Shown here piece by piece: positions 1-64,000 of a stretch of 64,000 nt of DNA; positions within the stretch are counted from its first letter, which is position 1; every line of letters begins with the position of its first letter. The stretch spans positions 62,001-126,000 of the forward strand of contig NZ_VUKE01000003.1 of NCBI RefSeq assembly GCF_009193175.1, read 5' to 3'. The position numbers were made by a program, and so were the translations under genes. Under the pieces are notes generated by a model. It searched no databases. It saw only the letters and a list, made by a program, of their open reading frames with translations, and was not told the origin of the DNA. The stretch is from Georgenia ruanii (GTDB lineage: Bacteria > Actinomycetota > Actinomycetes > Actinomycetales > Actinomycetaceae).

Positions 1-1
1 C

Positions 2-331
2 ACGCCGGGCACCCGGGTGGTGGTGGGCCTGCTCGCCGACCCGCTGCTCTGGGTGATCCCGGTGTTCGGGCTGGTCGGGCTGCTGGCCTACGCCCGTTCG
101 CTCGAGCGCGGCGCCGTCGGGCCCGCCACGGCCGTGATGTGGACGGTCGAGGTGGTCGTGCCGGCCGTCGTCGGGGTCGCGCTGCTCGGCGACGCCGTCC
201 GGCCGGGCTGGGCGGGGGTGGCTGCGGCGGCGGTGCTGCTCGCCGTGGCGGGGTGCGCCGTCCTGGCGCTGGGCCCGGCCGACGCACCGCACCCCTCCAC
301 GGGCGCGGCAACGGGGAGGGGGCTGTCATGA
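2..331 (+). CDS. EamA/DMT-type membrane transporter, C-terminal part (5' end outside window)
   Basis: The reading frame is open from the window edge, so only the last ~109 residues are seen. They hold about three hydrophobic segments, with an arrangement like the last helices of drug/metabolite transporter (EamA-like) proteins: a short Arg/Glu loop, then a VVVPAVVG helix, then an Ala/Val-rich final helix and a polar tail. Family assignment rests on this pattern alone. The stop codon overlaps the start of the next gene in an ATGA, so the two are probably co-transcribed. The substrate cannot be inferred. Confidence 0.6.
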   Translation, partial: TPGTRVVVGLLADPLLWVIPVFGLVGLLAYARSLERGAVGPATAVMWTVEVVVPAVVGVALLGDAVRPGWAGVAAAAVLLAVAGCAVLALGPADAPHPSTGAATGRGLS

Positions 332-987
332 CGCCCGACCGGCGCGGCGCGAACGCGCAGCTGGGCCCGACCGCCGCGACCCGGCTGGTGGTCGCCGCGG
401 TGCTCGGGGCGGCGAGCGGCGTCGCCGCCGGCACCGTCGTCGACTGGCCGATCGGGCTGCTGCTCGGCTGGATCGTCGCCGCGGGCGTCTACGTCGGCTG
501 GATGTGGATCACGATCGGGCACATGGACGGCGCCGCCACGGCCGCCCACGCCGCCCGCGAGGACCCGGGCCGCCGCCCGGTGCACCTCATCGTCAACGGC
601 GCGGCGCTGGTGAGCCTCGGCGCCGTGGCGCTGCTGCTCGTGGGCCGCTCGGGCGGGGCCGCCGCCGAGGTGGGGCGGGCCCTGCTGAGCGTCGCGAGCG
701 TGGCGCTGGCGTGGGCGACCGTCCACACCGCGTTCACCGCCCGCTACGCGCACCTGTACTACACCAGCACCGCCCCGGTCGTGGACTTCGGCGCCGTCAC
801 GCACCCGTCCTACACGGACTTCGCCTACCTCGCCTTCACCGTCGGCATGACCTTCCAGGTCAGCGACACCCAGCTGAAGACCACCGACATGCGCCGCGCC
901 GTGCTCGAGCACGCCCTCTTCTCCTACCTGATCGGCGTGGTCGCCATCGCCGCGACCGTCAACCTCCTCGCCGGCCTGAAGGGCTGA
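328..987 (+). CDS. DUF1345 family membrane protein
   Basis: This 219-residue integral membrane protein has about five hydrophobic segments. The start at 328 is chosen because ATGA couples it to the upstream stop. The conserved DUF1345 features are visible: a HMDGAATAAHAAREDPGR loop after the second helix, and the block from TAFTARYAHLYYT through DFAYLAFTVGMTFQVSDT in the C-terminal half. The family has no established biochemical role. It lies directly after the EamA-like fragment, suggesting shared transcription but not revealing function. Confidence 0.85.
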   Translation: MTPDRRGANAQLGPTAATRLVVAAVLGAASGVAAGTVVDWPIGLLLGWIVAAGVYVGWMWITIGHMDGAATAAHAAREDPGRRPVHLIVNGAALVSLGAVALLLVGRSGGAAAEVGRALLSVASVALAWATVHTAFTARYAHLYYTSTAPVVDFGAVTHPSYTDFAYLAFTVGMTFQVSDTQLKTTDMRRAVLEHALFSYLIGVVAIAATVNLLAGLKG

Positions 988-1010
988 CCGCGGCGGGGGA
1001 CCTGGCGGGG

Positions 1011-2513
1011 TCACGGGCGCGGCGCGCGGAGCCGGAACCCGTCGGCCTCGGCGAGCACCGGCCAGGTGGCCACCGTGGCCCGGGAGGCCGCGCCCAGGCC
1101 CGTGGCCGGGCGGTGCACCAGCGTCGCCGCCCCCGAGGCGAGGTAGCCGAGCACCTCCCGCTGCCACCGCTGGTCCCGGGATCGCGGGGTGCCGTGACCG
1201 GGCCGGGCCGGGTCGTAGGTGAGGCCGGAGACGTCGACCCACACCCGGCAGCCGCGGGTCAGGTCCCGGGCGAGGGTGTCCATGAGCACCAGCGCGGTGG
1301 GGTCGTCGGCGGTGACGCAGCCGTCCACCCTGCGCGCCGCGTCGGCGAGCACGCGGGGGAACGGGGCGTTCGCCGGTCCGAGCGACACCACGGCGGCGGT
1401 GACGAGCACCGCCGCACCGCCCGCCACGAGCGCCTGCGCCGCCCGCCGGTGGCGCACGGGGCCGTCGCGCGCTCGCTGCACCGCCAGGCCGAGCACCACA
1501 CTGACCGGCACGGCCGCCAGCGCGCCGTAGTGGCGGAACGTCGTGGGGCTGGCCAGCAGCGTCAGCACGGCCGCGCCGGCGAGCGCGAGGAAGAGGCGCG
1601 CGCGCCGGTCCCGCCGCAGCGACCAGGCGGCCAGACCCACCACCACGCAGCCGGCCGCCACCAGCGCCACCTCGGCCGGGCGCGGTGCCGCGGCCGGGCC
1701 GAGGGCCGGGCCCACCACCCCGGCCAGCCGGTCCGTCCAGCCGGCCGCCATGCGCGCACGGCCGAGCTGGGCGAGCACGACGTAGCGCACCATCTCGCCG
1801 GGGGCAGCGAGGAAGAAGGGCAGGCACACGGCGGTCAGGGCAGCGGCGGCCCCGGTGAGCAGCTGCGCGAGCCGGCGCCTCCCGCCATGCAGGGCCACCC
1901 ACCCGGCCACGACGGCGAGCGGGACGACGCCCCAGACCTTCACGCCGGCCCCCAGCCCGAGGAGCGCGCCCGCCCCCAGCGCCGCGCGGGCGGTGGGGAG
2001 CGGCCGCGCCAGCAGCACGACCAGCGCCCCCGCCAGGCACAGGTTGGCCGGGCCCTCGAGCATCGTGGTCCGCTCGGCGTACGCCGCGGCCGGGGCGAGG
2101 GCGTACGCCAGGCCCGCCGTCAGCGCCGCGGCGCGGCCGGCCGGTTCGCCGAGCCGGGCGACGAGGACGGCGGTGAGGGCCCCGAGGGCCACGAAGGCGA
2201 CCCGGGCGACGGCGAACGCGACGCTGTCGGGCACCCACCAGGTCAGCGCGGCGAACGGCGCCAGCACGAGGGTGATCCCGGGCGGGTGGAGGAGGACGAA
2301 GTCGGCGTACGGCACCCGGCCGTGCACCAGCGCGGTCGCGGCGGTGAAGTACACGCCGTCGTCGTAGCCGCCCGCCCCCCGCAGCCCCCCACCGGCCAGC
2401 ACGGGCAGGAGGCGGACGGCCGCGGCCACGGCGGCCACCGGCGCCGCGACCGGCACGAGGTCGCGCCGCCGGCTCCTGGTGGGCGGCCCGGACCCCGGGT
2501 CGGGCCCGGTCAT
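1011..2513 (-). CDS. multi-pass membrane glycosyltransferase-like protein (GT39/GT87 type)
   Basis: This 500-residue protein has about ten hydrophobic segments. Near the N-terminus, after the first helix, an acidic loop (GGYDDGVYF, about residue 50) and a downstream HGRVPYADFVLLHPPG segment resemble the extracytoplasmic catalytic region of polyprenyl-phosphate-sugar-dependent membrane glycosyltransferases. A soluble-looking C-terminal domain follows the last helix. The start overlaps the stop of the upstream rhomboid-like gene (ATGA). Likely role, by family: transfer of a sugar from a lipid-linked donor outside the membrane. Donor and acceptor are unknown. Confidence 0.7.
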   Translation of the reverse strand: MTGPDPGSGPPTRSRRRDLVPVAAPVAAVAAAVRLLPVLAGGGLRGAGGYDDGVYFTAATALVHGRVPYADFVLLHPPGITLVLAPFAALTWWVPDSVAFAVARVAFVALGALTAVLVARLGEPAGRAAALTAGLAYALAPAAAYAERTTMLEGPANLCLAGALVVLLARPLPTARAALGAGALLGLGAGVKVWGVVPLAVVAGWVALHGGRRRLAQLLTGAAAALTAVCLPFFLAAPGEMVRYVVLAQLGRARMAAGWTDRLAGVVGPALGPAAAPRPAEVALVAAGCVVVGLAAWSLRRDRRARLFLALAGAAVLTLLASPTTFRHYGALAAVPVSVVLGLAVQRARDGPVRHRRAAQALVAGGAAVLVTAAVVSLGPANAPFPRVLADAARRVDGCVTADDPTALVLMDTLARDLTRGCRVWVDVSGLTYDPARPGHGTPRSRDQRWQREVLGYLASGAATLVHRPATGLGAASRATVATWPVLAEADGFRLRAPRP

Positions 2514-3226
2514 CGGGGCGCGGCCACCGCCCGGGCGGCCCGCGCCACCCGGGCGGCGAGGAGGGCCAGGCCGAGGCCGAGCAGGAACGCGGTCGCGTGA
2601 CCGACGTTCGTGAAGGTCTGGTGCCGCAGCAGCGGCCCGACGAAGTATCCCGCCGCGGCGGCGACGTACAGGCCGCGCCATTGCGGCGGCACCCGGGAGA
2701 GGATGAACGCGGCCATGCAGGCGATGCCGTAGCTGACGCCGACGTCGGAGGCCTGCGCGACGCTCTCGGCCAGCCGGCCGTGGGTGATGCCCGAGGCGAT
2801 GAGCGCGGCGACGAACAGCGTGGCTCCGACGTGGCCGAACCCGGCCGCCAGCACGGTGCCCGCGCGCCCGACCCACCGCTGCCCGGTGGCGTAGACCAGC
2901 AGGAGCAGCGGCAGCTGCAGCAGCCCGGAGAGGCTGGGCACGACGAAGGCGCTGACGACGAGCACGAACACCGGCCGGTCCCGCAGGTTCTCCAGGTTCG
3001 TGCTGCAGCGCTGCACGACGTCGGCGCGCACCTCGGGCGGGACGAGCTGGAGCACGATCGTCACGGCGGCGACCACGGCCGCGTACCCCAGGGCCAGGTC
3101 GCTGGAGAGCACGAGCCGCAGCGCCGCGCGAGCGGTGCCGGGGGCGTCGTGCCACGCCCGGGCGGCGGCGGGTCCCAGGCGCGCCCGCCAGGGCTCGCCC
3201 GTCACGCGCCGCGTCGAGGCACCCAC
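2510..3226 (-). CDS. rhomboid-like membrane protein
   Basis: A 238-residue protein starting at GTG with about six membrane segments. It resembles the actinobacterial rhomboid-like family: a long periplasmic-type loop with CSTNLENL after helix 1, a GHVGATLFVA helix and a final TFTNVGHATAFLLGLG helix. The classical rhomboid catalytic GxSG serine is not evident, so protease activity is doubtful. It is coupled by ATGA to the downstream glycosyltransferase-like gene, suggesting a cell-envelope role, which is inference. Confidence 0.7.
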   Translation of the reverse strand: MGASTRRVTGEPWRARLGPAAARAWHDAPGTARAALRLVLSSDLALGYAAVVAAVTIVLQLVPPEVRADVVQRCSTNLENLRDRPVFVLVVSAFVVPSLSGLLQLPLLLLVYATGQRWVGRAGTVLAAGFGHVGATLFVAALIASGITHGRLAESVAQASDVGVSYGIACMAAFILSRVPPQWRGLYVAAAAGYFVGPLLRHQTFTNVGHATAFLLGLGLALLAARVARAARAVAAPR

Positions 3227-3340
3227 GGCGGCGATGGTGCGCGCCGAACCGTGACGCCGCCACCGGGGCGGCGGGACGCCGGCTGGGAGCGTGCGAGTCG
3301 CCCGCTCGGCGCGGCCGGGTCGGGGCGCAGGATGTCGCGT

Positions 3341-4720
3341 TCAGCGCGGCCGGGTCGGGGCGGGCGGCGCGCCGCCCGCCCCGCGCGTCAGGTCCGGACG
3401 TCCCTGCAGAGCCAGGTGGACCACCGCCCAGGCGGCGAGCCAGGCCGTGGCCAGGGCGAGGCCGCCGGTGACGTCGGTGAGCCAGTGGGTGCCCAGGTAC
3501 AGGTCGGTGGCGGCGACGGCGCTCGCGAGCACCGCGGCGACGGGGACCAGCAGGCCCGGCCTGGTGCCGGGGACGTGGCGCAGCAGGACGTGGACGAGGG
3601 CCGCCGCTGCCACCAGGGCCTGGACGGTGTGGGCCGCGGGGTAGGTGGACAGTGCGGGGACGGGGCCGCCGCCGGGGGTGGGCTGGTTGACGAGCGCGGC
3701 CACGAGGTCGCGCGCCGCGACCGCCCCGAGGTACATCGCCAGCGGCTCGACCGCCGGACCCCACCGCCCGGTGCGCCCCCGGATGAGAGCGCCGACCACG
3801 ACCAGCGCCGGGACCAGCACCACCGAGCTGCCCAGCCACATGAGCACCTGGGCGGCCGCGGTGGCCCAGGCGTACTGGTGCGCCTCGACCCAGGCCCGCA
3901 CCACCGGGTCGAGCAGGGCGAACTCCTCGTGGGCCACGACGTCCTGGGTGGTGCCGACGAACCACCACACCGCGCCGGCGCCCACGGCGACTGCCAGCGT
4001 CATCGGCAGCCCGGTGGGCCGGCGGGCCACGCGGCGGCCCAGCCACGCCGCCTGCCGGGGGAAGCGCCGCCGCAGCCGCTGCAGCCGGGGACTCGCGCGA
4101 ACCCGGGCCGCGAGGCGCGCGCGCCGCTCCGGGCGCAGCACCCGTCCCAGGACGAGGGCGAGCACGACGAGCACGAGGATCCCCAGGCCGACCCGGGAGG
4201 CGATGTGCTCGACGTGCTGCCAGCTGCTGCCGCCGAGGTAGCCCAGGAGGACGGCGGCGACGGCCCACAGCGTGCCGCCGGCGATGTTGTACCCCGCGAA
4301 GGTGCGGTAGGGCAGCCGCGCCATCCCGGCGAGGCCGGGGATGAGCACCCGCAGGGCGGCGGTGAACCGGCCGATGAACACCGCCTTCCCGCCGCGCTCG
4401 GCGAGGAAGTGCTCGGCCCGGTCCAGATGGTCGTGGCGGACCCATCGGCCGACCGTGCCGGTGAGCAGCCGGCGTCCCCAGCGCCGCCCGATGGCGTAGC
4501 CGGCGCTGTCGCCGATGACCGCGCCGAGCACCCCGGCGACGAGCACCGCGGCGAGGCTGACCCGCTGCTCGAAGGCGAGCACCCCACCGAGGATGAGGGC
4601 CACCTCGCCCGGGAAGACGAACCCGACGAACGCCGAGGCCTCGAGCGCGGGGACGAGGAACACCACGGCGAGGGCCACCCACCCTGGCAGGTCGAGGATG
4701 TGCGCGGCCACCGCCTGCAT
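3341..4720 (-). CDS. DedA-family / PAP2-like fusion protein
   Basis: A 459-residue fusion. Residues ~1-200 form a DedA (SNARE-associated) domain with the typical [11 protein letters not shown] and [18 protein letters not shown] motifs and several helices. Residues ~225-440 form a PAP2-like phosphatase domain with about five helices. DedA proteins act as lipid or undecaprenyl-phosphate flippases and PAP2 enzymes dephosphorylate lipid pyrophosphates, so the fusion would suit lipid-carrier recycling. The PAP2 signature is eroded: both catalytic histidines are present (YPAAHT and THWLTD), but the usual Arg-Pro of motif 1, the Ser-Gly of motif 2 and the Ser-Arg of motif 3 are replaced. Activity is therefore uncertain. 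Confidence 0.85.
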
Positions 4721-4930
4721 GGGGCCCTCCTCGGCGCCGGGGCCGCCCGGGTCGGCGGCGTGCGCGGCGGACTCTACGCGCCGGCCCTGGGGACCGGTCG
4801 GGCGTCAGGGATCCGTCAAGATCCGCCGTCGCCGCGCTAAGACGGCGTCACCGGGGGTGCCGACCGGTGCCGTCAGGGTCGACAATCAGGCTGGTGTCGG
4901 CTGCGGGGCCGGCGAACGGGGCAAGACGTC
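4721..4930. promoter_or_regulatory. divergent intergenic region before DedA-PAP2 and kimA-like genes
   Basis: This 210-bp gap separates two divergent genes and must hold both promoters. A small inverted repeat, GGATC-N6-GATCC, lies at 4809-4824. A cyclic-di-AMP (ydaO-type) riboswitch was looked for because kimA genes can carry one, but none of its conserved segments is recognisable. No confident -35/-10 pair can be named. Confidence 0.35.
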
Positions 4931-6985
4931 ATGAGCGCACCGAGCGTCCCAGACCTCCTCAAGCGAGCCCTGGTCGGGCGGCCCGTGCGCAGCGAGCGCA
5001 TGGCGGCGACGCTGCTGCCCAAGCGCATCGCGCTGCCGGTGTTCGCCTCCGACGCTCTCTCGTCGGTGGCGTACGCGCCCGACGAGATCCTGCTGACACT
5101 GTCGCTGGCCGGCATGGCGGCGGTGACGCTGGCCCCCTGGGTCGGCCTTGCCGTGGTCGTGGTCATGATGGCGGTGGTCGCCTCCTACCGGCAGACCGTG
5201 CACGCCTACCCCTCCGGCGGCGGCGGGTACGCCGTCGTGCGGGAGAACCTGGGGCACCGGGCGGGCATGGTGGTGGCCAGCGCGCTGCTCGTGGACTACG
5301 TGCTCACCGTGGCGGTGTCGGTCGCCTCCGGGATGCAGTACCTCGCAGCGGCCCTGCCCGCGGCCCGGGGGCACGAGGTCTCGCTCGGGGTGGCGGTCGT
5401 GGTGGTGCTGGCGGTGCTCAACCTGCGGGGCGTGCGCGAGTCGGGCACGGCGTTCGCCATCCCGGTGTATGCCTTCATCGGGTCGATCGGCCTGATGATC
5501 CTCGTGGGGCTGGTGCAGGCGGTCACCGGGACGCTGCATCCTGCGGCTTCGGCCGGCTTCCAGCTGGTCCCGGAGGCCGCTTTCAGCCAGGGGCTGACCG
5601 GGTTGGCCGGCGGCTTCCTGGTGCTGCGGGCCTTCTCGTCCGGCTCCGCGGCCCTGACCGGCATCGAGGCCGTGAGCAACGGGGTGCCGGCGTTCCGCCG
5701 TCCGAAGTCCCGCAACGCGGCGACGACGCTGCTCCTCCTGGGCCTCATCGCCGCGACCATGCTCATGTCGATCCTGCTTCTCGCCGGTGCGACCGGCCTG
5801 CGTTTCGCCCAGGACCCCGCCACCCAGCTGCTCGACAACGGTCAGCCGGTGGGGCCCGGCTACAACCAGGACCCGGTGATCAGCCAGATCGCCGCGACGG
5901 TCTTCCATGGCGTGCCGGTGCTGTTCGTCCTGGTGACGATCACGACGGGCTTCATCCTCGTGCTGGCCGCGAACACCGCGTTCAACGGCTTCCCGGCGCT
6001 CGGCTCGGTCCTCGCCCGCGACGGCTTGCTGCCCCGGCAGATGCACACCCGCGGGGACCGGCTGGCCTTCTCGAACGGCATCGTGCTGCTGGCCGCGGGA
6101 GCCTGCGCCTTCATCGTCGCGTTCGACGCCGTGGTCACCCGGCTCATCCAGCTCTACATCGTGGGCGTGTTCGTCTCCTTCACGCTCAGCCAGTTCGGGA
6201 TGGTGCGGCACTGGAGCCGGTACCTGCTCACCGAGCAGGACCGGCGCGCCCGGGCGCGGATGCACCGCTCGCGCGCGATCAACGCCTTCGGCGGGGTGCT
6301 CACGTCGGTGGTGCTCGTCATCGTCCTCGTCACGAAGTTCTCCCACGGCGCCTGGATCACCATCCTGCTCATGGGGCTCGTGCTCCTCGCCATGCGCGGC
6401 ATCGCGCGTCACTACGACGCCGTCGGGCGGCAGATCACCGTCGCGGACCCGTCCGCCTCGCGCGCGCTGCCGCCGCGGGTGCACGGCATCATCCTGGTCT
6501 CGAAGCTGCACGAGGCCGCCATGCGGGCCATCGCCTACGCCCGCGCCACCCGGCCGACGACGCTCGAGGCCGTCACGGTGAACCTCGACGACGAGGAGAC
6601 CGCCGCCCTGCGCCGGGCGTGGGCGGAGTTCGAGATCCCGGTCCCGCTCACGGTGCTCGACTCGCCGTACCGGGAGATCACCCGGCCGGTGGTGGACCAC
6701 GTCCGCGCCGTGCGCTGGCAGTCGCCCCGCGACCTGGTCGTCGTCTTCGTTCCCGAGTACGTCGTCAGCCACTGGTGGGAGCAGGTGCTGCACAACCAGA
6801 GCGCCCTGCGCCTCAAGGCCCGGTTGCTCTTCACCCCCGGGGTCGTCCTCGCGTCCGTCCCCTTCCAGCTGCACGAGGTGGACCGGCCCGACCGGCCAGG
6901 AACCCTGCCGCCCGGCGCCGGGGCGGTGTACGGCGTGGCTGGGCCGCCAACCGGGCGCCCGCCCGGCCGGTCCGGGGGTCCGTGA
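4931..6985 (+). CDS. kimA: KimA-like potassium/proton symporter (APC superfamily)
   Basis: This 684-residue permease has 12 predicted membrane helices (residues ~30-480) and a ~200-residue cytoplasmic C-terminal domain. It matches Bacillus KimA at many recalled blocks: [10 protein letters not shown]-like [90 protein letters not shown] and [10 protein letters not shown]. KimA proteins import K+ with protons and are often c-di-AMP controlled through the cytoplasmic domain. It stops only 39 bp before kdpF, so it may share regulation or a transcript with the Kdp system. The substrate assignment is by homology. Confidence 0.85.
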
Positions 6986-7024
6986 GCCTGACGTCCCTGC
7001 TCCTTTCCACACCGGAGGTTCCCC

Positions 7025-7108
7025 ATGGCGGACCTCGCCTACATCCTCCTGACGCTAGCGTTCTTCGTGGCCATCGCCGTGCTCGCGCGGCGCGCGGACC
7101 GCTCATGA
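7025..7108 (+). CDS. kdpF: KdpF, small subunit of the KdpFABC K+ ATPase
   Basis: A 27-residue single-helix protein ([20 protein letters not shown], then a basic tail ARRADRS). It has the size and position of KdpF, which stabilises the KdpABC complex in the membrane. A purine-rich ribosome site (GGAGG, about 7010-7020) precedes the ATG. Its stop codon overlaps the kdpA start in ATGA. Confidence 0.9.
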
Positions 7109-8769
7109 GCCCGGCCACGGCGGCGCTCGGGCAGCTCGCCGTCCTGATCGCCGCGCTGGCGGTCGCGCACCGCCCGCTCGGCGCCTACATGGCGCGCACG
7201 TTCACCTCACCGCGGCACCTGCGCGCCGAGCGCCTGGCGTACCGGGCCCTGCGCGTGGACCCCGACGCCGACCAGCGCTGGAGCACCTACCTGCTCTCGC
7301 TGCTCGGGTTCTCTCTCGCCTCGGTGCTCGTCCTCTTCGCCCTCGCTCGCCTGCAGAACCACCTTCCGCTCTCCCTCGGCATGGCGCCCATGGACCCGGC
7401 AGGCGCGTGGAACGCCGCGGTGTCGTTCGTGACGAACACGAACTGGCAGTGGTTCTCCGGCGAGCAGGCGGCGGGCTACCTGCTGCAGATGGCCGGGTTC
7501 GCCGTGCAGAACTTCCTCTCCGCGGCCGTGGGCATCGCCGTGGCGGTGGCGCTGGTGCGCGGCTTCGCGCGCTCCGGCGCGGACGGCCGCGTCGGGAACT
7601 TCTGGGCCGACCTCGTGCGCACGACCGTGCGAATCCTGCTGCCGATCGCGGTCGTCGCCGCCCTCGCGCTGGTGGCGACCGGCGTGGTCCAAAGCTTCAC
7701 GAGCCCCACGGGGGTCGCCACGCTGGCCGGGGGCACCCAGCACGCGCTCGGCGGCCCGGTGGCCTCCCAGGAGGCCATCAAGGAGCTCGGCACCAACGGC
7801 GGCGGGTTCTTCAACGCCAACTCGGCGCACCCGCTGGAGAACCCCACCCCGGTGAGCAACCTGCTCGAGGTCTTCCTCCTGCTCGTCATCCCGTTCTCCC
7901 TGCCCCGGACGTTCGGGATCATGGTGGGCAGCACCCGGCAGGGCCGGGCGATCCTCGCCGCCATGGCCACGATCTGGTTCGCCTCCGTCGTCCTGCTGAC
8001 CTGGGCGGAGATGGCCGGTCCCGGCACGGTGCCGCGGCTGGCGGGGGCCGCCCTCGAGGGCAAGGAGGTCAGGTTCGGTCCGACTGCCAGCGCCCTGTTC
8101 GCCGCCTCCACCACCGCGACCTCCACCGGGGCGGTGAACGCCGCGCACGACTCGCTGACCGCGCCGGGCGGTGGGGTGGCGTTGGTGAACATGCTGCTGG
8201 GCGAGGTCGCCCCCGGCGGCGTCGGGTCCGGCTTGTACGGGATGCTCGTGTTCGCCGTCGTGGCGGTGTTCATCGCCGGTCTCATGGTCGGGCGCACGCC
8301 CGAGTACCTGGGCAAGAAGATCGGCCGCGGCGAGATCACCCTGGTCGCGCTGTACGTGCTGACGATGCCCGCCGTCGTCCTGGTGGGTACCGCCGTCGCG
8401 ATGTCGGTGCCGGCGGGCCTCGCCGGGATCTCTCAGCCCGGCCCGCACGGGCTGTCGGAGGTGCTGTACGCCTTCGCCTCCGTGACCAACAACAACGGCA
8501 GCGCCTTCGCGGGGCTGGGCGCCGCCACCCCCTTCTACAACACCGCCCTCGGACTGGCCATGCTCCTCGGCCGCTTCGTGCCGATGGCGCTCGTCCTCGC
8601 GCTGGCCGGGCGCCTCGCGAGCCAGCAGACCGTCCCGGCCGGCGCCGGCACCCTGCCCACCCACCGGCCGCTGTTCGTCGGCCTGCTGGTGGCCGTGACC
8701 GTCCTCGTCACCGGGCTGACCTTCGTCCCGGTGCTCTCCCTCGCCCCCGTCGTGGAGTCGCTGTCATGA
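7105..8769 (+). CDS. kdpA: KdpA, potassium-binding translocation subunit
   Basis: A 554-residue integral membrane protein of normal KdpA length with about ten helices. K+ selectivity-filter loops are visible: [28 protein letters not shown] (a hallmark), [12 protein letters not shown] and [12 protein letters not shown]. KdpA forms the channel-like K+ pathway of the KdpFABC P-type ATPase, a high-affinity uptake system used when K+ is scarce. The ATG at 7105 overlaps the kdpF stop, and its own stop overlaps the kdpB start. Confidence 0.97.
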
Positions 8770-10901
8770 CCGCCGTCCGCCCCGCCCGCACCCGCGCCCG
8801 CGGCGCGGTGCACACGCCCGCCCCGGTCACGCCGTTCGGCCCGCGCCAGCTCCTCCGCGCACTGCCGGGCGCGCTGCGCAAGCTCGACCCCCGTCAGCTC
8901 TACCGCAGCCCGGTCATGCTCGTCGTCGAGATCGGCGCGGCGATCTGCACGGTGCTCTCGGCGGTCCGCCCGACCCTCTTCGCCATCGCGGTCACGCTCT
9001 GGCTGTGGGCCACCGTGCTGTTCGCCACGCTCGCCGAGTCGGTGGCGGAGGGGCGCGGCAAGGCGCAGGCGGCGAGCCTGCGGGCCACCCAGAAGCTCAC
9101 CACCGCCCGCCGGGTCGTGGCGCCCCACGACACGCTCGAGTTCACCACCGCCCTGACCGGCCTGCCCACCGCGGAGATCCCCTCCTCGGCCCTGCGGGTC
9201 GGCGACGTCGTCATCGTGGAGGCCGGAGAGACCATCCCCGGGGACGGCGACGTCGTCGAGGGCATCGCCAGCGTCGACGAGTCGGCCATCACGGGGGAGT
9301 CCGCGCCCGTCATCCGCGAGTCCGGCGGCGACCGCAGCGCGGTCACCGGCGGCACCCGGGTGCTCTCGGACCGCATCGTCGTGCGGATCACCGCCCCGGC
9401 GGGGCAGACGTTCGTCGACCGGATGATCGCGCTGGTCGAGGGGAGCGAGCGTCAGCGCACCCCCAACGAGATCGCGCTGGGGATCCTGCTCGTGGTGCTC
9501 ACGGTCATCTTCCTGCTGGCGGTGGTCACCCTCCAGCCGTTCGCGGTCTACTCCGGTGCCCCGCAGTCCCTGATCGTGCTGGTGGCGCTGCTCGTGTGCC
9601 TCATCCCCACGACGATCGGGGCGCTGCTGTCGGCCATCGGCATCGCCGGGATGGACCGGCTGGTGCGCCGCAACGTCCTGGCGATGTCCGGGCGCGCCGT
9701 CGAGGCCGCGGGCGACGTCGACGTCCTCCTGCTCGACAAGACCGGCACCATCACCCTGGGCAACCGGCAGGCGGCCGCGCTGCTCCCCGCCCCCGGCGTC
9801 GACCCGGCCGCCCTGGCCGACGCCGCCCAGCTCTCCTCGATGGCCGACGACACCCCGGAGGGGCGCAGCGTCCTCGTGCTCGTCAAGGAGCAGCACGGCC
9901 TGCGCGCCCGGGAGACGGGCGAGCTGCCCGGCGCCGAGCTGGTGCCGTTCGCCGCCCGCACCCGGATGAGCGGGCTCGACCTGCCCGTCGACGGCGGCGT
10001 CCGCCGCATCCGCAAGGGCGCCGCCGCGGCGGTGGCCGCCTGGGTCCACTCCGCCGGCGGGCACGTGGGCGAGGACGTCGAGCGCCTCGTCGACGAGATC
10101 AGCGCCACCGGGGGCACCCCGCTCGTCGTCGCCGAGCAGCGCGGGACGGCCCCGGCCCGCGCCCTCGGGGTGGTCCACCTCAAGGACGTCGTCAAGCGCG
10201 GGCTGCGCGAGCGGTTCGAGGAGCTGCGCGCCATGGGCATCCGCACCGTCATGGTCACCGGGGACAACCCGCTCACCGCCCGCGCCATCGCCGCGGAGGC
10301 CGGGGTGGACGACGTCCTCGCCGAGGCCACCCCCGAGGACAAGCTGGCGCTCATCCGCCGCGAGCAGCAGGGCGGCCGGCTGGTCGCCATGGCCGGCGAC
10401 GGCACCAACGACGCGCCCGCCCTGGCCCAGGCCGACGTCGGTGTCGCCATGAACACCGGGACGACGGCGGCGAAGGAGGCGGGCAACATGGTCGACCTCG
10501 ACTCCAACCCGACCAAGCTCATCCAGATCGTCGGGATCGGCAAGCAGCTGCTCATCACCCGCGGGGCGCTGACCACGTTCTCCATCGCCAACGACGTCGC
10601 GAAGTACTTCGCGATCCTGCCCGCGATGTTCGCGGGCGTGTTCCCCCAGCTCGGCGTCCTGAACGTCATGCGCCTGGCGAGCCCGCAGTCGGCCATCCTC
10701 TCGGCGGTCATCTTCAACGCCCTCGTGATCGTCGCCCTCATCCCCCTGGCCCTGCGCGGGGTGCGGTACCGGCCCGCCGCGGCCGGGGTGCTGCTGCGCC
10801 GGAACCTGCTCCTGTACGGCGTGGGCGGGCTGATCGCCCCGTTCGTCGGCATCAAGCTCGTCGACCTGCTCGTCTCCCTGCTCCCCGGGATCGCGTCGTG
10901 A
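8766..10901 (+). CDS. kdpB: KdpB, catalytic P-type ATPase subunit
   Basis: A 711-residue P-type ATPase with the actuator motif TGES, the phosphorylation motif DKTGT (Asp324), the KGA nucleotide-binding segment, the TGDNPLTA hinge motif and [10 protein letters not shown] near residue 545. It hydrolyses ATP to drive K+ uptake through KdpA. Length and motif order are normal. It starts inside the kdpA stop (ATGA) and ends overlapping the kdpC GTG (GTGA), implying translational coupling. Confidence 0.97.
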
Positions 10902-11545
10902 CCCCCGCCCCCCGCCCCCCGAGGGCGGCCCTGGGGCCCACCGTCGTGGCGTTCGCCCGGCAGAGCCTGGCGGGGCTGCGGCTGCTGCTCGCCCTGACCG
11001 TCCTGCTCGGGCTCGTCTACCCCGCCGTGGTCACCGGCCTCGCCCAGCTGGCGTTCCCCTGGCAGGCGAACGGCTCCCTCGTCAGCGCCCACGGCGAGCG
11101 GATCACCGCGGCCGCCGACGCGGTCGGCTCGGCGCTCGTGGGCCAGGACCTCAGCGGGCCCGGGTGGTTCCACCCCCGACCCTCGGTGGCCGGACCGGGC
11201 TACGACACTCTCGCCTCCGGCGGCTCGAACCTCGGCCCGCTCGACCCGGCCCTGGCCGCCACCGTCGCGCGGCGCCGGGCCGCGGTGGCCGCCGAGGAGG
11301 ACGTGCCGCCCGCCGACGTCCCGGCCGACGCCGTCACGGCCTCGGCGTCCGGCCTCGACCCGCACATCTCCCCGGCGTACGCCCGCCTGCAGGTGCCGCG
11401 GGTGGCCCGGGTCCGCGGCCTGCCCGAGGCCGCCGTCGCGGCGCTGGTGTCCCGGCACACCCAGGGCCGGGACCTCGGCGTGCTGGGCGAGCCGCGGGTG
11501 AACGTCCTCGAGCTCGACCTCGCCCTGGCGACGATGGTGCGGTGA
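10898..11545 (+). CDS. kdpC: KdpC, accessory subunit of the K+ ATPase
   Basis: A 215-residue protein with a single N-terminal membrane helix (about residues 25-50) and an extracytoplasmic domain carrying the KdpC blocks [28 protein letters not shown] and the late [10 protein letters not shown]. It assembles with KdpA and KdpB. The GTG start at 10898 overlaps the kdpB stop and fits the length of the family. A short insertion rich in Ala/Asp near residues 130-145 is unremarkable. Confidence 0.95.
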
Positions 11546-14118
11546 ACACCGTCGGGCTGGGTCACGAGGCCGCGCAGCCGGACCGGGCCGCGCGACCCGG
11601 CGACGCCGCGCGACCCGGCCACGCCGCCCGGCCGGGGCGCCTGACGGTGTACTTCGGCGCCGCCCCGGGGGTGGGCAAGACCTACGCCATGCTCGACGAG
11701 GCGCACCGGCGCCTCTCGCGCGGCACCGACGTCGTCGTCGGCTACGTCGAGACCCACGACCGGGCCCCGGTGGAGGCCCTGCTCGCCGGGCTGGAGGTGG
11801 TGCCCCGGCAGACGCTGACCTACCGCAGCCGGACCTTCACCGAGCTCGACGTCGACGCCGTGCTCCGCCGCGCCCCCGAGGTCGCCCTGATCGACGAGCT
11901 GGCGCACACCAACGTGCCCGGCGCCCGGCACGCCAAGCGCTGGCAGGACGTCGACGAGCTGCTCGAGGCCGGCGTCGACGTCGTCACCACGGTCAATGTC
12001 CAGCACCTGGAGTCCCTCAACGACGACGTCGAGGCGATCACCGGCGTGCGCCAGCGCGAGACCGTGCCCGACCACGTCGTGCGGGGGGCCTACCAGATCC
12101 AGCTCATCGACCTGTCCCCGCAGGCGCTGCGGCGGCGTCTCGCCCACGGCAACATCTACCGCGCCGACCAGATCGACGCGTCGTTGTCCTCCTACTTCCG
12201 GATCGGCAACCTCACCGCCCTGAGGGAGCTGGCGCTGCTGTGGCTGGCGGACCGGGTCGACGACGCGCTGCTGAGCTACCGCCGCGAGCACGCCATCGCC
12301 GAGCCCTGGCCCACCCGCGAGCGGGTCGTCGTGGCGGTCACCGGCGGCCCGGAGAGCGAGACGCTCGTCCGCCGGGGCGCCCGGATCGCGCAACGCGCGG
12401 CCGGCTCGGAGCTGCTCGCGGTGCACGTGCTGCCCACCGACGGCCTGCCCGCCGCCCCGCCGGCCGCGCTCGCCGCCCAGCGCCGGCTGGTCGAGGAGCT
12501 CGAGGGGACGTTCCACACGGTCGTGGGGGAGGACGTCGCCACCGCCGTCGTCGACTTCGCCACCGGCGTCAACGCCACGATGATCGTCGTGGGCGTCTCC
12601 CGGCGCAGCCGCTGGTCGGAGGCGCTCACCGGGGGCATCGGCTCGGAGGTGGCCCGCCACGCCGAGAGCATCGACGTCCACCTGGTCACGCACGAGAAGG
12701 CGCGGGCCGGCCGGCGCGCCCGCCGCCCGGACATGCCCCTGCGGCCGTTGCGCACCGCCGCCGGCTGGGTGCTGGCAGTCGTGGGGCCCGCCCTGCTCAC
12801 CGGCGCGCTGCACCTGGCCCACTCCCAGGCCGGGCTGTCCACCGAGCTGGCCCTGTTCCTCGCCCTGACGGTGGTGGTGGCCCTGATCGGGGGGCTGTGG
12901 CCGGCGCTGGCCAGCGCGGTGCTCGCGTTCCTCACCGTCAACTACTTCTTCGTCCCCCCGACCGGCCGGCTGACCGTGGCCGACCCCGTGAACCTGCTCG
13001 CCCTGGCGGTCTTCGTGCTGGTCGCGGCGGCCGTGGCGTCGGTGGTCGACCGGGCGGGGCGGCGCACCGCCCAGGCCGCCCAGGCGCGGGCGGAGGCGAC
13101 GGCGCTGGCGGAGATCTCCCGCTCGGTCCTGTCCGGCGAGGACACCGCGCGGGCGCTCGTCGCGCGGCTGCGTGAGACGTTCAACCTGGCGGCCGTGTCG
13201 CTCCTGGCCGAGGACGACGGCGGCTGGCGCACCGTGGCGGAGGACGGCGCGGAGCCTGCCCGGGTGCCCGAGGAGGCCGAGACGGTCGTCGACATCGACC
13301 CCGGCCGGGTGCTCGCGCTGCGCGGGCGGGTGCTCGCCGCCGCCGACCGGCGGGTGCTGGAGGCCTTCGCCGCGCAGGCGCACAACGTGCTGGAGTACCG
13401 CCGGGTGCGCGAGCAGGCGGCTCAGGCTCAGGTGCTCGAGCAGGCCGAGGCGACCCGCACGGCGCTCCTGGCGGCCGTCTCCCACGACCTGCGCACGCCG
13501 CTGGCCACGATCCGCGCCGCCATCGACGGGCTGCTCGCCCCCGGCCTCCACCTCTCCGCGGCGGACACCGCGGCGCTGGCCGGGACGGTCGGGGAGGCCA
13601 CGGCCCGGCTGGAGCGGCTCATCGACAACCTCCTGGACCTGTCCCGGCTGCAGACCGGCAGCGTCCGGCCGGTGGTGCGCACCACCAGCCTCGAGGAGAT
13701 CGTGCCGCTGGCGACCGAGGGGTATGCCGCCGCGGTCGACGTGGACGTCCCGGAGACCCTGCCGCTGGTCCAGACCGATCCCGGGCTGCTCGAACGCGTC
13801 GTGGCCAACCTGGTGTCCAACGCCGTGCGCCACCAGCCTCCCGGCGCGCCCGTGCGGGTGACCGCCTCCGCGACGCAGCAGCACCTCGAGGTGCGGGTGA
13901 TCGACACCGGAGCGGGGCTGGACGAGGAGAAGAAGGAGCACATGTTCGAGCCGTTCCAGCGGCTCGGCGACGCCTCGAGCGACGGGCTGGGGCTCGGGCT
14001 CGCCGTGGCGCAGGGGCTGGCGGCCGCGGTCGGCGCCGAGCTCGTCGCCGAGGACACCCCGGGCGGCGGGCTGACGATGGTGCTGACCATCCCGCTGGCG
14101 GAGGAGGTGGCCGCATGA
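11542..14118 (+). CDS. kdpD: KdpD, osmosensitive K+ sensor histidine kinase
   Basis: An 858-residue sensor kinase starting at a GTG that overlaps the kdpC stop. In order it has: a Pro/Ala/Arg N-terminal stretch with three ARPG-type repeats; the KdpD domain with Walker A GAAPGVGKT (39-47) and DELAHTN; a universal-stress-like domain (~255-380); four close-spaced membrane helices (DUF4118, ~405-510); a GAF-like segment; then a HisKA domain with VSHDLRTPL (His648) and an ATPase domain with DTGAGL and GLGLGL. It phosphorylates KdpE when K+ is low or turgor falls. Confidence 0.96.
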   Translation: MNTVGLGHEAAQPDRAARPGDAARPGHAARPGRLTVYFGAAPGVGKTYAMLDEAHRRLSRGTDVVVGYVETHDRAPVEALLAGLEVVPRQTLTYRSRTFTELDVDAVLRRAPEVALIDELAHTNVPGARHAKRWQDVDELLEAGVDVVTTVNVQHLESLNDDVEAITGVRQRETVPDHVVRGAYQIQLIDLSPQALRRRLAHGNIYRADQIDASLSSYFRIGNLTALRELALLWLADRVDDALLSYRREHAIAEPWPTRERVVVAVTGGPESETLVRRGARIAQRAAGSELLAVHVLPTDGLPAAPPAALAAQRRLVEELEGTFHTVVGEDVATAVVDFATGVNATMIVVGVSRRSRWSEALTGGIGSEVARHAESIDVHLVTHEKARAGRRARRPDMPLRPLRTAAGWVLAVVGPALLTGALHLAHSQAGLSTELALFLALTVVVALIGGLWPALASAVLAFLTVNYFFVPPTGRLTVADPVNLLALAVFVLVAAAVASVVDRAGRRTAQAAQARAEATALAEISRSVLSGEDTARALVARLRETFNLAAVSLLAEDDGGWRTVAEDGAEPARVPEEAETVVDIDPGRVLALRGRVLAAADRRVLEAFAAQAHNVLEYRRVREQAAQAQVLEQAEATRTALLAAVSHDLRTPLATIRAAIDGLLAPGLHLSAADTAALAGTVGEATARLERLIDNLLDLSRLQTGSVRPVVRTTSLEEIVPLATEGYAAAVDVDVPETLPLVQTDPGLLERVVANLVSNAVRHQPPGAPVRVTASATQQHLEVRVIDTGAGLDEEKKEHMFEPFQRLGDASSDGLGLGLAVAQGLAAAVGAELVAEDTPGGGLTMVLTIPLAEEVAA

Positions 14119-14795
14119 GCCGCGTGCTCGTCGTCGACGACGAACCCGGCCTCGTCCACGCCCTGGCCATCAACCTGCGCGCCCACGACTGGGAGGTCGC
14201 CACCGCGCTGGACGGGCGGCACGCCCTCGACCTCGCGGCGAGCTGGCACCCCGACGTCGTCCTGCTCGACCTGGGGCTGCCCGACGTCAGCGGCATGGAC
14301 GTCATCGCGGGCATCCGCGGCTGGAGCCGGATGCCCATCGTCGTCCTCTCCGCCCGCCAGCACGGGGAGGACAAGGTCGAGGCGCTCGACGCCGGCGCCG
14401 ACGACTACGTGACCAAGCCGTTCGCGATGAACGAGCTGCTCGCCCGGCTGCGGGCCGCGGTGCGCCGGGCGGCGCCGGGGGACGGGTCCGAGGCGGTGGT
14501 CCAGGCCGGCGAGCTGACCATCGACCTGGCGCGGCGGCGCGTCCTCCGCGCCGGCCGGGAGGTGCGCCTGACGCCCACCGAGTGGGCCATCGTGGAGGTC
14601 CTCGTGCGCAACCGGGGCAGGCTGGTCGGGCGCCGCCAGCTCCTCCAGGAGGTCTGGGGCCCGGGATACGGCACCGAGACCGGGTACCTGCGGGTCTACA
14701 CCGCCCAGCTGCGCCGCAAGCTGGAGCCGGACCCCGCGCACCCGCGCCACATCCTCACCCAGCCGGGGATGGGGTACGTCTTCGAGACGACGTGA
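14115..14795 (+). CDS. kdpE: KdpE, response regulator of the kdp operon
   Basis: A 226-residue OmpR/PhoB-type regulator. The receiver domain has the acidic pair DDE at residues 8-10, the phospho-acceptor Asp52 in LLDLGLPD, the switch Ser in VLSAR and Lys in TKPF. A winged-helix DNA-binding domain follows (~residues 130-224). Its ATG overlaps the kdpD stop. It is the partner of the preceding kinase and would activate kdpFABC. No KdpE site upstream of kdpF or the kimA-like gene could be identified by eye. Confidence 0.96.
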   Translation: MSRVLVVDDEPGLVHALAINLRAHDWEVATALDGRHALDLAASWHPDVVLLDLGLPDVSGMDVIAGIRGWSRMPIVVLSARQHGEDKVEALDAGADDYVTKPFAMNELLARLRAAVRRAAPGDGSEAVVQAGELTIDLARRRVLRAGREVRLTPTEWAIVEVLVRNRGRLVGRRQLLQEVWGPGYGTETGYLRVYTAQLRRKLEPDPAHPRHILTQPGMGYVFETT

Positions 14796-14989
14796 GGCCG
14801 GGGTGGCGTCCGGGGAAGTACCTCCTTGCCGGATCCGGACCAACGTCGTCGTCCGGCGTCCGGACTGCTCGGTCGCGGCCACGACGCCCGCTACCGTGCA
14901 CCTGCAAGGCGCTCGATCATGTCCTCACCGACCTGCCCTCGGCCGGCACCCACCCGTCCCGGCCCTCGCCCGAGAAGGAGCACCGAGCC
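14796..14989 (+). promoter_or_regulatory. intergenic region with putative promoter for the hydroxyquinol genes
   Basis: The gap between kdpE and the maleylacetate reductase gene contains a -10-like TACCGT at 14892-14897 but no matching -35 was recognised. Upstream, clustered GTCCGG/CCGGAT repeats (about 14830-14870), including a CCGGATCCGG palindrome, could be regulator sites. A ribosome site GAAGGAG at 14974-14980 sits 9 bases before the ATG at 14990. Confidence 0.4.
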
Positions 14990-16093
14990 ATGACCATGAG
15001 CTTCGACCACGTCACGCTGGGGCAGCGGGTCGTCTTCGGTGCGGGCCGGGGCGCGGAGAACCTGGCCGCCGAGGTCGCCCGCCGCGGGGCGCGCCGGGTG
15101 ATGGCGATCGCCTCGTCGCGCGAGCGCGAGCTGGCCGCCCGGGTGTGCGGACAGGTCGAGGTGGCGGTGTGGTTCGACGACGTGGTCCAGCACGTGCCGG
15201 TGGCCACGGCCGACGCGGCGCGGGCGGCGGCGGCCGAGCACGGCGTGGACCTGCTGGTCAGCGTGGGCGGGGGGTCGACGACCGGGCTGGCCAAGGCGGT
15301 GGCGCTGACCACCGGGATTCCGGTGGTGGCGGTGCCGACGACGTACGCGGGGTCGGAGGCGACGAACGTGTGGGGGCTGACCGAGGACCGGACGAAGACG
15401 ACGGGGGTGGATGACCGGGTGCTGCCGGCCGCGGTGGTCTACGACGCGGCGTTGACGACGTCGCTGCCGGTGGGGCTGTCGGTGGCGTCGGGCCTGAACG
15501 CGTTGGCGCACTGCGTGGACTCGTTGTGGGCGCCGCGGGCGGACCCGATCAACCAGGCGCTGGCCCTGGAGGGGGTCCGGGCCCTGGCGGTGGCGCTGCC
15601 CGGCATCGTCGCCGAGCCGGAGGGCCTGACCGGGCGGGAGCAGGCGCTGTACGGGGGCTACCTGGCGGCGGTGGCGTTCGCCTCGGCCGGGTCGGGGCTG
15701 CACCACAAGATCTGCCACGTCCTGGGCGGCACGTTCGACCTCCCCCACGCCGAGACGCACGCGACGGTGCTGCCCCACGTGCTGGCCTACAACGCGCCGG
15801 CGGTGCCGGCCCTGGCCGGCCGGCTGGCCGCCGCCCTCGGCGCACCCGTGGGGGAGGGCGAGGACCCGGTGCCCGCGGCCGTGGGCGCGCTGAACCGGCT
15901 GTACGAGGCGCTCGGGGCGCCGTCGAGGCTGGCCGACTACGGGCTGACCGCCGGTGACATCCCCGAGGCGGTAGACCGGATCGTGAAGGCGGCCCCGCCG
16001 TCCAACCCCGTGCCGGTCACCGAGGCGGCGATAACCGCGCTGCTGACCGCCGCCCTGACCGGCGCCGCCCCCACCGCCACGCTCGCTCATTGA
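14990..16093 (+). CDS. maleylacetate reductase (iron-type alcohol dehydrogenase family)
   Basis: A 367-residue enzyme that reduces maleylacetate with NAD(P)H to 3-oxoadipate in hydroxyquinol and chloroaromatic catabolism. Sequence marks: [17 protein letters not shown] nucleotide-binding loop, [30 protein letters not shown] and [20 protein letters not shown], which carry the conserved histidines. Length matches the family. The start at 14990 is set by GAAGGAG 9 bases upstream; an ATG two codons later is a weaker alternative. The next gene supplies the preceding pathway step, so the pair likely forms one operon. Confidence 0.9.
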
Positions 16094-16187
16094 GCACTCA
16101 CCCCTCCCGCCGCCCTGGCGCGCTGAGGGACGCCACCCCATCCAGCCGCCCCACCGGTCGGCGCCCTCACCGCAGAGGAGACCCGTG

Positions 16188-17114
16188 ATGTCCGAGACCG
16201 TCACCCCCACGACCCCGACCGCGCCGGCCGGCGCGGCTCTGGAGCAGTCCGCCCGCGAGCAGGACCTGACCGACCGGGTCGTGGCCAGCTTCGCCGGCTG
16301 CGAGGACGCGCGCCTGCGCCAGGTCATGCAGTCCCTGACCCGGCACCTGCACGCCTTCATCCGGGACGTGCGGCTGACGGAGGCCGAGTGGGACGCGGCG
16401 ATCGCGTTCCTGACCGCCGCCAGGCACCTCACCGACGACAAGCGCCAGGAGTTCATCCTGCTCTCCGACGTCCTGGGCGCCTCGATGCAGACCATCGCGG
16501 TGAACAACGCGGCGTACAAGAATGCCACCGAGGCCACCGTGTTCGGGCCGTTCTTCGTCGCCGACGCCCCCGAGATCCCGCGGGGCGGGGACATCGCCGG
16601 CGGCGCGGCCGGGACGCCGTGCTGGGTGGAGGGCACGGTCACCGACACCGACGGCCGCCCGGTGCCGGGGGCGCGGATCGAGGTGTGGGAGGCCGACGAG
16701 GACGGCTTCTACGACGTGCAGTACGACGACGACCGGGTGGCCGGGCGGGCCTGGCTGACCGCCGACGCCCAGGGCGCCTACGCCTTCTGGGGGCTCACGC
16801 CCACCCCGTATCCGATCCCGCACGACGGGCCGGTGGGCCAGCTGCTCGCCGCGGTGGGCCGCTCCCCGGTGCGGGCGGCGCACCTGCACTTCATGGTCAC
16901 CGCGCCGGGGTACCGGACCCTGGTCACGCACATCTTCGTCGAGGGCGACCCCCAGCTGGAGATCGGCGACTCGGTGTTCGGCGTCAAGGACTCCCTCATC
17001 AAGCGCTTCGAGGAGCAGGCCCCAGGGACGCCCACCCCGGACGGGCGCGACCTGGCCGGCCAGGCCTGGGCCCGCACCCGCTTCGACATCGTCCTCGCCC
17101 CCGCCACCGCCTGA
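16188..17114 (+). CDS. hydroxyquinol 1,2-dioxygenase (intradiol dioxygenase)
   Basis: A 308-residue intradiol ring-cleavage enzyme that opens hydroxyquinol to maleylacetate. It has an N-terminal helical dimerisation domain (~25-120) and a catalytic beta domain (~145-300). Fe(III) ligands are visible as Tyr175 (GFYDVQ), Tyr208 (TPYPIP), His232 and His234 (HLHF). The specific substrate is preferred over catechol because the gene follows maleylacetate reductase, whose substrate is its product. GAGGAG at 16175-16180 fixes the ATG at 16188. No monooxygenase component or transporter for the upper pathway is present nearby. Confidence 0.88.
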
Positions 17115-17116
17115 TC

Positions 17117-17137
17117 CCGAGCGGGACGTCCGCTCGG
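17117..17137 (+). terminator. hairpin after the hydroxyquinol operon
   Basis: A perfect 8-bp stem CCGAGCGG / CCGCTCGG with a 5-base loop begins three bases after the dioxygenase stop. There is no T-tract, as is common for actinobacterial terminators. Confidence 0.5.
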
Positions 17138-17278
17138 CCCGACCCCGTCCCTCCGCGCCGCGCCGCCGAGCGACGGCGGCCGGTTATCTGGCTGACACGT
17201 CCGTCAGGAGCACTCAGGCCCTTGTCAGCCGCAGGTCCCACGATGTGGCTCGTAGCTCGATGCGGAAGAGGGCGTCCT

Positions 17279-17542
17279 ATGTACCGCCGGATCGTCCGTG
17301 GCCTTGCCGCCGTCGGCCTGGGCGCCGCGGTGCTGGGCGGCGCGAGCGGCGCGCTCGCCACCACGGCCGCGGCCGCGGCGGCCGCGCACCCCGCCGCCTC
17401 CGCCCCGGCTCCCGCGCAGCACCCGACGGACAGCCCGAGGCAAGGCGGCACCGACCACCCCAAGAAGAACCCGCTCTTCGACACCCGGCACGGCTACCAC
17501 GGGGAGCCGAAGAGGTTCAAGGACTGGTGGGACTACCTCTGA
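17279..17542 (+). CDS. small exported protein of unknown function
   Basis: An 87-residue protein with a clear signal peptide: RR near the N-terminus, a hydrophobic core to about residue 27 and small residues (ALATTAA) for cleavage. The mature part is a low-complexity Ala/Pro/His stretch followed by a distinct C-terminus rich in His, Lys and aromatics (NPLFDTRHGYHG then KRFKDWWDYL). A good ribosome site GGAAGAGG sits 8 bases before the ATG. No family is recognised. It is separated by one base from the convergent kinase gene. It could be a secreted peptide precursor or envelope protein. Confidence 0.65.
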   Translation: MYRRIVRGLAAVGLGAAVLGGASGALATTAAAAAAAHPAASAPAPAQHPTDSPRQGGTDHPKKNPLFDTRHGYHGEPKRFKDWWDYL

Positions 17543-17543
17543 C

Positions 17544-19049
17544 TCACCCGGTCGGGGCCACGACCGCCTCGTACAGCTGCTGGTACCGGGTCCGGCGGGT
17601 GGCGTAGTACTCGGTGCGCCCGGCGACCGGCACGTAGGTCCGGCCCGTCTCGACCGGCGCCCGCGGCACGTCCGGGGCGAGCACCTCGAGCGCGATGAGC
17701 GCCGTTCCGTGCAGGGTCGTGCGCTTCATCGTGACGTGCTCCACGGGAGCGCCGAGCGCGTCGGCGAGCACCTGCAACCACGCAGGGTGGTCGGCCGTCA
17801 CCCGGCCGCTGGCGGCGATGCGGTGGGCCCGCCCGCCGGCCTGCTGGAGCTGCTCGGCCACCCGGGCGTAGGTCAGCGCCACGCCCTCGAGCGCCCCGCG
17901 GTAGAGCAGCGTCGGCGTCGTGGCGGCCGTGACGTCGGCGAACAGGGCGCGGGCGCCGCCCGCCCAGCCTGTGCTGCGCTCGCCGGTGAGGTAGGGCAGG
18001 ACCACCGGGGCGCCGTCGTCCGGCGGGGCGAGCAGGGCGGCCTCGCGGTCGACGGCGAGGCCGTCCTGGTCCAGCCGGAGCGTGTCCTCGAGCCAGCTGA
18101 CCACACGGCCGACGTCGTTGAGCGCCCCGCCGAGCAGGGTGCGTGAGGCGTCGACCCGGTAGCACCACAGCCCCGGCGGGATGGTGTCGGGGTGGCCGTG
18201 CAGCACCACCCGCATCGCCCCGCTCGTGGCGGCGGCGGCCGCGATGACGGACTCGTCCCCGGCGCCGGCGCCGATGTTGCTGGCGAAGCCGTCGGTGATG
18301 ACCGGGAACCAGGCGGCACCGGTCAGCGCCGGCCAGCGGCGGCCGGCACGCCCGTCGTCGCGGAGGGGCCGGTCGGGGTCGCGGATCTCGGAGAGGTGGC
18401 CGGCGTCGACGCCCGCGGCCGTGAGCATCTCCGCGTCCCAGGCGCCGGCGCGCCGGTCCAGCATCCCGGTCCACGCCGCCGTCGACGTGCCGACCGCGGT
18501 GGTGCCCAGCAGCCGCAGGTGCACGTACTCGCCCAGGGACAGCCAGCGCGCCGCGCGGGCGAAGGTGTCCGGTGCGGTCTCGCGCAGCCACCGCAGGCGC
18601 GGGGGCAGGTAGCTCGTGTGCAGCCGCGTGCCGGTGCGCTGCTGGACGGCCGCCTCGTCGAGCTCGCCGCGCAGCTGCCGCAGCTGCGGGGCGCAGCGGG
18701 AGTCGGCGTAGGTGTAGCACGGGGTGAGCGGGGCGCCGTCGTCGTCCACGCCCACGAGCGAGGAGGCGAACGTGTCCAGGGCGACGCCCGCGATCCGGCG
18801 CCGGCCCGGCAGGCGGCCCGTGACCTCGGTGATGACCTCGGCGACCTCGGCGAGGACGGCGTCGGGGTCGATCTCGGAGGTGCCGTCCGAGGCGGTGCGG
18901 AACTGGTGGGGGACCTTGTGGCGCAGCCCGCGCACCGGCCGCCCGGCGGCGTCGTACAGCCCGCCGCGCGAGGCCGTCGAGCCGACGTCCAGGGCGAGCA
19001 CGAACGGCTCGAGCGCGTGGTCCAGCTCGACGCTGGCGGTCTTCGGCAT
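17544..19049 (-). CDS. FGGY-family carbohydrate kinase (gluconokinase-like)
   Basis: A 501-residue two-domain sugar kinase. The N-terminal phosphate-1 motif LDVGSTASRGGLYD (~20-33), a VALDTFASSLVGVD segment and the C-terminal TGERSTGW and HRIAASGRVTAD segments fit the FGGY kinases, closest in pattern to gluconokinases. It would phosphorylate a sugar or sugar acid with ATP. The substrate is a guess. A GAGGGAG ribosome site precedes the ATG, with a TACGAT -10 about 26 bases upstream (reverse of 19076-19081). It stands alone, with no transporter or regulator beside it. Confidence 0.8.
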   Translation of the reverse strand: MPKTASVELDHALEPFVLALDVGSTASRGGLYDAAGRPVRGLRHKVPHQFRTASDGTSEIDPDAVLAEVAEVITEVTGRLPGRRRIAGVALDTFASSLVGVDDDGAPLTPCYTYADSRCAPQLRQLRGELDEAAVQQRTGTRLHTSYLPPRLRWLRETAPDTFARAARWLSLGEYVHLRLLGTTAVGTSTAAWTGMLDRRAGAWDAEMLTAAGVDAGHLSEIRDPDRPLRDDGRAGRRWPALTGAAWFPVITDGFASNIGAGAGDESVIAAAAATSGAMRVVLHGHPDTIPPGLWCYRVDASRTLLGGALNDVGRVVSWLEDTLRLDQDGLAVDREAALLAPPDDGAPVVLPYLTGERSTGWAGGARALFADVTAATTPTLLYRGALEGVALTYARVAEQLQQAGGRAHRIAASGRVTADHPAWLQVLADALGAPVEHVTMKRTTLHGTALIALEVLAPDVPRAPVETGRTYVPVAGRTEYYATRRTRYQQLYEAVVAPTG

Positions 19050-19127
19050 GGGGCTCCCTCGCAGGTCGGGGGCCCATCGTACGGACGCCGACGCCGCGTC
19101 TGCCGGGTGAGACCGGCCCGCACCGGC

Positions 19128-19152
19128 CGGGGGCGCACGCGGCGCGCCCCCG
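19128..19152 (-). terminator. hairpin terminator after the 19162-19722 hydrolase
   Basis: A perfect 9-bp stem CGGGGGCGC / GCGCCCCCG with a 7-base loop lies 10 bases beyond the hydrolase stop and before the kinase gene promoter. This fits termination of the minus-strand hydrolase transcript. Confidence 0.6.
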
Positions 19153-19161
19153 CGGACCCGC

Positions 19162-19722
19162 TCAGCTCCCGTCGAGCCCGGCGACGAAGTCGGACATGGC
19201 GGCGACGACGTTGGCCAGCGCGGCGACCGAGCGGCGCGCGTCGCCGGGGAACTCCAGGCTGTGGTTCGCGCCCTCGATCTCCAGGACCTGGTGGCCGGTG
19301 CGGCGCGCGGCGTCGCCGTCCCACAGCGGGTCCGCCGTGCCGCCGATGAGCAGGCTCGGGGCCTCCTGACGTGCCAGGCCCGCGAGGACGTCGGCGTTGC
19401 GCATCAGCGGCGTCAGCCAGATGCCGGGGACGCGCATGTCCGCCGCCAGGGGCGCGATGAGGCTCCCCAGCGACTTGCCGATGACCAGCCGGTGGGTCGC
19501 CCCGGCGTCGGAGTGCAGCTCGCGCCAGGCGATGTCGCGCACCATGGTGCCCAGGGCGTCGGTGCCGTCGGGGGGCAGCTCGGGCCACCACACGTCGCGG
19601 CCGGACCAGCCGTCGTCACGGACGATCATGCGCGCGAAGTGGAGCAATGGTCGGTCAGGCGTGTAGCCGCTGCCGGGGAAGATGATGGCCACCTTGCCGG
19701 CGTCCCCGTCGAAGATCCTCAC
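19162..19722 (-). CDS. small alpha/beta-hydrolase-fold protein
   Basis: A 186-residue protein with a compact alpha/beta-hydrolase layout: IIFPGSGYT near the start (oxyanion-type loop), a nucleophile elbow GKSLGS, an acid in GGTADPLWD and a histidine in GANHSLE. The substrate is unknown. The GTG start follows a TAGCCT hexamer by exactly six bases (19729-19734 reversed), suggesting a leaderless transcript. Related small hydrolases are uncharacterised. Confidence 0.7.
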   Translation of the reverse strand: MRIFDGDAGKVAIIFPGSGYTPDRPLLHFARMIVRDDGWSGRDVWWPELPPDGTDALGTMVRDIAWRELHSDAGATHRLVIGKSLGSLIAPLAADMRVPGIWLTPLMRNADVLAGLARQEAPSLLIGGTADPLWDGDAARRTGHQVLEIEGANHSLEFPGDARRSVAALANVVAAMSDFVAGLDGS

Positions 19723-19818
19723 TGCCTGAGGCTATCGTCCGCGACGTGCCCCGGCGTGCGCCGCGCACGAGGGGCTGGCCACATCTCGCGGCCGGCCCCG
19801 CCGGCTCCGCGGCCGGGG

Positions 19819-20757
19819 CTAGGGATGGACCGGTCCCTCGTGCGGGCGGTGCGTGACCGGCTCGAGCTGGAAGGTGGAGTGGGCGACGCTGACCGGGAAG
19901 TGGTCCGCCACGCACCGCTGCAGCGCCGCGAGCAGGCCGGGCGCCTGCCCGTCGTGGAAGCAGGAGTCGTCGACCACCACGTGCGCGGAGAGCACCGGCA
20001 GGCCGGAGGCGATCTGCGAGGCGTGCAGGTCGTGCACCTCCCGCACGTGCGGCAGCTCGAGGAGGTGGGCGCGCACGTCGTCGAGGTCGAGCCCGCGCGG
20101 GGTGGACTCGAGCAGCACGCTGCCCGTCTCGCGCAGGAGCATGATCGTGCGCGGCACGATGAGGGCGCTGATGAGCATGCCGGCCACGGCGTCGGCCCGG
20201 GTCCAGCCGGTCGTGGCGATGACGACGGCGGAGACGATGACGGCGGCCGAGCCCAGCGCGTCGTTGACGACCTCGAGGAAGGCCGCGCGCAGGTTGAGGG
20301 TGGACGAGCGGCCGCCGGCGAGCACCGCGATGGAGACGAGGTTGGCCGCCAGGCCGATGACGCCGAAGACCAGCAGCCCGTCGGCGGGGACCTCCGGCGG
20401 CGCCATGAGCCGCCGGACACCCTCCACCAGGGCGTAGACGCCGACGGCGAGCAGCACGGCGGCCTGCGCCGCGGCGGCGAGCACCTCGGCCCGTCGGAAG
20501 CCCCAGGTCCGCCGGGGCGTGGGCGGGCGCAGCGTCAGGGACGCGGCGATCAGCGCGAGCAGCAGGCCGGCGGAGTCGGTGAGCATGTGCGCGGCGTCGA
20601 CGAGCAGCGCCAGGCTGCCGGTCCACACCGCGCCGACGATCTCCGCCACCAGCACCGTCGCGGTGATGCCGAAGGCCACCGCGAGGCGGCGCCGGCCCGT
20701 GTCCTCGGGCCCGTGCCCGTGCCCGTGCGCGTGCCCGTGGCCCGCGTGCCCGTCCAA
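19819..20757 (-). CDS. cation diffusion facilitator (CzcD/ZitB-like) metal exporter
   Basis: A 312-residue CDF transporter with a His-rich N-terminus (GHGHAHGHGHG), six helices and a C-terminal metal-binding domain. The TM2 metal site HMLTD (HxxxD) is intact. The TM5 site, usually HxxxD, reads EVVND (ExxxD), a change at a metal-ligand position. Such proteins export Zn2+, Cd2+ or Co2+ by proton antiport. The start is taken as TTG at 20757 because GGAGGGAG sits just upstream and the His-rich leader follows at once; no ATG or GTG fits as well. It is divergent from another CDF gene. Confidence 0.8.
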   Translation of the reverse strand: MDGHAGHGHAHGHGHGPEDTGRRRLAVAFGITATVLVAEIVGAVWTGSLALLVDAAHMLTDSAGLLLALIAASLTLRPPTPRRTWGFRRAEVLAAAAQAAVLLAVGVYALVEGVRRLMAPPEVPADGLLVFGVIGLAANLVSIAVLAGGRSSTLNLRAAFLEVVNDALGSAAVIVSAVVIATTGWTRADAVAGMLISALIVPRTIMLLRETGSVLLESTPRGLDLDDVRAHLLELPHVREVHDLHASQIASGLPVLSAHVVVDDSCFHDGQAPGLLAALQRCVADHFPVSVAHSTFQLEPVTHRPHEGPVHP

Positions 20758-20925
20758 CCCGGCTCCCTCCGACGTCCTGGCGCCATCATCCCGCGCCGGG
20801 ACGATCGCCCGGGAGAGCACCCGCCGGGCCCCGGAGCGGATCCTGCGGCGGTGGGTGCTCCGGTGGGTCCTCCGGCGGCGGGTCCTCCGGCGGCGGGCCG
20901 TCGGGCCCGGTGCTGCAATGGGCCG
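20758..20925. promoter_or_regulatory. divergent region between two CDF genes with short tandem repeats
   Basis: The 168-bp gap holds both promoters. A TGCAAT hexamer at 20914-20919 precedes the GTG of the plus-strand gene by six bases. Tandem CTCCGGCGGCGGGTC-type repeats lie at about 20868-20900. No metal-regulator box was recognised. Confidence 0.4.
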
Positions 20926-21861
20926 GTGAACCTCACGGTCGTCGTCGCGCTGGGGGCCAACGCCCTGGTGGCGGTGGCGAAGTCGGTCGCCGCCGCGCTG
21001 ACCGGGTCGGCCTCGCTGGTGGCCGAGGCGGCCCACTCGTGGGCGGACACGGGCAACGAGGTGCTCCTGCTCGTGGCCGACCGGCGCTCGCGACACCGGC
21101 CGGACCGCGCCCACCCGCTCGGCTACGGCCGCGAGGCCTACGTGTGGTCGATGTTCGCCGCGCTCGGGCTCTTCGCGTTCGGCTCGGCGGTCTCCATCAC
21201 CCACGGGGTGCAGGAGCTCGTCAACCCCGAGCCCGCCGCCCACTTCGCCGTCGGCTACGTCGTGCTGGCCGTCGCGTTCTGCCTCGAGGGCGTCTCCTTC
21301 CTCCAGGCGCTGCGGCAGGTGCGGAGCGAGGCGCGGCGGGTGCGCCGGGATCCGCTCGAGCACGCGCTGGAGACCTCCGACCCCACCCTGCGGGGGGTCT
21401 TCGCCGAGGACGCCGCCGCGCTCGTCGGCCTCGTCCTGGCGTTCGCGGGGCTGCTTGCCCACCAGCTCACGGGCTCGCCGGTGCCCGACGCCCTCGGCTC
21501 GATCGCCGTGGGCCTGCTCCTCGGCGTGGTCGCGGTGGTGCTGATCGACCGCAACCGCCGCTTCCTCGTGGGTGAGGCCGCCGACGAGCGGCTCACCGCC
21601 GGCGCGCTGGGCCACCTGTGCTCGTTGCCGGAGGTGGCCCGGGTGACGTACCTGCACCTGGAGTTCGTCGGCCCGCGGCAGGTCTTCCTCGTGGCGAGCG
21701 TCGACCTCGAGGGGGACGTCGTGGAGTCCGCCGTCGCGCCGCAGCTGCGCCGGGTCGAGGCCGCGTGCGAGGCGGTGCCGCTGGTGCGCAAGGCGGTCGT
21801 CACGGTGGCCGGCCCGAACGAGCCGAGCCTGCCGCTGCCCCCCGCCGCCCACGTGCGGTGA
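20926..21861 (+). CDS. cation diffusion facilitator family transporter (second type)
   Basis: A 311-residue CDF protein of a different subgroup from its neighbour. It lacks the His-rich leader, has HSWAD in TM2 and FAEDAAALVG in TM5 (acidic site), as in the SLC30A9/YdfM-like branch, and a C-terminal domain with HLEFVGPRQVFLVASVDL. Its metal specificity is unknown; Zn2+, Mn2+ or Fe2+ are possible. The GTG is six bases after TGCAAT, pointing to a leaderless mRNA. Confidence 0.82.
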   Translation: MNLTVVVALGANALVAVAKSVAAALTGSASLVAEAAHSWADTGNEVLLLVADRRSRHRPDRAHPLGYGREAYVWSMFAALGLFAFGSAVSITHGVQELVNPEPAAHFAVGYVVLAVAFCLEGVSFLQALRQVRSEARRVRRDPLEHALETSDPTLRGVFAEDAAALVGLVLAFAGLLAHQLTGSPVPDALGSIAVGLLLGVVAVVLIDRNRRFLVGEAADERLTAGALGHLCSLPEVARVTYLHLEFVGPRQVFLVASVDLEGDVVESAVAPQLRRVEAACEAVPLVRKAVVTVAGPNEPSLPLPPAAHVR

Positions 21862-21896
21862 CCCGTCGCGCGCGGACCCGGCAGGCGCCCGGTGCC

Positions 21897-21914
21897 GGCG
21901 CCGCGCGCGGCGCC
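21897..21914. terminator. 18-bp GC palindrome after the CDF gene
   Basis: GGCGCCGCGCGCGGCGCC is a perfect palindrome 35 bases after the CDF stop, with no T-tract. It may act as a terminator in this GC-rich genome. Confidence 0.35.
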
Positions 21915-21966
21915 TCACGAACGTGTCGGTGCCGGCGTCTACCGTCGGGACAACAGAGGAGGCGCC

Positions 21967-22452
21967 ATGACGTACGCACTGGTGAACTCGCCCGTCGGCA
22001 CGTTGACCCTCGTGGCCGACGGCGAGGCGCTGACCGGCCTCTACATGGAGCGCGCCAAGCACGTCCCGGACGCCGCGACCTTCGGGCCGCGCGACGACGA
22101 CGCCCTCGCGGTCGTCGCCGGGCAGCTGGGGGAGTACTTCGGCGGCCGGCGGCGCACCTTCGACGTCCCGCTGCGCCCGGCCGGTAGCCCCTTCCAGCGG
22201 CGGGTCTGGGAGGCGCTCACCCGCATCCCGTACGGGGCCACCTGCTCCTACGGGGAGCTGACGGCGGAGCTGGGCCTCACCGCGCAGGCGGTGCGGGCCG
22301 TGGCCGGGGCCAACGGCCGCAACCCGGTCTCGATCATCGTGCCGTGCCACCGGGTCATCGGCGCCGACGGCAGCCTCACCGGTTACGCCGGGGGCGTCGA
22401 GCGCAAGCGGTACCTGCTCGACCTCGAGCGCCAGGATGCCACCTTGTTCTGA
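21967..22452 (+). CDS. ogt: methylated-DNA--protein-cysteine methyltransferase
   Basis: A 161-residue suicide DNA-repair enzyme that transfers O6-alkyl groups from guanine to its own cysteine. The active-site motif VPCHRV (Cys127), the helix-turn-helix with AQAVRAVAGANGRNP and the upstream RVWEALTRIPYGATCSYGEL are typical of Ogt. Length is normal. GAGGAGG lies just before the ATG, and a TACCGT -10 element stands at about 21940. It appears to be a single-gene unit. Confidence 0.95.
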   Translation: MTYALVNSPVGTLTLVADGEALTGLYMERAKHVPDAATFGPRDDDALAVVAGQLGEYFGGRRRTFDVPLRPAGSPFQRRVWEALTRIPYGATCSYGELTAELGLTAQAVRAVAGANGRNPVSIIVPCHRVIGADGSLTGYAGGVERKRYLLDLERQDATLF

Positions 22453-22520
22453 TCGGCCCGCGCCCGGGGGCTACCCGGCGGAGAATGCCGGGAGGTGCCC
22501 GCGGCCCTGCGAGGTGGTCG

Positions 22521-23258
22521 GTGAGCGAGATCGGCGACGGCGCACCGCTGCTCGCGGGCCTGGTCCCGGACGTGGTCGTGGTCGAGACGTTCACCACCGG
22601 CCCGGCCGCGGCTCTGCCTCCCGAGGAGGCGGCCCTGGTCGCCGCGGCGACCCCGGAGCGGCGCCGCGAGTTCGCCGCGGCACGGTCCTGCGCCCGCCGC
22701 GCCCTGGCCCAGCTGGGCGTGGCGCCGCAGCCGATCCTCCTCGACCGGGACGTCCCGGCGTGGGCCGCCCGCGCGCCGCGGTGGCCCGAGGGCGTCGTCG
22801 GGAGCATGACGCACAGCGACGGCTACCACGCGGCGGCCGTCGCGCGCGCCAGCGTGATCGCCGCCGTCGGTGTCGACGCCGAGCCCAACGAGCCGCTCCC
22901 CGCTGGGGTCCGGGAGCTGGTCACGACCGACGAGGAGCGCGCGCTCCTGGCCCGGCTGTCCGGCACGCGGGCGGACGTGGCCTGGGACCGGCTGGTGTTC
23001 AGCGCGAAGGAGAGCGTGTACAAGGCCTGGTTCCCGCTCACCCGGCGGTGGCTGGACTTCGGCGACTGCCTGGTCCGGCCGGCGCCCGGGGGTACGTTCA
23101 CCGTGGCGCTGCGGATGGCCAGGCCCGCCGCGGGGGGTGCCCGCATCAGCGGGCTCGCCGGGCGGTGGCGCACCGCGCGCCGCGGCGGTCGCGGGTACGT
23201 CGCGACGGCGCTCGCCGTGCCCGCCGCCCCCGGCGCCGGCGGACCGCCCGCCCGCTAG
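22521..23258 (+). CDS. Sfp-type 4'-phosphopantetheinyl transferase
   Basis: A 245-residue enzyme that attaches the coenzyme A arm to carrier-protein serines. Family motifs are visible: VGVDAEPNEPLP (Mg2+-binding Asp/Glu pair, ~116-127) and FSAKESVYKAW (Lys/Glu of the catalytic motif, ~158-168), plus the N-terminal RRREFAAARSCARRAL. It belongs to the EntD-like short class. The GTG start at 22521 gives a normal length; the ribosome site is weak. It lies 4 kb upstream of the only carrier-domain gene in the window, the Pls-like synthetase, which it may activate. That link is inference. Confidence 0.88.
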   Translation: MSEIGDGAPLLAGLVPDVVVVETFTTGPAAALPPEEAALVAAATPERRREFAAARSCARRALAQLGVAPQPILLDRDVPAWAARAPRWPEGVVGSMTHSDGYHAAAVARASVIAAVGVDAEPNEPLPAGVRELVTTDEERALLARLSGTRADVAWDRLVFSAKESVYKAWFPLTRRWLDFGDCLVRPAPGGTFTVALRMARPAAGGARISGLAGRWRTARRGGRGYVATALAVPAAPGAGGPPAR

Positions 23259-23649
23259 CGGCACCGGCAGCGCGGGCCCGGTACGACGCCGTCCGCGCCG
23301 CCCCCACACGACGCGGGCGGACCGGTTCACCTGCCTGACGAATTGTTCAGATTCCTCAGGTTTCACTCAGCCAGGTCCTTCATGGTTCATCGATCGAACG
23401 CCACGAGGCCAGACCGATGACGACCACGGCAAGGACCCCAGCAGCGCCGCGCCGGGCACTCGGCGGCGGACGTGCGCACCGCGTCCGCCAGCTCCTGACC
23501 CGACCGGTCTCCCACCACCGGACGCGCGCGACCCGCCAGCGGCGGCGGGTCGCCGGGGCCGGGGGCGTCCTTGCCGGACCGGCTCGGCAGCACGTCAGGT
23601 CCGAGGACCAGCAACCACATCCGTACTCCGGGACAGCAGAGGAGGGGCC
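23259..23649 (+). promoter_or_regulatory. 391-bp intergenic region with an AT-rich island before the aspartate kinase
   Basis: No convincing gene was found. Positions ~23330-23400 are close to half A+T, far above the surroundings, and contain a CCTGA-N17-TCAGG repeat and GTTCATCGATCGAAC (23385-23399, a GTTC-N7-GAAC inverted repeat). This looks like the promoter/operator region of the aspartate kinase-synthetase operon. A GGAGG ribosome site follows near 23640. No riboswitch was recognised. Confidence 0.45.
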
Positions 23650-24999
23650 GTGTACGGTCGCTCGCCAGGGTTGGAGCCCGACATCACGACGGACGCATGG
23701 GTTCCCGACGCCGCCGTGCGACGGCGCCCGCGCGAAGCCTTGGTCGTGCAGAAGTTTGGCGGGTCCTCGGTCGCCGACCCCGTCAGCATCCGGCGCGTGG
23801 CGCACCGGGTCCTCGAGGCGCGTGCCGCCGGCCGCCGCGTCGTGGTCGTGGTCTCCGCGATGGGCGACACCACCGACGAGCTGCTGGACCTCGCCAACGG
23901 CGTGACGCCGTTCCCGTCCGCACGCGAGCTCGACGTGCTGCTCTCCGCCGGGGAGCGGATCTCCACGGCGCTGCTCGCCCTCGCCCTGACCGATCGGGGG
24001 GTGAGCGCGCGGGCCTTCACCGGTCCGGAGGCGGGCCTCGTGACCGACGGCACCCACGGCAAGGCCCATCTCGTGGACGTCAACCCCCGCCGGATCCGCA
24101 GCTTCCTGCGCCAGGACGGGATCGCCGTCGTCGCCGGATTCCAGGGGGAGTCCCGGTCGACGAAGGAGGTCACGACGCTCGGCCGGGGCGGGTCCGACAT
24201 CACTGCGGTCGCGCTGGCCGCCGCGCTGGGGGCCGCCGAGTGCGAGATCTACACGGACGTCGCCGGCGTCTACTCGGCGGATCCGCGGGTCGTGCCCGCC
24301 GCCCGGAAGATCCCCTCCCTCACGAGCGAGGAGATGCTGGAGCTGGCGGCAGCCGGCGCCAAGGTGCTGCACCCGCGCTGCGTGGAGTACGCCCGCCGCT
24401 TCGGCGTCGTCCTGCACGTCCGGTCGTCCTTCACGCAAGAGCCCGGCACCCTCGTCCTGCCTGACCGACGGAGCGTCCCGGGCGAGCCCGTGGAGCTGGA
24501 GCAACCCATCGTCACCGGGGTGACGGCCGACCCGAACCAGGCGAAGGTCACCGTCACCGGCGTCCCCGACGCGGCCGGTGCCGCGGCCCGGATTTTCCGC
24601 CTCGTCGCCCGCGCCGGCGTCCGCGTCGAGATGATCGTGCAGAACGCCGGCACCCTCGGGTCGGGGCGCACCGACATCTCCTTCACCGTCCCCGCCGAGC
24701 ACGGGCCCGCCGTCGTGAAGCTGCTCCGCGAGGCGCGCGAGCACGTCGGGTTCCTCGCCGTCGACCGCGACGAGGAGATCGCCCTGCTCTCGGTGCGCGG
24801 GTTCGGCATGCGTCAGGGCCACCGCGTCTTCCCCCGTGTGCTCGCGGCACTGGCCCGCGCCGGCGTGAACGTCGAGATGATCTCGGCCTCCGAGTTCCGG
24901 ATCGCCGTGGTCGTCCGGGCCGACGCGCTGGCCCGGGCCGAGGACGCGGTCGGCGAGGCGTTCTCCGCGACGTGGGCGGAGGTGCCGGCGCTCGTGTGA
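23650..24999 (+). CDS. lysC: aspartate kinase
   Basis: A 449-residue aspartokinase making aspartyl-4-phosphate. The kinase domain begins VVQKFGGSSVADP (~34-46) and has GERIST, GRGGSDITAVALAAALGA and EIYTDVAGVYSADPR. Two ACT regulatory domains follow (~295-445). About 30 extra residues precede the usual start, from the GTG with a GGAGG site. In ACT1, the segment QNAGTLGSGRTDISF has Gly where Corynebacterium LysC has feedback-critical Ser301. It lies 81 bp upstream of a diaminobutyrate aminotransferase, so it probably feeds aspartate semialdehyde into that pathway rather than (only) lysine and threonine synthesis. Confidence 0.93.
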   Translation: MYGRSPGLEPDITTDAWVPDAAVRRRPREALVVQKFGGSSVADPVSIRRVAHRVLEARAAGRRVVVVVSAMGDTTDELLDLANGVTPFPSARELDVLLSAGERISTALLALALTDRGVSARAFTGPEAGLVTDGTHGKAHLVDVNPRRIRSFLRQDGIAVVAGFQGESRSTKEVTTLGRGGSDITAVALAAALGAAECEIYTDVAGVYSADPRVVPAARKIPSLTSEEMLELAAAGAKVLHPRCVEYARRFGVVLHVRSSFTQEPGTLVLPDRRSVPGEPVELEQPIVTGVTADPNQAKVTVTGVPDAAGAAARIFRLVARAGVRVEMIVQNAGTLGSGRTDISFTVPAEHGPAVVKLLREAREHVGFLAVDRDEEIALLSVRGFGMRQGHRVFPRVLAALARAGVNVEMISASEFRIAVVVRADALARAEDAVGEAFSATWAEVPALV

Positions 25000-25080
25000 C
25001 CAGATGTGCGCGCCCGGGCGGCGCGCGTCCTCGGCGGGTGCCGCACCATCCCGCCCCCTCGATGACGGAGGTCGATCCGC

Positions 25081-26496
25081 GTGGCAATCCAGCCCCTGAC
25101 CCTGCCCGTTCCCACCTCACCCCCGGCCCTGACCGAGGAGGGCTTCGCCGGCCCGATGGTCGCCGGCGACCTTCCCGGTCCCCGCTCCCGCGTCCTGCTC
25201 GAGCGTCAGGAGCAGCGCGAGTCCAACGCGCGCACGTACCCGCGCCACCTCCCCATCGCCATCGCGGACGCGCGGGGCTCGCTGGTCCGCGACGTCGACG
25301 GCAACGTCTTCATCGACTTCCTCGCCGGCGCCGGGGTGCTCTCCCTCGGGCACAACCACCCCGAGCTCGTGCGCGTGGCGGCCCGCCAGCTGGAGATCTT
25401 CACCCACGGCCTGGACCTGCCCACCCCCGCGAAGGACGACTTCGTCACCGCCCAGCTCTCCATGCTCCCCGCCGCGCTGAAGGACCGGATGAAGATCCAC
25501 TTCTGCGGCCCCACCGGGGCGAACGCGGTCGAGGCGGCCATCAAGCTGTGCAAGACCGCCACCGGCCGGGACGACATCGTCAGCTTCGCCGGCGGCTTCC
25601 ACGGCAGCACCGCCGCCGCCATGGCGGTGACCGGGCTCGTCGAGCAGAAGGCGCCGGTGGGCGGCGGCATGCCGGGCGTCCACTTCTTCCCCTACTCCTA
25701 CTGCGCCCGCTGCCCGCTGGGGCTGAGCAAGGAGTCCTCCGGCACCCGGTGCGCCCACTACCTCGAGAACGCGCTCACCGACCCCCTCGGCGGCATCCCG
25801 TTGCCCGCCGCGGTGATCATGGAGATGGTCCAGGGCGAGGGCGGCGTCATCCCCGCCACGTACGAGTTCGCCCAGCGGGTGCGCCGCCTCACCCGGGAGC
25901 TCGGCATCCCCCTCATCGTCGACGAGGTCCAGACCGGTTGCGGCCGCACCGGGACCTGGTTCGCGTTCGAGCAGTACGACATCGAGCCGGACGTCATCGT
26001 CGCGTCCAAGGCGCTCAGCGGCATCGGCACGCCGGTCGCCGTGATCCTGTACGACAAGGAGCTCGACCGCTGGGCCCCCGGCGCGCACATCGGCACGTTC
26101 CGCGGGAACCAGCTGGCCTTCGCCACCGGCGCGGCCGCGGTCGAGATCGTGCGCCGGGACCGGGTGCTGGAGAACGTGCGGGAGCGGGGCGCGCAGGTCG
26201 CCGCGCTGCTGACGCCGCTGGAGACCCTTGACTGGGTGCTGGAGGTGCGCGGCCGGGGCTTGATGTGGGGCATCGAGCTCGTCCACCCCGGCACCGGCCG
26301 CCCGGACGGCGAGCTGGCCGAGGCGGTCCAGGCCGAGGCACTGCGCCACGGCGTCATCGTGGAGACCGGCGGCCGGGACGGCTGCGTCGTCCGGCTCCTG
26401 CCACCGCTGAATGTCACGGAGGACCACGTCGCCGCGGCCTGCGGCGTGCTCGTCGACGCCGTCAGCGCCGTCGGGGAGCAGGGGAGGGCTGCATGA
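25081..26496 (+). CDS. dat: L-2,4-diaminobutyrate:2-oxoglutarate 4-aminotransferase
   Basis: A 471-residue class III PLP aminotransferase. Marks: NVFIDFLAGAGVLSLGHNHP, FCGPTGANAVEAAIKLCKTATGR, SFAGGFHGSTAAAMAVTG, the cofactor Asp in PLIVDEVQTGCGRTG and the PLP lysine Lys310 in VASKALSGIGTPVAV. Pattern and length fit the Dat/PvdH branch that forms L-2,4-diaminobutyrate from aspartate semialdehyde and glutamate. EctB, the ectoine enzyme, is the close alternative, but no ectA or ectC is present. GGAGG is 9 bases before the GTG. Its stop overlaps the start of the synthetase (ATGA), so the two are translationally coupled. Confidence 0.88.
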   Translation: MAIQPLTLPVPTSPPALTEEGFAGPMVAGDLPGPRSRVLLERQEQRESNARTYPRHLPIAIADARGSLVRDVDGNVFIDFLAGAGVLSLGHNHPELVRVAARQLEIFTHGLDLPTPAKDDFVTAQLSMLPAALKDRMKIHFCGPTGANAVEAAIKLCKTATGRDDIVSFAGGFHGSTAAAMAVTGLVEQKAPVGGGMPGVHFFPYSYCARCPLGLSKESSGTRCAHYLENALTDPLGGIPLPAAVIMEMVQGEGGVIPATYEFAQRVRRLTRELGIPLIVDEVQTGCGRTGTWFAFEQYDIEPDVIVASKALSGIGTPVAVILYDKELDRWAPGAHIGTFRGNQLAFATGAAAVEIVRRDRVLENVRERGAQVAALLTPLETLDWVLEVRGRGLMWGIELVHPGTGRPDGELAEAVQAEALRHGVIVETGGRDGCVVRLLPPLNVTEDHVAAACGVLVDAVSAVGEQGRAA

Positions 26497-29400
26497 CCAC
26501 GACCCGAACCGAGGTCGACCTGCTCGGGCCGGTGCTCGTGCCGCGGGCGGACCGGACCTTGCGGTGGCGCCCGGGGGAGCGGATGGAGTCGCTGTTCGAG
26601 GAGACGTGCGACCGGCTCCGCCGTCCGGACGGGTCCAGCCCGCTGGCGGTGGACGCCCCCGAGGAGGCGCTCACCTACGACGAGCTCGACCGGCGCGCCA
26701 ACGGCCTGGCCCGCTACCTGCTCGCCGGGGGCACCCGGCCCGGGGACCGGGTGGCCCTGCTCCTCGACCACGCCGTGAGCGCCTACACCGCGATGCTGGC
26801 GGTGCTGAAGCTGCGGGCCGCCTACGTCCCGCTCGACGCCGGGTTTCCCGACGACCGGATCGACTACATCGTCGCCGACGCCGGCGCGACGACCGTGCTG
26901 ACCGTCTCCCACCTGCGGGAACGCCTGACACGGACCGGCGCCCGGGTGGTCTGCCTGGACGAGGCGGCCCCCGCGCTGGCCACCGCCGAGGACTCCCGCC
27001 TCCAGCCCGGGCCGGCCGGGGGAGCGGCCGAGGAGCTCGCCTACATCATCTACACGTCCGGGTCGACCGGGCGGCCCAAGGGCGTCGCCGTCGAGCACGC
27101 GAGCATCTGCAACTTCGTGCGCGTGGCGGCCGAGGTCTACGGCTACGACCCGACCGACCGGGTCTACCAGGGCATGACGATCGCCTTCGACTTCTCCGTC
27201 GAGGAGATCTGGGTGCCGTGGATGGTGGGGGCCACCCTCGTGCCGCGGCCCCAGGGGGGCAGCCTGCTCGGCCTCGAGCTCGCGACCTTCCTGCGCGAGC
27301 GCCGGGTCACGGCCATGTGCTGCGTGCCGACCCTGCTGGCCACGCTCGAGGAGGACCTGCCCGAGCTGCGGTTCCTGCTGGTCTCCGGCGAGGCGTGCCC
27401 GCGCGACCTCATCGTGCGCTGGCACCGGGACGGGCGCCGGTTCCTCAACGTCTACGGCCCTACCGAGGCGACCGTGACGGCGACGTGGGACGTGGTCGAC
27501 CCGGACGAGCCGGTCACCCTCGGCGTCCCGCTGCCCACGTACTCCGCGGTCATCCTCCACCCCGAGGAGGCCCGCGCCCTGCCGCCGGGCGAGATGGGCG
27601 AGATCGGCATCGCCGGGGTGGGGCTGGCCCGCGGGTATGTCGGCCGGGACGACCTGACGCGCAAGGCGTTCATCCCCGACTTCCTCGGGATGCCGGACAA
27701 CCCGACGGGACGGATCTACCGCACCGGGGACCTCGGCCGCCTCGACGAGCACGGGCGGATCGAGTACCACGGCCGCATCGACACCCAGGTGAAGGTCCGG
27801 GGCTACCGGATCGAGCTGTCCGAGATCGAGTCCGTGCTGCTGCAGGCCCCCGGGGTGGCCCAGGCGGTGGTCTCCACCCACGAGCCGCGGCCCGGCGTGG
27901 TGGAACTGGCCGCCTACTACACGGCGCGCCGGGACGCTCCCGCCGCCGAGGATGAGCTGGTGCGGCGCCTGCGCGAGCGGCTGCCCGCGTACATGGTGCC
28001 CGCCTACCTCGAGCGGCTCGAGACGATCCCGATGCTGCCCAGCGGCAAGGCGGACCGCAAGAGCCTGCCGCCGCCGACCCGGCGCGGTGCCCCCGAGGGA
28101 GACGTCGTGCCGCCGGCGACCCCCACCGAGGAGGCGCTCGCGCGCGAGCTCGCCGAGGTCCTCGGCCTCGACCGGGTCTCGGTCGAGGCGCACTTCTTCG
28201 AGGACCTCGGGCTCAACTCCCTGCTGCTGGCCCACTTCGCGGCGCGGGTCCGCCAGCACACCACCCTCCCGCCGCTGGCCATCCAGGACCTCTACCAGCA
28301 CCCGACCGTGCGGCAGCTGGCCGAGGTCTCCGACGCGGCGGCGGAGGACGCCACCGACCTTGCCGACGCCGCCGAGGAACCGGAGCCCGTGGCCCAGGTG
28401 GGCGCGGGGGCGTTCGTGCTGTGCGGGGCCCTGCAGACCGCCCTCGTGCTGGCGTACTCCTACCTCCTCGCGCTCGGGGCCGTCGTCGGGTACAACTGGG
28501 TCGCCGCGGGCACCGGGCTCGTGGACATGTGGGTCCGCTCGGTGAGCTTCGGGATGGGCACCGTCCTGGCGACCGCCCTGGTCCCGGTCGCGCTGAAGTG
28601 GCTGCTGGTGGGGCGCTGGACCGAGGGAGAGCTCCCGGTCTGGAGCCTGCGGTACGTGCGCTTCTGGTTCCTCAAGGCCACGCTGACGATCAACCCGATG
28701 CGGTTCTTCGTCGCCACACCGCTCTATCCGCTCTACCTGCGCGCGCTCGGCGCCCACATCGGCCGGGACGTGACGATCCTGACGACGGCGCCCGTGGGCT
28801 GCCCCGACCTGCTCACCGTCGGTGACCGCACGGTCATCCGCAAGGACACCGACGTGCGGTGCTACCGCGCCGAGGCCGGGCGCATCCAGACCGGGCGCGT
28901 CACGATCGGCCGCGACGTCCTCGTGGGCGAGCATTCCGTCATCGAGATCGGCACGGAGATGGGCGACCGGTCCCAGCTCGGGCACACCTCCTCCTTGCAC
29001 CGCGGTCAGCGGGTGCCGGCCGGGGAGCACTGGCACGGGTCACCGGCCCGCCGCACCGCCACGGACTACGACGTCGTCCCGCCCGTGCCCCGCGGTGCCG
29101 GCCGGCGCGCGGCCTACGGCGTCATGGTGGTGCTCAACCGCCTCGGGCTGGTCGCCCCCGTCGGGTTCCTGCTCCTCGCGATGGGGGGGACGAACTTCTA
29201 CGCCTACGCCAACCTCGGGCACATCCAGGCGAACCGTGCGGAGTTCTGGGTCGTGCTGCTCGTCGCCGCCACGGTGCTGTACTTCGGCGGGCTCGCCGCG
29301 ATGCTGGTCGCGGTGGTGACCGTGCCCCGGCTGCTGAGCAGGTTCGTGGTCCCTGGGAGGACCTACCCGCTGTACGGCTTCGCCTACGCCGCGCACCGGG

Positions 29401-30557
29401 CCGTCTGGCGGCTGACCAACAACCGGTTCCTCATGCGGATCTCCGGCGACAGCTCGCTGGTCGTCCACTACCTCCGCCTGCTCGGCTACCACCAGCCCGG
29501 GCTGGTGCAGACCGGCTCGAACTTCGGCGTCGCGCTCCAGCACGTCAACCCGCACCTGACGGTCATCGGGTCGGGGACCATGATCTCGGACGCGCTGTCC
29601 GTCATGAATGCCGACTACTCCAGCACCTCCTTCCGGGTGAGCACCGCCGCCATCGGGGCCAGGAACTTCCTCGGGAACAACATCAACTTCCCGGCCGGCG
29701 CCCGCGTGGGGGACAACTGCCTCCTGGCGACGAAGGTCATGGTGCCGGTCGACGGGCCGCTCCGGGAGGGCGTCGGGCTCCTGGGCTCGCCCCCGTTCGA
29801 GATCCCGCGCACGGTCGACCGCGACCGGTCCTTCGACGACCGCCGCACCCCCGAGGGGCTGGCCGCCGCGCTGCCGGGGAAGAACCGGCACAACGCCGGC
29901 ACGCTCGCGCTGTACCTGCTCGCCCAGTGGGTGCGGATGGTCCTCGCCCTCCTGGCCATCGCCGTGGGCGCGGGCACGGCGGACGACGTCGGCGCGCTTG
30001 CCGTCGTGGGCGCCGGCGTCGCCCTCGTGCTGTTCACCGTCGGGTCCTCGGTCCTGCTGGAGAACGCCTCCCGCCGGTTCCGCCCCCTCGAGCCGCTCTT
30101 CTGCTCCATCTACGACGCGCGCTTCTGGCGGCACGAGCGCCACTGGAAGTTTTTCGGCGAGAGCGCGGCGATCTTCAACGGCACACCGTTCAAGCCTCTG
30201 GTGTGGCGACTCCTCGGGGTCCGGATCGGCCGCCGGGTCTTCGACGACGGCGCCGGCATCGTCGAAAAGACCCTCGTCAGCATCGGCGACCGTGCCACGC
30301 TCAACGCGGGCAGCGACATCCAGTGCCACTCGATGGAGGACGGGGCGTTCAAGATGGAGGCCATCGAGATCGGTCCGGACACCACTCTCGGCGTGCGCGC
30401 CTTCGTCCACTACGGCGTGACCCTCGAGCGCGGGGCGACACTGGCCGCCGACTCCTTCCTCATGAAGGGCACGGACGTGCCGGAGGGCACCCGCTACGGC
30501 GGCAACCCGGCGCGCCCGCTCAGCCGCATGCCGGTCCCGGCCCAGCGGCGAGCTTGA
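26493..30557 (+). CDS. Pls-type poly(amino acid) synthetase, probably poly(diaminobutyric acid)
   Basis: A 1354-residue membrane NRPS with the domain order of epsilon-poly-L-lysine synthetase. Adenylation domain ~30-525: IIYTSGSTGRPKG (~186), NVYGPTE (~320), GRIDTQVKVRGYR and catalytic Lys519 in SGKADRK. Carrier domain ~545-610 with phosphopantetheine site Ser576 in LGLNSLL. Then three hexapeptide-repeat (acetyltransferase-like) domains (~750-860, ~1010-1100, ~1240-1345), each preceded by paired membrane helices (from ~640, ~875 and ~1140). In the known enzyme these tandem domains form isopeptide bonds iteratively and pass the chain out. My reading of the substrate pocket is D-F-E-C-L-S-V-V; the Glu suits a basic side chain. 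Coupling to dat makes diaminobutyrate the likely monomer. Confidence 0.9.
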   Translation: MTTTRTEVDLLGPVLVPRADRTLRWRPGERMESLFEETCDRLRRPDGSSPLAVDAPEEALTYDELDRRANGLARYLLAGGTRPGDRVALLLDHAVSAYTAMLAVLKLRAAYVPLDAGFPDDRIDYIVADAGATTVLTVSHLRERLTRTGARVVCLDEAAPALATAEDSRLQPGPAGGAAEELAYIIYTSGSTGRPKGVAVEHASICNFVRVAAEVYGYDPTDRVYQGMTIAFDFSVEEIWVPWMVGATLVPRPQGGSLLGLELATFLRERRVTAMCCVPTLLATLEEDLPELRFLLVSGEACPRDLIVRWHRDGRRFLNVYGPTEATVTATWDVVDPDEPVTLGVPLPTYSAVILHPEEARALPPGEMGEIGIAGVGLARGYVGRDDLTRKAFIPDFLGMPDNPTGRIYRTGDLGRLDEHGRIEYHGRIDTQVKVRGYRIELSEIESVLLQAPGVAQAVVSTHEPRPGVVELAAYYTARRDAPAAEDELVRRLRERLPAYMVPAYLERLETIPMLPSGKADRKSLPPPTRRGAPEGDVVPPATPTEEALARELAEVLGLDRVSVEAHFFEDLGLNSLLLAHFAARVRQHTTLPPLAIQDLYQHPTVRQLAEVSDAAAEDATDLADAAEEPEPVAQVGAGAFVLCGALQTALVLAYSYLLALGAVVGYNWVAAGTGLVDMWVRSVSFGMGTVLATALVPVALKWLLVGRWTEGELPVWSLRYVRFWFLKATLTINPMRFFVATPLYPLYLRALGAHIGRDVTILTTAPVGCPDLLTVGDRTVIRKDTDVRCYRAEAGRIQTGRVTIGRDVLVGEHSVIEIGTEMGDRSQLGHTSSLHRGQRVPAGEHWHGSPARRTATDYDVVPPVPRGAGRRAAYGVMVVLNRLGLVAPVGFLLLAMGGTNFYAYANLGHIQANRAEFWVVLLVAATVLYFGGLAAMLVAVVTVPRLLSRFVVPGRTYPLYGFAYAAHRAVWRLTNNRFLMRISGDSSLVVHYLRLLGYHQPGLVQTGSNFGVALQHVNPHLTVIGSGTMISDALSVMNADYSSTSFRVSTAAIGARNFLGNNINFPAGARVGDNCLLATKVMVPVDGPLREGVGLLGSPPFEIPRTVDRDRSFDDRRTPEGLAAALPGKNRHNAGTLALYLLAQWVRMVLALLAIAVGAGTADDVGALAVVGAGVALVLFTVGSSVLLENASRRFRPLEPLFCSIYDARFWRHERHWKFFGESAAIFNGTPFKPLVWRLLGVRIGRRVFDDGAGIVEKTLVSIGDRATLNAGSDIQCHSMEDGAFKMEAIEIGPDTTLGVRAFVHYGVTLERGATLAADSFLMKGTDVPEGTRYGGNPARPLSRMPVPAQRRA

Positions 30558-31207
30558 TGCGCCGACGTGGGCTGCTGGCCGCCGTCGTGCTGATCGGTGC
30601 GGCGTGCGTGTGCCGCTGCTCCACGACCCCGTCCGAGCAACCGTGGACCGACACGGCCCCGACAGCCTGCGAGGCGCCCGTGACCGCGACCCAGACCGAC
30701 GTGGACCCCAAGGACTCACCGGAGAAGCCGTGGCGACGCGAGGGCGACGCCAAGGTCCGGGTGGTCTTCGAGACGCACGCGCTCTCGGACCGCTACCGGC
30801 AGATGGTGACCCGGGCGGCCGACATCTGGTCCGCCTCGCCGTGCATCGCGGCCGTCGCCGCCGACCGGTGCGCCGAGGGCGACAACTGCGTCCGGGTGGT
30901 GGAGCAGAAGGCGGACGGACGCTCCACCGACGGCGAGTTCAAGGGGAAGGACGGGAAGAAGTACCGGCACGGCGGCAAGATCACCCTCTACACCGCCCTG
31001 CTGGACCGGAACACCGACCAGGGCGCCCTGGCGACGGTCGTCCACGAGATGGGCCACGCCCTCGGGCTGGTGCACCGTCTCGACACCGCCTCGGTGATGA
31101 ACTCCCACACGGACCAGCACACCAACCCCATCCCGGACGCCACCGACTTCGCCAATCTCGCCGTCATCTACGGGCGGGAGGGGCCGGCTCAGAGCGCCTT
31201 GGCGTAG
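30557..31207 (+). CDS. exported zincin-type metallopeptidase (matrixin-like)
   Basis: A 216-residue protein with a signal sequence (MRRRGLLAAVVLIGAAC) and nearby cysteines, possibly lipidated, although the lipobox is imperfect. The zinc motif HEMGHALGLVH (HExxHxxGxxH, His163-His173) is followed by a Met-turn-like SVMN ten residues later, as in metzincins. Two further Cys (SPCIAAV, DRC, DNC region) may form disulfides. Its ATG overlaps the synthetase stop (TGATG), so it is translationally coupled to it. By position it may process, release or degrade the exported polyamine-like polymer, or protect the producer; no direct evidence. Confidence 0.8.
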   Translation: MRRRGLLAAVVLIGAACVCRCSTTPSEQPWTDTAPTACEAPVTATQTDVDPKDSPEKPWRREGDAKVRVVFETHALSDRYRQMVTRAADIWSASPCIAAVAADRCAEGDNCVRVVEQKADGRSTDGEFKGKDGKKYRHGGKITLYTALLDRNTDQGALATVVHEMGHALGLVHRLDTASVMNSHTDQHTNPIPDATDFANLAVIYGREGPAQSALA

Positions 31208-31632
31208 CAGAGGCTCAGGGGGTTGCCCGCGTGCGGCCCGTACGCCTCGACGGCGCGGAAGCCGAGCTTCTCGTACAGCGCGACCGACTCCGGCTGCCGC
31301 ACGCCCGTCTCCAGGAGCAGCGTGCGGATCTCCTGGGCGCGGGCGCGGTCCTCGAGGGTGGCCAGCAGCTGGGTGGCGATGCCGCGGCCGCGGTGCCCGG
31401 GAGCGACGAACATCCGCTTGATCTCCCCGACGCCGGGCGCGTAGGGCACGAGCGCGACGCAACCCGCCGCCTCGCCCTCGACATCGGCGAGGAGGAACCG
31501 GGCGCGCGGGTCGAGCCCGTGGGCCGTGGGGTCCTCGGGGTAGCGGGCGTTCAGCTCGTCCACCGCCGCCACGAGCAGGCGGACCAGCTCCGGGTCCTGC
31601 GGCGGGGGCGAGACGATCAGCACGGCGACCAT
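31189..31632 (-). CDS. GNAT-family N-acetyltransferase
   Basis: A 147-residue GNAT enzyme with the acetyl-CoA loop VAPGHRGRGIATQLL and the VALYEKLGF motif. The start at 31632 (MVAVLIV) places the fold at the N-terminus; an upstream ATG at 31701 would add a 23-residue unstructured tail. It converges on the peptidase gene with a 19-bp overlap of their 3' ends. It resembles general small-molecule or amino-acid acetyltransferases. A role in detoxifying diaminobutyrate or its polymer is conceivable because of its position, but only a guess. Confidence 0.8.
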   Translation of the reverse strand: MVAVLIVSPPPQDPELVRLLVAAVDELNARYPEDPTAHGLDPRARFLLADVEGEAAGCVALVPYAPGVGEIKRMFVAPGHRGRGIATQLLATLEDRARAQEIRTLLLETGVRQPESVALYEKLGFRAVEAYGPHAGNPLSLCYAKAL

Positions 31633-31734
31633 GGTAGGAGCGCCGGACGTGGCCCCGTCCCCGCCGGCCGGGACCGGCCGCCCGAACGTGGGGAAAACCA
31701 TTAGCGCGGCCGGGGGTGATGCCGTAGGCTCCTA

Positions 31735-31874
31735 GCCACAGTTACAGTGCACTCAGAGTTTGTACGGCCCCCGCATCCAGCTGGGTTGCTCTTCCTTCAG
31801 GGAGCAGACGACGAACACCGTGACAAGCAGGGCCCAATCCGCGGCACTGTTTGAGCTTCTTTGAAGGAGACACC
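31735..31874 (+). promoter_or_regulatory. promoter and long leader of the cold-shock gene
   Basis: A relatively AT-rich patch at ~31738-31765 (GTTACAGTGCACTCAGAG then TTTGTAC) suggests the promoter, leaving a leader of about 100 bases. The leader includes a small TGCTC / GAGCA hairpin near 31786-31805 and ends with GAAGGAGA just before the ATG. Long structured leaders are usual for csp mRNAs. Confidence 0.45.
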
Positions 31875-32078
31875 ATGGCAACCGGAACCGTGAAGTGGTT
31901 CAACGCTGAGAAGGGGTTCGGCTTCATCGCCCCCGACGACAACTCCGCCGACGTGTTCGTGCACTACTCGGCCATCAACTCGAGCGGCTACCGCTCGCTC
32001 GACGAGAACCAGAAGGTCGAGTTCGACATCACGCAGGGCCCCAAGGGCCCGCAGGCCGAGAACGTCCGCCCGCTCTGA
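31875..32078 (+). CDS. cspA: cold-shock protein (CspA family)
   Basis: A 67-residue single cold-shock domain with intact RNA-binding motifs KGFGFI (RNP1) and VFVHY (RNP2) and the WFN aromatic. It binds single-stranded RNA/DNA and acts as an RNA chaperone. GAAGGAGA is 5-6 bases before the ATG. A strong terminator follows, so this is a single-gene unit. Confidence 0.97.
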
Positions 32079-32110
32079 TCTGATCAGGGTGGACTGACCT
32101 CCGCCTCACC

Positions 32111-32141
32111 GAGGGCCCCGGCGTTGCGCGCCGGGGCCCTC
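32111..32141 (+). terminator. strong hairpin terminator after cspA
   Basis: A perfect 13-bp stem GAGGGCCCCGGCG / CGCCGGGGCCCTC with a TTGCG loop lies 32 bases after the cspA stop. It is followed by a short TG/CAT stretch rather than a T-tract. Confidence 0.85.
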
Positions 32142-32228
32142 GTGCATCTCCGGCCGGCCCTGCGGGCACCCTCGGGCCGGTCCCGGCGCCCGTCCCGGCG
32201 CGCCCTGGCTCCTCCCAGCCGCCGGACG

Positions 32229-32240
32229 TACCGTGAACAG
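32229..32240 (+). promoter_or_regulatory. leaderless -10 element for the ABC transporter genes
   Basis: TACCGT at 32229-32234 is followed by six bases and then the GTG start, so transcription should begin at or next to the start codon. Confidence 0.55.
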
Positions 32241-33053
32241 GTGACCGAGAGCGTCACGGCGGTCGAGTGCGTCGACCTCACCTACCGCTTCGGCGAGCAT
32301 CGCGCCGTCGACGGCGTCAGCCTCGCCGTCCGCCCCGGGGAGGTGTTCGGCCTGCTGGGACCCAACGGCGCCGGCAAGACGACGGCGATCCGCCTCATCG
32401 TCACCCTCCTGCCCGTGCAGCAGGGCGCCGTGCGGGTGTTCGGCGTCGACGTCCGCCGCGACCCGCTCCGGGCGCGCCGCATGCTCGGATACGTCCCCCA
32501 GCAGCTCTCTGCCGACCCCGCCCTCACCGGCCTGGAGAACGTCGCGCTGTTCGCGCGGCTCTACGACGTCCCGCGCCGCGAGCGGCGCCGCCGCGTGGCG
32601 GAGGTGCTCGACAAGGTCGGACTGGCCCCGCACGCGGGCCGCCTCGCCGCCACCTACTCCGGCGGCATGGTGCGCCGCCTGGAGCTGGCCCAGGCGCTGG
32701 TCAACCGCCCGCGCCTGCTCGTGCTCGACGAGCCGACGATCGGGCTGGACCCGGTGGCCCGTGACGAGGTCTGGGACCACATCGGCGGGCTCGTCGCCAC
32801 CGAGGGCACCACCGTCCTGGTGACCACCCACTACATGGAGGAGGCCGACCAGCACTGCGACCGCGTCGCCCTCATGCACCTGGGCCGGCTGCGCGCCACC
32901 GGGACGCCCGGTGAGCTGCGCGCCGCGGAGGGGGAGGGCGCCACGCTCGAGGACGTGTTCCGGCGCTGGGCCGGGACGCACCTGGGCGCCGAGACTGGGG
33001 AGGACTTCCGTGCGATCCGCAGCACGCGCCGCGCCGCCAGCGGTCGCGGCTGA
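32241..33053 (+). CDS. ABC transporter ATP-binding protein (DrrA-like)
   Basis: A 270-residue ATPase with Walker A GPNGAGKT, a Q-loop PQQLSAD, signature YSGGMVRRLELAQ, Walker B LLVLDEP and the H-loop TTHYMEEAD. It matches the DrrA-like class that energises ABC-2 type exporters for drugs, lipids or other small molecules. The GTG at 32241 sits six bases after a TACCGT hexamer. Its 3' end overlaps the permease gene by 44 bp. The substrate is unknown. Confidence 0.9.
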   Translation: MTESVTAVECVDLTYRFGEHRAVDGVSLAVRPGEVFGLLGPNGAGKTTAIRLIVTLLPVQQGAVRVFGVDVRRDPLRARRMLGYVPQQLSADPALTGLENVALFARLYDVPRRERRRRVAEVLDKVGLAPHAGRLAATYSGGMVRRLELAQALVNRPRLLVLDEPTIGLDPVARDEVWDHIGGLVATEGTTVLVTTHYMEEADQHCDRVALMHLGRLRATGTPGELRAAEGEGATLEDVFRRWAGTHLGAETGEDFRAIRSTRRAASGRG

Positions 33054-33837
33054 GGCGACGTCGGACCCGTCGGGGTGGCAGGTCCTGCCCTCCCGGGTCG
33101 TGACCTTCTGCCTCGTCGAGCTGCAGAAGCTCGGCCACGACTGCACCGAGCTGTTCACCCGGGCGGTCCAGCCGGCACTCTGGTTGCTCGTGTTCGGCCA
33201 GACGTTCACCCACCTGCACGCCATCCCGACCGGGAACGTGCCCTACCTCGACTTCCTCGCCCCGGGCATCATCGCCCAGTCCGCGCTGTTCGTCGCCATC
33301 TTCTACGGCATCCAGATCATCTGGGACCGCGACGCCGGCGTCCTGGCCAAGCTGCTCGTCACGCCCACCCCGCGGGCCGCCCTGGTCACGGGCAAGGCCT
33401 TCGCCGCCGGGGTGCGTGCCCTCGCCCAGGCGGTCGTGGTGCTCGTGCTGGCGGCCCTCCTCGGGGTGGCCCTGTCGCGCAACCCGCTCGACCTGCTGGG
33501 CATGGTCGTCGTGGTCATGCTCGGCTCGGCCTTCTTCGCCTGCCTGTCGATCACGATCGCCGGCGTGGTGCTGCGCCGAGACCGCCTCATGGGCATCGGG
33601 CAGGCCATCACGATGCCGCTGTTCTTCGCCTCCAACGCGCTGTACCCCCTGGCGATCATGCCCGCCTGGCTCCAGGCGATCAGCCGGGTCAACCCGCTCT
33701 CCTACGAGGTCGACGCCCTGCGCGGGCTCCTCATCGGCACCCCCGCGCACCTCGCGCTCGACCTCGCGGTGCTCCTGGCGGCCGCGGTGGCGGCCATCGC
33801 GGCCGCCGCCGCGCTGCTCGGCCGGCTCGCCCGGTAG
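33010..33837 (+). CDS. ABC-2 type transporter permease
   Basis: A 275-residue permease with six hydrophobic segments. The DrrB/NodJ-like pattern is visible: a cytoplasmic N-terminus, FGQTFTHL, LDFLAPGIIAQSALF, WDRDAGVLAKLLVTPTPR and the late PLFFASNALYPLAIMP and NPLSYEVDALRGLL. The GTG at 33010 is preceded by GGGGAGGA at proper spacing. It pairs with the preceding ATPase as an exporter of unknown substrate. Confidence 0.9.
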   Translation: MRSAARAAPPAVAAEATSDPSGWQVLPSRVVTFCLVELQKLGHDCTELFTRAVQPALWLLVFGQTFTHLHAIPTGNVPYLDFLAPGIIAQSALFVAIFYGIQIIWDRDAGVLAKLLVTPTPRAALVTGKAFAAGVRALAQAVVVLVLAALLGVALSRNPLDLLGMVVVVMLGSAFFACLSITIAGVVLRRDRLMGIGQAITMPLFFASNALYPLAIMPAWLQAISRVNPLSYEVDALRGLLIGTPAHLALDLAVLLAAAVAAIAAAAALLGRLAR

Positions 33838-33882
33838 CCCCCCGATTGCAGCGCGACGCTCCGGGCTGACGACGACGGGTCG

Positions 33883-34470
33883 TCAACCGCCGAGCCACCA
33901 GAGCAGCGGGGTGCCGGGAGCGCGCCGCCGGTGATCGTCGGTCCGCTCGGTGGGGGCCTCGGTCGGGGCGCCCTGAGACCCGGGGTTCTGCGGCGTGCCG
34001 TCCTGTGCCCCGGGGTCCGCGGCGGTCGTGGGGCCGGCGGCCTCGTGAGCACCGGCGGGAGTGGGGACGGGCGCGGGCGCCGTTGTGCCGCTCGTGGCGG
34101 GGGTGTGGGGCGCCGCGGGCGCTGGCCAAGGAGCCGGCGCCTCAGACGTCGCCTCGGACGTTGTGTCGGACGTCGCCTCGGAGGAGGCGGCCGGGAGCTC
34201 GTGAGGCTCGGCCGGAGATGGGTCTGGCCGCTCGGTGGACGGCTCCGGCGCCGGGGCGACCGACGGTGGCGCGGGGGGCCGTTGCGGGACGACGGCGGGG
34301 ACGCCGGTCGGACCGGGCACCGGCACGGGCTCGGCGACCTCGGCGCGCGCGGGCTCCGCGCCGAGGCCGACGGCCGAGAGGCCCGCGGCGGTGCCGAGCC
34401 CGATCCCGAGCCCGACGACGACCGCCGCCCCCTCCGCCCAGCTGCGGCGGCGGAGTCTCGGTGCACGCAT
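33883..34470 (-). CDS. exported or membrane-anchored Pro/Ala/Thr-rich protein
   Basis: A 195-residue protein with a basic N-terminus and one hydrophobic segment (~residues 11-35), then ~150 residues of Pro/Ala/Ser/Thr/Glu-rich sequence and a short C-terminus ending PLLWWLGG. A TSEATSDTTSEATSEAP stretch is repetitive. AAGGAG lies 7 bases before the ATG at 34470. No domain is recognised. It may be a cell-wall spacer or stalk protein. Confidence 0.55.
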   Translation of the reverse strand: MRAPRLRRRSWAEGAAVVVGLGIGLGTAAGLSAVGLGAEPARAEVAEPVPVPGPTGVPAVVPQRPPAPPSVAPAPEPSTERPDPSPAEPHELPAASSEATSDTTSEATSEAPAPWPAPAAPHTPATSGTTAPAPVPTPAGAHEAAGPTTAADPGAQDGTPQNPGSQGAPTEAPTERTDDHRRRAPGTPLLWWLGG

Positions 34471-34639
34471 GTGTCCGCTCCTTCGTCTCGTGCGGGACCA
34501 ATGGAGGCGCCGAGCTCCCCTCGGCGCCCCGGCTCCGTCCGGCTCGCGGTCCCGCCGCGGCGCGTTCCTGCTCGGCCGAGGGTAACGCTTGTATAACGTC
34601 CGCAATACTCGGGGCGCCGTCGCGGGGCATCGTGGACCC

Positions 34640-35269
34640 ATGGCGGACCGACTCACCCGGCGCCTGCTCGGGGCCGGCGTGGCCGCCGGGCCGGTGTTCG
34701 TCGCCGTCACGACCACCCAGATGCTGACCCGGGAGGGCTTCGACGTCCTGCACCACCCCCTCAGCCTCCTCAGCCGGGGCGCGGCGGGCTGGGTCCAGGT
34801 GACCAACTTCGTCGTCGCCGGCGTCCTGGTAGGCGGCTACGCCGTCGGCGTCCGCCGGCTCCTCCGGCCCGGCCCGGCCGCCGCGGCGGCGCCGGTCGCG
34901 CTCGCCGCGCTGGGCGCCGGGCTCGTCGGGGCCGGCGCGTTCGTCACCGATCCCGGCGGTCTGGGCTTCCCGCCCGAGGACGCCGCGGCGGGGACCACCT
35001 GGCACGGGCTCGCCCACGCCGCGGCGACGGCGGTCGGCCTCAACGCCGGCATCGCCGCCGCGGTGGTCCTCGCCCACCGGTTCTCCCGTGCCGGCGCGCG
35101 CGGGTGGGCCGGCTACTGCCTGGCCACCGCCGCGCCCCTGGCCGTCCTCGCCTGGTGGCGCGGTCCCACCCTGGTCAGCGTGCGGCTCGCCGTTGACGTC
35201 GTCCTGCTCGCCGCCTGGGTCTCGCTCGTCGCGGCGCGCCTGTACCGGGAGGCCGCGGCGCAGCGGTGA
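34640..35269 (+). CDS. DUF998 family membrane protein
   Basis: A 209-residue protein with six hydrophobic segments. It has the DUF998 pattern: an N-terminal helix, a FDVLHHPLSLLSRGAAGWVQ loop, FVTDPGGLGFPP and a WHGLAHAAAT helix start. The function is unknown. A CATCGT hexamer six bases before the ATG would allow a leaderless transcript, and a TATAAC element at about 34591 is an alternative -10. Confidence 0.8.
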   Translation: MADRLTRRLLGAGVAAGPVFVAVTTTQMLTREGFDVLHHPLSLLSRGAAGWVQVTNFVVAGVLVGGYAVGVRRLLRPGPAAAAAPVALAALGAGLVGAGAFVTDPGGLGFPPEDAAAGTTWHGLAHAAATAVGLNAGIAAAVVLAHRFSRAGARGWAGYCLATAAPLAVLAWWRGPTLVSVRLAVDVVLLAAWVSLVAARLYREAAAQR

Positions 35270-35321
35270 GCCACGCAACCGGAGCGGCGAGGGACGAGGT
35301 GGAGCTCTTGGCGGGGCGCGC

Positions 35322-36971
35322 TCAGACGGCCGCGGCCGCCGCTCGCCCGGCCTGGCGTCCGGAGAACAGGCACCCGCCGAGGAACGTGCCCTCCAGGGCG
35401 CGGTAGCCGTGCATCCCCCCGCCGCCGAAGCCGGCCACCTCCCCGGCGGCGTGCAGCCCCGGGAGCGGCGCACCGTCGGTGCGCAACACCCGCCCGTCCA
35501 GGTCGGTCTCCAGCCCGCCGAGCGTCTTGCGGGTGAGCACGTGCAGCTTGACCGCGATGAGCGGTCCGGCCGCCGGGTCGAGCAGCCGGTGCGGCGCGGC
35601 CACCCGGATGAGCCGGTCCCCGCGGTAGGTGCGGGCCTGGCGCAGCGCCGCGACCTGTAGGTCCTTGGTGAACGGGTTGGCCAGCTCCCGGTCCCGCGCC
35701 ACCACTTCGCGCTCGACCCGCGCCGGGTCGAGCAGCGGCTCCGGTGTCAGGGCGTTCATGCCGGCGACCAGGTCGGCGAGCGTGTCGGCGACCACGAAGT
35801 CGGCCCCATGCTCCTTGAACGCCTCGACCGGTCCGGGGGCGCCCGGGCGCAGCCGCTGCGCGAGCAGGCGCAGGTCCTTGCCGGTCAGGTCCGGGTTCTG
35901 CTCCGATCCCGAGAGGGCGAACTCCTTCTCGATGATGCGCTGGGTCAGGACGAACCAGCTGTGGTCGTGCCCGGTGCGCCGCAGGTGCGCCAGGGTCGCG
36001 AGGGTGTCGAAGCCGGGGAAGAGCGGCACCGGGAGGCGCCGGCCGGTGGCGTCGAGCCACAGCGACGACGGGCCCGGCAGGATCCGGATGCCGTGGCCGG
36101 GCCACACGGGCGCGTAGTTGGTGATGCCCTCGGTGTAGTGCCACATGCGGTCGCGGTTGACGGCGCTGGCGCCGGCGGCCACCGCGGTCTCGAGCATGCG
36201 TCCGTCGACGTACGCCGGGACCCCGGTGAGCAGGTGCGCGGGCGGCGTGCCGAGCCGGGCGGGCCAGTACCGGCGCACCAGCCCGGGGTTGCCGCCGATG
36301 CCGCCGGAGGTGACGACGACGGCGCCGGCGTGCCGCTCGAAGTGCCCCGCCGCGGTGCGGGAGGACGGCGCGCCGCGCGGGGTGGAGCTGGGCTCGAGCA
36401 CGGTGCCCTGCACGCCGTCGACCACGCCGTCGGTCATGGTGAGGCCGTCCACCCGGTGGCGGAAGGCCACCTGGACGAGGCCTGCGTCGACGGCGGCGCG
36501 CACCTGGCGCACGAACGGCTCGAGCAGCCCCGGCCCGGTGCCCCAGGTGACGTGGAAGCGCGGGACGGAGTTGCCCGGCCCGGCCGCCCCGGAGCCGCCG
36601 CGCTCCGCCCAGCCGACCACCGGGAAGAACCGCACCCCGAGCCGGTGCAGCCAGGCGCGCTTCTCTCCGGCCGCGAACTCGACATACGCGCGCGCCCACT
36701 CCCGCGGCCAGCGGTCCTCCCGGTCCCGGTCGAACCCGGCGGTGCCCGCCCAGTCCTGCCGGGCGAGCTCGTGGCTGTCGCGCACGCCCATGCGGCGCTG
36801 CTCGGGGGAGTCCACGAGGAAGAGGCCGCCGAAGGACCAGAACGCCTGGCCGCCGAGGTTGGCCGCGTTCTCCTGGTCCAGCAGGAGCACGCGCCTGCCC
36901 GCCGCGGCCAGCTCGGCGGTGGCGACGAGCCCGGCCAGTCCGGCCCCCACCACGATGACGTCGGCGTCCAT
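35322..36971 (-). CDS. FAD-binding dehydrogenase (fumarate reductase/KSTD-like, COG3573 type)
   Basis: A 549-residue flavoprotein. The N-terminal FAD site is VVGAGLAGLVATAELAAAGRRVLLLDQE, followed by the flavin-covering segment NLGGQAFWSFGG. A second FAD stretch near the C-terminus reads GLHAAGEVAGFGGGGMHGYRALEGTFLGGCLFSG. This C-terminal GGGGMHGY pattern belongs to the uncharacterised FAD-binding dehydrogenase group. Its substrate is unknown. GAGGGAGCG precedes the ATG, with a TACGCT -10 about 28 bases upstream. It appears monocistronic. Confidence 0.85.
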   Translation of the reverse strand: MDADVIVVGAGLAGLVATAELAAAGRRVLLLDQENAANLGGQAFWSFGGLFLVDSPEQRRMGVRDSHELARQDWAGTAGFDRDREDRWPREWARAYVEFAAGEKRAWLHRLGVRFFPVVGWAERGGSGAAGPGNSVPRFHVTWGTGPGLLEPFVRQVRAAVDAGLVQVAFRHRVDGLTMTDGVVDGVQGTVLEPSSTPRGAPSSRTAAGHFERHAGAVVVTSGGIGGNPGLVRRYWPARLGTPPAHLLTGVPAYVDGRMLETAVAAGASAVNRDRMWHYTEGITNYAPVWPGHGIRILPGPSSLWLDATGRRLPVPLFPGFDTLATLAHLRRTGHDHSWFVLTQRIIEKEFALSGSEQNPDLTGKDLRLLAQRLRPGAPGPVEAFKEHGADFVVADTLADLVAGMNALTPEPLLDPARVEREVVARDRELANPFTKDLQVAALRQARTYRGDRLIRVAAPHRLLDPAAGPLIAVKLHVLTRKTLGGLETDLDGRVLRTDGAPLPGLHAAGEVAGFGGGGMHGYRALEGTFLGGCLFSGRQAGRAAAAAV

Positions 36972-37094
36972 CGGCGCTCCCTCGGCTCGGCTGGCGCCAG
37001 CGTAAGGGACGCGGTCCGACAGGTTCGGCTCGCCGGCCGCGCGCCGCGCGCCGCGGGGCAGGGTGTGGGCCGCCGCCTACGACGCCTCAGCCGG

Positions 37095-38438
37095 TCACCG
37101 GGCCGTGCTACCCGGGGGGTCGCTCGCCGGCCGGTCCGCGGGGTCGGACCCGATGCGGCGATCGGAGGGGCGGGACTCGGTGCGCGGAACCGCGGGAACA
37201 GGAGCGAGGTGGCCGCCGCGCCGATCCACGCCCGACCGGTCAGGAGCGGCCAGCACCGCGGCCCGCGCCCGGTTCGCCCCCGCCGCCACGAACCGCTCCA
37301 GCGGGCCCTGCCCGAGGTACTTGTGCCACAGGACCGCGAACGGCAGCGCCACGGCCATGATGACGAGGTACCGGGCGAGGAGGTTGTCGCCCATCAGGTC
37401 GGAGTCCGCCAACGGGGTGTGGGCCGAGTAGATGGTCAGCGTCATCGCCCCGGCCACGCCGATCGGCCACAGCAGGCGCCGGGCGGCGGGGAGCTTCGTC
37501 ACCAGCAGGACGGCGCCGAGGACGGCGATCGCGCAGCCCAGGGTGTGCAGCATGTCCAGCGGTGTGCCGGAGTGATGGACGAGGAGGCCGAGCCACCACC
37601 ACGAGGGCACGGTTTCCGAGTCCCAGACCACCTGGTCCGGCGTCGCCCCCGCGCCCGCGGCGAGGAGGTGCTGCAGACCGCCCAGGGGGTAGAGCACCAG
37701 CCACGAGACGAACCAGGTGACGACCGCCGTCGCCAGGCCGCCGACGAGCAGACGGCGGGCCACCGTCGTGGAGGACAGGTTGAGCCGCCCGATGGCCAGG
37801 CCGGCGCAGATGTAGGCCATGTTGGTCACGGCCGGGAAGTCGCCCGTGACGAGCAGCTGCTGGGCGAAGCCGACCGGGTCGGTGAGGGGGGAGGTGAGCG
37901 TGAGCGGGTCGAATGCGGGGCTCCAGCCCAGGGCGTAGGACGCCAGCAGGATCAGCGGGCTGACCACGACCAGTCCGCCGGCGATACCCGCGAGCGTCCG
38001 CGGGCGCAGCCCGACCAGCGGGATGGCGAGGAGGAAGAACGCCCCGTAGTAGGCCAGGATGACCGAGATCGTCGCGACGTAGCCAAGGGCCAGGCCGATG
38101 GCGCCGATCAGCACGGCGCGGGCGGCGATGTTCGCGCGGGCCGCGCGCCGGGCGCGGCCCTGCACGGGGTGCCGCCCGCCGGTGATGAAGGCCAGGCTGA
38201 TGCCCGCGACCATCACGAACAGGGTGGCCGACCGTCCGATCACGGTCATCCCGGCCAGTGACGGCCCGCCGTCGGGTCCCAGCGGGTCGTAGATGTTCGC
38301 GGCCAGCATCGCCACGAGGGCGATCCCGCGGGTGACGTCGACGCCCAGGAACCTCGGCTTGCTCGGCGCGCCGGTGTTCCGGACCGGCGCCGCGACGGCG
38401 GCATCCGGTGCGGCACCCACCTCGTGGTGTGCGGGCAT
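37095..38438 (-). CDS. DUF418/HGSNAT-like multi-pass membrane protein
   Basis: A 447-residue integral membrane protein with about ten helices. The N-terminal GVDVTRGIALVAMLAANIYDP matches the start of the heparan-acetyltransferase/acyltransferase-3-like superfamily (DUF1624), and the C-terminal half (WPIGVAGAMTLTIYSAHTPL) matches DUF418. These proteins are suspected to move or acylate envelope molecules. The start at 38438 is preferred because GAGGTGACGAGG lies just upstream; an ATG at 38471 would add 11 residues but lacks a ribosome site. The C-terminus is a long polar tail. Confidence 0.78.
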   Translation of the reverse strand: MPAHHEVGAAPDAAVAAPVRNTGAPSKPRFLGVDVTRGIALVAMLAANIYDPLGPDGGPSLAGMTVIGRSATLFVMVAGISLAFITGGRHPVQGRARRAARANIAARAVLIGAIGLALGYVATISVILAYYGAFFLLAIPLVGLRPRTLAGIAGGLVVVSPLILLASYALGWSPAFDPLTLTSPLTDPVGFAQQLLVTGDFPAVTNMAYICAGLAIGRLNLSSTTVARRLLVGGLATAVVTWFVSWLVLYPLGGLQHLLAAGAGATPDQVVWDSETVPSWWWLGLLVHHSGTPLDMLHTLGCAIAVLGAVLLVTKLPAARRLLWPIGVAGAMTLTIYSAHTPLADSDLMGDNLLARYLVIMAVALPFAVLWHKYLGQGPLERFVAAGANRARAAVLAAPDRSGVDRRGGHLAPVPAVPRTESRPSDRRIGSDPADRPASDPPGSTAR

Positions 38439-38577
38439 CCTCGTCACCTCGATCTCTTGCTCGTGCGTCATGACGTCGTCGGCGGGGACCGAGAGGTGGC
38501 GCTGCGCCGGCTGGACAGGTGGTCGGATGACGCGCCGCGGTGGTGATGCGGTACGGGATGTGATCCAAGGACCGGAA

Positions 38578-38622
38578 CCTGAAAATGTGCCGAGAGACCG
38601 CCTGAAATGTGCCGAGAGGCCG
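38578..38622. repeat. two head-to-tail 22-23 bp repeats in a promoter region
   Basis: Copies at 38578-38600 and 38601-38622 share CCTGAAA, ATGTGCCGAGAG and a final CCG with only single-base differences. They lie upstream of both the DUF418 gene (minus) and the hydrolase gene (plus), in a 400-bp gene-free stretch, and look like binding sites for a regulator. Confidence 0.6.
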
Positions 38623-38825
38623 GTCGGACCGTGCGGGTGACGCGGAGTTGTCCCGGTGCGCCAGCCCATCTCGCTGCGCTCCCGAGGCGCATCCCGGGCG
38701 CTCACGAGCGCTCCCGAGGTGAGCCCGAGACGGCGTTCCCGACGTGCACCTGCCGGCGTTCCCGAGAGGCACCGGCACCCGGTGCGGGGTGAAGCGCTTG
38801 ACAGGGCGAGCAAGCAGGCTAAGAA

Positions 38826-38845
38826 TATTAGCCAATCGGCTAATA
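38826..38845. promoter_or_regulatory. palindromic TetR-type operator before the hydrolase-tetR operon
   Basis: TATTAGCC-AATC-GGCTAATA is a perfect inverted repeat with 8-bp arms, in an AT-rich patch that contrasts with the GC-rich surroundings. A third GTTAGCC half-site follows at 38848-38854. It lies 30 bases before the hydrolase ATG. The operon encodes a TetR-type repressor, so autoregulation is likely. Confidence 0.75.
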
Positions 38846-38874
38846 GGGTTAGCCATGAGAGCTGGAGGCAGAAA

Positions 38875-39699
38875 ATGGGCGCGACCCAGTGGATCGAGCG
38901 GCCCGGTGGTCGCGTCGCGTACGACGTCGAGGGTGAGGGGCCGCTCGTCGTCCTCGTCCCGGGCATGGGGGACCTGCGCCAGGAGTACCGCTACCTCGGC
39001 CCGCAGCTCCTGGCGGCGGGGTATCGCGTGGCCACCACCGACCTGCGCGGCCACGGCGACTCCGACGCCGGCTTCGACGCCTACGGCGACATCCCCACGG
39101 CCGAGGACGTGCTGGCGCTGGCCGACGCGCTCTCGCCGGACGCTCCGGTGGTGCTCGTCGGCAACTCCATGGGCGCCGCCGCGGTGTGCTGGGCGGCCGC
39201 CGAGCGGCCCGATCGCGTCGCCGGCCTGGTGCTGCTCGGTCCGGTCGCCCGTGACGTCCCGATGTCCCCGGTCCTGGGCTGGCTCATGCGCGCGGCCCTC
39301 ACCCGGCCGTGGGGACCCGCCGTCTGGCCCGCCTACCAGCAGTCGCTCTTCGCCGGGCGCCCCCCGGCCGACCACGCCACCCACCGCGCCCGGATCCGGG
39401 CCTCGTTGCGCGACCCCGCGCGCTGGCGGGCGTTCCGGGCCACCGTCACCACGTTGACCCACGCCCCCGTCGCGGCCCGGCTGGGCGAGATCGGCGCGCC
39501 GGCCCTGGTGGTCATGGGCGGGAAGGACCCGGACTTCAAGGACCCCGCGGCCGAGGCGGCGTGGCTGGGCGAGACGCTCGGCGCCGAGGTGCTCGTGCGT
39601 CCCGCCTCGGGCCACTATCCCCACGCCGACGACCCGACGGCGGTCGGCCCCGCCGTCACCGCGTTCCTGGCCCGCCTGGCACTGCGCGCCGATGCCTAG
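38875..39699 (+). CDS. alpha/beta hydrolase
   Basis: A 274-residue hydrolase with the HGxG-like PGMGDLRQEYRYL, a TTDLRGHGDSD strand-loop, nucleophile elbow VGNSMGAAA (Ser), an acid in MGGKDPDF and a histidine in SGHYPHAD. It resembles haloalkane-dehalogenase/peroxidase-like enzymes; the substrate is unknown. GGAGG is 7 bases before the ATG. It overlaps the TetR gene by 8 bp and is preceded by the palindromic operator, so it is probably induced by a ligand of that repressor. Confidence 0.88.
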   Translation: MGATQWIERPGGRVAYDVEGEGPLVVLVPGMGDLRQEYRYLGPQLLAAGYRVATTDLRGHGDSDAGFDAYGDIPTAEDVLALADALSPDAPVVLVGNSMGAAAVCWAAAERPDRVAGLVLLGPVARDVPMSPVLGWLMRAALTRPWGPAVWPAYQQSLFAGRPPADHATHRARIRASLRDPARWRAFRATVTTLTHAPVAARLGEIGAPALVVMGGKDPDFKDPAAEAAWLGETLGAEVLVRPASGHYPHADDPTAVGPAVTAFLARLALRADA

Positions 39700-40246
39700 G
39701 GCCGGCCTGACCCCCGAGCGGGTCGTCGAGCTCGGCTGCGCGGTGGCGGACGACGTCGGCTGGGAGGGCCTCACCCTCGCGGCCGTGGCCCAGCGCGCCG
39801 GCGTGCGGCTGCCCTCCCTGTACAAGCACGTCGGCAACGTCGAGGACCTGCGCACCCGGATCGCGGTGCGCACCCTCGACGAGCTGCGCGCGGCCCTCGT
39901 CCCCGCCCTCGAGCGCGGGGAGGGGCTGGCGGGGCTGGCGCGGGCGTACCTGACGTTCGCCCGCGCCCACCCGGGCCGGTACCCGGCCGTGATCCGGGCG
40001 GCCGGCCCGGACGAGCCTGAGCTCGCCGCGGCCGGCGGTGCCCTGCTCGAGGTCATCGACGGCGCGATGGCCGCCTACGGCCTGGAGGGGGACGACCTGG
40101 TCGACGCCGTGCGGATCGTGCGCAGCGCCCTGCACGGCTTCGTCGCCCTCGACGCCGGTGGCGGGTTTCGCATGGCCCGCGACGTCGGGCGCACCTTCGA
40201 GCGCATGGTCACCGGGCTCGACGCGGCCCTGAGGGCGCTGGCCTGA
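39692..40246 (+). CDS. TetR/AcrR family regulator (WHG domain)
   Basis: A 184-residue regulator. The N-terminal helix-turn-helix reads LTLAAVAQRAGVRLPSLYKHVGN, with GLEGDDLVDAVRIVRSALHGFVALDA in a C-terminal WHG-type ligand domain. It overlaps the hydrolase gene by 8 bp, so the two are translated from one mRNA. The AT-rich palindrome upstream of the hydrolase is its likely operator. Confidence 0.9.
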   Translation: MPRAGLTPERVVELGCAVADDVGWEGLTLAAVAQRAGVRLPSLYKHVGNVEDLRTRIAVRTLDELRAALVPALERGEGLAGLARAYLTFARAHPGRYPAVIRAAGPDEPELAAAGGALLEVIDGAMAAYGLEGDDLVDAVRIVRSALHGFVALDAGGGFRMARDVGRTFERMVTGLDAALRALA

Positions 40247-40262
40247 GGGCCGGCCGCGGCCC
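40247..40262 (+). terminator. short GC hairpin after the tetR gene
   Basis: GGGCCG-GCCG-CGGCCC begins directly after the TetR stop. The stem is only 6 bp, so termination is tentative. Confidence 0.3.
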
Positions 40263-40307
40263 GCGCGCCCGGCCCGCGCACGGGTCCGCCGCGGGTACGT
40301 TCGTGCC

Positions 40308-40955
40308 ATGAGCGACACCGGGTGCGGCGACTTCGAGTTCGAGCGGAAGTTCTTCGTCCGCGAGCTCCCCGCGGTGGTGCGCACCGAGCCCGAGCCGGTC
40401 CTCATCGTGCAGAGCTACTTCCTCGCCGCCGAGGGCTACGCGCTGCGGATCCGCCTGGCGGCACCCGCCGGCGAGCTCGACCCGGCCGCCGCCGCGGCGG
40501 CGGACGACGCGCTGCTCGCCGCGCTCGCCGGGAAGGTGAGCTTCTGCGAGCTCACCGCCAAGGGGCCCTACGTCGGGGGCACCCGCTACGAGGCGGAGCG
40601 TGAGCTCGACCCCACGGTCGGGCTCCACATGGTGCGACTGGGCGGCCAGCGGGTGGTGAAGTACCGGCACTCGGTGTGGCTGGGCAGCGACGGGTGGGTG
40701 CTGGACGAGTTCCTCGGCGCCAACGCCCCGCTCGTCGTCGCCGAGTGCGAGCGCGGCGGGCCCGTGACCGACCTGGCGATCCCCGACTTCTGTGTCACCG
40801 AGGTCACCGACGACCCCCGCTTCGCCAACGACGCCCTGGCCGGCGCACCGTTCGCGACCTGGCGGGACCGGTTCGACGCCGAGCTCGCCGAGCGCGGGCC
40901 GCGCTTCCTCGAGGAGTTCGGCCACAACGAGCTGGGCCTATCCTCGGACGCCTGA
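40308..40955 (+). CDS. CYTH-domain (triphosphate tunnel) protein
   Basis: A 215-residue protein with the diagnostic EFERKF (ExExK) motif at the N-terminus, an ALRIR strand and later VVKYRHSVW and DEFLG strands of a beta-tunnel. CYTH enzymes hydrolyse inorganic triphosphate or thiamine triphosphate, or make cyclic nucleotides, with Mg2+. Which applies here cannot be told. The ATG is six bases after TACGTT (40296-40301), suggesting a leaderless mRNA. Confidence 0.85.
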   Translation: MSDTGCGDFEFERKFFVRELPAVVRTEPEPVLIVQSYFLAAEGYALRIRLAAPAGELDPAAAAAADDALLAALAGKVSFCELTAKGPYVGGTRYEAERELDPTVGLHMVRLGGQRVVKYRHSVWLGSDGWVLDEFLGANAPLVVAECERGGPVTDLAIPDFCVTEVTDDPRFANDALAGAPFATWRDRFDAELAERGPRFLEEFGHNELGLSSDA

Positions 40956-41005
40956 CCCCGCCGGCCGATCGCTTCGACCGAACCCGCCCGTGCGGCAGGT
41001 CGCCC

Positions 41006-41332
41006 TCAGGCGCCCGCGCCCCCGCGGCTGCCACCGGCCGGGACGAAGCTCCACAGCTCCGCGGCGAGGCCGACCGGCCGGGGGTGCTCGCCGCCGCCGT
41101 GCGGGTGCCCGTGGCCGAAGCTCTCCGAGTGCACCCAGGCGTCGTAGGCCTCCTCGTCGCGCCATCGCGTCACCACCAACCACGTGGTGCGCCCGTCGGT
41201 GGGCTGGAGCAGCTCGAAGCCCTCGAAGCCGTCCACGCCGTCCACCGCGCCGGCGCGGTGCGCGAAGCGCCGGGCGAGCTCGTCGCCGCTGTCGGCCGGG
41301 ACGGTGATGGCGTTGATCTTGACGATGCTCAT
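41006..41332 (-). CDS. antibiotic biosynthesis monooxygenase-domain protein
   Basis: A 108-residue ferredoxin-like dimeric barrel protein. MSIVKINAITVP, FAHRAGAVDGVDGFEGFELLQP, TWLVVTRWRDEEAYDAWVHSE are typical ABM/heme-degrading-monooxygenase segments. The His/Gly-rich GHGHPHGGGEH loop is unusual and could bind metal or heme. The function is probably oxidative, but the substrate is unknown. Confidence 0.85.
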   Translation of the reverse strand: MSIVKINAITVPADSGDELARRFAHRAGAVDGVDGFEGFELLQPTDGRTTWLVVTRWRDEEAYDAWVHSESFGHGHPHGGGEHPRPVGLAAELWSFVPAGGSRGGAGA

Positions 41333-41446
41333 GGCGCCATCATCGCCCCACCGCGAGCGCGGGCGCTCCCCGGCCGGTGTCCCGGGGCCGACGTCGCCGT
41401 CGTTCTGACCGTGCGCCGCGGGCGTCGCGCCCCTACCTTGCTGCTC

Positions 41447-41788
41447 ATGCTGAGCCTCGCGACCCTGATGGCCTCCGAGCGCGAGCTCGCGCACGGCGAC
41501 GGCGCCACCTACCGGCGGCTGCTCACCGAGGACGCCCTCGTGGTCGTCCCCGGCATGGTGCTCGACGTCGAGGCGTGCGCGCGGGCCATGGACGCCAGCC
41601 CGCCGTGGGAGCGGGCCGACTTCGCCGACGCCGCCCTCGTGCCCATGGGCGCCGCCGCGGCCGCCGTCGTCTACACCTTCGAGGGGGTGCGGTCGGGCAC
41701 GACGTACCGGGCCGTGCTCTCGAGCACCTACGTCCTGCGCGACGGCGTCCCGCGCCTGGCGCTGCACCAGCAGACGCCCGTCACCTGA
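41447..41788 (+). CDS. DUF4440/SnoaL-like small protein
   Basis: A 113-residue protein with an NTF2-like fold signature: ATLMASERELAHGDGATYRRLLTEDALVVVPG, then FADAALVPMG and a final SSTYVLRDGVPRLALHQQTP. Members serve as small-molecule isomerases or have unknown roles. TACCTT at 41434-41439 lies seven bases before the ATG, suggesting leaderless transcription. Confidence 0.75.
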   Translation: MLSLATLMASERELAHGDGATYRRLLTEDALVVVPGMVLDVEACARAMDASPPWERADFADAALVPMGAAAAAVVYTFEGVRSGTTYRAVLSSTYVLRDGVPRLALHQQTPVT

Positions 41789-41836
41789 GCGCCCGAGCCG
41801 GCGCCGCTCGCCCCCGCGTCCTGGCACCATCACGTC

Positions 41837-42322
41837 ATGGGCGTGACCGTCAGCGCCGCCGCCGTCGCCGAGTGGCGGACGGTCAGGCAGGTGCGCCTGC
41901 GGGCCCTGGCCGCCGACCCGGCCGCGTTCGGTTCCACCCTCGCGCGCGAGCTGGCGTTCGATGACGACCTCTGGCGCGAGCGGGTCGCGACCGGCCGGAC
42001 CTTCCTCGCCCGCCGCGACGGCGCGGTCGTGGGGATCGCCTCGTTCTACGCCGAGCCCGGACGGGAGGACGAGCGTCAGCTCGTCGGCATGTGGGTCGCG
42101 CCGGAGGCCCGCGGGTCCGGGGTGGCAGCGGCCCTGGTGGGGGTGGTGCGCCGGGCGGCCGCGGCCGAGGGGGCGACCCGGCTGACGCTCTTCGTCGCCG
42201 AGGGCAACGAACCCGCCCGCCGGCTCTACGAGCGCCTCGGCTTCCAGCCCACCGGCGAGGTGCTGGAGCTGACCTCCGACCCCTGCCGGGGCCAGGAGCG
42301 CTACGCCCTCGCCCTGGCGTGA
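41837..42322 (+). CDS. GNAT-family N-acetyltransferase
   Basis: A 161-residue acetyltransferase with MWVAPEARGSGVAAALVG (acetyl-CoA loop), LTLFVAEGNEPARRLYERLGF and a complete GNAT fold. The substrate is unknown. The ATG is six bases after CACCAT (41825-41830), so the mRNA may be leaderless. Confidence 0.88.
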   Translation: MGVTVSAAAVAEWRTVRQVRLRALAADPAAFGSTLARELAFDDDLWRERVATGRTFLARRDGAVVGIASFYAEPGREDERQLVGMWVAPEARGSGVAAALVGVVRRAAAAEGATRLTLFVAEGNEPARRLYERLGFQPTGEVLELTSDPCRGQERYALALA

Positions 42323-42353
42323 GACGGCGGTCGCCAGGCCTCGCCGGGCGCCT

Positions 42354-42500
42354 TCACCGCCCTTGATTGCCGTGGCGCGGGCGGGGCAGGAACCGCGTGC
42401 CCTCCGGGCGCCGGCCCAGGCGGCGGACCCAGGCGGCGTCCCGGGCCTCACGGATGAGTTCAGCGTTGCGGTACTCGTGCAGCTGGAGCCAGTGCTCCAT
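42354..42500 (-). CDS. 48-residue basic small protein (SoxR-controlled candidate)
   Basis: A short gene with a strong ribosome site (GAAGGAGA, 5 bases before the ATG). The protein begins MEHWLQLHEYRNAELIREAR and is then Arg/Pro-rich. The first half is clearly related to the 45-residue protein encoded at 43417-43554 (WL-LH--R---LIREA). The N-terminal helix is followed by a basic tail. No function is known. It lies downstream of a SoxR-box promoter firing on this strand, so it may belong to a redox-stress response. Confidence 0.65.
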   Translation of the reverse strand: MEHWLQLHEYRNAELIREARDAAWVRRLGRRPEGTRFLPRPRHGNQGR

Positions 42501-42660
42501 GCGGGTCTCCTTCGATCTGGTGAGTCGAGGTCGGGGCCGGTCGGCCGGGTCGGCCGGGGCAGCGGGCGGTGCGGTGCCGAGCGCGGCTCAGGTGCGTCGA
42601 GGGCTCGCCGTCGCGACTGTCGGCCAGGGCCGCGGCCGGGCCGGCGGCGTCGTCGGTCAT
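42460..42660 (-). CDS. possible 66-residue leader protein upstream of the small basic gene
   Basis: An ATG (with GTG just before) preceded by GGGAGA opens a frame that overlaps the 48-residue gene by 41 bp. The protein is Ala/Arg/His-rich with no recognisable domain. It is the first reading frame after the predicted SoxR-controlled start point (~42706), so it may be translated, or this may be untranslated leader. Confidence 0.3.
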   Translation of the reverse strand: MTDDAAGPAAALADSRDGEPSTHLSRARHRTARCPGRPGRPAPTSTHQIEGDPHGALAPAARVPQR

Positions 42661-42712
42661 CACATCGTTCTCCCAGGTCAGGTGTCGTGCCGCGGTGGGA
42701 GCACCTGAGAGG

Positions 42713-42743
42713 ACGATGCATGTTCAAGTCGACTTGAGGTCAA
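42713..42743 (-). promoter_or_regulatory. SoxR-box promoter with 19-bp spacer
   Basis: Read on the minus strand: -35 TTGACC (42738-42743), a 19-bp spacer, -10 CATCGT (42713-42718). The spacer contains the 14-bp perfect palindrome TCAAGTCGACTTGA (42724-42737), part of GTTCAAGTCGACTTGAGG, which closely matches the SoxR box CCTCAAGTTAACTTGAGG of enteric bacteria. A 19-bp spacer with the box between -35 and -10 is the hallmark of SoxR/MerR-activated promoters. soxR starts 95 bp away on the other strand. Confidence 0.8.
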
Positions 42744-42837
42744 GCCGGGCGTCGCGCGCCCAGGCCACGCGGCGACGGGTGCGTCCGGTCGTGGCCGGTG
42801 CGCTCCCCGGGTGGCGGCGTCCCGCTACGGTGGGCCC

Positions 42838-43272
42838 GTGCCCCCCGCCGCGACGCTGACCATCGGTGAGCTTGCCGCGCGGTCCGGTGCCGCGCCGTCG
42901 GCGCTGCGCTACTACGAGTCGCGCGGCCTCATCTCCTCCGAGCGCACCGCCGGCAACCAGCGGCGCTACCCCCGGGCGATGCTGCGCCGGGTGGCCTTCG
43001 TCCGAACCGCCCAGCGGGTCGGGCTCTCCCTCGACGAGATCGCCGAGGCGCTGGCCGGGCTGCCCGGGGGACGCGCCCCCGCGCGGGCGGACTGGGCCCG
43101 GCTCTCCGCCACCTGGCGGCCCCGCCTCGACGCGCAGATCGCCCGGCTCGAGCGGCTGCGCGACAAGCTCGACGGCTGTATCGGGTGCGGCTGCCTCAGC
43201 CTGGACCGGTGCGCGCTGAGCAACCCCGACGACGAGGCGGCCGTTCGCGGCCCGGGCGCCGTCTTCCTCTGA
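42838..43272 (+). CDS. soxR: SoxR, redox-sensing MerR-family activator
   Basis: A 144-residue MerR-type regulator with the N-terminal winged helix (TIGELAARSGAAPSALRYYESRGLI) and the iron-sulfur site CIGCGCLSLDRC (Cys114, 117, 119, 125; C-x2-C-x-C-x5-C) that defines SoxR. When its 2Fe-2S cluster is oxidised by redox-cycling compounds it activates promoters with a SoxR box. Such a box stands in the divergent promoter at 42713-42743. The GTG start is six bases after TACGGT (42826-42831), so soxR is probably transcribed leaderless and independently. Confidence 0.95.
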   Translation: MPPAATLTIGELAARSGAAPSALRYYESRGLISSERTAGNQRRYPRAMLRRVAFVRTAQRVGLSLDEIAEALAGLPGGRAPARADWARLSATWRPRLDAQIARLERLRDKLDGCIGCGCLSLDRCALSNPDDEAAVRGPGAVFL

Positions 43273-43370
43273 GCCGTCTTCCTCTGACAGGACCTTCCGG
43301 GCTCCGGCCGCGACGGCCCGGCGGGCGCGGCGTCGGGCATCCATCTACCCCCCGCGCCGCGCGGGAGAAC

Positions 43371-43408
43371 GACAGGACCGCCGACCCCGTGGGGTCGGCG
43401 GTCCTGTC
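43371..43408. terminator. bidirectional hairpin between soxR and the small-gene operon
   Basis: GACAGGACCGCCGACCCC-GT-GGGGTCGGCGGTCCTGTC gives perfect 18-bp arms. It begins 8 bases beyond the stop of the minus-strand 45-residue gene and 98 bases after soxR, so it can end transcription from both sides. It is the longest perfect inverted repeat noticed in the window. Confidence 0.85.
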
Positions 43409-43416
43409 GGTCCGGC

Positions 43417-43554
43417 TCACAGGCCGGCGTTGCGGTGACGCCGCAGGTAGACCGTCGAGCGTCGCTCACGCGAGGCGCCGCGGCGGCGGTGCGCCGCCTC
43501 GGCCTCGCGGATGAGGTCGAGCGCCCGCAGGTCGTGCAGTTCCAGCCAGTTCAT
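43417..43554 (-). CDS. 45-residue basic small protein, paralogue of the 42354-42500 product
   Basis: The product starts MNWLELHDLRALDLIREAEA and continues with a very Arg-rich tail ending RRHRNAGL. It shares the W-L-LH-R-LIREA helix with the other small protein 1 kb away. Its ATG overlaps the stop of the 37-residue gene upstream (ATGA), indicating translational coupling, and the strong hairpin follows its stop. The function is unknown; an RNA- or membrane-binding basic peptide is possible. Confidence 0.65.
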   Translation of the reverse strand: MNWLELHDLRALDLIREAEAAHRRRGASRERRSTVYLRRHRNAGL

Positions 43555-43664
43555 CTGCTTCTCCGTCTCATGTACTGCTGCTTGGTCACGGGAGCGCGGT
43601 ACGGGGTGGGCGTGTTGGCCACCGGCGCGCCGCGCCGGATGGTGCGTGCGGTGCGGGGATCCAT
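43551..43664 (-). CDS. 37-residue basic small protein, coupled to the next gene
   Basis: This short frame (MDPRTARTIRRG..., ending MRRRSR) is supported by a very good ribosome site, GGAGGAAGGA, at proper spacing, and by the ATGA overlap with the following 45-residue gene. It is strongly basic with no recognisable domain. Confidence 0.5.
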   Translation of the reverse strand: MDPRTARTIRRGAPVANTPTPYRAPVTKQQYMRRRSR

Positions 43665-43834
43665 GGGTGTCCTTCCTCCGGTGGGACCCAGCGCCGGGCG
43701 GTCGCTGGAGCGTGGGGCGCGGGCACGCCGGTGCGCGCGCGGTCGCGGCCCGCAGGGGGAGCGGGCGTGATCGGGGGGTGCGCGGTGGAGGCCGCGTGGC
43801 GGGACGTCGGCGGAGGCGTCCCCCGCCGGATGCG

Positions 43835-43951
43835 TCAGGCGGTCGTCATGCGGGCGGCGCCCGCGATGCCGGCGGGAGTGGCCCCGCGGACGGCGCTGCC
43901 GACGACCTCGTTGCCGGCGCGGCACACGATCTCAAGGTGGTCGGTGAACAT
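43835..43951 (-). CDS. 38-residue small protein, possible first gene of the small-protein operon
   Basis: The frame encodes MFTDHLEIVCRAGNEVVGSAV followed by a Gly/Ala-rich end. GATGAGGTC just before the ATG is a reasonable ribosome site. A -10-like TACGTT on this strand (complement of 43986-43991) and an inverted repeat CGCAA-N6-TTGCG (43983-43998) lie upstream. It is 170 bp from the next small gene. Confidence is modest because of its size. Confidence 0.4.
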   Translation of the reverse strand: MFTDHLEIVCRAGNEVVGSAVRGATPAGIAGAARMTTA

Positions 43952-44023
43952 GACCTCATCCCAGCAGGTGGCCGCGCCGGGCCGCAACGTATTTTGCGCC
44001 GTCGTGGGTGGTTGACTCCTCGC

Positions 44024-44998
44024 ATGGTCGACCTGCCCACCTACGACGACGTCAGCGCGGCCGCCGACCGGCTGCGCGGCCACGCCCACCGCACTCCGGT
44101 GCTCACCTCTCGCCGGCTGGACGCCGAGCTCGGGCTCCGGGTGTTCGTCAAGGCGGAGAACTTCCAGCGGGTCGGCGCCTTCAAGTTCCGCGGCGCGTTC
44201 AACGCGCTGTCCCGCTTCACCCCCGAGCAGCGCCGGGCCGGGGTGGTGGCCTACTCCTCGGGCAACCACGCCCAGGCGGTCGCTCTCGCCGCCCAGCTGC
44301 TCGGCGTCCCGGCCACCATCGTCATGCCGCTCGACTCCCCGGGCAGCAAGCTGGCCGCCACCCGCGGCTACGGCGCCGAGGTGGTCACCTACGACCGCTA
44401 CACCGAGGACCGTGAGGCGATCGGCCGGGCGCTGGCCGCCGAGCGGGGCCTGACCCTCGTGCCGCCCTACGACCACCTCGACGTCATCGCCGGCCAGGGC
44501 ACCGCCGCCCGGGAGCTGCTCGAGGAGGCCGGCGAGCTCGACGCCGTCGTCGCGCCGCTGGGCGGCGGCGGCCTGCTCGCCGGCACCGCGCTGGCCACCC
44601 GGGCGCTGAGCCCGCGGGCCCGGGTGTACGGGGTGGAGCCGGCGGCCGGCGACGACGGCCGCCGCTCGCTGCAGGAGGGTCGCATCGTGCACATCGACCC
44701 GCCGCGCACCATCGCCGACGGGGCGCAGACGCAGCACCTGGGCGAGCTGACCTTTCCCATCCTGCGCCGCGAGGTCGCCGCGGTCCTCACGGCCACCGAC
44801 GCCGAGCTCGTCGACGCCATGCGCACCTTCGCCGCCACCTTCAAGATCGTCGTCGAACCCACCGGGGCGCTGGCCCTGGCGGGGCTGCGACGGCTGGCCC
44901 CCGAACTGGCCGGCGGGCGCGTCGGCGTCATCGTCACCGGCGGCAACGTCGACGTCGACCGCTACGCCGCGCTGCTCGGCGGGTCGCTTCCGGCCTGA
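44024..44998 (+). CDS. threonine/serine dehydratase-like PLP enzyme
   Basis: A 324-residue fold-type II PLP enzyme. The cofactor lysine lies in VGAFKFRGAFNAL, followed by YSSGNHAQAVALAA and the phosphate loop PLGGGGLLAGTAL, and a serine near the end (VTGGNVD). Members deaminate threonine or serine to 2-oxo acids or racemise serine. Lack of a C-terminal regulatory domain suggests a catabolic threonine dehydratase or serine racemase-like enzyme. Confidence 0.88.
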   Translation: MVDLPTYDDVSAAADRLRGHAHRTPVLTSRRLDAELGLRVFVKAENFQRVGAFKFRGAFNALSRFTPEQRRAGVVAYSSGNHAQAVALAAQLLGVPATIVMPLDSPGSKLAATRGYGAEVVTYDRYTEDREAIGRALAAERGLTLVPPYDHLDVIAGQGTAARELLEEAGELDAVVAPLGGGGLLAGTALATRALSPRARVYGVEPAAGDDGRRSLQEGRIVHIDPPRTIADGAQTQHLGELTFPILRREVAAVLTATDAELVDAMRTFAATFKIVVEPTGALALAGLRRLAPELAGGRVGVIVTGGNVDVDRYAALLGGSLPA

Positions 44999-45022
44999 CC
45001 GGCCCGCCCGTACCGTGCGGGC

Positions 45023-45355
45023 ATGAGCCTCACGCCGCACGCCGTCACGTTCGACGCCGAGGACGCCCTGCGCCTCGCCCAGTTCTGGTCCGCCGCCCTC
45101 GGCAAGGCGGTGCGCGACGGCGGGACGGCTGATTTCGCCGTCGTCGACGACGGCGCCTACCTGTTCATCAAGGTGCCGGAGGCCAAGACCGCCAAGAACC
45201 GGATGCACCTCGATCTCGACGCCGAGGACCGCGAGGCCGAGGTCCAGCGCCTGGTGGCCCTGGGGGCCGCCCGCCTCGCCGACCACGACGACGGCACCCG
45301 CTGGACCGTCCTGGCCGACCCCGAGGGCAACGAGTTCTGCATCCTGCAGAGGTGA
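45023..45355 (+). CDS. VOC-family (glyoxalase-like) protein
   Basis: A 110-residue protein with a single vicinal-oxygen-chelate-type module: HAVTFDAEDALRLAQFWSAALG, KNRMHLDLDAEDREAEVQRLVALGA and WTVLADPEGNEFCIL. Typical metal ligands (His, Glu) are present. The substrate is unknown. The ATG is six bases after TACCGT (45011-45016). Confidence 0.88.
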   Translation: MSLTPHAVTFDAEDALRLAQFWSAALGKAVRDGGTADFAVVDDGAYLFIKVPEAKTAKNRMHLDLDAEDREAEVQRLVALGAARLADHDDGTRWTVLADPEGNEFCILQR

Positions 45356-45380
45356 CTCCGCCCGGTCGCGCCGGCGCGGG

Positions 45381-45430
45381 CCCGCCGCGCGCGGCTCGCG
45401 CCTGCCCCGCGCCGACCCGCCGCGCGCGGC
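45381..45430. repeat. pair of 15-bp direct repeats
   Basis: CCCGCCGCGCGCGGC occurs at 45381-45395 and 45416-45430, each holding the CCGCGCGCGG palindrome. It lies between the VOC gene and the next gene and may be a terminator pair or simple GC repeat. Confidence 0.4.
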
Positions 45431-45456
45431 CCGACGGGCGATGGTAGGCAGGGGAC

Positions 45457-45522
45457 ATGTCCCAGGCACAGCCGTTCCAGCCGAACCTGCACCCCGAGCG
45501 CGACGGCGTCCCCGCCGCCTGA
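45457..45522 (+). CDS. possible 21-residue peptide
   Basis: The frame MSQAQPFQPNLHPERDGVPA(A) is preceded by GGCAGGGG and ends 34 bp before the NmrA-like gene. It is too short to test by eye; it could be a leader or upstream open reading frame. Confidence 0.25.
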   Translation: MSQAQPFQPNLHPERDGVPAA

Positions 45523-45556
45523 GGGCCTGGGCGCGGGACGATCGAGAGGACCCGCC

Positions 45557-46399
45557 ATGCCCAGTCCCGCGATCGCCGTCACCGGCGCGACCGGCCGGCT
45601 CGGCGGGCGGGTCGCCCGCCGGCTCGCCGCCGCCGGGGTGCCCCAGCGGCTGGTGGTGCGCGACCCCGAGCGGGCCCCGCAGCTGCCGGGCGCGGAGGTG
45701 GCCACCGCCGGCTACGACGACGGCCTGGCCGTCGAGGCGGCCCTGCGCGGGGTGCCGACCGTGCTCCTGGTCTCCGCGAGCGAGTCGCCCGACCGGCTGC
45801 GCCAGCACGAGACCTTCATCGACGCCGCGGCCGCCGCCGGGGTCGAGCGGGTCGTCTACATCTCCTTCTACGGCGCCGCGCCGGACGCCACCTTCACCCA
45901 CGCCCGCCTGCACTGGGCCACCGAGCAGCACCTGCGCGCCTGCGGCCTGGCGTTCGTGGCGCTGCGCGACAACCTCTACCTGGACTTCATGCCCGCGCTC
46001 GTGGGCGACGACGACGTCATCCGGGGCCCGGCCGACGGTGGCCGGGTCTCCGCCGTCGCCCAGGACGACATCGCCGACGTCGCCGCGGCCGTGCTGCTCG
46101 ACCCCGCCCGTCACGACGGCCGGGTCTACGACCTCACCGGGCCCGAGGAGCTCACGCTCGCCGAGGCCGCCGCCATCCTCTCCGCGCACCTGGGCCGCGA
46201 GATCCGCTTCCACGACGAGACGGTGGAGGAGGCCTACGCCTCCCGCGCCGGCTTCGGCGCCCCCGGCTGGGAGGTGGACGGCTGGGTGAGCACCTACACC
46301 GCCATCGCGGCGGGCGAGATGGCCGGCGTCTCCGACGTCGTCCCCCGACTCACGGGCCATCCCGCCACCTCCCTGGCCGAGCTCCTGGCCCGCAGGTAG
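45557..46399 (+). CDS. NmrA/atypical SDR-type NAD(P)-binding protein
   Basis: A 280-residue Rossmann protein: VTGATGRLGGRVARRLAAAG nucleotide loop, RVVYISFYGAAPDATF, ALRDNLYLDF and a C-terminal substrate region with LSAHLGREIRF. It matches NmrA-like/NAD(P)H-binding SDRs such as quinone oxidoreductase QOR2, which use NAD(P)H or sense redox state. The active-site Tyr-x3-Lys of classical SDRs is absent. GAGAGGA precedes the ATG. Confidence 0.85.
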   Translation: MPSPAIAVTGATGRLGGRVARRLAAAGVPQRLVVRDPERAPQLPGAEVATAGYDDGLAVEAALRGVPTVLLVSASESPDRLRQHETFIDAAAAAGVERVVYISFYGAAPDATFTHARLHWATEQHLRACGLAFVALRDNLYLDFMPALVGDDDVIRGPADGGRVSAVAQDDIADVAAAVLLDPARHDGRVYDLTGPEELTLAEAAAILSAHLGREIRFHDETVEEAYASRAGFGAPGWEVDGWVSTYTAIAAGEMAGVSDVVPRLTGHPATSLAELLARR

Positions 46400-46433
46400 G
46401 CCGGCGCGCGACCGCCTTCCGCCGGCGGCGCGG

Positions 46434-47222
46434 TCAGCCGCGCTTGCGCAGCAGCGTCTGCAGCTCGGCGAGCGTGGCCCGCTGCTGGTCGATCAGCCGG
46501 GACATCTGGTCGATGCGCTGCTGCGCCTCGCGCAGCGTCGGAGGCGCCTCGGACGTGGGCTGCCCCCGGTGCGGTGTCAGGAAGAAGTTCGCCAGCCAGC
46601 CGGTCAGGGTGCCGAAGATGCCGACGCCGACCACGATGATGCCGACGCCGAGCGCCCGGGCGGGGTTGCCGACCGGATAGGTGTCGCCGTAGCCCACGGT
46701 CGACATCGTCACGATCGTGTACCACAGCGCGTCCGAGGCGGTGGTGATGTTCGCGGCGGGCTCGGTGCGCTCCAGCTGGAGCATGCCCACGCTGCCGAAC
46801 TGCAGCACGAGGACGCCGATGAGCAGCACGGTGAACAGGGCGCTGCCGGCCCGGTCCGAGACCAGGCTGCGGGCGATGTTGGCGGCACCGTAGCGGCGCA
46901 GCAACCGGACCACCCGGACGAGCCGGAACACCCGCAGGATCTTGACCTGCGGGAACGGCAGGCTCGCGAGGAGGTCCGCCCAGCCGAACTGGCGCAGGAA
47001 GTAACCCGAGCGCGAGGGGGCTCGGCGCAGACGGGCGACGAAATCAGCCAGGAAGACGACGCTGAGGAGCAGGTCGATCGCCTGGATGACCGTCTGGGTG
47101 GCGGGATCCCGCAGCAGGACCACCAGCACGAGGTTGACCAGCGACAGGATCGACAGCGCCCCGACGAAGATCTCGTATCCGGTGTTCCCCAGCTCACGGT
47201 GGGCCGCGGTGGTGCCGGTCAT
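46434..47222 (-). CDS. potassium channel with voltage-sensor-like domain
   Basis: A 262-residue protein with six helices. The S4-like stretch ILRVFRLVRVVRLLRR carries regularly spaced arginines, the selectivity filter is STVGYGD, and the C-terminus (~225-260) is a heptad coiled coil that may aid tetramer formation. It would conduct K+ across the membrane. The start at 47222 is six bases from AGGAGG; an ATG two codons upstream is too close to the ribosome site. It is separate from the Kdp system. Confidence 0.9.
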   Translation of the reverse strand: MTGTTAAHRELGNTGYEIFVGALSILSLVNLVLVVLLRDPATQTVIQAIDLLLSVVFLADFVARLRRAPSRSGYFLRQFGWADLLASLPFPQVKILRVFRLVRVVRLLRRYGAANIARSLVSDRAGSALFTVLLIGVLVLQFGSVGMLQLERTEPAANITTASDALWYTIVTMSTVGYGDTYPVGNPARALGVGIIVVGVGIFGTLTGWLANFFLTPHRGQPTSEAPPTLREAQQRIDQMSRLIDQQRATLAELQTLLRKRG

Positions 47223-47265
47223 CCCCATCCCTCCTCGCAGCGCCGATCGGGTCCGCGACAGCGGC

Positions 47266-47505
47266 TTACCGGGGGTGGGCCCGGCGTGCGTGAGCGACGA
47301 GGCCCTCGGCGACCGGTGGGGGCAGGCCGAGGACGTCTTCGAGGTAGGCGACGTCGTGGCCGTGACGGGCCGCCGACCAGGCCACCCAGAGGCCGGCGAC
47401 CTGGGAGCCCGGTGCCTGCCGGTACGGCGCCGGCAGCTGGGCGCGGAGGTCGTCGAGGTGGTCGCGCCCAGGGTCGGGGGCGCTGTCGCGGTGCTGCGTC
47501 GCCAT
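47266..47505 (-). CDS. 79-residue hypothetical protein
   Basis: The protein (MATQHRDSAPDPGRDHLDDL...) has a His/Asp-rich start and a helical second half, AGLWVAWSAARHGHDVAYLEDVLGLPPPVAEGLVAHARRAH. No domain is recognised. It lies upstream of the potassium channel on the same strand, 43 bp apart, and could be co-transcribed. GAGG lies ~11 bases before the ATG. Confidence 0.5.
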   Translation of the reverse strand: MATQHRDSAPDPGRDHLDDLRAQLPAPYRQAPGSQVAGLWVAWSAARHGHDVAYLEDVLGLPPPVAEGLVAHARRAHPR

Positions 47506-47644
47506 GGCGCTCGAAACCTCCGAAGGCGGCCCGCCGTGGGGCGGACCCTCGACAACGAGGGTGCGGCGTGGTGCCCGGCCCGGGCAAGGCCCCGACGGCG
47601 TCACCGGTACCCAGAGGCGCGGGGCCCAGCTCGGGTACCCGTCC

Positions 47645-49339
47645 TCAGCGGGCCCAGGTCGGGGCGATTGCCGGCTCCCAGGGGTGGGCCTCGAAGGTGC
47701 GCCACCAGTCGCGCGCACCGGGCGGCAGCCAGCCCACGGGCGCCTGGTCGACCAGCGCCCGCAGCCGGTGCTTGAGGGCCACGAGCTCGGTGAGGTCCGG
47801 CGCGTCGGTGCCAGGGTCGGCGTCCGGCCGGTTCTGGCCGGCGCCGCGTCGGTCACGATCCTCGTCCGGGGCGCCGCGGAGCGCACCGTTGCCGGACGCC
47901 CCCGCCGCCGGGGCGAGCAGCTCGGCCTCGTGGTGCCAGATCTGCCGGCGCAGCGTGACGATGTCGCGCACCAGCTGCGCCTCCTCCGCCGTCGCGCCCT
48001 CGCACACCTCGGCCGCCCGCAGGTAGCCGTAGTCGATCGCGATCGCCACCAGGCCCGGGTCGATGGTCAACGCGTCGTGGACGTCGAGCTCGGGCGCGAC
48101 GACGACGCAGCCGGCCGCCCGGGCGTAGGCCACCTCGTCGCGCAGCGCCTCGTCCGACATGATGCCGGCGGTGCTGCGCAGCACGATCGAGAGCATGTCC
48201 TTCTCGGCATAGCTCTCCTGGCGCGGCACCCCCGGCGGGGACGCGACGACGGCGAAGCACCGGGTCACGCCGAGGTGCTCGAGGGCGATCTCCGCCGGCA
48301 GCGACTCGCGCACCCCGCCGTCGACGTAGTGCTCCTCGCCCAGGCGCACCGGCGGGAAGACCGCGGGGATGGCGCACGAGGCGACGATCCCGTCGACCAG
48401 CGGCAGCGGTGCCACGCCGGGCACGGGCGCGTCGGTCCGGCCCACCAGCCGCCCGGTCTCGGTGACGTAGCGCAGCTCGCCGGACTCCAGGGCGACGACG
48501 GCGACCCGCAGCGTCACGCCCGAGGTGGCCACCCGCTCGGGACGGAACACCTCGGGGTCGAGCAGGTGCGCGACGATCGGCCCGGGCCGGTACATGGACC
48601 GCTCGCGCCGCGCGCCGCGCACGATGACCTCCAGGTCCGGGCGCGCCCGGCCCGCCTCCCGCAGGGCGGTGAGGATCTCGACGACGTTGATGGGGTTCCA
48701 GCTGCTCCCCGCCGTCGGCCGCTCGGCCTCCACCGCCTCCCGAGGGGCGCCCGCGGCGCGCGTGCCCTCGGGCGCCGTCGCCGCGGCCGGGCTCGACGCC
48801 GACGGGCTCGGCGCACTGTCCGGGGTCAGGGCCGAGGGCAGGGCCCCGTCGTGCGAGGTGGGCTCCGCGCCGTCGGCCCCCGCCCGGGGGAGCTTGCCGG
48901 CGGCCGCGGCGCCGCGGCGGAAGGGTGGCCCGGCGTAGTGGGTGGCGTGGCTCGCCACCCGCGAGAAGGTGCGCCCGAGGGAGCCCTGCCGCCGCTGCTG
49001 CCGGGAGAAGGCCTTGACCCATTCGGGGCCGCGCTCCCGCAGCCGGCGGTACCACTCCTGCTCGGTGAACATGTCGGCGTCCGCGCGCATGGCGCGCCAG
49101 ATGCGCTCGAGATGGTCCAGGGCCCGGCGCTGGCCCTCGTGCTCGGCGGACTGTGCCAGCACGGCGCCGAGGATCGCGCCGGCCGACGTGCCCGTGATGA
49201 CCTGCGGGGTGATGCCGGCCCGGTCGTAGAGGTAGCGCAGCGCCCCGATCTGGAAGTCCGACCGGGCCCCGCCGCCGCTGAGCACGAGGCCGACCACCTC
49301 GGGGCGGACGGGGCGCCGCGACCAGGGCTTCCACCTCAT
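47645..49339 (-). CDS. patatin-like phospholipase
   Basis: A 564-residue protein with the patatin marks: oxyanion loop SGGGARSDFQ (~21-30), nucleophile GTSAG (Ser52) and catalytic Asp in YVDGGVRESLPAEIAL (~335). Patatins hydrolyse phospholipid acyl chains. A ~75-residue Ala/Pro/Ser/Glu-rich linker (~140-215) interrupts the fold, and a second acidic linker precedes a C-terminal domain ending WWRTFEAHPWEPAIAPTWAR. Some bacterial patatins are toxins, but no secretion signal is seen here. Confidence 0.88.
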   Translation of the reverse strand: MRWKPWSRRPVRPEVVGLVLSGGGARSDFQIGALRYLYDRAGITPQVITGTSAGAILGAVLAQSAEHEGQRRALDHLERIWRAMRADADMFTEQEWYRRLRERGPEWVKAFSRQQRRQGSLGRTFSRVASHATHYAGPPFRRGAAAAGKLPRAGADGAEPTSHDGALPSALTPDSAPSPSASSPAAATAPEGTRAAGAPREAVEAERPTAGSSWNPINVVEILTALREAGRARPDLEVIVRGARRERSMYRPGPIVAHLLDPEVFRPERVATSGVTLRVAVVALESGELRYVTETGRLVGRTDAPVPGVAPLPLVDGIVASCAIPAVFPPVRLGEEHYVDGGVRESLPAEIALEHLGVTRCFAVVASPPGVPRQESYAEKDMLSIVLRSTAGIMSDEALRDEVAYARAAGCVVVAPELDVHDALTIDPGLVAIAIDYGYLRAAEVCEGATAEEAQLVRDIVTLRRQIWHHEAELLAPAAGASGNGALRGAPDEDRDRRGAGQNRPDADPGTDAPDLTELVALKHRLRALVDQAPVGWLPPGARDWWRTFEAHPWEPAIAPTWAR

Positions 49340-49468
49340 GGACCCAGGCTATCGGGCCCCCTCCGCGGCCCGGCCCGGCGCGCGGCGTCCCGTCGGGCGT
49401 GCTTGTCTGAGCCTCGTCGGCGGCGTCGGCGCGTCCCGGTCGCGCCGCCACCTGAGGAGGAGGGCGAG

Positions 49469-50584
49469 ATGCCGCAGGACCTCGGGTACCCGGGCCCGCC
49501 GCTGCGCCGGGTGGAGCCCGTCGTGCCCGGCCGGCGCCCCTCGCGCCGCTTGATGCTCGGCAAGGCGGTGCGCGACTTCTTCTCGCACGACTGCTGGGAC
49601 CGCGCGGCGGGCCTGACCTACTTCGGCGTCGTCTCCCTCCCGCCACTTGCCGTGGCCCTCGCCTCGGTGCTCGCCGTCCTCGGCCAGGGCGCGAGCACCG
49701 AGGCGATCCTCGACGTCCTGCGCATCCTCGTGCCCGACGACCAGGCGCTCGCCACCGTGAGCGAGCCGGTGCTCGCCGTCCTGCGCCACCCGGGGGCGGG
49801 CTGGTCGCTCGTCATCGGCCTCGCCACCGCGCTGTGGATGGCCTCGGGCTACGTGGGGTCCTTCGGGCGGGCGATGAACCAGATCTACGGGGTCGCCGAA
49901 GGGCGGCCGCTGTGGAAGCTGACGCTGTGGCACCTGGTCACCACCGTCATCCTCGTGGCCTTCGCCGCGCTGGTCGCGGTCCTCCTCTTCGTCTCCGGGC
50001 CCGTGGCCCGCGCCGTCGGGCAGGTGCTCGGCCTGCAGGAGGCCACCCTCGTCGTCTGGGAGGTCGCCCGGTGGCCGGCCCTGCTCGCCGCGGCGATCCT
50101 CGTCGTGGCACTGCTCTACTTCGCCACCCCGAACGTGCGCCACCCCCGGTTCCGGTGGATCTCCCCGGGGGCGGTGCTCGCCCTCGGCCTCGGGGCGGCC
50201 GCGTCCTACGCGTTCAACGTCTACATCGAGGCCTTCGGGCGCCTGGACCTCACGTACGGCCGGGCGCTGGCCGGCGTCGTCGTCTTCTTCGTCTGGCTGT
50301 GGATCATCAACATGTCCCTGCTGCTCGGCGCCGAGCTCGACGCCGAGATCGAGCGCGCCCGTCAGCTCCGGTCCGGCATCCACGCCGACCGGGGTGTGCG
50401 CGTGGTGGTGCGCGACGCCCGGGCCATCGAGCGCTCGGCGCGCCGGCGCCAGGCCGACGAGGCGCGCTCGCGCAGCCTGCGCGAGTCGCACGGCTGGTTC
50501 CACGAGGGCGACGACGCCGGCCCGGCCCCCGACGCGGCCGAGGGCGGCGCCGCGGGCCACGACGGCCCGCCTCAGGGCACGTAG
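49469..50584 (+). CDS. YihY/BrkB-family inner membrane protein
   Basis: A 371-residue membrane protein with six helices and the family pattern: HDCWDRAAGLTYFGVVSLPPL, ALWMASGYVGSFGRAMNQIYGV, YFATPNVRHPRFRWISPGA and WLWIINMSLLLGAELDAEIERARQL. The C-terminal ~70 residues are polar and charged. YihY proteins are of unclear role (once mis-annotated RNase BN). GAGGAGGAGGG precedes the ATG. The last 13 bp overlap the convergent DUF4383 gene. Confidence 0.92.
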   Translation: MPQDLGYPGPPLRRVEPVVPGRRPSRRLMLGKAVRDFFSHDCWDRAAGLTYFGVVSLPPLAVALASVLAVLGQGASTEAILDVLRILVPDDQALATVSEPVLAVLRHPGAGWSLVIGLATALWMASGYVGSFGRAMNQIYGVAEGRPLWKLTLWHLVTTVILVAFAALVAVLLFVSGPVARAVGQVLGLQEATLVVWEVARWPALLAAAILVVALLYFATPNVRHPRFRWISPGAVLALGLGAAASYAFNVYIEAFGRLDLTYGRALAGVVVFFVWLWIINMSLLLGAELDAEIERARQLRSGIHADRGVRVVVRDARAIERSARRRQADEARSRSLRESHGWFHEGDDAGPAPDAAEGGAAGHDGPPQGT

Positions 50585-51042
50585 CCCGCGGCGGTCGGGG
50601 CCGCCTTGCGCCGGGTGAGCGCCACGCCGAGGACGATCATCACGACGCCGAGGAGGAAGTGCAGCCAGTTGTCGGCGGTGTTGACCGGCACGAAGTTGAC
50701 CGGCGACGCCTGGTCGATGATGAGCCCGTAGAGCCACAGCGCCAGGTAGATGACACCGCCCCAGACGAGGTAGCCGCGCGCGGCGGCGACCGAGCGCGAC
50801 AGCACGATGCCGGCGATCCCGAACAGCAGGTGGACGATGTTGTGCAGGATCGAGACCTGGAAGATCCCGAGCAGCATCGCCGAGGACCGGTGCCCCGCGA
50901 CGGCGATGAGGGTGTAGTGGCTGGTGATCCCGGGAACGAAGCCCAGGACGCCGACGACGAGGAAGACGATGCCGAGGACCAGGGCGGCGGTCTGGACGCT
51001 GGTGCGCTTGGGCTGGCCGGCGAGCGTCGGGTTGGTGGACAT
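50572..51042 (-). CDS. DUF4383 family membrane protein
   Basis: A 156-residue protein with four helices. The DUF4383 pattern is visible: TAALVLGIVFLVVGVLGFVPG, LFQVSILHN-like GIFQVSILHNIVHLLFGIAG and VNTADNWLHFLLGVVMIVLG. The function is unknown; the family is common in actinobacteria and often stress-related. A GGAGGCC ribosome site precedes the ATG at 51042. Confidence 0.9.
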   Translation of the reverse strand: MSTNPTLAGQPKRTSVQTAALVLGIVFLVVGVLGFVPGITSHYTLIAVAGHRSSAMLLGIFQVSILHNIVHLLFGIAGIVLSRSVAAARGYLVWGGVIYLALWLYGLIIDQASPVNFVPVNTADNWLHFLLGVVMIVLGVALTRRKAAPTAAGYVP

Positions 51043-51238
51043 CGGGGCCTCCGGGGGTGACCGACCTCGGCGGGGCAGGCCGCGCCCGCCGGTGTGCGAG
51101 CGGCGGGCCCCGGGCGGTGCCGGGCGCTGTCCACCCCGGCGGCCCACCATGCTGTCCTCCTTGAATGCATGCGGGTCGCTCCCAGGCTAGGGAGCGGCCC
51201 GGCGGCGCGCATCGGGACGTCGTCGGGCCGATGCCGTC

Positions 51239-52162
51239 TCAGGCGGTCGAGACCACCCGGCGAGCGACCCAGGACGCCACCAGCTCCGTCACCCGCGGGT
51301 CCACCGGATGACGTACGTCCGTCCTGTAGGTCTTCAGCGTCGGGGTTCCGGCCTGGTGCCGGAGGATGTGGTTGAGGTCCGGCACGAGGACGGTCTCGAC
51401 GTCGCCCGGGACGAGGCCGGCGAGGGTCTGAAGGTCCTCGGGCGGGACCTGCACGTCGTGGTCACCGGTGAGGGCCAGCACCGGGGCGGTGATGGTGCCC
51501 AGGTCCGTGCGCGGGTCGTAGGCGAGGAACTCGCGGTGCCAGCGGGCGTTGAGCCGGCGGCCGCCGATCCGCGCGACGTCGGTGCGCGTGGCCTTGATCT
51601 TGCGGTGGTTCTTGCTCACCTGGGCGGCGAAGTCGATGCGCAGGAGCCGCAGCACGCCGCGGACCAGGGTCGGCAGGCTCGGTTCGACGGCGCGCGCCTG
51701 CCACCGGAGGGTCTCCTCGCCCGGGCGGGCGGTGGGGGAGAGCAGCACGAGCGCGGCGAGCGGCGTGCCGCGGCCGGCGAGCGCGGTGGCCACCAGCGCA
51801 CCCTCGCTGTGCCCGACGACGAGGACGCGGTCGGCATCGACACCGCCCTGGCCGCGCAGCGCGGCCAGGGCCGCGCCCGCGTCGTCGACGTTGTCCCAGA
51901 ACCCGGCGCGGAGGAAGTCCCCCTGGCTCGCTCCCGCCCCGCGCTTGTCGTAGCGGAGGGTGGCGACGCCGGCCTCGGCCAGCGCGACGGCGAGCTGGCG
52001 CTGGATGTCCAGGCGCAGGCTCTTGTGGTTGCCGTCCCGGTCGATCGGGCCGCTGCCGCTGACGAGGAGCGCGGCGGGCCACGGGCCGGCGCCCTCGGGC
52101 ACCGCCAGGGTGGCGGCGAGCGTCAGGGCGCCGGAGGGGAAGGTCAGGGTGGTCTCGCGCAT
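51239..52162 (-). CDS. alpha/beta hydrolase
   Basis: A 307-residue hydrolase. Marks: SGSGPIDRDGNHKS oxyanion region, LRYDKRGAGASQGDF, nucleophile GHSEGALVA (Ser), acid in LTGDHDVQVPPEDL and histidine in NHILRHQ. It resembles dienelactone-hydrolase-like or acyl esterases that act on small esters; substrate unknown. GGAGGCC is ~8 bases before the ATG. Confidence 0.88.
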   Translation of the reverse strand: MRETTLTFPSGALTLAATLAVPEGAGPWPAALLVSGSGPIDRDGNHKSLRLDIQRQLAVALAEAGVATLRYDKRGAGASQGDFLRAGFWDNVDDAGAALAALRGQGGVDADRVLVVGHSEGALVATALAGRGTPLAALVLLSPTARPGEETLRWQARAVEPSLPTLVRGVLRLLRIDFAAQVSKNHRKIKATRTDVARIGGRRLNARWHREFLAYDPRTDLGTITAPVLALTGDHDVQVPPEDLQTLAGLVPGDVETVLVPDLNHILRHQAGTPTLKTYRTDVRHPVDPRVTELVASWVARRVVSTA

Positions 52163-52298
52163 CGGGGGCCTCCATCGGGCTGGCTGTTGTCATGACCTTC
52201 GTCGCCGTCCGCGACGCGGTCCGCCCGCTGCAGGAGAACCGCCCGGGCGACGGGCGCACCCGCCGGCTGCTCACCACCGTGCTCCTACTGGCGGACGA

Positions 52299-53678
52299 TC
52301 AGGACGCCAGGTCCAGCGCCTCCTCGGCCACCGCCAGCACGGACCAGGTCCCGTCGTCGGACGTCAGCTCGTAGGCCGGCACGAGCAGGGCGGTGCCATC
52401 CGGGTCGGTGTAGGCGGTGAGCCCGAGGCGCGCCCCGGTCACGGTCACCTCGCGCACCGGCCAGGCAACCGGCGCGCCGCGCCGGGCGGGCGCGGGGGGC
52501 CGGCCGGGGGAGGTGGCAACCGCGGTGTCCGGGGCGGGTCGCGGCTCCACCGACCCGCCGGCCGCCAGCATCGAGACGCCGCCGAGGGGCCCGAAGCGCG
52601 GGTCCATGAGGCGCTCCACCGCCGCCGCCGGGGCGACCACGGGGTAGTCGCCGAGGTCCACGAGGGGCGCGAGCGGCCCCGAGGCCGACACCACCCCGGC
52701 CCCGCTGAGACCCACGTACCACTGGACCCCGGTGCGCTGACCGGCAACGACCTGGTGCGCCAGCACGGTCGTGACCGGCTCGGTGGCTCCCGGCACCTCG
52801 TACTCGAAGCCCGCGGGGTCCAGGCCGATCGCGGCGAGGAGGTCCCGCACCCGGCCGGTGGCGGCCTCGGCGTCGGGGCCGGGTCCCGTCTCCGTCGAGC
52901 AGGCGCCCGCCGTCCCAGAGGAGCCAGAGGAGCTGGAGGAGCCCGCGCCGTCCGCCGGCGCAGGTTCCGCCCCGCCGGGGGCGGCCGCGGCGGGCTCCGC
53001 TTCGGGGACGGGCATGGCGGGTTCCGCCGTCCCGGAGCATAGGTACGGGTCCGCCGCGGGGTCGTGGTAGCTCAGCCCGGCCTGCCCGTCGGGGAAGACG
53101 CTGAGCGAGGCGCCCGTGCCGTCCGCGGGCCCGACCTGCCACACGCCGTCGCGCTGCTGCGGGTCGCCGGTCACTCCGAGCGCGGCCGCGACCGCTCCCA
53201 CCCGGTCGGCGGAGAGCACCGCCGGGGCGTCGAAGGCCCAGGCTGCCGCGCTCTCGGCCGCGGTCGGCAGGCCCTCGGCCCGGAACACCGTGCGGCCGGT
53301 GGCCGACGGCCAGAGCATCGTGGCGTCCGTTGCGACGCCGCGCTCCTGTGCGGGCCCAGCCGACGACGAGCCGATCGCCGGGACCGGCAGTCCGATCGGC
53401 GGCGCCGCGGGTTCCGACCGCCCGAGCAGGAAGCCGCCGGCGCCCACCACGGCCGCGCCGGCCACGGCGGCGGCCACCCGGACCCATCCGGCACGCCGCT
53501 TGTGGGCGGCGGCCAGGGGGACGACGGCGCCGAGAGTGCCGGACGCCGGGAGGTCGCCGGCGAGTCGGGCGTCGACCGCCTCGCGCAGGCGGGGCAGGTC
53601 CGTCAGGGCGGTCGCGGCCGGGTCGGCCGCGCCGATTCTTGCGAGGGCGTCGTCGGCCTTGTCCTCACGGTGGGTCAC
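52299..53678 (-). CDS. membrane-anchored partner (probable anti-sigma factor) of the ECF-type sigma factor
   Basis: A 459-residue protein: a cytoplasmic N-terminal segment (~1-65) with DDALARIGAADPAATALTDLPRLREAVDA, a single helix (WVRVAAAVAGAAVVGAGGFLL, ~70-90, shown in part), then a ~370-residue outside domain with a Glu/Ala/Pro- and Ser-rich linker. The gene directly follows the sigma factor and overlaps no other gene. This layout fits an anti-sigma factor that senses an external signal, though it lacks the zinc-binding HxxxCxxC motif. AGGAGG fixes the GTG at 53678. Confidence 0.7.
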   Translation of the reverse strand: MTHREDKADDALARIGAADPAATALTDLPRLREAVDARLAGDLPASGTLGAVVPLAAAHKRRAGWVRVAAAVAGAAVVGAGGFLLGRSEPAAPPIGLPVPAIGSSSAGPAQERGVATDATMLWPSATGRTVFRAEGLPTAAESAAAWAFDAPAVLSADRVGAVAAALGVTGDPQQRDGVWQVGPADGTGASLSVFPDGQAGLSYHDPAADPYLCSGTAEPAMPVPEAEPAAAAPGGAEPAPADGAGSSSSSGSSGTAGACSTETGPGPDAEAATGRVRDLLAAIGLDPAGFEYEVPGATEPVTTVLAHQVVAGQRTGVQWYVGLSGAGVVSASGPLAPLVDLGDYPVVAPAAAVERLMDPRFGPLGGVSMLAAGGSVEPRPAPDTAVATSPGRPPAPARRGAPVAWPVREVTVTGARLGLTAYTDPDGTALLVPAYELTSDDGTWSVLAVAEEALDLAS

Positions 53679-53792
53679 GTCTGCCTCCTGCGGGGTCGCG
53701 CGTCCGGTCGTCCCGGACCGTCTCACCCCGCATATGTCTCGGGACCCGCGCATCTTGCACCGACGGCCCGTACGCGGCCCGGACCGGCTTCC

Positions 53793-54257
53793 TCAGGCGT
53801 CCCAGGCGGCCGCCAGCCGGGCCCGTGCCCGGGACAGGGCGGCGTCGGCGCCGCCGCGGCTGATGCCGAGCACGGCCGCAAGGTCCTCCCCGGTCAGTCC
53901 CTCCCACGCGTGCAGCAGCAGGATCCGGCGGTCTCGTGGTGAGAGCGCGGCGAGGGCGGCGCGCACGGCCTGGTCCGCGATGACCAGCTCGGCGGGGTCG
54001 ACGTCGTGCGCCTCTGGCGGGGTCTGCCCGCTGGGAGTGGCGCGCCGCCGGCGGCGGTGGTTGGCCAGGACGTGTCCCGCCGTGCGGTACAGCCAGGGCA
54101 GTTCCGCGCCGGCCGGCACGTCCGCGCGGCGTCGCCAGGCGATGGCCATGACCTCGGCGGCCAGGTCCTCCGCGTCCGCCGGCGCACGGCGCAGGAGGTA
54201 GCGGTGCACGCGCGGGGCGTGCGCGCGGAACAGACGCTCGAACCACTCCTCGTCCAC
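53793..54257 (-). CDS. ECF-type sigma-70 family factor
   Basis: A 154-residue sigma factor with region 2 (EEWFERLFRAHAPRVHRYLLRRAPADAEDLAAEVMAIAWRR, shown in part) and region 4 (LSPRDRRILLLHAWEGLTGEDLAAVLGISRGGADAALSRARARL, shown in part). ECF factors direct RNA polymerase to stress or envelope promoters. The GTG at 54257 is preferred because AGGGAGCC lies just upstream; an ATG at 54368 lacks a ribosome site and would add a low-complexity tail. The following membrane gene is its likely regulator. Confidence 0.88.
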   Translation of the reverse strand: MDEEWFERLFRAHAPRVHRYLLRRAPADAEDLAAEVMAIAWRRRADVPAGAELPWLYRTAGHVLANHRRRRRATPSGQTPPEAHDVDPAELVIADQAVRAALAALSPRDRRILLLHAWEGLTGEDLAAVLGISRGGADAALSRARARLAAAWDA

Positions 54258-54565
54258 CGCGGCTCCCTGGTCCCGGTCCTCCGGCTGGCGCCGCTGCGTG
54301 GCGACGGCGCGCGGCGCTGCGCGCCGTCGTCGGCGGCACTGGTCATCTTGCCGGTGGGGGCCGGTCATGTGCCGCGAACGGCCGAAGAATCGGACGACGA
54401 GCGGGCGACGCGGGTGGGTCTAGACCCGCCGCGCAGCGGGACGGCACGGCGGCCGAGCCTCTGAGGTGCGAAGATGCCCGGGGCCCGGGCTACCGTCTGG
54501 GCCTTCGCGCGGCGCGCCCGGCCTCCGGGTGCGGCCGCACCGCTTGTCCATGGAGGGGGACGGAC
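54258..54565. promoter_or_regulatory. 308-bp divergent region between sigma factor and lipocalin-like gene
   Basis: A 12-bp perfect palindrome GGGTCTAGACCC (54416-54427) is a candidate operator. TACCGT at 54491-54496 is a -10 element for the lipocalin-like gene with a ~60-base leader. No autoregulatory ECF promoter could be named for the sigma gene. Confidence 0.4.
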
Positions 54566-54928
54566 ATGTCCGAAGTGAACACCCCGGTGCGCGATCGCAG
54601 CGACCGGCTCCCACTGAGCCTGGGCGACCAGCTCGTCGGGGCCTGGACCCTGGTGGGACCGGACGACGACGCCGAGGGGCTGCTGCTGCTCACCCCGGAC
54701 GGGTACGCCGCCGTCCAGCTCGCCGGCGGCGACGCCGCGCCGCTGGCCTCCGTGGGACCGGTCCGGCTGGACGAGGCCGCCGGCACCCTCACCTTCGACC
54801 TGCCCGCCGCCGCGCTGGTGGAGCGCCTGGGCGCCGAGCACCAGGTCACCCTCGACGGCGACGAGCTGCGGCTGCACCGCGACGGTGCGGCGCTGACGTG
54901 GCGGCGCGCGCGGGTCGTCGCGGCCTGA
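54566..54928 (+). CDS. lipocalin-like domain protein
   Basis: A 120-residue protein. LSLGDQLVGAWTLVGPDDD and LTPDGYAAVQL match the start of the lipocalin-like (PF13924-type) family, followed by alternating beta strands. It lacks a signal peptide, so it is cytosolic. It probably binds a small hydrophobic ligand; none can be named. GGAGGGGGAC precedes the ATG. Confidence 0.75.
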   Translation: MSEVNTPVRDRSDRLPLSLGDQLVGAWTLVGPDDDAEGLLLLTPDGYAAVQLAGGDAAPLASVGPVRLDEAAGTLTFDLPAAALVERLGAEHQVTLDGDELRLHRDGAALTWRRARVVAA

Positions 54929-54959
54929 AGCCCGGCGCGCGGCTCCCGGCGCGATCCGC

Positions 54960-56081
54960 TCAGTCGGCGCCCGCGGTGACCTGGACGGCGTCGTCGACGA
55001 CGGCGGTCAGGCTCCCGGTGCGCCGGAGGACCTCGCGCTGACGCCGGGCGCCCGTGCCGCGCCGCAGGACGGTGGCCACCCGCTCGTCGACCAGGTCCTC
55101 GTCGCCCAGGCCGCGCAGCGCCGGCCGGACGTGCTCGACGAGGTCGGCCACGACCTCCGGTGCGGGCCGCGGCGCCGCTGTCACGGGGTCGAGGAGCACG
55201 CCGTCGAGCCCCTCCCGCGCCGCCTGCCAGGCGGCGAGGCGCAGGACCACGCCGGGTATCGGCGGCGCCGGCTCCCCGGCCGCCCACTGCTGGGCCGCGG
55301 TCTCCACCAGCGCCCGGCACAGCGTGGCCACGAGCGCGCCGTCGGCGGCGTGCAGGCACACGTCGGCGATGCGGATCTCCACGGTGGGGAAGCGGTGCGA
55401 GGCGCGGGCGTCGAAGTAGATCATCCCGCGGTCGAGCAGCACGCCGGTCGCGACCATCTGGGCGATGAGCGCCTCGTAGGCGGCGGCCGAGCCCTGGGTC
55501 TCGATGGGGCCGGTCGAGGGCCAGCGGTGCATGACGAGGTGGCGGTAGCTCGCGTACCCCGTGTCCTCGCCCTGCCAGAACGGGGAGTTGGCGGTGAGCG
55601 CGAGCAGGACCGGCAGCCACACGCGGACCCGGTCGAGCACCGCCACGGCCTCCTCGGCGTCCGTGACCGCGACGTGCACGTGGCAGCCGGAGCTGAGGTG
55701 CTGGCGACCCACGATGCCGAACCGCTCGACCATCGCCGTGTAGCGGGGCGAGGGGACGATCTGGGGCTGCACCGCGGCGGGATAGGTCCCGAGCGCGGCC
55801 ACCGCGGCGCCGACCGCCCGGGCCGCCTCCGCCGTCGCCGCCCGCCAGGCGCGCAGCTCCGTCTCCAGCCGGGTCATGCTGGCGTGCGGGCGAGTGTCGG
55901 CCTCGACCTGCTGCTCGGACATCTCGTGGACCATCTCGCCGCCGGGCCCCTCGCCGGGGAGCCGATCCGTGCCCGCCGCCCGCGCCTGCGCGAGGACCTG
56001 CCCGGCCGCACCGAGCGCACGCCCGCTGCCGGCCTCCACGAGGAAGAGCTCCTCCTCGATCCCGACGGTGCGCACGTGCAC
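54960..56081 (-). CDS. YbdK-family carboxylate-amine ligase (GCS2)
   Basis: A 373-residue ATP-dependent ligase: VGIEEELFLVE at the N-terminus (Mg2+/ATP residues), HEMSEQQVEADTRPH, SGCHVHVAVTD, and YFDARASHRFPTVEIRIADVC. Such enzymes form gamma-glutamyl-type amide bonds and are related to glutamate-cysteine ligase; YbdK has weak activity of that kind. The true substrate is unknown. The GTG at 56081 is used because the fold begins right there; several in-frame GTG codons nearby are alternatives. Confidence 0.88.
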   Translation of the reverse strand: MHVRTVGIEEELFLVEAGSGRALGAAGQVLAQARAAGTDRLPGEGPGGEMVHEMSEQQVEADTRPHASMTRLETELRAWRAATAEAARAVGAAVAALGTYPAAVQPQIVPSPRYTAMVERFGIVGRQHLSSGCHVHVAVTDAEEAVAVLDRVRVWLPVLLALTANSPFWQGEDTGYASYRHLVMHRWPSTGPIETQGSAAAYEALIAQMVATGVLLDRGMIYFDARASHRFPTVEIRIADVCLHAADGALVATLCRALVETAAQQWAAGEPAPPIPGVVLRLAAWQAAREGLDGVLLDPVTAAPRPAPEVVADLVEHVRPALRGLGDEDLVDERVATVLRRGTGARRQREVLRRTGSLTAVVDDAVQVTAGAD

Positions 56082-56187
56082 AGTCTGAGGCAGTCCGGCC
56101 CGCTCGGCACCCGGCTTCCGCGGGCGCTCGGCACCGGGAACGTGCCCGCGCCGGGTGCGGACCGCGACCGCCACGTCGGCGGGTGGT

Positions 56188-56973
56188 TCACTCCAGCGGG
56201 GTGCGGCGCTGATGGTTGCTCGCGTCGGGGCGCCGGATGTCGCGGGGCGGCCCCGGCTGGTAGCCGTGCGGGGGCCGGGTGAGGTGGTCCACCGGCGGCC
56301 AGGTCGTCGGTGGTAGCGACGCGGACTCGAGCCACCACACCTCGGCGCTGGCCCGGTGGCGGGTGAAGCCCATGCGCGCCCAGGAGCGTTCGATCGCGGT
56401 CTGCGCCACGCGACGCTCGGCGGCGAGCATCTCGGCCCAGCCGTCGGGTCGGGGGACGAGCAGGACGGGGAGGTGGTCCCGGCCGAGGGAGAACCCGTCG
56501 ATGAGCGTGCCGGCGAAGGGCGCGCCGAGTCCGTGTCCGCGGCACCACGGCTCGAGCGTGACGTGCTGGATCAGCAGGGCGGCCTGGGCGCTGGTGTGCG
56601 GGGACAAGGTGCCGCCGGTCCGGCGCAGCAGCGCGCTCATGGCGGCGGTGTCGCTCATGAGGGACGTGACGTGGGCTGCGCTGGTGGGCCGGGACAGCGC
56701 GCGGTTGATCCGGCGCAGCAGCGCGGTGCTGGCGACGGAGTCCCGGGTGAGGACATCGAGCTGGTCGGCGACGGCATTCCCGCCCGAGCGGAGGTCGGCG
56801 AGGAATCCCATGGAGCTGCCGAGCAGGAGGGTCGGGGCGCCGTGGCTCTCGAGGTAGAGGGAGGCGCCCCAGGGGCGCAGCAGCGGGGTCTGGTCGGCGA
56901 GGCCGGCCCCGTGGAAAACGGTCAGGCTGACGACGCTGGCGGGTGGCGGTTCGCGAGCCGGAGCATTCCGCAC
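56188..56973 (-). CDS. GNAT-like protein of unknown substrate
   Basis: A 261-residue protein starting at GTG. It has an acetyltransferase-like segment EPWCRGHGLGAPFAGTLID and a late AQTAIERSWARMGFTRHRASAEVWWLES, consistent with a GNAT fold in the C-terminal half. The N-terminal ~110 residues are not recognised. It follows the degenerate cold-shock-like gene by 10 bp on the same strand, so they probably share a transcript. Confidence 0.55.
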   Translation of the reverse strand: MRNAPAREPPPASVVSLTVFHGAGLADQTPLLRPWGASLYLESHGAPTLLLGSSMGFLADLRSGGNAVADQLDVLTRDSVASTALLRRINRALSRPTSAAHVTSLMSDTAAMSALLRRTGGTLSPHTSAQAALLIQHVTLEPWCRGHGLGAPFAGTLIDGFSLGRDHLPVLLVPRPDGWAEMLAAERRVAQTAIERSWARMGFTRHRASAEVWWLESASLPPTTWPPVDHLTRPPHGYQPGPPRDIRRPDASNHQRRTPLE

Positions 56974-56983
56974 GGCGGGTGTC

Positions 56984-57169
56984 CTAGAGGGGCCAGGTGC
57001 TGGCGGCCTGGGAGCCCCGGCCGACGTCCGGCTCGCCCGCCTGGCGCACTTCCGCTGATCGGAAGGCGATCGCGGAGGCGGGGACCACGACGTCGCCGCC
57101 GCTGTCGGCAGCAGCGAGGAACCCGTTTCCCCTTCCGGTGTCGACCCACGTCACCGATCCGGTGGTCAT
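56984..57169 (-). CDS. degenerate cold-shock-domain-like small protein
   Basis: A 61-residue protein that aligns with CspA over its first ~35 residues (TGSVTWVDTGRGNGFL for [25 protein letters not shown] for DVFVHYSAI). The aromatic residues that contact nucleic acid are lost: RNP1 reads RGNGFL and RNP2 reads VVVPA, and the WFN aromatic is WVD. It is therefore unlikely to bind RNA like a normal Csp. GGGAG lies ~11 bases before the ATG. It forms a pair with the following GNAT-like gene. Confidence 0.7.
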   Translation of the reverse strand: MTTGSVTWVDTGRGNGFLAAADSGGDVVVPASAIAFRSAEVRQAGEPDVGRGSQAASTWPL

Positions 57170-57328
57170 GGCGCACTCCCCCCGCTGGACGGTCCGGTCG
57201 CCCGACGCGCTGTGCCCTGACAGTAGGCCAGCGCGGTTGCTCGAGGCAGGGCGAGACGACCATCGTCCGATGGACGGTGCGAGGGGTATCCGCTCGCCCG
57301 AGGGGGGCGGCGCGCGCACAATCGAGCC

Positions 57329-58177
57329 GTGACGAGCGGCACCGCCTTCGGCCGCGAGGCGCTGGACAGCCTCGCGCAGCGGCTCGCGGCCGTCGAGGGC
57401 GTCGTCGGCACGGTCCTCGGGGGCAGCCGTGCCCGGGACGAGCACCACCCCGGCGCCGACGTGGAGCTGGCCCTGTACTACCGCCCGCCGCTCGACATCG
57501 CCGCGCTCGGGACGATCGCCCGCGAGGTCGACCGGCCGACGGCGACCGTCACCGCACCCGGCGAGTGGGGGCGGTGGGCCGACGGCGGCGCCTGGCTGCA
57601 CGTGGGCGGGGTGGTCGTCGACTGGAGCTACCGCGACCTGGGCCGGGTGCTGCGCGCCTGGGACGACGCCCGCGACGGCACCTTTGACTTCCACCACGCC
57701 GTGGGGCACCCGCTGGGGGTGCCCGACTTCGCCTACGTCGGCGAGCTGGCGCTCGGCGTCGTGCTGGCAGACCCCACCGGCGAGCTGGCGGTCTGGCACG
57801 AGCGGTTCCAGGACTACCCGGAGGCACTCGCCGAGGCGCTCGTGGCCTCGCTGTGGGAGGCCAACCTGCTGGTGGAGGTGGCGCACCGGGGCGTGCCGCG
57901 CCACGACACCACCTACGTCGCCGCGTGCCTCGCCCGCGCCCTGCTCATGTGCGCCCACGCCATCCACGGCCGGGCGGGGCGCTGGCTGGTGGACGAGCGA
58001 GGCGCCATCGCCGCCGCCGACCGGCTGCCCGGGGCCCCCGAGGGGTTCGCCGCCCGCGCGCACGCCATCCTCGCCGGCCTCGACACCGCCGCCGAGCCCC
58101 TGGAGAGCGCGCTGGCCGCCGCCGTCGTCCTCGTGCGCGACGTGGGCAAGCGGCTGCGGAGCCGGCCCGCCGCCTGA
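57329..58177 (+). CDS. nucleotidyltransferase-domain protein
   Basis: A 282-residue protein with the nucleotidyltransferase motif GGSRARDEHHPGADVEL (~30-46; the Gly-Ser and the acidic pair replaced as ADVE) and a third acidic strand VVDWSY. A helical C-terminal half follows. This pattern is that of aminoglycoside-type or DUF4037-like transferases that move NMP groups to small molecules or proteins. The substrate is unknown. The GTG is six bases after CACAAT (57317-57322). Confidence 0.75.
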   Translation: MTSGTAFGREALDSLAQRLAAVEGVVGTVLGGSRARDEHHPGADVELALYYRPPLDIAALGTIAREVDRPTATVTAPGEWGRWADGGAWLHVGGVVVDWSYRDLGRVLRAWDDARDGTFDFHHAVGHPLGVPDFAYVGELALGVVLADPTGELAVWHERFQDYPEALAEALVASLWEANLLVEVAHRGVPRHDTTYVAACLARALLMCAHAIHGRAGRWLVDERGAIAAADRLPGAPEGFAARAHAILAGLDTAAEPLESALAAAVVLVRDVGKRLRSRPAA

Positions 58178-58237
58178 GGACGGCTCCGCCTGGGCCCGGG
58201 CTGGCGCGCGGCGGGTGCGACGTGGTGGGGTCCTCCC

Positions 58238-59140
58238 ATGCCGAACACCTCCGACCGTTATCTCGTGGCCGCCCCGCCGCCCGCCACCGAGGACGCCCCC
58301 GCCGACGTCCTCCTCGTCACCGGGCACACCGAGGCCGACCCGGAGGCCCCGCTGCTGGTGGCCGAGCTCGTGGCCCGCGGGGTGCGGGCCGAGGTGCGGC
58401 CGTGGGGTCCGGGCACGGACTGGGCCGCGGCGCCGCTGACGGTGGTGCGCAGCCCCTGGGACTACATCACCCGCTGCGCCGAGTTCCTCGCCTGGGCGGG
58501 GGCGGTGGCCGAACGGTCCGCGCTCGTCAACCCCGCCCAGGTGCTCGGGTGGAACGCGCACAAGGGCTACCTCGCCGACCTCGCCGCCGCCGGCGTGCCA
58601 GTGGTCCCGACCATGCACGTCCCCGCGCGGACCGCGGAGCTCGGCGCCGTGCTGGGGCGCTTCGACGGCGAGGTGGTCCTCAAGCCGGCCGTCTCCGCCG
58701 GCGCGGCCGGGGTGCTCCGGGTGCCCGCCGACGCCCCCGGCGCCCTGGAGCACCTGGCGGGGCTGACCACCGCCGGCGACGCGCTGGTCCAGCCCTTCGT
58801 GCCCGCCGTCGTCGAGCGCGGCGAGACCTCCCTGGTGTTCTTCGGCGGGGCCTACAGCCACGCCGTGCGCAAGGTGCCGGCCGCGGGCGACTACCGGGTG
58901 CAGGGCCACCACGGCGGGCAGACCCGGGCGGTGGAGCCGACGGCGGCGGAGCTGGCGGTGGCGGCCCACGCCCTCGCCGCGGTGCCGGGCGAGGCCGCCT
59001 ACGCCCGGGTGGACCTCGTGGACCTCGACGGCGCCCCGGCGCTGATGGAGCTCGAGCTCATCGAGCCGGACCTGTTCCTCACCCACGCCCCGGGCGCGGC
59101 CGGCCGCTTCGCCGACCACCTCCTGACGCTGCTCGGCTGA
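58238..59140 (+). CDS. ATP-grasp domain protein
   Basis: A 300-residue protein with an ATP-grasp layout: VVRSPWDYI, NAHKGYLADLAAAGVPVVPT, VVLKPAVSAGAAGV (ATP Lys), ETSLVFFGGAYSHAVRKVP and YARVDLVDLDGAPALMELELIEPDLF (Mg2+-binding Glu/Asp pair). It resembles the RimK/DcsG-like ligases that join an amine to a carboxylate. The product is unknown. It follows the nucleotidyltransferase by 60 bp but a joint pathway is not evident. Confidence 0.82.
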   Translation: MPNTSDRYLVAAPPPATEDAPADVLLVTGHTEADPEAPLLVAELVARGVRAEVRPWGPGTDWAAAPLTVVRSPWDYITRCAEFLAWAGAVAERSALVNPAQVLGWNAHKGYLADLAAAGVPVVPTMHVPARTAELGAVLGRFDGEVVLKPAVSAGAAGVLRVPADAPGALEHLAGLTTAGDALVQPFVPAVVERGETSLVFFGGAYSHAVRKVPAAGDYRVQGHHGGQTRAVEPTAAELAVAAHALAAVPGEAAYARVDLVDLDGAPALMELELIEPDLFLTHAPGAAGRFADHLLTLLG

Positions 59141-59154
59141 CCGGGCGGGGCACG

Positions 59155-60204
59155 TCAGGGGCGCAGCATCACCTTGATGGCCTCGCGCCGGTCCATCGCC
59201 GCGTAGGCGTCGGCGACGTCGGCGAGGGGCACCGTGCGGTCGAAGACCCGGCCGGGCGCGATCCGGCGGGCCAGGACGTCGGCCAGCAGCTCCTCGATGT
59301 AGGCACGCACCGGCGCGACGCCGCCGAGCAGGTTGACGTTGCCGTTGAACAAGGCCTTGATCGGCAGCTGGGAGACGCCGTTGGGCACGCCGACGTACCC
59401 GACGTTGCCGCCCGGGCGGGCGCTGGCGATCGCCTGCTCCATCGAGGCCTGGTTGCCCACCGCCTCGATGACGACGTCGGCGCCGGGGCCGGAGGTGAGG
59501 TCGCGCAGGGCGGCGGCGCCCTCCTCCCCGCGCTCGGCGATGATCTCGTCGGCGCCGAAGGAGCGGGCGACGGCCTGCCTGTCCGGATGCCGGGAGAAGG
59601 TGATGACGCGGTCGGCGCCCAGCCGCTTGGCGGCCAGCGTCGCGCACAGCCCCACGGCACCGTCGCCCACGACGGCGACGACCCTGCCCGGTCCGGCGCC
59701 GCCGCGGACCGCGGCGTGGTGGCCGGTGCCCAGGACGTCGGTGAGGGTGAGGACGGAGGCGAGCAGGTCCTCGGCCGGGGCCTCGGGCACCTTGACGAGG
59801 GTGCCGTCCGCCAGCGGCGCGCGCACGTACTCGCCCTGCCCGCCGTCGACGAGGTCGCCGTCGCGGTCCGGCCCGGCCCAGAAGCCGCCCCGCACGCAGG
59901 AGGTCTGGATGCCGTTGCGGCAGTTCACGCACACGCCGCAGCTGTACGAGAACGGGGCGACGACGAAGTCCCCGGGGGTGAGGGTGCGGACCTCGTCGCC
60001 GACCTCCTGCACGACCCCCACGAACTCGTGCCCGATCCGGCTGCCCGGCTTCACCGGCACCACGCCGCGGTACCGCCACAGGTCCGAGCCGCACACGCAC
60101 GCGGCGACCACCTTGACCACGGCATCGGTGGGCCGGATCAGCTGCGGGTCGGGCACCTCCTCGAGCCGGACGTCCTGGGGGCCGTAGATCGTCGTCGCAC
60201 GCAC
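59155..60204 (-). CDS. zinc-dependent alcohol dehydrogenase
   Basis: A 349-residue MDR dehydrogenase. Catalytic zinc ligands: CGSD and GHEFVG; structural-zinc cysteines CGVCVNCRNGIQTSC; nucleotide loop VGDGAVGLCATLAAKRLGA. It oxidises alcohols or reduces aldehydes with NAD(P). The GTG at 60204 follows a TACGAT hexamer by seven bases (60212-60217 reversed), suggesting a leaderless mRNA. It lies convergent with the ATP-grasp gene. Confidence 0.9.
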   Translation of the reverse strand: MRATTIYGPQDVRLEEVPDPQLIRPTDAVVKVVAACVCGSDLWRYRGVVPVKPGSRIGHEFVGVVQEVGDEVRTLTPGDFVVAPFSYSCGVCVNCRNGIQTSCVRGGFWAGPDRDGDLVDGGQGEYVRAPLADGTLVKVPEAPAEDLLASVLTLTDVLGTGHHAAVRGGAGPGRVVAVVGDGAVGLCATLAAKRLGADRVITFSRHPDRQAVARSFGADEIIAERGEEGAAALRDLTSGPGADVVIEAVGNQASMEQAIASARPGGNVGYVGVPNGVSQLPIKALFNGNVNLLGGVAPVRAYIEELLADVLARRIAPGRVFDRTVPLADVADAYAAMDRREAIKVMLRP

Positions 60205-60293
60205 GAGCCCGATCGTAGGGCGCGGCCGCGATCCGGGCGCGGCCGCGCGGTGCGGGGCGGAGATGCACCGCCGCCGCGCGGCCGCTGGCCCAG

Positions 60294-61187
60294 CTACGTC
60301 GTGATCGCGGAGCCCGGCCGGATCTCTCCGTCGCTGAGGATGTCGACGCGCAGCCCGCCGCGGTGGATCAGCGGGCGCAGCAGACCCGGCCCGGCCAGCC
60401 GCTCCAGGTGGGCGCACGGCTCGGCGAGCCGCAGCCCGCGGCAGCGGACGTCGCCGATGCGGAAGTCGCGGCCGACCAGCGCGTTGACGTCGATCCCCCG
60501 GGTGAGGACGTTGCGCCTGGTGCTGGCGAAGTCCAGCGCGGCGTCCCGGGCGGTGAGCTCCTCGACGACCTCGGCGGCGATCAGCGTGAGCTCGTAGCCG
60601 GGCCGGTGGCCCGCCCGGGGGCTGAAGGTGCCGGCCTGGCGCGCGTAGCGGTCGCCGTCCAGCCCCCGCCCGGCGATCGCCCGCGCGACGTCGACGATCC
60701 GCATCGGCGCCTCGGCGTCCGGGGCGATCGCGATCTGCTCGACGGTGCCGGAGAGGGCCGGCTGCGCGGCCTGGGGCGCGAGCACCGGGTCCAGCGACGC
60801 GACGACGTAGGCGGCGTCGATGGGCAGGTCCGCGGTGGCCCGGCCGAGCAGGGCGGGGTCCTGCGGGCTGAGCACCACGCCGGGCGGGGTCCCGAACGCC
60901 AGCGCGGCCGCCTGCCGCCGGGGCCCGTCGGCGGACGGGCTCGCGCTGCCGTCGACGACGGCGATCCACCACCCCGCCCACTGGAAGGACCGGGGGTCGG
61001 CGAGGGGCACCAGGCCGGAGCCCCAGCCGGCCAGCCAGCCCTTCCATGCCGCGAGGGCGTGGGGGAGGGGCTCGTCGGCCAGGGCCGGGAGCTCCGCCAG
61101 GGGCACCTCGGTGACGGCCGACAGGCAGGCCGCGAAGCCGCGCACGAGCGCGCTGCCCGGCCCGTCGGGCAGATCGACCTCGAGCAT
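60294..61187 (-). CDS. MOSC-domain protein
   Basis: A 297-residue protein with an N-terminal domain of ~140 residues (not recognised) and a C-terminal MOSC domain (~150-290): ELTLIAAEVVEELTARDAALDFASTRRNVLTRGIDVNALVG, FRIGDVRCRGLRLAEPCAHLERL with the conserved cysteine (shown in part). MOSC domains carry sulfur, or act with a molybdenum cofactor. A GGAGGCGAG ribosome site precedes the ATG at 61187. Confidence 0.82.
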   Translation of the reverse strand: MLEVDLPDGPGSALVRGFAACLSAVTEVPLAELPALADEPLPHALAAWKGWLAGWGSGLVPLADPRSFQWAGWWIAVVDGSASPSADGPRRQAAALAFGTPPGVVLSPQDPALLGRATADLPIDAAYVVASLDPVLAPQAAQPALSGTVEQIAIAPDAEAPMRIVDVARAIAGRGLDGDRYARQAGTFSPRAGHRPGYELTLIAAEVVEELTARDAALDFASTRRNVLTRGIDVNALVGRDFRIGDVRCRGLRLAEPCAHLERLAGPGLLRPLIHRGGLRVDILSDGEIRPGSAITT

Positions 61188-61264
61188 CTCGCCTCCATGG
61201 TGGGCGCCGGCGATGGCGAAACACCGCGATGCTACCGGCGAGCGTGCCGAGGACCGGGGCGGGC

Positions 61265-61999
61265 CTAGAGGCCTCGGATGCCGACGGCCCGTCCGCTGGT
61301 GCGGGCGAGATGGTCGAGGTGGTCGGCGCGGGCCTCGATCGTGCGGTGGTAGTGCCCGAAGAGCTCGAAGCTGACGGCACCGAAGAGCAGCGTCCAGGCG
61401 TCGACGACGGCGATGACCACCGCCGGGTCGACCTCGCGCAGCCCGGCGGACACGTCCGTGGGCAGGGTGGCGGCGGCGTCCGCGGCGCGGGCTGCGGCGT
61501 CCTGGCGCAGCGTCTCGCTCAGGGGCGGGGCGGGGAGCGGGGTGAGCCCCGGGCCGCGGGCCGCCTCGATGGCGATGCCGGCCAGCCGGAAGACCACGCG
61601 GGTGGCGGGGGCGACGGTGTCCGGCGGCGCCTCGTAGCCCGGCACCGGCGAGCCGTAGACGAGGGCGTACTCGTGCCGGTGCGCGAGCGCCCACTCGCGC
61701 ACGCCGTGGAAGACAGCGAGCCAGCGCGCGGCGTGGTCCTCGCGGGGACAGGCCTCCTCGGCGGCCGCTGCCGCCGCCCCCACGCCCTCGTAGGCGTCGA
61801 CGATCAGCGCGGTGAGGAGCGCGTCCCGGTTGGGAAAGTAGCGGTAGACCGCGGACGGGGCCATGCCCAGCTCCCGGGTCACGGCACGGACCGAGAGGTT
61901 GGCGGCGCCGAGCTCGGCGAGCTGGCGTCGGGCGACATCGGTGATCTCGCGGACGAGCTCGCGGCGGGCTCGCTCGCGCACTCCCGGGGTGGCGGCCAT
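61265..61999 (-). CDS. TetR/AcrR family regulator
   Basis: A 244-residue regulator with helix-turn-helix LSVRAVTRELGMAPSAVYRYFPNRDALL and a ligand domain with WLAVFHGVREWALAHRHEYALVYGSPVPGYEAP, typical of the WHG subgroup. It lies divergent to an epimerase-like gene and probably represses it and itself, through repeats at 62061 and 62114. Confidence 0.9.
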   Translation of the reverse strand: MAATPGVRERARRELVREITDVARRQLAELGAANLSVRAVTRELGMAPSAVYRYFPNRDALLTALIVDAYEGVGAAAAAAEEACPREDHAARWLAVFHGVREWALAHRHEYALVYGSPVPGYEAPPDTVAPATRVVFRLAGIAIEAARGPGLTPLPAPPLSETLRQDAAARAADAAATLPTDVSAGLREVDPAVVIAVVDAWTLLFGAVSFELFGHYHRTIEARADHLDHLARTSGRAVGIRGL

Positions 62000-62060
62000 G
62001 GGCCCAGTCTGCCATCGGAGCGAACAGTGCACCGGTTGTGCAGCGCTGCTCTGCAACGTG

Positions 62061-62124
62061 AGCACCGCTCTTGACACGCAGGCGGGCAGGAGAGGACAGT
62101 GATCGCAATCGAGAACACCGCTCT
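62061..62124. promoter_or_regulatory. promoter and putative TetR sites for the epimerase-like gene
   Basis: The direct repeat AnCACCGCTCT occurs at 62061-62071 and 62114-62124. TTGACA (62071-62076) overlaps the first copy and could be a -35, with GACAGT (62095-62100) as -10 at 18-bp spacing. A TGCAC-N5-GTGCA inverted repeat lies at about 62026-62040. Sites at the -35 and downstream of the start would suit repression by the divergent TetR protein. Confidence 0.5.
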
Positions 62125-62141
62125 CTTCAGTAGAGGTTGGC

Positions 62142-63101
62142 ATGTCGTTGCACGTCGTCATCGGGGCCGGGCCGGTGGGCTCCGCGCTTGCCACGCTGCT
62201 GGCCGGGCAGGAGCACGACGTCCGTGTCGTCACCCGCTCCGGGCGCGGTCCGGTGCACCCCCGCATCGCCCGGGTGAGCGCCGACGTCGCCGTCCCCGGC
62301 GCGCTCATGCCCCACGTCGCGGGCGCGGTCGCGCTGTACAACTGCGCCAACCCGGCGAGCTACCAGGCGTGGGCGCGGGACTGGCCCCCGCTGGCCGCCG
62401 GCATGCTGCGGGCGGCCGAGGACAGCGGCGCGGTCCTTGTCACCATGGGCAACCTCTACGGTTACGGCCCCGTCAGCGGCCCGATCACGGCCGACCACCC
62501 CCTCGCCGCCACCACCCGCAAGGGTCGCCTCCGGGCGAGGCTGTGGGAGCAGGCGCTCGACGCCCACCACGCGGGTCGTCTGCGGGCGGTGGAGATCCGT
62601 GCCTCGGACTACCTCGGGCCCGCCGTCACGCCCGCCACCGGGCTCCTCGCCCATTACGCCGGGCCGGTGCTCAGCGGCCGGCCGACGTGGGTGCTCGGCG
62701 ACCCGGACGCCCCCCACAGCTGGACGTACGTGCCCGACGCCGCGCGCACGCTCGCCGCCGCGGCGGCGGACGAGCGGGCCTGGGGCCAGGCCTGGCACGT
62801 GCCGACCAACCGCCCCGTCCCGGTGCGCGCCGTCCTCGAGGAGCTCGCCCGGATCGCCGGCCGGCCGGCGCCGCGGATCCGTCGTCTGCCGCGGGTGGCG
62901 GTGACCGCGCTCTCGCCGGTCGTCCCGGTCCTTCGCGAGCTCCGCGAGCTGCTCTACCAGTTCGAGCGGCCCTTCGAGATGGACGCCGCGGCCACGGTCG
63001 CCGCCCTGAGGGTCGAGCCGACGCCATGGTCGGAGATCCTCGCCGCGACGGCTGCGGACTGGGCCGGGCGGCTGGCGCCGGCCGGCCACGTGACTGCGTA
63101 G
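62142..63101 (+). CDS. NAD-dependent epimerase/dehydratase-like protein
   Basis: A 319-residue Rossmann protein. VVIGAGPVGSALATLLAG is the nucleotide loop; NCANPASYQAW, MGNLYGYGP, IRASDYLGP and SWTYVPDAARTLAAA are typical of extended SDRs such as sugar epimerases. The catalytic Tyr of Tyr-x3-Lys is unclear, so it may be a reductase with a changed active site. TAGAGGT precedes the ATG. Confidence 0.85.
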   Translation: MSLHVVIGAGPVGSALATLLAGQEHDVRVVTRSGRGPVHPRIARVSADVAVPGALMPHVAGAVALYNCANPASYQAWARDWPPLAAGMLRAAEDSGAVLVTMGNLYGYGPVSGPITADHPLAATTRKGRLRARLWEQALDAHHAGRLRAVEIRASDYLGPAVTPATGLLAHYAGPVLSGRPTWVLGDPDAPHSWTYVPDAARTLAAAAADERAWGQAWHVPTNRPVPVRAVLEELARIAGRPAPRIRRLPRVAVTALSPVVPVLRELRELLYQFERPFEMDAAATVAALRVEPTPWSEILAATAADWAGRLAPAGHVTA

Positions 63102-63173
63102 CCCCCAGGCACCCGGCCCGGACCATGCTCACTAGGCTGGGGGGCACGAGGCGACGACGGCGAGGAGGTCGCC

Positions 63174-63347
63174 ATGGTGCCGGAACCGCAACCCCCGCGC
63201 GTCGCGGGACGCGACGAGGCGCACCTGCGCCACGATCCGCACTTCGACGAGCCGGTCCTGCTCGAGGAGGACGAGACGGTGCCTCCGCGGCCCGAGGAGG
63301 AGGCCGCGGACCTGCTGCGCTCCGAGCCGGACGAGAACCCCCGCTGA
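63174..63347 (+). CDS. 57-residue acidic small protein
   Basis: A short gene with an excellent ribosome site (GAGGAGG, 6 bases before the ATG) and a TAGGCT -10 at about 63134. The product is very acidic (LLEEDETVPPRPEEEAADLL) with no domain. It is followed by the tandem near-palindromes at 63365-63404. Confidence 0.6.
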   Translation: MVPEPQPPRVAGRDEAHLRHDPHFDEPVLLEEDETVPPRPEEEAADLLRSEPDENPR

Positions 63348-63364
63348 CCCCCCACCCCGTACGA

Positions 63365-63404
63365 CCAGGACGCCATTCTGGTCGCAGCCAGAACGTCATT
63401 TTGG
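63365..63404. repeat. tandem pair of 17-bp near-palindromes
   Basis: CCAGGACGCCATTCTGG (63365-63381) and CCAGAACGTCATTTTGG (63388-63404) share CCAGnACGnCATTnTGG, and each is nearly its own reverse complement. The 6-base spacing keeps them nearly two helical turns apart. They lie between the acidic small gene and a convergent gene; they may be a terminator pair or a repeat element. Confidence 0.6.
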
Positions 63405-63426
63405 CCGTGGGGAAGTTGTGGGGAGG

Positions 63427-63954
63427 TCAGGCCGGCTGCTGCGTGCCCACCTCGGCGCGGAACGCCTCCCCGCGGGCCAGCTCGTGCAGCCGCTCCAGTC
63501 GCGGGGAAAAGCCCTTCGAGCGCTCGACGAGCTCCTCGAAGCGCTCGGGCGGCAGGCCCAGGTCCGGGGCCAGCTCGGCGAGCGTCTCCCACAGCCCCGC
63601 CTGGCCGTTGACCGCCCCGCGCATGAGCTCGAGCTCGAGCAGGGGGGTGAGCGGGGACCGGGTGAGGACCCGGCCGTTGAGCTTGAGCCGGCCGACGCGC
63701 TCGGCCACCCACGCCGCCGCCTGCCGGTAGGGCCGCTGGCGCAGGTCGAGCGCCTCGATGATCGCGCGCAGCGCCTCCCGGGCCGCGGTGATCTCGTCGG
63801 CCAGGGCCGCCAGGTCGGGTCCCATTGCCGTGTCCGCGTACGCGTGCGCCATGTGCTGGATCCGGTCGGCGCCCCCGGTGGCCCCGGTGAGGTGGTCCGA
63901 CAGGTACAGGCCCAGCAGGTGGGCGTCGATGTGCGAAGGCACGCGGGCGGCCAT
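63427..63954 (-). CDS. hypothetical helical protein
   Basis: A 175-residue mainly helical protein (HLLGLYLSDHLTGATGGADRI, HAYADTAMGPDLAALADEITAARE..., SPLTPLLELELMRGAVNGQAGLWETL, shown in parts). The pattern of paired helices is like ferritin-type bundles, but without metal ligands. It is a recurring actinobacterial hypothetical by my impression. TGGAGAC lies just before the ATG at 63954. Nothing is identifiable in the 46 bases left to the window end. Confidence 0.6.
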   Translation of the reverse strand: MAARVPSHIDAHLLGLYLSDHLTGATGGADRIQHMAHAYADTAMGPDLAALADEITAAREALRAIIEALDLRQRPYRQAAAWVAERVGRLKLNGRVLTRSPLTPLLELELMRGAVNGQAGLWETLAELAPDLGLPPERFEELVERSKGFSPRLERLHELARGEAFRAEVGTQQPA

Positions 63955-64000
63955 GACGTCTCCAGGGGTCGGACTCTCGCGGTGGCGGCCGCCGGTCTCG

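Follow-up and report, generated by a model that had tools for sequence, protein, structure and literature searches.

A predicted gamma-poly-L-2,4-diaminobutyric acid cluster with a coupled matrixin-type metalloprotease gene in Georgenia ruanii

Poly-2,4-diaminobutyric acid (poly-Dab) is a cousin of polylysine, a food preservative. The primary paper on the poly-L-Dab cluster of Streptomyces celluloflavus is reportedly that of Yamanaka (2020). More broadly, cationic isopeptides serve as preservatives and are under study as antivirals and as cell-penetrating carriers; what they do in nature has been called unclear (PMC9606270). A figure legend gives the gene context of gamma-poly-L-Dab in S. celluloflavus as ask-dat-pldA (PMC8117764), and gamma-poly-D-Dab has been published for Streptoalloteichus hindustanus, with the genes pddA-pddB (PMC8225329). 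In Streptomyces albulus and Corynebacterium variabile, the operon of Pls, which makes epsilon-poly-L-lysine, also holds a peptidase gene (PMC8117764), and PldII is described as a surface endo-peptidase (PMC9205021). In the adenylation pocket of cationic homopolymer synthetases, Asp1 and Glu3 form a conserved pair, and position 2 is Phe for poly-diaminopropionic acid (poly-Dap) and poly-Dab, Met for ornithine and Ala for lysine (PMC10522769).

The Georgenia locus among described systems

The locus lies in a 64,000-nucleotide stretch of G. ruanii DNA (the window). Direct reading of the sequence places a phosphopantetheinyl transferase (PPTase), an aspartate kinase (ask), dat, a synthetase and a metalloprotease one after another, all on the forward strand. 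Together with the family profiles, this reading confirmed the core of the initial annotation, namely ask, dat and a 1354-residue Pls-type synthetase in that order, with an ATGA common to the end of dat and the start of the synthetase gene. The annotation had also placed a PPTase upstream of ask; this gene, of PptT/EntD type, is found at 22521-23258 (+) with Pfam 4PPT_N and ACPS matches above cut-off. The fifth gene was absent from that annotation. In the frames of dat and the synthetase, third-position GC is 94-97%.

Both the Georgenia locus and ask-dat-pldA combine an aspartate kinase and an adjacent dat with a Pls-family synthetase, and no racemase is named for S. celluloflavus in the legend from which its locus is known. 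They differ in organism and in the overlapping metalloprotease and upstream PPTase genes, which are features of Georgenia. The comparison with pddA-pddB shows single-module membrane synthetases for a Dab polymer on both sides (predicted in Georgenia), but no DapF-like Dab racemase is coupled to the Georgenia synthetase. Since an ask-dat-synthetase cluster from Streptomyces and poly-D-Dab from Streptoalloteichus have both been published, the Georgenia core belongs to a known kind. The emphasis of the initial annotation on a non-streptomycete host is thus borne out insofar as the cluster is real, but its novelty is smaller than implied, given the Streptoalloteichus polymer (PMC8225329) and synthetase relatives of 47-83% identity in 14 named genera. 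Such relatives also occur on Paenarthrobacter and Skermanella plasmids. A survey of 396 genomes of the phylum returned four matches at E <= 1e-150, in three of which the matched stretch did not include the adenylation-domain part of the query; two candidates were scored per genome, and hence no prevalence estimate was drawn.

Synthetase architecture and adenylation pocket

The synthetase (26493-30557, +) is a single-module enzyme of the Pls/PosA family, predicted to make poly-Dab, which scores 649.9 bits against the TIGR02353 profile (cut-off 423.1) over residues 644-1340. AMP-binding and PP-binding domains precede this terminal domain. The adenylation domain covers residues about 55-519 (26655-28049, +; Pfam AMP-binding and AMP-binding_C), and the carrier domain residues 548-611 (28134-28325, +; PP-binding, 45.2 bits), with a predicted phosphopantetheine site at Ser576 in the motif LGLNSL. 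The membrane and polymerisation region, residues 641-1340 (28413-30512, +), was delimited with TIGR02353, an AlphaFold model and Foldseek. In the model of residues 640-1354 (mean pLDDT 86.3, pTM 0.88), read together with hydrophobicity, six long hydrophobic helices form three pairs, and a strand-rich domain comes after every pair; Foldseek matched the model best to left-handed hexapeptide acetyltransferases and to gamma carbonic anhydrases. The predicted structure agrees with the six membrane helices and three tandem hexapeptide domains initially proposed. Moreover, a check for loss of Pls-conserved residues in the C-terminal domains found 41 positions common to the Georgenia clade and the Pls-type clade, the rows of the latter being assigned by pocket code and similarity.

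The pocket reads DFECLSVVTK (D233, F234, E237, C276, L296, S298, V320, V328, T329 and K519), with positions set by eye against the core motifs of the domain, following GrsA numbering. D233 and E237 correspond to the Asp1/Glu3 pair of diamino acid-activating enzymes. The polylysine-type pocket DAESIGTVVK was considered and rejected; PDB chain 7wew, aligned by eye, reads D-A-E-S-I-G-T-V-V. The Georgenia enzyme has the same architecture as Pls, but Phe instead of Ala at pocket position 2. It shares TIGR02353 and the conserved Asp and Glu with PosA, the delta-poly-L-ornithine synthetase, whose pocket is given as DMEHNGTVSK (PMC10522769). The uniformity of the pocket among relatives is partly due to selection, because the peptide EEIWVPWM, used as search query and present in 41 of the 45 named relatives, overlaps the A4 core; the same pocket was found in three plasmid-borne homologues recovered without this search.

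Precursor supply, predicted product and alternatives

The transaminase gene dat (25081-26496, +; GTG start) scores 458.2 against TIGR00709, the profile of L-2,4-diaminobutyrate:2-oxoglutarate transaminase (cut-off 401.6), and is the sole place in the genome above that cut-off. An assignment to EctB and ectoine synthesis was discarded (TIGR02407 368.0, under the cut-off of 552.2), as was a role in ornithine or GABA metabolism: the closest homologue elsewhere in the genome shares 38% identity and scores below the dat cut-off. Dat-type and EctB-type transaminases both form Dab. A transaminase of one or the other type accompanies the synthetase in 34 of the 45 named relatives (20 Dat-type, 14 EctB-type), always within 3.9 kb and in 32 cases within 2 kb; all four EctB-type proteins tested exceeded the EctB cut-off. 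The type does not track the synthetase tree, on which it changes at least seven times, and a topology that unites the EctB-linked rows in one clade is rejected (p-AU 7.4e-5); this was a quick tree without a mixture model, with long branches flagged for L062 and L009 and rows L075, L074 and L023 omitted. In three Pseudonocardia (L053, L058 and L063), Dat and synthetase are fused in frame. The flank examined holds no transaminase in ten named relatives, and all nine of these whose genomes were examined encode one above the dat cut-off elsewhere, compared with 12 of 100 genomes in a sample of the phylum (the Georgenia genome included).

The cluster ask, the second in the genome, extends from about 23740 to 24999 (+), its start codon being uncertain (TTG at 23740 or GTG at 23746), and is 55% identical to the housekeeping ask (G000:C8). 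The two score almost alike for AA_kinase (176.2 bits in the cluster copy, 178.2 in the housekeeping one) and differ for ACT_9 (77.0 and 127.5). Sequence comparison leads to the prediction that the cluster enzyme is less sensitive to feedback. Taken alone, it falls within the ordinary range, with identities of 63 and 47 for the kinase and ACT parts, a difference of about 16 points against -0.6 to 16.5 in ordinary asks. As a group, 20 cluster asks have a mean difference of 20.2 vs 10.1, for which the Mann-Whitney p of 1.5e-6 is optimistic because the cluster rows are inter-related and their kinase part is also less similar (56.7 vs 62.9). The genome contains one asd, which adjoins the housekeeping ask outside the cluster, in line with the earlier proposal that a housekeeping asd fills the gap in the pathway.

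Several lines converge on poly-Dab, the product initially predicted: the residues of the pocket, a Dab transaminase encoded in cis and replaced by EctB in some relatives, the fusion of Dat to the synthetase in others, and an asd present once, as a housekeeping gene. We consider it quite probable that the product is gamma-poly-L-Dab, with substrate, stereochemistry and linkage all deduced from the genes. In the proposed pathway, the cluster ask would phosphorylate aspartate, the single asd encoded elsewhere would reduce the aspartyl product to aspartate semialdehyde, and Dat would aminate the latter to L-Dab. The adenylation domain would then activate L-Dab and load it onto Ser576 of the carrier domain, likely primed by the PPTase of the cluster, and the membrane-embedded hexapeptide domains would repeatedly couple loaded Dab to a side-chain amine, either of Dab itself or of the growing polymer, so that a cationic isopeptide forms at the membrane. 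Such a compact cluster with its own precursor supply would offer an expression-ready route to poly-Dab.

The polymer could instead be gamma-poly-D-Dab, as in Streptoalloteichus, where the kinds of genes are the same and the published pathway is set apart by a racemase, PddB, whose gene is coupled to pddA (PMC8225329). No racemase gene was found between the PPTase and metalloprotease genes, and the genome has one DapF-family gene, on another contig; with just one dapF, and so no paralogue of it that might act as a racemase, poly-L-Dab is favoured. D-Dab, which we regard as improbable, is disfavoured solely by this absence of a second DapF-like gene, and PddB resembles DapF only weakly, which means that a racemase of divergent or unrelated sequence could have escaped notice. 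Equally improbable is that the synthetase makes poly-L-diaminopropionic acid, with dat and ask serving another purpose. Phe at position 2 alone cannot tell Dab from Dap, but dat overlaps the synthetase gene, two kinds of Dab transaminase accompany 34 of the 45 relatives, and tblastn detected nothing resembling SbnA, either in the window or in the flanks examined of 44 of them. The single Dap-linked relative (L064; SbnA 386.9, cut-off 349.95), on which this comparison is based, has a different pocket, DFECLAVVS. The comparison thus yields a testable substrate rule, in which DFECLSVVTK would specify Dab and an altered pocket beside SbnA would specify Dap. Least probable is a product other than a long free polymer, either a conjugate of Dab, such as a modified surface component, or short oligomers. 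Such a product would fit the predicted left-handed beta-helix acyltransferase fold of the C-terminal domains, a product length that sequence does not tell and natural roles left open by a PddB and a PosA paper, but not so readily the full TIGR02353 architecture, as in known homopolymer-making enzymes.

The metalloprotease and neighbouring genes

The fifth gene (30557-31207, +), whose ATG overlaps the TGA of the synthetase gene, encodes a secreted and possibly lipid-anchored metalloprotease of 216 residues. Its assignment to the matrixins, peptidase family M10, is based on profile, motif and predicted fold: the Peptidase_M10 score (PF00413) is 25.8, just above the cut-off of 24.0, the HExxHxxGxxH motif reads HEMGHALGLVH (31043-31075), and Foldseek places MMP catalytic domains and karilysin at the top of its matches. 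The underlying model, built on four sequences, has a mean pLDDT of 73.9 and matches the MMP-1 catalytic fragment with E 1.7e-6 and TM 0.48/0.59. Genes of this type stand beside related synthetases in Georgenia, Pseudonocardia and Paenarthrobacter, and this link is the newer part of the Georgenia cluster. By description, it can be set beside the Pls-linked peptidase and PldII, the Georgenia peptidase being of the matrixin type. Most likely it would work outside the cell, for self-protection or trimming, by acting on the polymer itself or on what the polymer does. Its recurrence makes it a concrete candidate for the means by which producers withstand or shorten poly-Dab.

More tentatively, and with somewhat less than even confidence, we suggest that poly-Dab systems may own a dedicated surface matrixin, a rare family travelling with DFECLSVVTK synthetases over three bacterial families and a conjugative plasmid. 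As the counterpart of the polylysine peptidase, possibly unrelated to it by descent, it might cut or trim the isopeptide for self-protection, in systems where Dat and EctB are swapped freely, Dat is sometimes fused to the synthetase, and the asks have a decayed ACT part, so that lysine-type feedback as a whole would be bypassed.

PPTase genes were also found near synthetase relatives in L033, L036, L038, L050, L051, L057 and L070, and directly behind the synthetase on plasmids L136, L137 and L138. Convergent with the metalloprotease gene is a GNAT N-acetyltransferase gene (31189-31731, -; Acetyltransf_1, 76.3 bits), whose membership of the cluster is doubtful. On two alphaproteobacterial plasmids (L135 and L138), a GNAT gene lies directly 3' of the synthetase; no similarity between these and the Georgenia gene was detected by tblastn at 1e-3. 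An HGSNAT-like gene 6.5 kb away (37095-38990, -) was left out of the cluster, and a similar gene adjoins other synthetases.

Organisation of the cluster and its genomic setting

The window carries a well-supported cluster for poly-2,4-diaminobutyrate (poly-Dab), the polymer being most likely poly-L-Dab. Five genes follow one another on the plus strand: a phosphopantetheinyl transferase (PPTase; 22521-23258, Pfam), an aspartate kinase (ask; about 23740-24999, Pfam), the Dab transaminase gene dat (25081-26496, TIGR family score), a Pls/PosA-family synthetase (26493-30557, TIGR02353) and a matrixin-type metalloprotease (30557-31207, Pfam M10). These coordinates bear out the initial annotation, which had placed ask, dat and synthetase in order behind a PPTase, with dat and synthetase overlapping in ATGA; synthetase and metalloprotease likewise overlap, in TGATG. 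The core of the cluster is already known, ask-dat-pldA being the gene context described for gamma-poly-L-Dab in the available text of PMC8117764 and pddA the poly-D-Dab synthetase gene in that of PMC8225329. The host and the protease link are new in what could be searched, a literature thin on subscription journals in which neither a Georgenia poly-Dab cluster nor a metalloprotease-synthetase link turned up.

The draft assembly (36 contigs, 4.42 Mb) contains one DapF-family gene, and its only place over the dat cut-off is the cluster gene. A single asd exceeds its cut-off (C8:46295-47314), directly behind a housekeeping second ask (C8:44973-46223); the step absent from the cluster is therefore available, as had been proposed. 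The locus of Georgenia thermotolerans NBRC 104148 recurs without a single difference in a same-genus genome (G002; L005 is part of L033), and the host is accordingly placed in Georgenia (Allobogoriellaceae). The G. thermotolerans synthetase is 83% identical to that of the window, and synthetases with the pocket DFECLSVVTK occur in two of nine genomes searched (the own and eight of the same genus).

An aspartate kinase lies inside the cluster in nineteen relatives, and the enzyme of S. albulus is described as feedback resistant in the accessible part of PMC9205021. Among ten proteins scored, the cluster kinases kept their kinase score with a lower ACT score (ACT_9, 27.1 to 77.0 bits in nine cluster enzymes, 127.5 in the housekeeping one). 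Identity to the housekeeping enzyme falls from the kinase part to the ACT part by a mean of 20.2 points in 20 cluster enzymes, the window's included, against 10.1 in 29 ordinary ones of the phylum; the drop in the window enzyme, about 16 points, is near the top of what ordinary enzymes show (maximum 16.5). Of the conserved columns, the window enzyme deviates at 18 of 52 in the ACT part and at 6 of 104 in the kinase part. A reduced feedback sensitivity is predicted for it.

Substrate of the synthetase

The adenylation pocket, read by alignment, is DFECLSVVTK; its ten positions were set by eye from the adenylation core motifs, in GrsA numbering. The same code is found in 38 of the 45 named relatives, with Ser for Thr at position 9 in three, Ala for Val at position 7 in two (one a fragment), DFECLAVVS at L064 (Pseudonocardia kunmingensis) and an unreadable pocket at L075, a uniformity to be taken with caution, as the search peptide EEIWVPWM, adjoining the A4 motif, is present in 41 of the 45. 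A control independent of this peptide, tblastn of plasmid records, returned 32 records, nine of which were fetched: the three best synthetases (Paenarthrobacter aurescens TC1, Skermanella rosea and S. mucosa) have the pocket of the window synthetase, five from alphaproteobacterial plasmids (L135-L139) have DFEALGTVTK, and the pocket of L140 was unreadable from the matched stretch. On these alphaproteobacterial plasmids, a PPTase is directly or second behind the synthetase at L136, L137 and L138, and a GNAT gene directly behind it at L135 and L138.

The strongest argument for Dab is the recruitment of two Dab transaminases, unrelated by position, to the same synthetase. Dat-type genes (67-89% to the window dat) are near the synthetase at 20 of the 45 named loci, EctB-type genes (36-41%) at 14 and an SbnA gene at one, while the examined flanks of the other ten held none of the three. 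In the 34 loci with a transaminase, its distance to the synthetase is 0 to 3.9 kb, under 2 kb in 32, and on both Skermanella plasmids a gene annotated ectB is directly 5' of the synthetase. The four EctB-type proteins scored all exceeded the EctB cut-off and the one Dat-type relative scored fell below it; no ectoine genes appeared among ten neighbour genes checked by Pfam, which covered part of the flanks, with several flanking EctB-type genes and several short ones matchless. In a quick synthetase phylogeny (57 rows), the linked transaminase switches between Dat and EctB at least seven times, and a topology that gathers the 14 EctB-linked rows in one clade apart from the 20 Dat-linked ones is rejected (p-AU 7.4e-5). 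At three Pseudonocardia loci (L053, L058, L063) a stop-free frame runs from synthetase through a proline-rich linker into Dat, an apparent natural fusion; the corresponding region of L076 is broken by Ns. A genome-wide dat search, taking in eight of the ten transaminase-less loci (all but L062, whose contig is short, and the fragment L074) and L064, found a gene over the cut-off elsewhere in all nine genomes, against 12 of 100 in a phylum sample that includes the own genome and is taxonomically wider, so that the contrast is indicative only. L064 is the sole relative with a Dap (diaminopropionate) biosynthesis gene, SbnA, directly before the synthetase, and its pocket is altered; because it is one case, the link to substrate is a hint, and the locus is a candidate poly-Dap or mixed system.

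The six membrane helices and three hexapeptide domains first read from the synthetase were recovered in a structure model of residues 640-1354 (35 aligned homologues), where a long helix pair and a strand-rich domain are repeated three times. Averaged over 19 residues, hydropathy peaks at 1.82 to 2.36 in the helices, and Foldseek gave 15 matches at E <= 0.001, to hexapeptide acetyltransferases and gamma carbonic anhydrases. C-terminal residues conserved in Pls are also present: 41 positions are common to at least 90% of 42 relatives, 7 of 8 Pls-type proteins (assigned by pocket code and similarity) and 3 of 4 DFEYN/DFEFN-type proteins. This architecture agrees with Pls as described in the accessible portions of PMC8117764 and PMC10522769.

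The adjoining metalloprotease

The metalloprotease has the motif HEMGHALGLVH with a Met downstream, and its M10 score is barely above the cut-off. A model built from four sequences (mean pLDDT 73.9) matches karilysin and the catalytic domains of MMPs. By eye, the N-terminal stretch resembles a signal peptide, and a lipobox-like sequence is clearest in the L056 and L132 proteins. A five-member profile was run on the window and 62 fetched loci, translated in six frames, and gave six hits, its own members and a new one at L056: the window, the G. thermotolerans locus L033, L056 (two), L132 and L095. At L056 (Pseudonocardia sp. OFTM335), which also carries an HGSNAT-like gene, two tandem synthetases each have their own divergent upstream matrixin gene; at L132 (Paenarthrobacter plasmid pTC1) the gene diverges from the synthetase with one small gene between; the L095 copy lies on a different contig of G. 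thermotolerans, with no synthetase within the 8 kb examined. The gene thus accompanies the synthetase in 2 of the 45 named relatives and in one of nine plasmid loci, which makes the link recurrent, not general. A search of 72,556 plasmid records gave a single match at E <= 1e-3, the pTC1 copy next to its synthetase, and among 35 related genomes (own included) the gene is confined to the own genome and G. thermotolerans, bar one weak match (E 3e-4). A role in protection or trimming, for which the chances seem about even, is favoured by M28 peptidases near other synthetases (L036, L037, L057, L070, L072) and by the cell-surface endo-peptidase PldII that the available text of PMC9205021 gives for polylysine producers.

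Other synthetases of the family

The own genome encodes a second Pls-type synthetase (L002; G000:C1:121061-124936, minus strand; TIGR02353 675.9 bits) with the polylysine-type pocket DAESIGTVIK and 598.5 bits to the S. albulus Pls adenylation domain (7wew). The organism may thus produce both polylysine and poly-Dab, a co-production attributed to Streptomyces celluloflavus in a statement in PMC8117764 and a title cited in PMC9606270, as far as the accessible parts of these sources go. Polylysine-type copies are also present in the same-genus genomes G001, G005, G006, G007 and G008.

In three genomes (G183, G216, G423) and plasmid records H32-H37, Pls-family matches span the carrier and terminal domain only; the frames of 860-946 aa in the former suggest that these proteins lack an adenylation domain. 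Relatives of Georgenia have a third clade of synthetases (L091, L092, L093, L094), with the pockets DFEYNGTVTK and DFEFNGTVTK and an HGSNAT-like membrane acyltransferase at most about 0.4 kb from the synthetase in all four. The window holds such an acyltransferase (37095-38990, minus strand) 6.5 kb from its synthetase; it scores 37.6% against its counterpart at L057, which immediately follows the Brevibacterium synthetase.
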